Shown here: in pieces, positions 1-9,739 of the stretch
How positions within the stretch are numbered: the stretch's first letter is position 1
How the letters are laid out: each line of letters starts with the position of its first letter
DNA from: Candidatus Pacearchaeota archaeon
GTDB taxonomy: Archaea > Nanoarchaeota > Nanoarchaeia > Pacearchaeales > GW2011-AR1
Direction: 5' to 3'
NCBI GenBank assembly: GCA_002690445.1
Contig: NZER01000416.1
Location: forward strand, 1 to 9,739
Length of the DNA: 9,739 bases
The notes under the pieces: generated by a model
Databases searched by the model: none
What the model was told of the DNA's origin: nothing
The model's input: the letters and a program-made list of their open reading frames with translations, nothing else
Made by a program: the position numbers and the translations under genes

Positions 1-1
1 A

Positions 2-583
2 CCAATAAATACCGTGGGTATTCGCGCAGCTGAGTCGCAATCGCGGTCAGCGTTGTTAGAGTGGGAAGAAGGACAGTCGTTTGGAAAAAAAAGCGGTCCT
101 ATTATTTGCTCGACCTGGCGACCGCTGATCACTGCCGTGGTCGCCGATGTGATCGAGCTTCATACCCGCGCTAATATCCCGCCGAACCCGCTGTACCTTC
201 GCGACGACTTGCCAGCTAGACGGGTGGGCTGTAACCCCTGCATCTTTGCGTCAAAGCGCGACCTGAAAGCCCTTGCAGCGAATTACCCCGAGCGGATTGA
301 TCAGATCCGACAACTTGAACAAGACATGGGAGAAGTTGCACAAGCCCGACGCGAAAAAGACGAAAAGTGGACCCCTGAAATGATGTCGGAAAAGGAATAT
401 CCCACGTTTTTTCGTGCAAAGCGAAAGGATGGTCAAAATTTTTGGCCAATCGATAAGGTAATTCAGTGGGCAAAAACCTCGCATGGAGGAAAACAATACG
501 AACTATTTCTGCCGCAGAGCGAAGAAGAACGGGGGTGCGCGATGTGGGGCTTGTGCGACATTGAAGAGGTGGAGAAACGATGA
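2..583 (+). CDS. PAPS reductase / DndC-like family protein, 5' partial
   Basis: Seen: the frame is open to the left edge, so the true start lies outside the window; the GTG at 14 falls inside conserved sequence and is unlikely to be the start. The visible 193 residues begin with a GIRAAES stretch, as in the phosphoadenosine-phosphosulfate reductase (adenine nucleotide alpha-hydrolase) superfamily. They continue with W-R-P-L-I, D-V, an IPPNPLY segment and RVGCNPCIF, the order typical of phage-encoded members. Cysteines at about residues 77 and 80 (GCxxC) and 179 and 185 near the C-terminus could hold a metal or Fe-S cluster (inference). Known: the family activates sulfate-type substrates or transfers sulfur, for example PAPS reductase and DndC of DNA phosphorothioation. 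Its stop overlaps the start of the Fe-S scaffold gene (ATGA), suggesting a joint sulfur-related role. The actual substrate cannot be read from sequence. Confidence 0.8.
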   Translation, partial: PINTVGIRAAESQSRSALLEWEEGQSFGKKSGPIICSTWRPLITAVVADVIELHTRANIPPNPLYLRDDLPARRVGCNPCIFASKRDLKALAANYPERIDQIRQLEQDMGEVAQARREKDEKWTPEMMSEKEYPTFFRAKRKDGQNFWPIDKVIQWAKTSHGGKQYELFLPQSEEERGCAMWGLCDIEEVEKR

Positions 584-1044
584 ATTTATATTCAAACCCG
601 TTAATCGAACACAGTCGGCGACCGCAAAATTTCCGCAAAATTGAAGACGCTTCATTGTCTCAAACCAAGTGCAACTCTCTGTGCGGCGACGAGGTGACAA
701 TTTTTGTCAAGCTAGCTACTTCACAGCACTGCGGAGCGTGGGAACTGACCTTTCTGTCAGACATATCATTCACCGGGCAATCGTGTTCTGTCGCAACCGC
801 TTGTGCTTCATTAATGACCGAGGCGCTTGTGGGGTTGAGTTGCGCTAGTGCTATCCGCAAAGCTGAACACCTAAAACAGGTGGTTCAAGGTCTGGCCACG
901 GACTCATCTCTCGGCACTAGGGGGTTGGAAGACTTCGCCCAAATTGCTGAAGGGCTTAAGGGGTTCCCAGGACGGTTAAGCTGCTCGCTTCTCGGGGTGG
1001 ATGCGTTTCTGGATTGCTTGGAGGGCGTTTCCAATGGTGGATGA
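580..1044 (+). CDS. SufU/IscU-like iron-sulfur cluster scaffold protein
   Basis: Seen: 154 residues matching the NifU N-terminal/SufU fold along the whole length. They open with LYSNPLIEHSRRPQNF, like the Y-x-x-x-I-x-D-H-x-x-x-P-x-N opening of the family. The three scaffold cysteines are present: C35 in CGD with Asp37, C69 in GQSCSVATA followed by a TEAL helix, and C135 in FPGRLSC. C69 and C135 are 66 residues apart, which fits SufU (insert present) rather than IscU, and the IscU histidine before the third cysteine is absent. Known: these proteins assemble Fe-S clusters or, for SufU, accept sulfur from a cysteine desulfurase via zinc. A GGAG lies 5 nt before the ATG, and the start overlaps the PAPS-reductase-like gene. 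No desulfurase is in the window, so host SufS/IscS would have to supply sulfur (inference). SufU-like rather than IscU-like is moderately sure. Confidence 0.82.
   Translation: MNLYSNPLIEHSRRPQNFRKIEDASLSQTKCNSLCGDEVTIFVKLATSQHCGAWELTFLSDISFTGQSCSVATACASLMTEALVGLSCASAIRKAEHLKQVVQGLATDSSLGTRGLEDFAQIAEGLKGFPGRLSCSLLGVDAFLDCLEGVSNGG
1020..1025 (+). promoter_or_regulatory. Ribosome binding site deciding the nuclease start
   Basis: GGAGGG lies 8 nt before the ATG at 1034, inside the end of the Fe-S scaffold gene. It favours 1034 over the in-frame ATG at 1001, which would overlap the upstream gene by 44 nt. Confidence 0.7.
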
Positions 1045-1522
1045 AAACGGTTTTTCTGAACGCGACAAAAGAATAATTGGACGGTATCGGCGATTTCACG
1101 AAAAGCATGACGCCAAACATGAAACCGCCGAGGTTCAATCAACCCCACCACGGATCAAGTTAAGCCAAAAGGACTACGGGGATAATCCGCTAGAGGCAAC
1201 TGAACAGAGAAAACTAGCAAACTATTTGGACCGTCTTGGGGTACTTTGGAACCACTGTCCGAATGAGCGCAAAGTCTCACCAATTCAGGGAGCACGGTTG
1301 AAAGCAGCTGGAGTCAAATCAGGGGTGCCCGATGTCAAAATCTATACCCCGTCGCCAGTCAATGGAGCCGGCACCGCTATTGAATTGAAACGAAAGAAGG
1401 GTGGTCGGGTTTCTGAAACGCAGCGCGCGTGGCTCGACCGCTTGAAGTCGTATGGGTGGAACACCTATGTTGCGCGCGGTGCGGATGACGCTATCGGCTA
1501 CCTACAGAAATTGGGGTTTTGA
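1034..1522 (+). CDS. VRR-NUC domain nuclease
   Basis: Seen: 162 residues. A charged N-terminal stretch of about 50 residues precedes a PD-(D/E)xK-type core: Glu57 in an E-x-x-x-x-x-x-Y-L helix, then WNHCPNERK, G-x-R-L-K-A-A-G-V-K-S-G-V-P-D with Asp100, the AIELKRKKG strand with Glu117 and Lys119, and Q130 followed by W-L-x-x-L. This is the standard motif series of small phage VRR-NUC proteins. Known: the VRR-NUC family acts on branched or other structured DNA; stand-alone phage versions are thought to serve in replication or recombination. The start at 1034 is supported by GGAGGG and an 11-nt overlap with the Fe-S scaffold gene. Co-transcription with the sulfur genes is likely, but no functional link is shown. 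Family assignment is confident; the exact DNA substrate is unknown. Confidence 0.88.
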   Translation: MVDENGFSERDKRIIGRYRRFHEKHDAKHETAEVQSTPPRIKLSQKDYGDNPLEATEQRKLANYLDRLGVLWNHCPNERKVSPIQGARLKAAGVKSGVPDVKIYTPSPVNGAGTAIELKRKKGGRVSETQRAWLDRLKSYGWNTYVARGADDAIGYLQKLGF

Positions 1523-1524
1523 GA

Positions 1525-1716
1525 ATGAAAAGGTTCGTTTCAATGGTGGGGGTGCTAATATTTTTTTTCACGGTGCTAGCAAATGGATGCGACGAAGACC
1601 CGATCGACCGTTGCGACGCTTATTGGGGAGCCGCTTATGTTAACCGAGGCCAAACGAAAGTGCTCCAACGGGCTGGTGCTGCTTCGCGGGTATCGCAGTG
1701 GATGAATGAAGGGTAA
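1525..1716 (+). CDS. Possible small lipoprotein or exported peptide
   Basis: Seen: 63 residues beginning MKRF, then a strongly hydrophobic segment (residues 5-19) and Cys22 after L-A-N-G, which looks like a signal peptide with an imperfect lipobox (Ala rather than Leu/Val at -3). The ATG follows the nuclease stop by 2 nt, with a GGGG 8 nt upstream as a weak ribosome binding site. The last third is antisense to the endolysin's C-terminal coding region (1635-1716), including the codon for its third zinc-ligand histidine. That part therefore may not be under selection as protein here. Small lipoproteins are common in phages (outer spanin, superinfection exclusion), but nothing here identifies a role. 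It may also be a chance open frame. Confidence 0.4.
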   Translation: MKRFVSMVGVLIFFFTVLANGCDEDPIDRCDAYWGAAYVNRGQTKVLQRAGAASRVSQWMNEG

Positions 1717-2054
1717 ATTCCGATCCCAAGTCCCCCGTATTCGCGTCCGATGTTCTCCAGCTCCACGAAAAGTCTTAGAATGTTGACCGGCGTTCTAAGC
1801 CCACGCCGAGCGAAGGTAATGTCAGCGGCTTTGTTATGCAGATGGTAGGAGCCGCTGGTGCTTCCAATGGACGGGGATGAATTATAGGAGGGGCAACGGT
1901 ACCCACTGTTGCATGTAAGTGGCACCCCGATTCGGGATCTGCACTTGTCTAAAACTTTCAACAAGTCCGGGTCCATTGAATCCCCTCCAAGTCCACAACA
2001 AGGACAGTTGAATTCCGAAGCCCTCCAGTATTGTCCGATCCAGTCGTTAGGCAC
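1635..2054 (-). CDS. M15 family peptidase, putative endolysin
   Basis: Seen: 139 residues with the Peptidase_M15_3 motif series. A cysteine-rich start (residues 15-23, FNCPCCGLG) is followed by S-G-Y-R-C-P with Arg53, then S-x-H at His71, A-D-I with Asp78, and FIHCDTR with His119. His71, Asp78 and His119 are the expected zinc ligands, and the seven-residue His-Asp spacing matches the family. Known: such enzymes cut D-Ala-containing or L-Ala-D-Glu peptide bonds in peptidoglycan and serve as phage endolysins. There is no signal peptide, so release would depend on a holin; the holin-like gene is about 550 nt upstream on the same strand. The start is GTG, with GAGG 6 nt upstream and an 8-nt overlap with the preceding small gene. 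It is the last gene of the minus-strand unit. Confidence 0.87.
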   Translation of the reverse strand: MPNDWIGQYWRASEFNCPCCGLGGDSMDPDLLKVLDKCRSRIGVPLTCNSGYRCPSYNSSPSIGSTSGSYHLHNKAADITFARRGLRTPVNILRLFVELENIGREYGGLGIGIYPSFIHCDTREAAPARWSTFVWPRLT

Positions 2055-2256
2055 TTAAATCCTCGCCGCAATCCAGGTCCGTCAATAGGCTCCTAAGGTC
2101 TTGCCGAAGGTCAAGCCGCTTTGAAAAAGCAACCCCGTCGTCACCGCGTACAGAAAATAGCTCCGCGAGCTTTTGAATGATGTTCTCGGCTTGCTTGTTT
2201 TCGCCGAGCAGTTCTAAACGCATCGCTTTAAGCTGTTTTAGGACAACCGGTCCCAT
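2047..2256 (-). CDS. Small helical protein, paralogue B
   Basis: Seen: 69 residues, predicted largely helical and charged, with no signal peptide or membrane segment. It aligns without gaps to the protein encoded just upstream: over 30 residues from E-L-F-S to L-T-D-L, 11 are identical and most others are conservative. The two are therefore probably products of a tandem duplication. The ATG has AAGGAG 5 nt upstream and overlaps the upstream gene's end by 19 nt; its own end overlaps the endolysin start. I do not recognise the family. Its place between holin-like and endolysin genes makes a lysis-related role possible, but that is context only. Confidence 0.72.
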   Translation of the reverse strand: MGPVVLKQLKAMRLELLGENKQAENIIQKLAELFSVRGDDGVAFSKRLDLRQDLRSLLTDLDCGEDLSA

Positions 2257-2435
2257 TGCTGCTCCTTGATCCCTAGATCAGTAAATAGTGTTTTAATCTC
2301 ATCCCTAATAACGCATCTCCGAAGTTCAGCGTCGGGTTGAATACTTGTAAGTGAGAATAATTCGACCAAAAGGGAAACAATTCTATCCGCTGGCTCTGAC
2401 TTATTTAGAAATTGGTCCAGGGATAAATTTACCAT
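2238..2435 (-). CDS. Small helical protein, paralogue A
   Basis: Seen: 65 residues from the ATG at 2435, rich in Leu, Asp and Glu, with an SLLVELFSL helix and a C-terminal LFTDLG segment shared with the next gene's product. A longer version from a TTG at 2465 is possible, but that codon lacks a ribosome binding site, whereas the ATG has AGGAG 10 nt upstream. The ATG also overlaps the TAA that ends the -1 reading frame of the upstream holin-like gene (ATGGTAA), a typical coupled arrangement. No known family recognised. The duplicated pair could form a hetero-oligomer or regulate lysis, but nothing in the sequence shows this. Confidence 0.72.
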   Translation of the reverse strand: MVNLSLDQFLNKSEPADRIVSLLVELFSLTSIQPDAELRRCVIRDEIKTLFTDLGIKEQQWDRLS

Positions 2436-2605
2436 GTCAATCGAACTCCTACGTTTGCTCGCCAATCTTGAACAGTGGCTTCAACTTCACCGAATAAAGA
2501 ACCATTTTCCCCAAGTGGGGTTTGCACCGATCCAACAAGTGCCAGCTGCTCCAATCCATTGTCCCAATTGAAGTCGTCAGCCACTGCCAAACCGATGCTC
2601 GCTAC
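2429..2605 (-). CDS. Candidate -1 frame extension of the holin-like gene
   Basis: Seen: in the -1 frame relative to the holin-like gene, translation stays open for 58 codons from the slippery site to TAA at 2429-2431. The peptide is protein-like, not shadow-like: an acidic/aromatic stretch (ADDFNWDNG), then three alternating hydrophobic/polar segments suggesting beta-strands, ending V-R-L-T-W. No ATG exists in this frame; the only usable starts are a TTG (2588-2590) and a GTG (2582-2584), both without a ribosome binding site. Within the holin-like gene this frame has no standard start codon back to its preceding stop. The terminal TAA overlaps the next gene's ATG. A fused product would be 143 residues. 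Alternatives are reinitiation at TTG, or a one-base homopolymer error in the assembly that split one gene. Confidence 0.55.
   Translation of the reverse strand, partial: VASIGLAVADDFNWDNGLEQLALVGSVQTPLGENGSLFGEVEATVQDWRANVGVRLTW
2446..2450 (-). promoter_or_regulatory. Ribosome binding site deciding the paralogue A start
   Basis: AGGAG on the minus strand lies 10 nt before the ATG at 2435. It supports that start over the upstream TTG at 2465, which has no comparable site. Confidence 0.6.
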
Positions 2606-2611
2606 TTTTTT
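2602..2611 (-). other. Candidate -1 ribosomal frameshift site (A AAA AAG, then TAG)
   Basis: On the minus strand the last two sense codons of the holin-like gene, AAA AAG, together with the preceding A form A AAA AAG in the correct zero-frame phase. The stop TAG follows directly. Known: A AAA AAG is among the most efficient bacterial -1 slippery heptamers (dnaX, IS elements). I see no convincing upstream Shine-Dalgarno stimulator and only weak potential stems downstream. Confidence 0.5.
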
Positions 2612-2859
2612 ACAGCTGTGCCCACTGGTTGGATTGCGTCTTGTATCCTCGCAGCTGCCACAATTGATCGCCCGAGCTCCTGCTTTCCTTTAGTCCAGGC
2701 TCTAGCACCAACATAGCCAAGTCCCGCGAGAATACTCCCCACGGTTCCCAATATCTGAAGGGTCACTTCGCTAGTGATAAGACCTGAACTTAAGACCCCT
2801 CCACAAACTATTGAGATCAAGGTTAGCCAAAATTCTGAAGTGTGTATTCCGTTTTTCAT
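2602..2859 (-). CDS. Holin-like small membrane protein
   Basis: Seen: 85 residues. Residues 9-27 (hydrophobic, EFWLTLISIVCGGVLSSGL region) and about 33-52 (ILGTVGSILAGLGYVGARAW region) form two likely transmembrane segments joined by a short loop, and a basic/amphipathic tail of about 30 residues follows. Size, two-helix layout and position between an anchored coiled-coil gene and an endolysin are those of a phage holin. The N-terminal TSEFWLTLI pattern is common in small two-helix phage holins. The ATG has AGGAG 6 nt upstream. Known: holins oligomerise in the inner membrane and time lysis by letting the endolysin out. The gene ends in a slippery heptamer followed by TAG, so a longer C-terminally extended form may also be made. 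Holin function is inferred, not proven by a diagnostic residue. Confidence 0.68.
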   Translation of the reverse strand: MKNGIHTSEFWLTLISIVCGGVLSSGLITSEVTLQILGTVGSILAGLGYVGARAWTKGKQELGRSIVAAARIQDAIQPVGTAVKK

Positions 2860-2868
2860 TTTTTTCTC

Positions 2869-3198
2869 CTACCGTACAATTTCTTTTGCTGCCTCCCGTA
2901 GAATCTCTTTTCTTGCCTCCTCCTTCGCTTCTACCCGAGCAAAGTGCAGTCGCATGTCCTCACGCCACTCGCACAGGTCACGGTGAAAAGTATGAAGCTT
3001 CGTCATAACGTCGTTGACCTCATCTGTTAGGCCGACGACCTTATTCTCAAGCAAGACAATCCGCGTGTAGATATCTCCTCCGTTGCGTGCGGCTTCTCTT
3101 TTCTCATGTCGCTTTTCGAGCATTCTGAGGAGGGTAATAATTACAGCGAAGGACACTGATCCAGCACCCCCGGTTGCTAGGATCTCGGAAATCTCCAT
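2869..3198 (-). CDS. Membrane-anchored coiled-coil protein, possibly lysis-related
   Basis: Seen: 109 residues. A short N-terminus is followed by one hydrophobic segment (about residues 10-27, with GAGSVSFAVIITLL), then a basic cluster (KRHEKREAAR). The rest is a long charged helix (about 43-109) with heptad-like spacing, typical of a coiled coil. The basic residues after the membrane segment would favour the helix staying in the cytoplasm, which argues against a standard inner spanin (periplasmic coiled coil), though the layout otherwise resembles one. It lies 3 nt after the desaturase-like gene and 9 nt before the holin-like gene, and GGTGGG about 7 nt upstream may serve as ribosome binding site. 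No family is recognised with certainty. Confidence 0.7.
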   Translation of the reverse strand: MEISEILATGGAGSVSFAVIITLLRMLEKRHEKREAARNGGDIYTRIVLLENKVVGLTDEVNDVMTKLHTFHRDLCEWREDMRLHFARVEAKEEARKEILREAAKEIVR

Positions 3199-3201
3199 CG
3201 C

Positions 3202-4089
3202 TTAACCCACCATCCAATTAAACACGAAGCAGCTGACAAAAAACGTCGTGGGAACAATAATTGACCCCAACGCGAAAAGTGCCGCCCGTATTGGTTCTTC
3301 TTCGCCTCTTGCTTCTAATTTCTCACGGCAGTGAATCGCCGTTTTCCAAAATGAGTCAAAAAGCGTGTCAGCAAACGGGCAATACAGGTCGTAGAATTTT
3401 GAAACTGTACCAAGTTGGTCCCGATTATGTCGGTGGTGCTCTTTGTGGGTTTCTTCATCCAAAAGCCCAGAAACGTCAAGCAACCGAAGACCCAAATACA
3501 GCGGCAAAGAAAAGTGTGCTCGCCGTTCATTTTTGGGAACGTGGTAATATTCGTGAACGGGTTCAATTGCCGAAAACCAAAACAGATACCAGATCCACAG
3601 CGGCAGCAATTTGACGCCAAAAAATAGGACCGGTAAAAACCAAACGGCAAAATAAGCGACGCGACAACCTTTGGCTTGCATCACGAAGTTTAAGCGGTGA
3701 ACGAGCCAGTTCTTATAAATCTCTTTTGGATGGGAATAGTGGTGCAAATAAGCGACCAGAACACCGGGTTCCCACTTTTCGGTAGGGGTTTCCAAATACA
3801 GCGCGTGGGTAGTCATGTGACCCCACCCGAAGATAAATTGACTTAGGAAATAGCCGACCACGAAAGCGAGCACGTTCGTATGGACGGGAAATGCCGTAAT
3901 TGAAAAACCCACCGCGCATAGGACCGCAGCTGAAAGAAGCGCGTAGGTATATTTATTAAAGATCCACTTGGAATAGAACCACGGCTCTCTTTTCTGCCAC
4001 CCTTGCATGTGTTCGATGATCTCGCGCGTGTGTGGGCCATCTGCCAAGCACAAACGCTTTGCATCGGCTCGCATCCCCGCGTCCATCAT
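3202..4089 (-). CDS. Histidine-box membrane lipid desaturase/hydroxylase-like protein
   Basis: Seen: 295 residues with hydrophobic segments at about 47-67, 72-90, 145-172 (possibly two) and 268-290. Four histidine clusters are present: H91-M-T-T-H95, H116-H117-x-x-H120-P, H179-E-Y-Y-H183 and H215-K-E-H218-H219-R-H221, followed by a C-P-F-A-D-x-L-F-D-x-F-W ending. Known: such clusters bind a di-iron centre in integral-membrane fatty acid desaturases and hydroxylases. The order, and the last box followed by a Cys and an L-D-x-F-W-like segment, most resembles the TMEM189/CarF (Kua, plasmanylethanolamine desaturase) group, but this is memory-based and unsure. It would act on host membrane lipids. 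The ATG overlaps the upstream stop (ATGA), so it is translated with the virion/lysis unit. No ferredoxin or cytochrome b5 partner is visible. Confident on enzyme type, not on substrate. Confidence 0.75.
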   Translation of the reverse strand: MMDAGMRADAKRLCLADGPHTREIIEHMQGWQKREPWFYSKWIFNKYTYALLSAAVLCAVGFSITAFPVHTNVLAFVVGYFLSQFIFGWGHMTTHALYLETPTEKWEPGVLVAYLHHYSHPKEIYKNWLVHRLNFVMQAKGCRVAYFAVWFLPVLFFGVKLLPLWIWYLFWFSAIEPVHEYYHVPKNERRAHFSLPLYLGLRLLDVSGLLDEETHKEHHRHNRDQLGTVSKFYDLYCPFADTLFDSFWKTAIHCREKLEARGEEEPIRAALFALGSIIVPTTFFVSCFVFNWMVG

Positions 4090-4778
4090 CGCCGCGTGAC
4101 ACGCCGCACCTTCGGTCCTGAGTCGGCGACCTCGGGTAGACGTTCAATAAAGCGGTGAATGTAAATCACGCGCGCTTTCAGACCGGTCCCGAACTTCTCT
4201 TGGTTTCGCAAAACCTCGGAAAGAGGGAAAATACCGCTCGGAATATAGCGGCAGCAAGCGTAGGCGAGCGTCGGAAAGTCGTCGCGTCCTTCAATTAGAA
4301 AGCCAGTGGTAGTGTTTCCGCCGTTCATCCCTGGCTTATCATTGCACCCGCCGTTCCCGTCTTCGGAAAACGCCCACGTTAAAATATCGTGGTCTCTTAA
4401 CAGCGGCAAAATGTCATCTCCAGGTTCGGGTGCGATCTGCTCCCAATTTCCACTGTCGACCATCTTTTTTGCGTAGTCGTCCGACGAGTCATTCCAAGGG
4501 TCAACATCTGGAAAAACCACCTTCTTCCCCACAAGAGCAAAAGCCGCGTGGTGGAAAATTAGCGGGTCCCGATTTCCATCGACGGGGGGTAGCCGTGAAG
4601 GAGGGCCACCGTCCGGTCCTGGATCCAACTCTGCGTCCGTTGGTTCGGGTGCAGGATCAATCCCTTCACACATCTTGCCGTCAACAATTGCGTGAAATTC
4701 TTTATACTTCCACGTATAATGCTGGTGCTTCTCCGAGCGTTCAAAGCGAATTGAATCGTGGTCGTCTTTGTCAAACAT
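4086..4778 (-). CDS. Unrecognised phage protein in the virion gene block
   Basis: Seen: 230 residues, no signal peptide or membrane segment. The N-terminal 40 residues are rich in His, Lys and aromatic residues. Next comes an acidic, proline- and glycine-rich linker (about 41-70), then a probably globular part containing several Trp and five Cys (one pair adjacent), and a strongly basic tail (K-V-R-R-V-T-R-R). The ATG has GAGGGG 5 nt upstream and begins 11 nt after the preceding gene's stop; the end overlaps the desaturase-like gene. The family is not recognised. It may be a virion accessory protein or a cytoplasmic factor working with the membrane enzyme encoded after it; both are guesses from position. 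Confidence 0.75.
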   Translation of the reverse strand: MFDKDDHDSIRFERSEKHQHYTWKYKEFHAIVDGKMCEGIDPAPEPTDAELDPGPDGGPPSRLPPVDGNRDPLIFHHAAFALVGKKVVFPDVDPWNDSSDDYAKKMVDSGNWEQIAPEPGDDILPLLRDHDILTWAFSEDGNGGCNDKPGMNGGNTTTGFLIEGRDDFPTLAYACCRYIPSGIFPLSEVLRNQEKFGTGLKARVIYIHRFIERLPEVADSGPKVRRVTRR

Positions 4779-4789
4779 CTATTCCCCTC

Positions 4790-5635
4790 TCAACCGGTTT
4801 TGAAATACCAGATTCGGTGTTCGTTAGTATCCGCGTCCACGTATTGATCCGATTTGGTTTTCTCGCATCCATCACCATCACCATTGGGACCCGTCGCAAC
4901 ATCCGCATCCGACACTCTATGCCAAAGACCCGTATCAGTTGCCGTCCCAGTGTTTGTCCAGGTATTGGTGTCCGGATCGTAAGTGAAGCTCCAGTCAATC
5001 CTATGCGGGGAGCTAACTGTTAATTCGGCGGTTGGATAAGCTATTCCGCTCCCGGTATTGTTCGTGAATCGGATGTGCGCTCGCATCACATTGCTAGCTA
5101 CATCGACCACGCAGGTGTGTCGGCGATATAAGGTAGACCCTTTAGCGGGAACGTGCTTGTAGCCGACTTTGATAACATGCTGACCATCTACCAGATTCCC
5201 GTCGCCGTCTATTTCAACCCCGGTGTCTGATTTGGCCGCTTGGTCAGGATTCACACCCGAGTTCACTTGAACCCGTGTCCCCTCGTCTACTTCGAGAAAC
5301 TGTTCGTCATTCCCTTCACCATTCGTAAGGGTCATTACAAATTTTAGGTATTTGGTTGCGCCGCTATCGTCGAGAAATGGAACACAGGTTTGATCCATAT
5401 TCGCGTTTATATGACCATCTGCTGAACCGAATTGTCGTTTTTCGCTTAAGCCACCGCTCCAATCCCCAAGGTCATCTTGTAGGTTGTCGTCCATCCATAG
5501 ACTTTCAGTCCAATCGATTGCCGCCTCGGACGGTGCAGTAAACCCGTCAATTTTTTCGATGTCGGCTTTGGCAACACCGTCGGCTTTGACGATATCAGCT
5601 GCGGCAACCCCGGTTACTTTCACATAATCGGTCAT
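4790..5635 (-). CDS. Putative virion/tail-associated protein with repeated N-terminal motif
   Basis: Seen: 281 residues. The first 32 contain three imperfect copies of a 10-residue unit (V-K-V-T-G-V-A-A-A-D, V-K-A-D-G-V-A-K-A-D, E-K-I-D-G-F-T-A-P-S). This V-x-G-V-A-x-A-D-I-x-K pattern recurs at the N-termini of phage tail and virion-associated proteins. The remainder is acidic and rich in Asp, Gly, Thr and aromatic residues, with alternating patterns (HVIKVGYKHV, HIRFTNN) consistent with a beta-sandwich, perhaps a ligand-binding or decoration domain. The region 47-230 could be a lectin-like fold (inference). It lies between the fibre gene and the unrecognised 230-aa gene on the same strand, 9 nt after the fibre stop. 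A GGGGG run 5 nt before the ATG can act as ribosome binding site. Confidence 0.72.
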   Translation of the reverse strand: MTDYVKVTGVAAADIVKADGVAKADIEKIDGFTAPSEAAIDWTESLWMDDNLQDDLGDWSGGLSEKRQFGSADGHINANMDQTCVPFLDDSGATKYLKFVMTLTNGEGNDEQFLEVDEGTRVQVNSGVNPDQAAKSDTGVEIDGDGNLVDGQHVIKVGYKHVPAKGSTLYRRHTCVVDVASNVMRAHIRFTNNTGSGIAYPTAELTVSSPHRIDWSFTYDPDTNTWTNTGTATDTGLWHRVSDADVATGPNGDGDGCEKTKSDQYVDADTNEHRIWYFKTG

Positions 5636-5644
5636 CCAAACCCC

Positions 5645-7231
5645 CTACAATTCAATCCAGTTTTGTGACGGGTTAAAATAGATGACGTTTGCGAGGTCGG
5701 TTCCGTGTCCGACTATCCGAACAAAGTCGCTGCCTCCGGTTGGAGCCGCTACGTCAATATTTCCGGTCGTCGTTTCTGAGACATAGACCGCGCCACCTTT
5801 AACGAAAGTCCCGGTCAAGTAGGTGGCACAGTCGAAGAAACCGCGAATTAGAACGCCGTGCGTCCCCGGTGTCGAACCCAACGCGATGCCGAGCAGCTGG
5901 CTCGCTCCGCTGGCTACTGCGTTAGCATCCGTGAGCGTCCAGGCTCCCGAAGAATTAAGGTAATACATCTTACCAGCGGTGAGCGACCCGCTACCAAATA
6001 GAACAACTTCCCCACCTCCGGTGTCGCCAGCTAAACCCGTTGGGTCGTGGTGAACGTCAGCGGCAACCTTTGGCGAGGCGGTCCCTACGCCAAACTTGCC
6101 ACCGGCGGTGATTCGTACCTTTTCAGTCAAGCCGGAGGAAGTAGCAATTTTGTGAGTGAAGAAAACCAGATCCGAGCCGGAGTCGTCGCCCGCGTCAAAG
6201 TCTTCGACAGCTTGTGCGGTGATTGCCGCGATAGTTTTTTCACCCGAGTTTATGTTTCCATCTATCGTGAACCACGAAACCGCTGGTGCGAATTCATCGG
6301 TGGCAACGCCGCCACCCATGTTCAAAGCAAGCCCGTCGCTGACTGCCGCAGCAATTGTCGTGCTGTCCGAAGTGTCGCTTTTCTTCAATTCAAGAAGGTG
6401 GGTCGGGGTCGTCGAGGAAGTGGTGCCGAGCATCACGCTTCCATCGTTGATAATGGTCATCCGCTCGGTGCATGTCGAAGAACCGTTCGGGCTTGTCCAG
6501 AAAGAAAGTTCGGTAGGCATATCGGTAGGGTCGCTTGCCGTGCCTTGCACCCGAGCTTCGATGCGCGCGCCTTCTTCCCAAGAATTACCGTCGTGACCGT
6601 GGAAAGTTACCTTTCCCAAAACCGCGTCATCATCTACCAAAGCTGGTGAAGATTCCGACCCGTCAGCTTTTCGGAGCACCAGCTTCGCCGCAGTCGCTTC
6701 GGTGTCGTGGTAGCAAGAAATAGTAGCCACCGCGTCGGCGTCTTCTTTCGCTATTTCAAGAGCCGTGTCAGGACTATTTGTTCCCAAGCCTAACGCATCG
6801 GTGAGCGTCGTCGGGTAAATGACATTGCTCCCATCCGTCCATCCCCCGGTGGTATTCACAGCGACAAAGTCCAAAGTCCCGTCACCGTCTTCGTAGGTCA
6901 CGGTAATATTAGTCTCGGTGTTGCCCGTCACCATTGCGCCGACAATGTCTTGAACCTCTTCGGTCGTCAGCTGGGTATTATCCGAGACAAAGTCCAAAGT
7001 CCCGTCACCGTCTTCGTAGGTCACGGTAATATTGGTTTCGGTGTTCCCCGTTACCATTGCACCAACGATGTCTTCCACTTCTTCGGTGGTTAAAGCACCA
7101 CCCCCGGTGGTCGGTTCCCACAAATTAGTTGTCGAGTTAAAAGCAAGAACCTGTCCGTCCGTAGGTGCGGTCGGGCTTACGTTCTTGTTAATGATTTGGG
7201 TGGCGTTTTGGCCTCTTTCAGTAATCGGCAT
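5645..7231 (-). CDS. Tail fibre / receptor-binding structural protein
   Basis: Seen: 528 residues. The N-terminal segment D-G-Q-V-L-A-F-N-S-T-T-N-L-W-E-P (25-40) is the short shaft motif found in many phage fibres. It is followed by two near-identical 36-residue units (47-82 and 88-123) starting L-T-T-E-E-V. The middle (about 140-400) is rich in Gly, Thr, Asp and Ser, with repeated G-x-G-T/S-x-S-P and G-x-V-x-x-G-T patterns (ALGLGTNSP, KFGVGTASP) that mark beta-helical, trimeric fibre shafts. The last 125 residues (G-K-M-Y-Y-L ... F-V-R-I-V-G-H-G ... V-I-Y-F-N-P-S-Q-N-W-I-E-L) form a compact C-terminal domain common in phage fibres. AAGGA lies 7 nt before the ATG. Known role of such proteins: host surface recognition. 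No peptidase or glycosidase motif seen. Confidence 0.82.
   Translation of the reverse strand: MPITERGQNATQIINKNVSPTAPTDGQVLAFNSTTNLWEPTTGGGALTTEEVEDIVGAMVTGNTETNITVTYEDGDGTLDFVSDNTQLTTEEVQDIVGAMVTGNTETNITVTYEDGDGTLDFVAVNTTGGWTDGSNVIYPTTLTDALGLGTNSPDTALEIAKEDADAVATISCYHDTEATAAKLVLRKADGSESSPALVDDDAVLGKVTFHGHDGNSWEEGARIEARVQGTASDPTDMPTELSFWTSPNGSSTCTERMTIINDGSVMLGTTSSTTPTHLLELKKSDTSDSTTIAAAVSDGLALNMGGGVATDEFAPAVSWFTIDGNINSGEKTIAAITAQAVEDFDAGDDSGSDLVFFTHKIATSSGLTEKVRITAGGKFGVGTASPKVAADVHHDPTGLAGDTGGGEVVLFGSGSLTAGKMYYLNSSGAWTLTDANAVASGASQLLGIALGSTPGTHGVLIRGFFDCATYLTGTFVKGGAVYVSETTTGNIDVAAPTGGSDFVRIVGHGTDLANVIYFNPSQNWIEL
6863..6970 (-). repeat. Fibre protein tandem repeat, second copy
   Basis: Encodes residues 88-123 of the fibre (LTTEEVQDIVGA to LDFV). 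It differs from the first copy at one residue (Gln for Glu at the seventh position). The repeat period is 123 nt. Confidence 0.9.
6986..7093 (-). repeat. Fibre protein tandem repeat, first copy
   Basis: Encodes residues 47-82 of the fibre (LTTEEVEDIVGA to LDFV). The two copies are highly similar at DNA level but carry several synonymous differences, showing an older duplication held under protein-level selection rather than a very recent one. Confidence 0.9.
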
Positions 7232-7241
7232 AGCTTAATCC

Positions 7242-7559
7242 TTAGTAGTTAATCCCCTCGACATTAACGACGGTGGAACTCCCAGACGCCATTGTCAGTT
7301 TTAAAACGGCTTGTGGGAGGGTGAAATCGTAATCCATAACGAGTAAAGTGTTCGCGGTGTAGGGTTGGGAATCCATCTCACGTTCGGTTCCGTCCGGTTC
7401 AATGTAGTAGACTTTCGCGGTGCCAGCTACCGAGGCTGAATGAACAAAGAAGGTACAGCCACGACGTCCCGCGCTCGAATTTATAATCGTGACAGTAGAA
7501 GTTTCATCGGTGGTTGTCAGCGTTGCCGAATATACTGTTCCTCTTTCCCTTGTTGCCAT
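7242..7559 (-). CDS. Small beta-rich virion protein, function unknown
   Basis: Seen: 105 residues, no signal peptide. It alternates hydrophobic and polar residues (VYSATLTTTDETSTVTIINS, AKVYYIEPDGT, AVLKLTMASGSSTVVNVEGI), as expected of an all-beta sandwich such as a small head or tail decoration or fibre-adaptor protein. AGGAG lies 5 nt before the ATG. It starts 8 nt after the large tail gene and ends 10 nt before the fibre gene, so a structural role linking the two is plausible. No family is recognised by name. Confidence 0.75.
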   Translation of the reverse strand: MATRERGTVYSATLTTTDETSTVTIINSSAGRRGCTFFVHSASVAGTAKVYYIEPDGTEREMDSQPYTANTLLVMDYDFTLPQAVLKLTMASGSSTVVNVEGINY

Positions 7560-7567
7560 AATTTCTC

Positions 7568-9739
7568 CTACTGAATCTGTGCTCCGCTAAACCAGCACTT
7601 CGTGGCGGCTCCGGTAATAGTGGCGGTGCCATTGTAGTCGTTATAGAACTTGGGGATTATTGTGTCGCCGCTGGCAAGAGCAATCGGACCCGAATTGATC
7701 TGGTGTCCGTTGCCCCAACTGCTCCGCAAAAAGAGACTACCGTTTTTAAAGAATGAAATATAGGAATCTGCGTCGTCGTTCGTTACTTCAATGACCTGTG
7801 CGGAAAATTGGTAGACCCCATCGAAAGGAGCGGTGAAGGTCGCAGCTGCCGCGTCATAGTTTGATCCGTGGTCGTAGACTTCTTGAGTGAACGCAATCGC
7901 TCCCGTCGTTTCTTTCGCAATTGTCTGTGTCTCATTCGTCGCGAAAAAGCTCGGCATTGCACGAACGAAGCGAAGCGTGTCGAACAGAACCGTTCCCGCG
8001 TTGGCACTTCGCCCGAGGCGAACCCTCGCATAGTGCTCGCCCGAAGCCGCTGTGTATGTGATGGTTTTAGTTGTCCAATCCGAGGTCGAGAGACTGCTAG
8101 CACTGACAATATTATAAGCAGCGCTGTACGCCTTCGCTGAATCAAGCCCTTCAACCCTCGCAGTAACGGTGATCGAACCCGAAGACGGTTTCACAGATAT
8201 TCCGACCTGATAACTGCGACCAGGCTCGACCGGAAAATGCGACGAATATAGCAGCTTACTGGTGCTAGCCGTTACAGACTTCACCGCATATTTCCCACGG
8301 TGGGGGCTTTCGCTCTTCACCCAATCGGTAGCCCAAGTAGGTGAAACCCCTCCAAGTTCCCAATGGTCAGGTTCGTAACCGGATCCCCTCGTCCAACTCT
8401 CAAAATTGGGGTTCCAAACCAGGTTCGCACCCGCTTCGTGCTCTTCAGCGCTGAAAGCCGTGGGGCTAATGACCCCAAAAGTTCGCCGGTCGTCAATTGA
8501 AGACACCGACGAACCACCGGCGACAACTTTAGCAAGCGGCACAGCCGTTGATAACAAACCGGGGTCATCCCCACCGGTCGTGACCGACTCAACATAGACG
8601 CCATTCGTTCGCGCATTGAATGACACGTAATGGTCTTTTGATGCACTAAGTGGGATTGTTGCTTCGTGGGGGATGCCGGTTCCCGCAGCTAGACCCGCGT
8701 TCAAAGTGACGTTTAGCCCCGAGTCCGTTTCAATATCTAACCCGTTGGTGACGTGCGGTCCTACGCCCCCCCACCAAAAAGAGTTGTTGGAGTAGAAGTC
8801 AATCGGATGGAGATACTTCGGGAGCCAATCCCAATCCACGACAATGCTCGGTGGGCTTTTCTTTGTCGCAAAAGCGAGCCGCCACCGGATATATGCGTCG
8901 GAGTCGTTTAGAGAAAGCTCTTTCCCAACCACCTCCCACTTGGTCGCTGAAGTCAAACCGTCGAAGCCGTAGGCAAGAAACTGGTCATTATCAAGCGTAA
9001 CAACATCGCCGACTTGGATTGCCCACTGCGCGAGGCTGGTGGTCAATTCAATCATGTGGCACCCGTTCGAAAACCGCTGAAGGGTCGTTTCTGCGAAATT
9101 CACCGCTATGGTCATGTCCATAACGTGGCCAATAGGAAGCTCGGTTTCTTGGGATGATTCCACCGCGTGACCTGCCTCAGTGGTATCGAGCATCCCACGG
9201 TTGCCGCTGGTAACGGTGACGTTCATTCTACCGGGCTTTTGGACGACGTTGTCGGCGGTGATGAACTCAGCTGGTGTTTCGTTTCCGGTAAACTCAGACA
9301 GGTAAAGCTCGGTTACGCCTTCAATTAAATCCACCTCTTCGGACTTCATTACCTCACTGTCGATCAAAATATAGAGTGGCCGGTCGGCGCTAATTCCTAC
9401 ACCCGTCGCTTGTAGCGTTCCCCAATTTGTGGGACCTGGTAAATAGTCGCCGGTCGTGCGACTGCCGCAAAGACCAAACGGTGAGTCGATAATTACGGTG
9501 ACGCTACCCCCGCCTACAGGGTTCTTCAATTTTCCGACAAAACCCTGCAAGTCGAAATCGACCGCGCGAGGAAAAATCGCTTTTGACTCTCCAGGAAACG
9601 AGTAGTTCGTCTGTGCGGTTGCATCCCTTACCCGCACCATCCCTTCAAAGCTCCCTTTAGACAGTAACCGTTGAGTGGTGGGGGCACCTGAATTCCAGCT
9701 GCCTGTGTTCTTGATCGTCAACTCGTTAATATAGATCGG
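7568..9739 (-). CDS. Large tail protein with carbohydrate-binding-like and C1q-like C-terminal domains, 5' partial
   Basis: Seen: the frame is open to the right edge (PIYINEL precedes the TTG at 9721), so the true start lies beyond the window; 723 residues are visible. Residues up to about 300 form a beta-rich region with V-G-D-V-V-T-L-D-N and W-E-V-V-G-K-E-L, reminiscent of tail-tip or baseplate hub proteins. From about 439 (NLVWNPNFESW, then E-P-D-H-W) to about 594 is a carbohydrate-binding-module-like jelly roll, where N-x-x-F-E-x-W-x(n)-P-x-x-W is the family's usual opening. The last 128 residues (T-A-P-F-D-G-V-Y-Q-F-S-A-Q-V ... F-S-G-A-Q-I) match a C1q/TNF-like domain. Known: such domains at phage tail C-termini trimerise and bind surface ligands. 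It leads the visible minus-strand unit and probably works in adsorption with the fibre. Confidence 0.8.
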   Translation of the reverse strand, partial: PIYINELTIKNTGSWNSGAPTTQRLLSKGSFEGMVRVRDATAQTNYSFPGESKAIFPRAVDFDLQGFVGKLKNPVGGGSVTVIIDSPFGLCGSRTTGDYLPGPTNWGTLQATGVGISADRPLYILIDSEVMKSEEVDLIEGVTELYLSEFTGNETPAEFITADNVVQKPGRMNVTVTSGNRGMLDTTEAGHAVESSQETELPIGHVMDMTIAVNFAETTLQRFSNGCHMIELTTSLAQWAIQVGDVVTLDNDQFLAYGFDGLTSATKWEVVGKELSLNDSDAYIRWRLAFATKKSPPSIVVDWDWLPKYLHPIDFYSNNSFWWGGVGPHVTNGLDIETDSGLNVTLNAGLAAGTGIPHEATIPLSASKDHYVSFNARTNGVYVESVTTGGDDPGLLSTAVPLAKVVAGGSSVSSIDDRRTFGVISPTAFSAEEHEAGANLVWNPNFESWTRGSGYEPDHWELGGVSPTWATDWVKSESPHRGKYAVKSVTASTSKLLYSSHFPVEPGRSYQVGISVKPSSGSITVTARVEGLDSAKAYSAAYNIVSASSLSTSDWTTKTITYTAASGEHYARVRLGRSANAGTVLFDTLRFVRAMPSFFATNETQTIAKETTGAIAFTQEVYDHGSNYDAAAATFTAPFDGVYQFSAQVIEVTNDDADSYISFFKNGSLFLRSSWGNGHQINSGPIALASGDTIIPKFYNDYNGTATITGAATKCWFSGAQIQ
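7571..7954 (-). other. C1q-like C-terminal domain of the tail protein
   Basis: Domain within the large tail protein. The signature is a central aromatic-rich F-T-A-P-x-D-G-V-Y-x-F-S stretch, a mid segment F-F-K-N-G, then G-D-T-I-I-P-K-F-Y and a terminal F-S-G-A-Q. This follows the C1q-domain order of beta-strands and ends, as usual, at the protein's C-terminus. Confidence 0.65.

Follow-up and report, generated by a model that had tools for sequence, protein, structure and literature searches.

Candidate programmed -1 frameshifting that would extend a holin-like protein encoded by phage-like DNA

Does the holin-like gene of this locus encode a single protein, or do some ribosomes leave its reading frame at the last codons and produce an extended form? 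The window (i.e., the whole stretch of 9,739 nt analyzed here) is phage-like, and its lysis region (3198-1635, minus strand) consists of the g109 gene, the holin-like gene, two small genes and a gene for an M15 endolysin. A heptamer known for ribosomal slippage lies directly in front of the stop codon of the holin-like gene, followed by an open -1 frame.

The holin-like gene (2602..2859, minus strand; ATG at 2859 to TAG at 2604-2602) encodes a protein of 85 aa. It has two hydrophobic segments with hydropathy peaks of 1.96 and 1.58 and a basic C-terminal tail with a charge of +5, and a model predicted from the single sequence consists of two helices (mean pLDDT 70.3, pTM 0.38). The features used for class II holins were observed, including a length below 150 aa, two transmembrane segments (the second of which is borderline) and a location near the endolysin, which is encoded downstream beyond the two small genes. 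No family was matched in PHROGs, Pfam or NCBIfam, known holins included. Thus, the protein is called holin-like only, based on its size, membrane pattern and neighborhood.

The 3' end of this gene reads GCT GTA AAA AAG TAG. As originally predicted, the heptamer A AAA AAG (2605..2611, minus strand) is in phase for -1 slippage and flush against the zero-frame stop TAG (2602..2604, minus strand), and the -1 frame then continues as an extension (2429..2605, minus strand) of 58 sense codons to a TAA (2431-2429) that overlaps the next ATG (2435) by 7 nt; both sequence and coordinates were confirmed. A heptamer of the X_XXY_YYZ type in phase near the zero-frame stop is what is expected of a dnaX-type site. 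In Escherichia coli, A_AAA_AAG is far more shift-prone than several related heptamers (PMC5009743), and it is present in 68 genes of this organism (PMC9307594). Three copies were found in the window (minus 4470, minus 2611 and plus 87), with downstream folds of -16.8, -31.1 and -25.7 kcal/mol, respectively. The copy at 4470 is also in phase, in the middle of a gene for a 230-aa protein and without a strong hairpin. Considering this second in-phase copy, the heptamer alone is not evidence of frameshifting.

The strongest evidence is a predicted stimulatory hairpin (2524..2598, minus strand), which was absent from the original prediction. It contains 29 pairs (9 of them G-U), has an energy of -31.1 kcal/mol and starts exactly 6 nt past the heptamer, so that a stable 3' RNA structure is predicted within the distance of approximately 5-9 nt expected of dnaX-type sites. 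The energy was computed in a 75-nt frame and spacers of 0-10 nt were compared, among which exactly 6 nt was the best. An equally stable fold at a spacer of 5-9 nt was obtained in 4 of 1500 dinucleotide shuffles and in 1 of 1500 shuffles of the codon order of the extension. Among the 9659 positions scored on each strand of the window, 1.2% (minus) and 0.5% (plus) have such a fold at that distance. The 98-nt fold had a z-score of -3.81 and was not equaled by any of 200 shuffles, whereas the 68-, 51- and 33-nt folds after the stop, which lack the 3' arm, were ordinary (z-scores of -0.29, 2.19 and 0.72). Among distinct stretches on the minus strand of the window, the hairpin ranks seventh in stability. 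Its complement folds at -10.8 kcal/mol versus -31.1 kcal/mol, the largest strand difference among 9663 positions, in line with a structure formed by the mRNA, as opposed to an inverted repeat of the DNA.

The -1 frame is open for 86 codons in all, back to position 2689. As 5000 dinucleotide shuffles left the frame open in 11% of cases, and as the zero frame beyond the TAG likewise lacks a stop for 50 codons, the openness of the -1 frame is weak evidence. On the other hand, the claim that the -1 frame has a protein-like composition was borne out by a codon score of 0.165, which is on par with real genes and which only 1.0% of 5000 shuffles reached. For comparison, 73 gene windows scored 0.158 +/- 0.137 and their off-frame readings -0.118 +/- 0.104, one of which exceeded 0.165 (the highest was 0.212 and the next 0.122). 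The other frames of the same region scored 0.056 (zero frame), -0.086 (+1 frame) or below zero (all three antisense frames). Coding in the -1 frame past the zero-frame stop, a further feature of dnaX-type sites, is thus indicated by 58 codons with a gene-like score. Gene spacing points in the same direction. Of the ten gene junctions on the minus strand, nine measure -19 to +11 nt, and the junction between the holin-like gene and the next gene is the single large one (166 nt); once the extension is counted, this gap becomes a 7-nt overlap like the neighboring junctions. With the hairpin 6 nt past the heptamer, the coding score and the filling of the only large gap, the original reading is strengthened, and we consider that this locus is probably best explained by programmed -1 frameshifting of the dnaX type on the last codons of the holin-like gene.

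Relatives of the locus were searched in several collections. No homolog of the extension or the holin-like protein was found in IMG/VR or, by tblastn, in phage records, and when the joined 143-aa product and the extension were compared with a set of 5.8 billion proteins, only the window's own 85-aa protein was returned. Scans with single proteins against IMG/VR and genome contigs, including those of IMG/VR with the extension and the holin-like protein, are limited in reach to close relatives; they also gave no match for the endolysin, g109 and the 295-aa protein encoded at 3202-4089 (IMG/VR) or for the latter protein (genome contigs). Neither the 295-aa protein nor the 717-aa protein of the window (g717) was matched in phage records, blastn of positions 1600-4100 against 50,697 phage records gave no match, and a junction pattern that allowed a variable A run found nothing. 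Relatives of the endolysin were identified, including 19 proteins at E <= 1e-8 (one with 99% identity across 81% of the query, seven with 67-71% identity) and 155 matching phage records, all below 60% identity. Nine of the 19 relatives were aligned with the window's endolysin, and this alignment gave no match in genome contigs and detected seven distant loci in IMG/VR, at which ten other window proteins (holin-like protein and extension included) had nothing better than E 0.03. A search for the SEFW motif together with A AAA AAG near the gene end yielded, among the matches listed, 23 of 120 pairs in which the heptamer was in phase and the reading frame uninterrupted up to its end, none of which was judged a holin. 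In one of the listed matches (L047) the stop is located 6 nt past the heptamer, and the product is unlike a membrane protein.

The extension might instead be a separate small gene, whose translation would restart after the TAG at a TTG 12 nt on or a GTG 18 nt on, or would begin at ATC 2668 inside the holin-like gene. It had been claimed that the -1 frame has no ATG and that its few alternative starts lack a ribosome binding site. The first statement stood, and the second held for TTG 2590 and GTG 2584, the two codons near the stop, whose Shine-Dalgarno (SD) pairing is weak (-2.7 and -2.9 kcal/mol) and which both sit in the 5' arm of the hairpin; it did not hold for ATC 2668, which follows a good AGGAG (-6.6 kcal/mol), CTG 2545 (moderate, -5.6 kcal/mol) and TTG 2440 (-6.8 kcal/mol), although ATC and CTG are non-standard starts, ATC being a rare start codon, and TTG 2440 leaves only 3 codons. 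TTG 2554 and GTG 2527 had energies of -4.0 and -3.1 kcal/mol, and those of neighboring gene starts ranged from -5.8 to -10.3 kcal/mol in eight of the nine scored (-3.3 kcal/mol in the ninth). A restart would suit a region in which neighboring genes overlap and may be coupled. However, the protein set that contains the 85-aa form gave no entry for the extension, and a separate gene leaves the combination of heptamer, abutting stop and hairpin at 6 nt unexplained, so that we regard it as unlikely. One former gene could also have been split by an indel in the run of As, through mutation in this phage or through a sequence error, which would make the extension a remnant or artifact. The break does fall in a homopolymer run and no relative shows the ancestral state, but the codon usage of the extension is still gene-like, and a random event would not bring a hairpin that beats nearly all shuffles to a distance of 6 nt. 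Moreover, the exact 85-aa protein is on record for five contigs in the 5.8-billion protein set, which argues against a one-off assembly error provided that these contigs are independent. An indel appears quite improbable to us.

We give slightly less credence still to the possibility that the hairpin acts between the holin-like gene and the next gene as a regulatory or processing element without coding function, accompanied by heptamer and open frame through coincidence. Such an element would agree with the strong, strand-specific fold and with the chance of 0.11 for an open frame, but neither the 6-nt spacing nor the codon usage would be expected from it. A terminator was rejected because the search of 1600-3300 returned two sites, neither of them at the hairpin and in a number no higher than in shuffles, and an Rfam family was rejected because 2300-2900 contained no Rfam match. 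It is highly improbable that the frames are joined by slippage of RNA polymerase on the A run or by readthrough of the zero-frame TAG. The A run is present and the zero frame remains open for 50 codons, but a large proportion of bacterial genomes shows selection against slippage-prone A/T runs at a length of nine nucleotides (PMC1088944), compared with six here, and for readthrough the zero-frame codon score is only 0.056 versus 0.165 for the -1 frame.

Under programmed -1 frameshifting, the hairpin 6 nt downstream would resist unwinding when ribosomes arrive at A AAA AAG, and some lysine tRNAs would re-pair one base back. The adjacent TAG would then be out of frame, and translation would go on for 58 codons to the TAA that overlaps the next start. 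Two products with 85 residues in common would result, one of 85 aa whose tail is basic and one of 143 aa whose tail is acidic. The extension has a net charge of -6 and contains no lysine and no cysteine, and it changes the net charge of the whole protein from +4 to -2. A probably beta-rich tail had also been proposed and found no support, as the single-sequence model of the extension (mean pLDDT 45.7) had no strands and was uninformative; because this model is unusable, such a tail is neither shown nor excluded. We infer that slippage occurs at a useful efficiency and that the acidic-tailed form alters the action of the holin. Lysis timing helps set phage burst size, and control of this timing by the long form is a reasonable hypothesis. 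In addition, ribosomes that have shifted may unfold the hairpin and favor initiation at the next gene (2238..2435, minus strand; 65 aa), whose AGGAG ribosome-binding site lies inside the extension. One could go further and imagine a translational lysis timer, in which the frequency of frameshifting sets the ratio of the 85-aa and 143-aa forms, the acidic form delays or tunes hole formation, and ribosomes in the -1 frame unfold the hairpin and turn on expression of the next gene. At present we consider this complete scheme rather doubtful.

The frameshift in E. coli dnaX yields a shortened protein, whereas here the shift would produce an extension past the abutting stop. The two signals share the A_AAA_AAG shift site (PMC5009743) and the position of a hairpin 6 nt downstream, which is stimulatory in dnaX (PMC11162774) and predicted here. 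The dnaX signal also includes a clear SD-like AGGGAG 10 nt upstream (PMC11162774), in contrast to the weak GUGGG of the holin-like gene (-3.4 kcal/mol). In phages, a -1 shift late in the first frame is used for the tail assembly chaperone of the lambda G/GT type, and the form with the C-terminal extension is made at a fixed ratio (PMC6316719, PMC3483164). However, tail assembly chaperone genes are located among tail genes before the tape measure gene, and the gene studied here is instead surrounded by g109, two small genes and the endolysin gene in the lysis region. Lambda S105/S107 is a dual-start holin; such holins owe their two forms to alternative initiation codons and vary at the start, as do, to our knowledge, the known dual-form holins, whereas here the difference would be at the end. 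Two holin forms per gene, as proposed here, have been described for 24.1/24.1* and 26/26* of phage SPP1 (PMC6316719).

Putative frameshifts near lysis genes have also been reported for Streptomyces cluster BI phages, such as those predicted near endolysins and nucleases in TonyStarch and in genes near holins in BI2 phages (PMC9671017). These are unverified GeneMarkS predictions from coding potential and are described as near holins, not stated to be in them; in the text sampled they come with no details of a frameshift signal (PMC9671017). In the literature sampled, to which most subscription journals do not belong, no described frameshifted holin was found, which is not proof of absence; the phage frameshifts or slippery sites assigned there to named genes are mainly in tail or capsid genes. 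In one of these papers a slippery site was sought between two lysin ORFs and none was present. The PRFect paper, as sampled, names tail assembly chaperones and hypothetical proteins, and the word holin is absent from its text (PMC10885494), and no holin appears in the first 300,000 of the 475,107 characters of a 2016 review of recoding (PMC5009743). Expression of the MS2 lysis gene has been linked to frameshifts within the coat gene, which is a different mechanism (PMC10885494; PMC5009743).

If the frameshift is real, programmed frameshifting would be operating in a new setting, the end of a holin, and would provide a novel route to a holin regulator. If the timer is real as well, one RNA signal would couple the ratio of holin forms to the expression of a downstream lysis gene. 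The signal is compact and, given that the protein set contains the 85-aa form and gave no entry for the extension, similar cases in other lysis regions may be overlooked.

Several neighboring genes deserve mention. The g109 protein (3198-2869, minus strand; 109 aa) has one N-terminal hydrophobic segment (peak 1.96) followed by a long charged remainder; by eye its layout is spanin-like or XhlA-like, and its family matches are weak and unconvincing. Next to it, the 295-aa protein (4089-3202, minus strand) contains several hydrophobic stretches and histidine clusters, which by eye are reminiscent of membrane desaturases or hydroxylases; it matched nothing in PHROGs, Pfam or NCBIfam and is odd company for lysis genes. 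Farther away are a tail-fiber-like gene (5645-7231, minus strand) and g717 (9721-7568, minus strand), which has C1q-like and CBM_4_9 domain matches and is probably a receptor-binding or fiber protein. A VRR-NUC nuclease (1001-1522, plus strand) is encoded on the opposite strand, so that two blocks of genes run toward each other and meet just beyond the endolysin gene. The two small genes beside the extension (2435-2047, minus strand) look like tandem diverged duplicates, and their 65-aa and 69-aa products share 31% identity over 51 aa (E 4e-7 in a single comparison).
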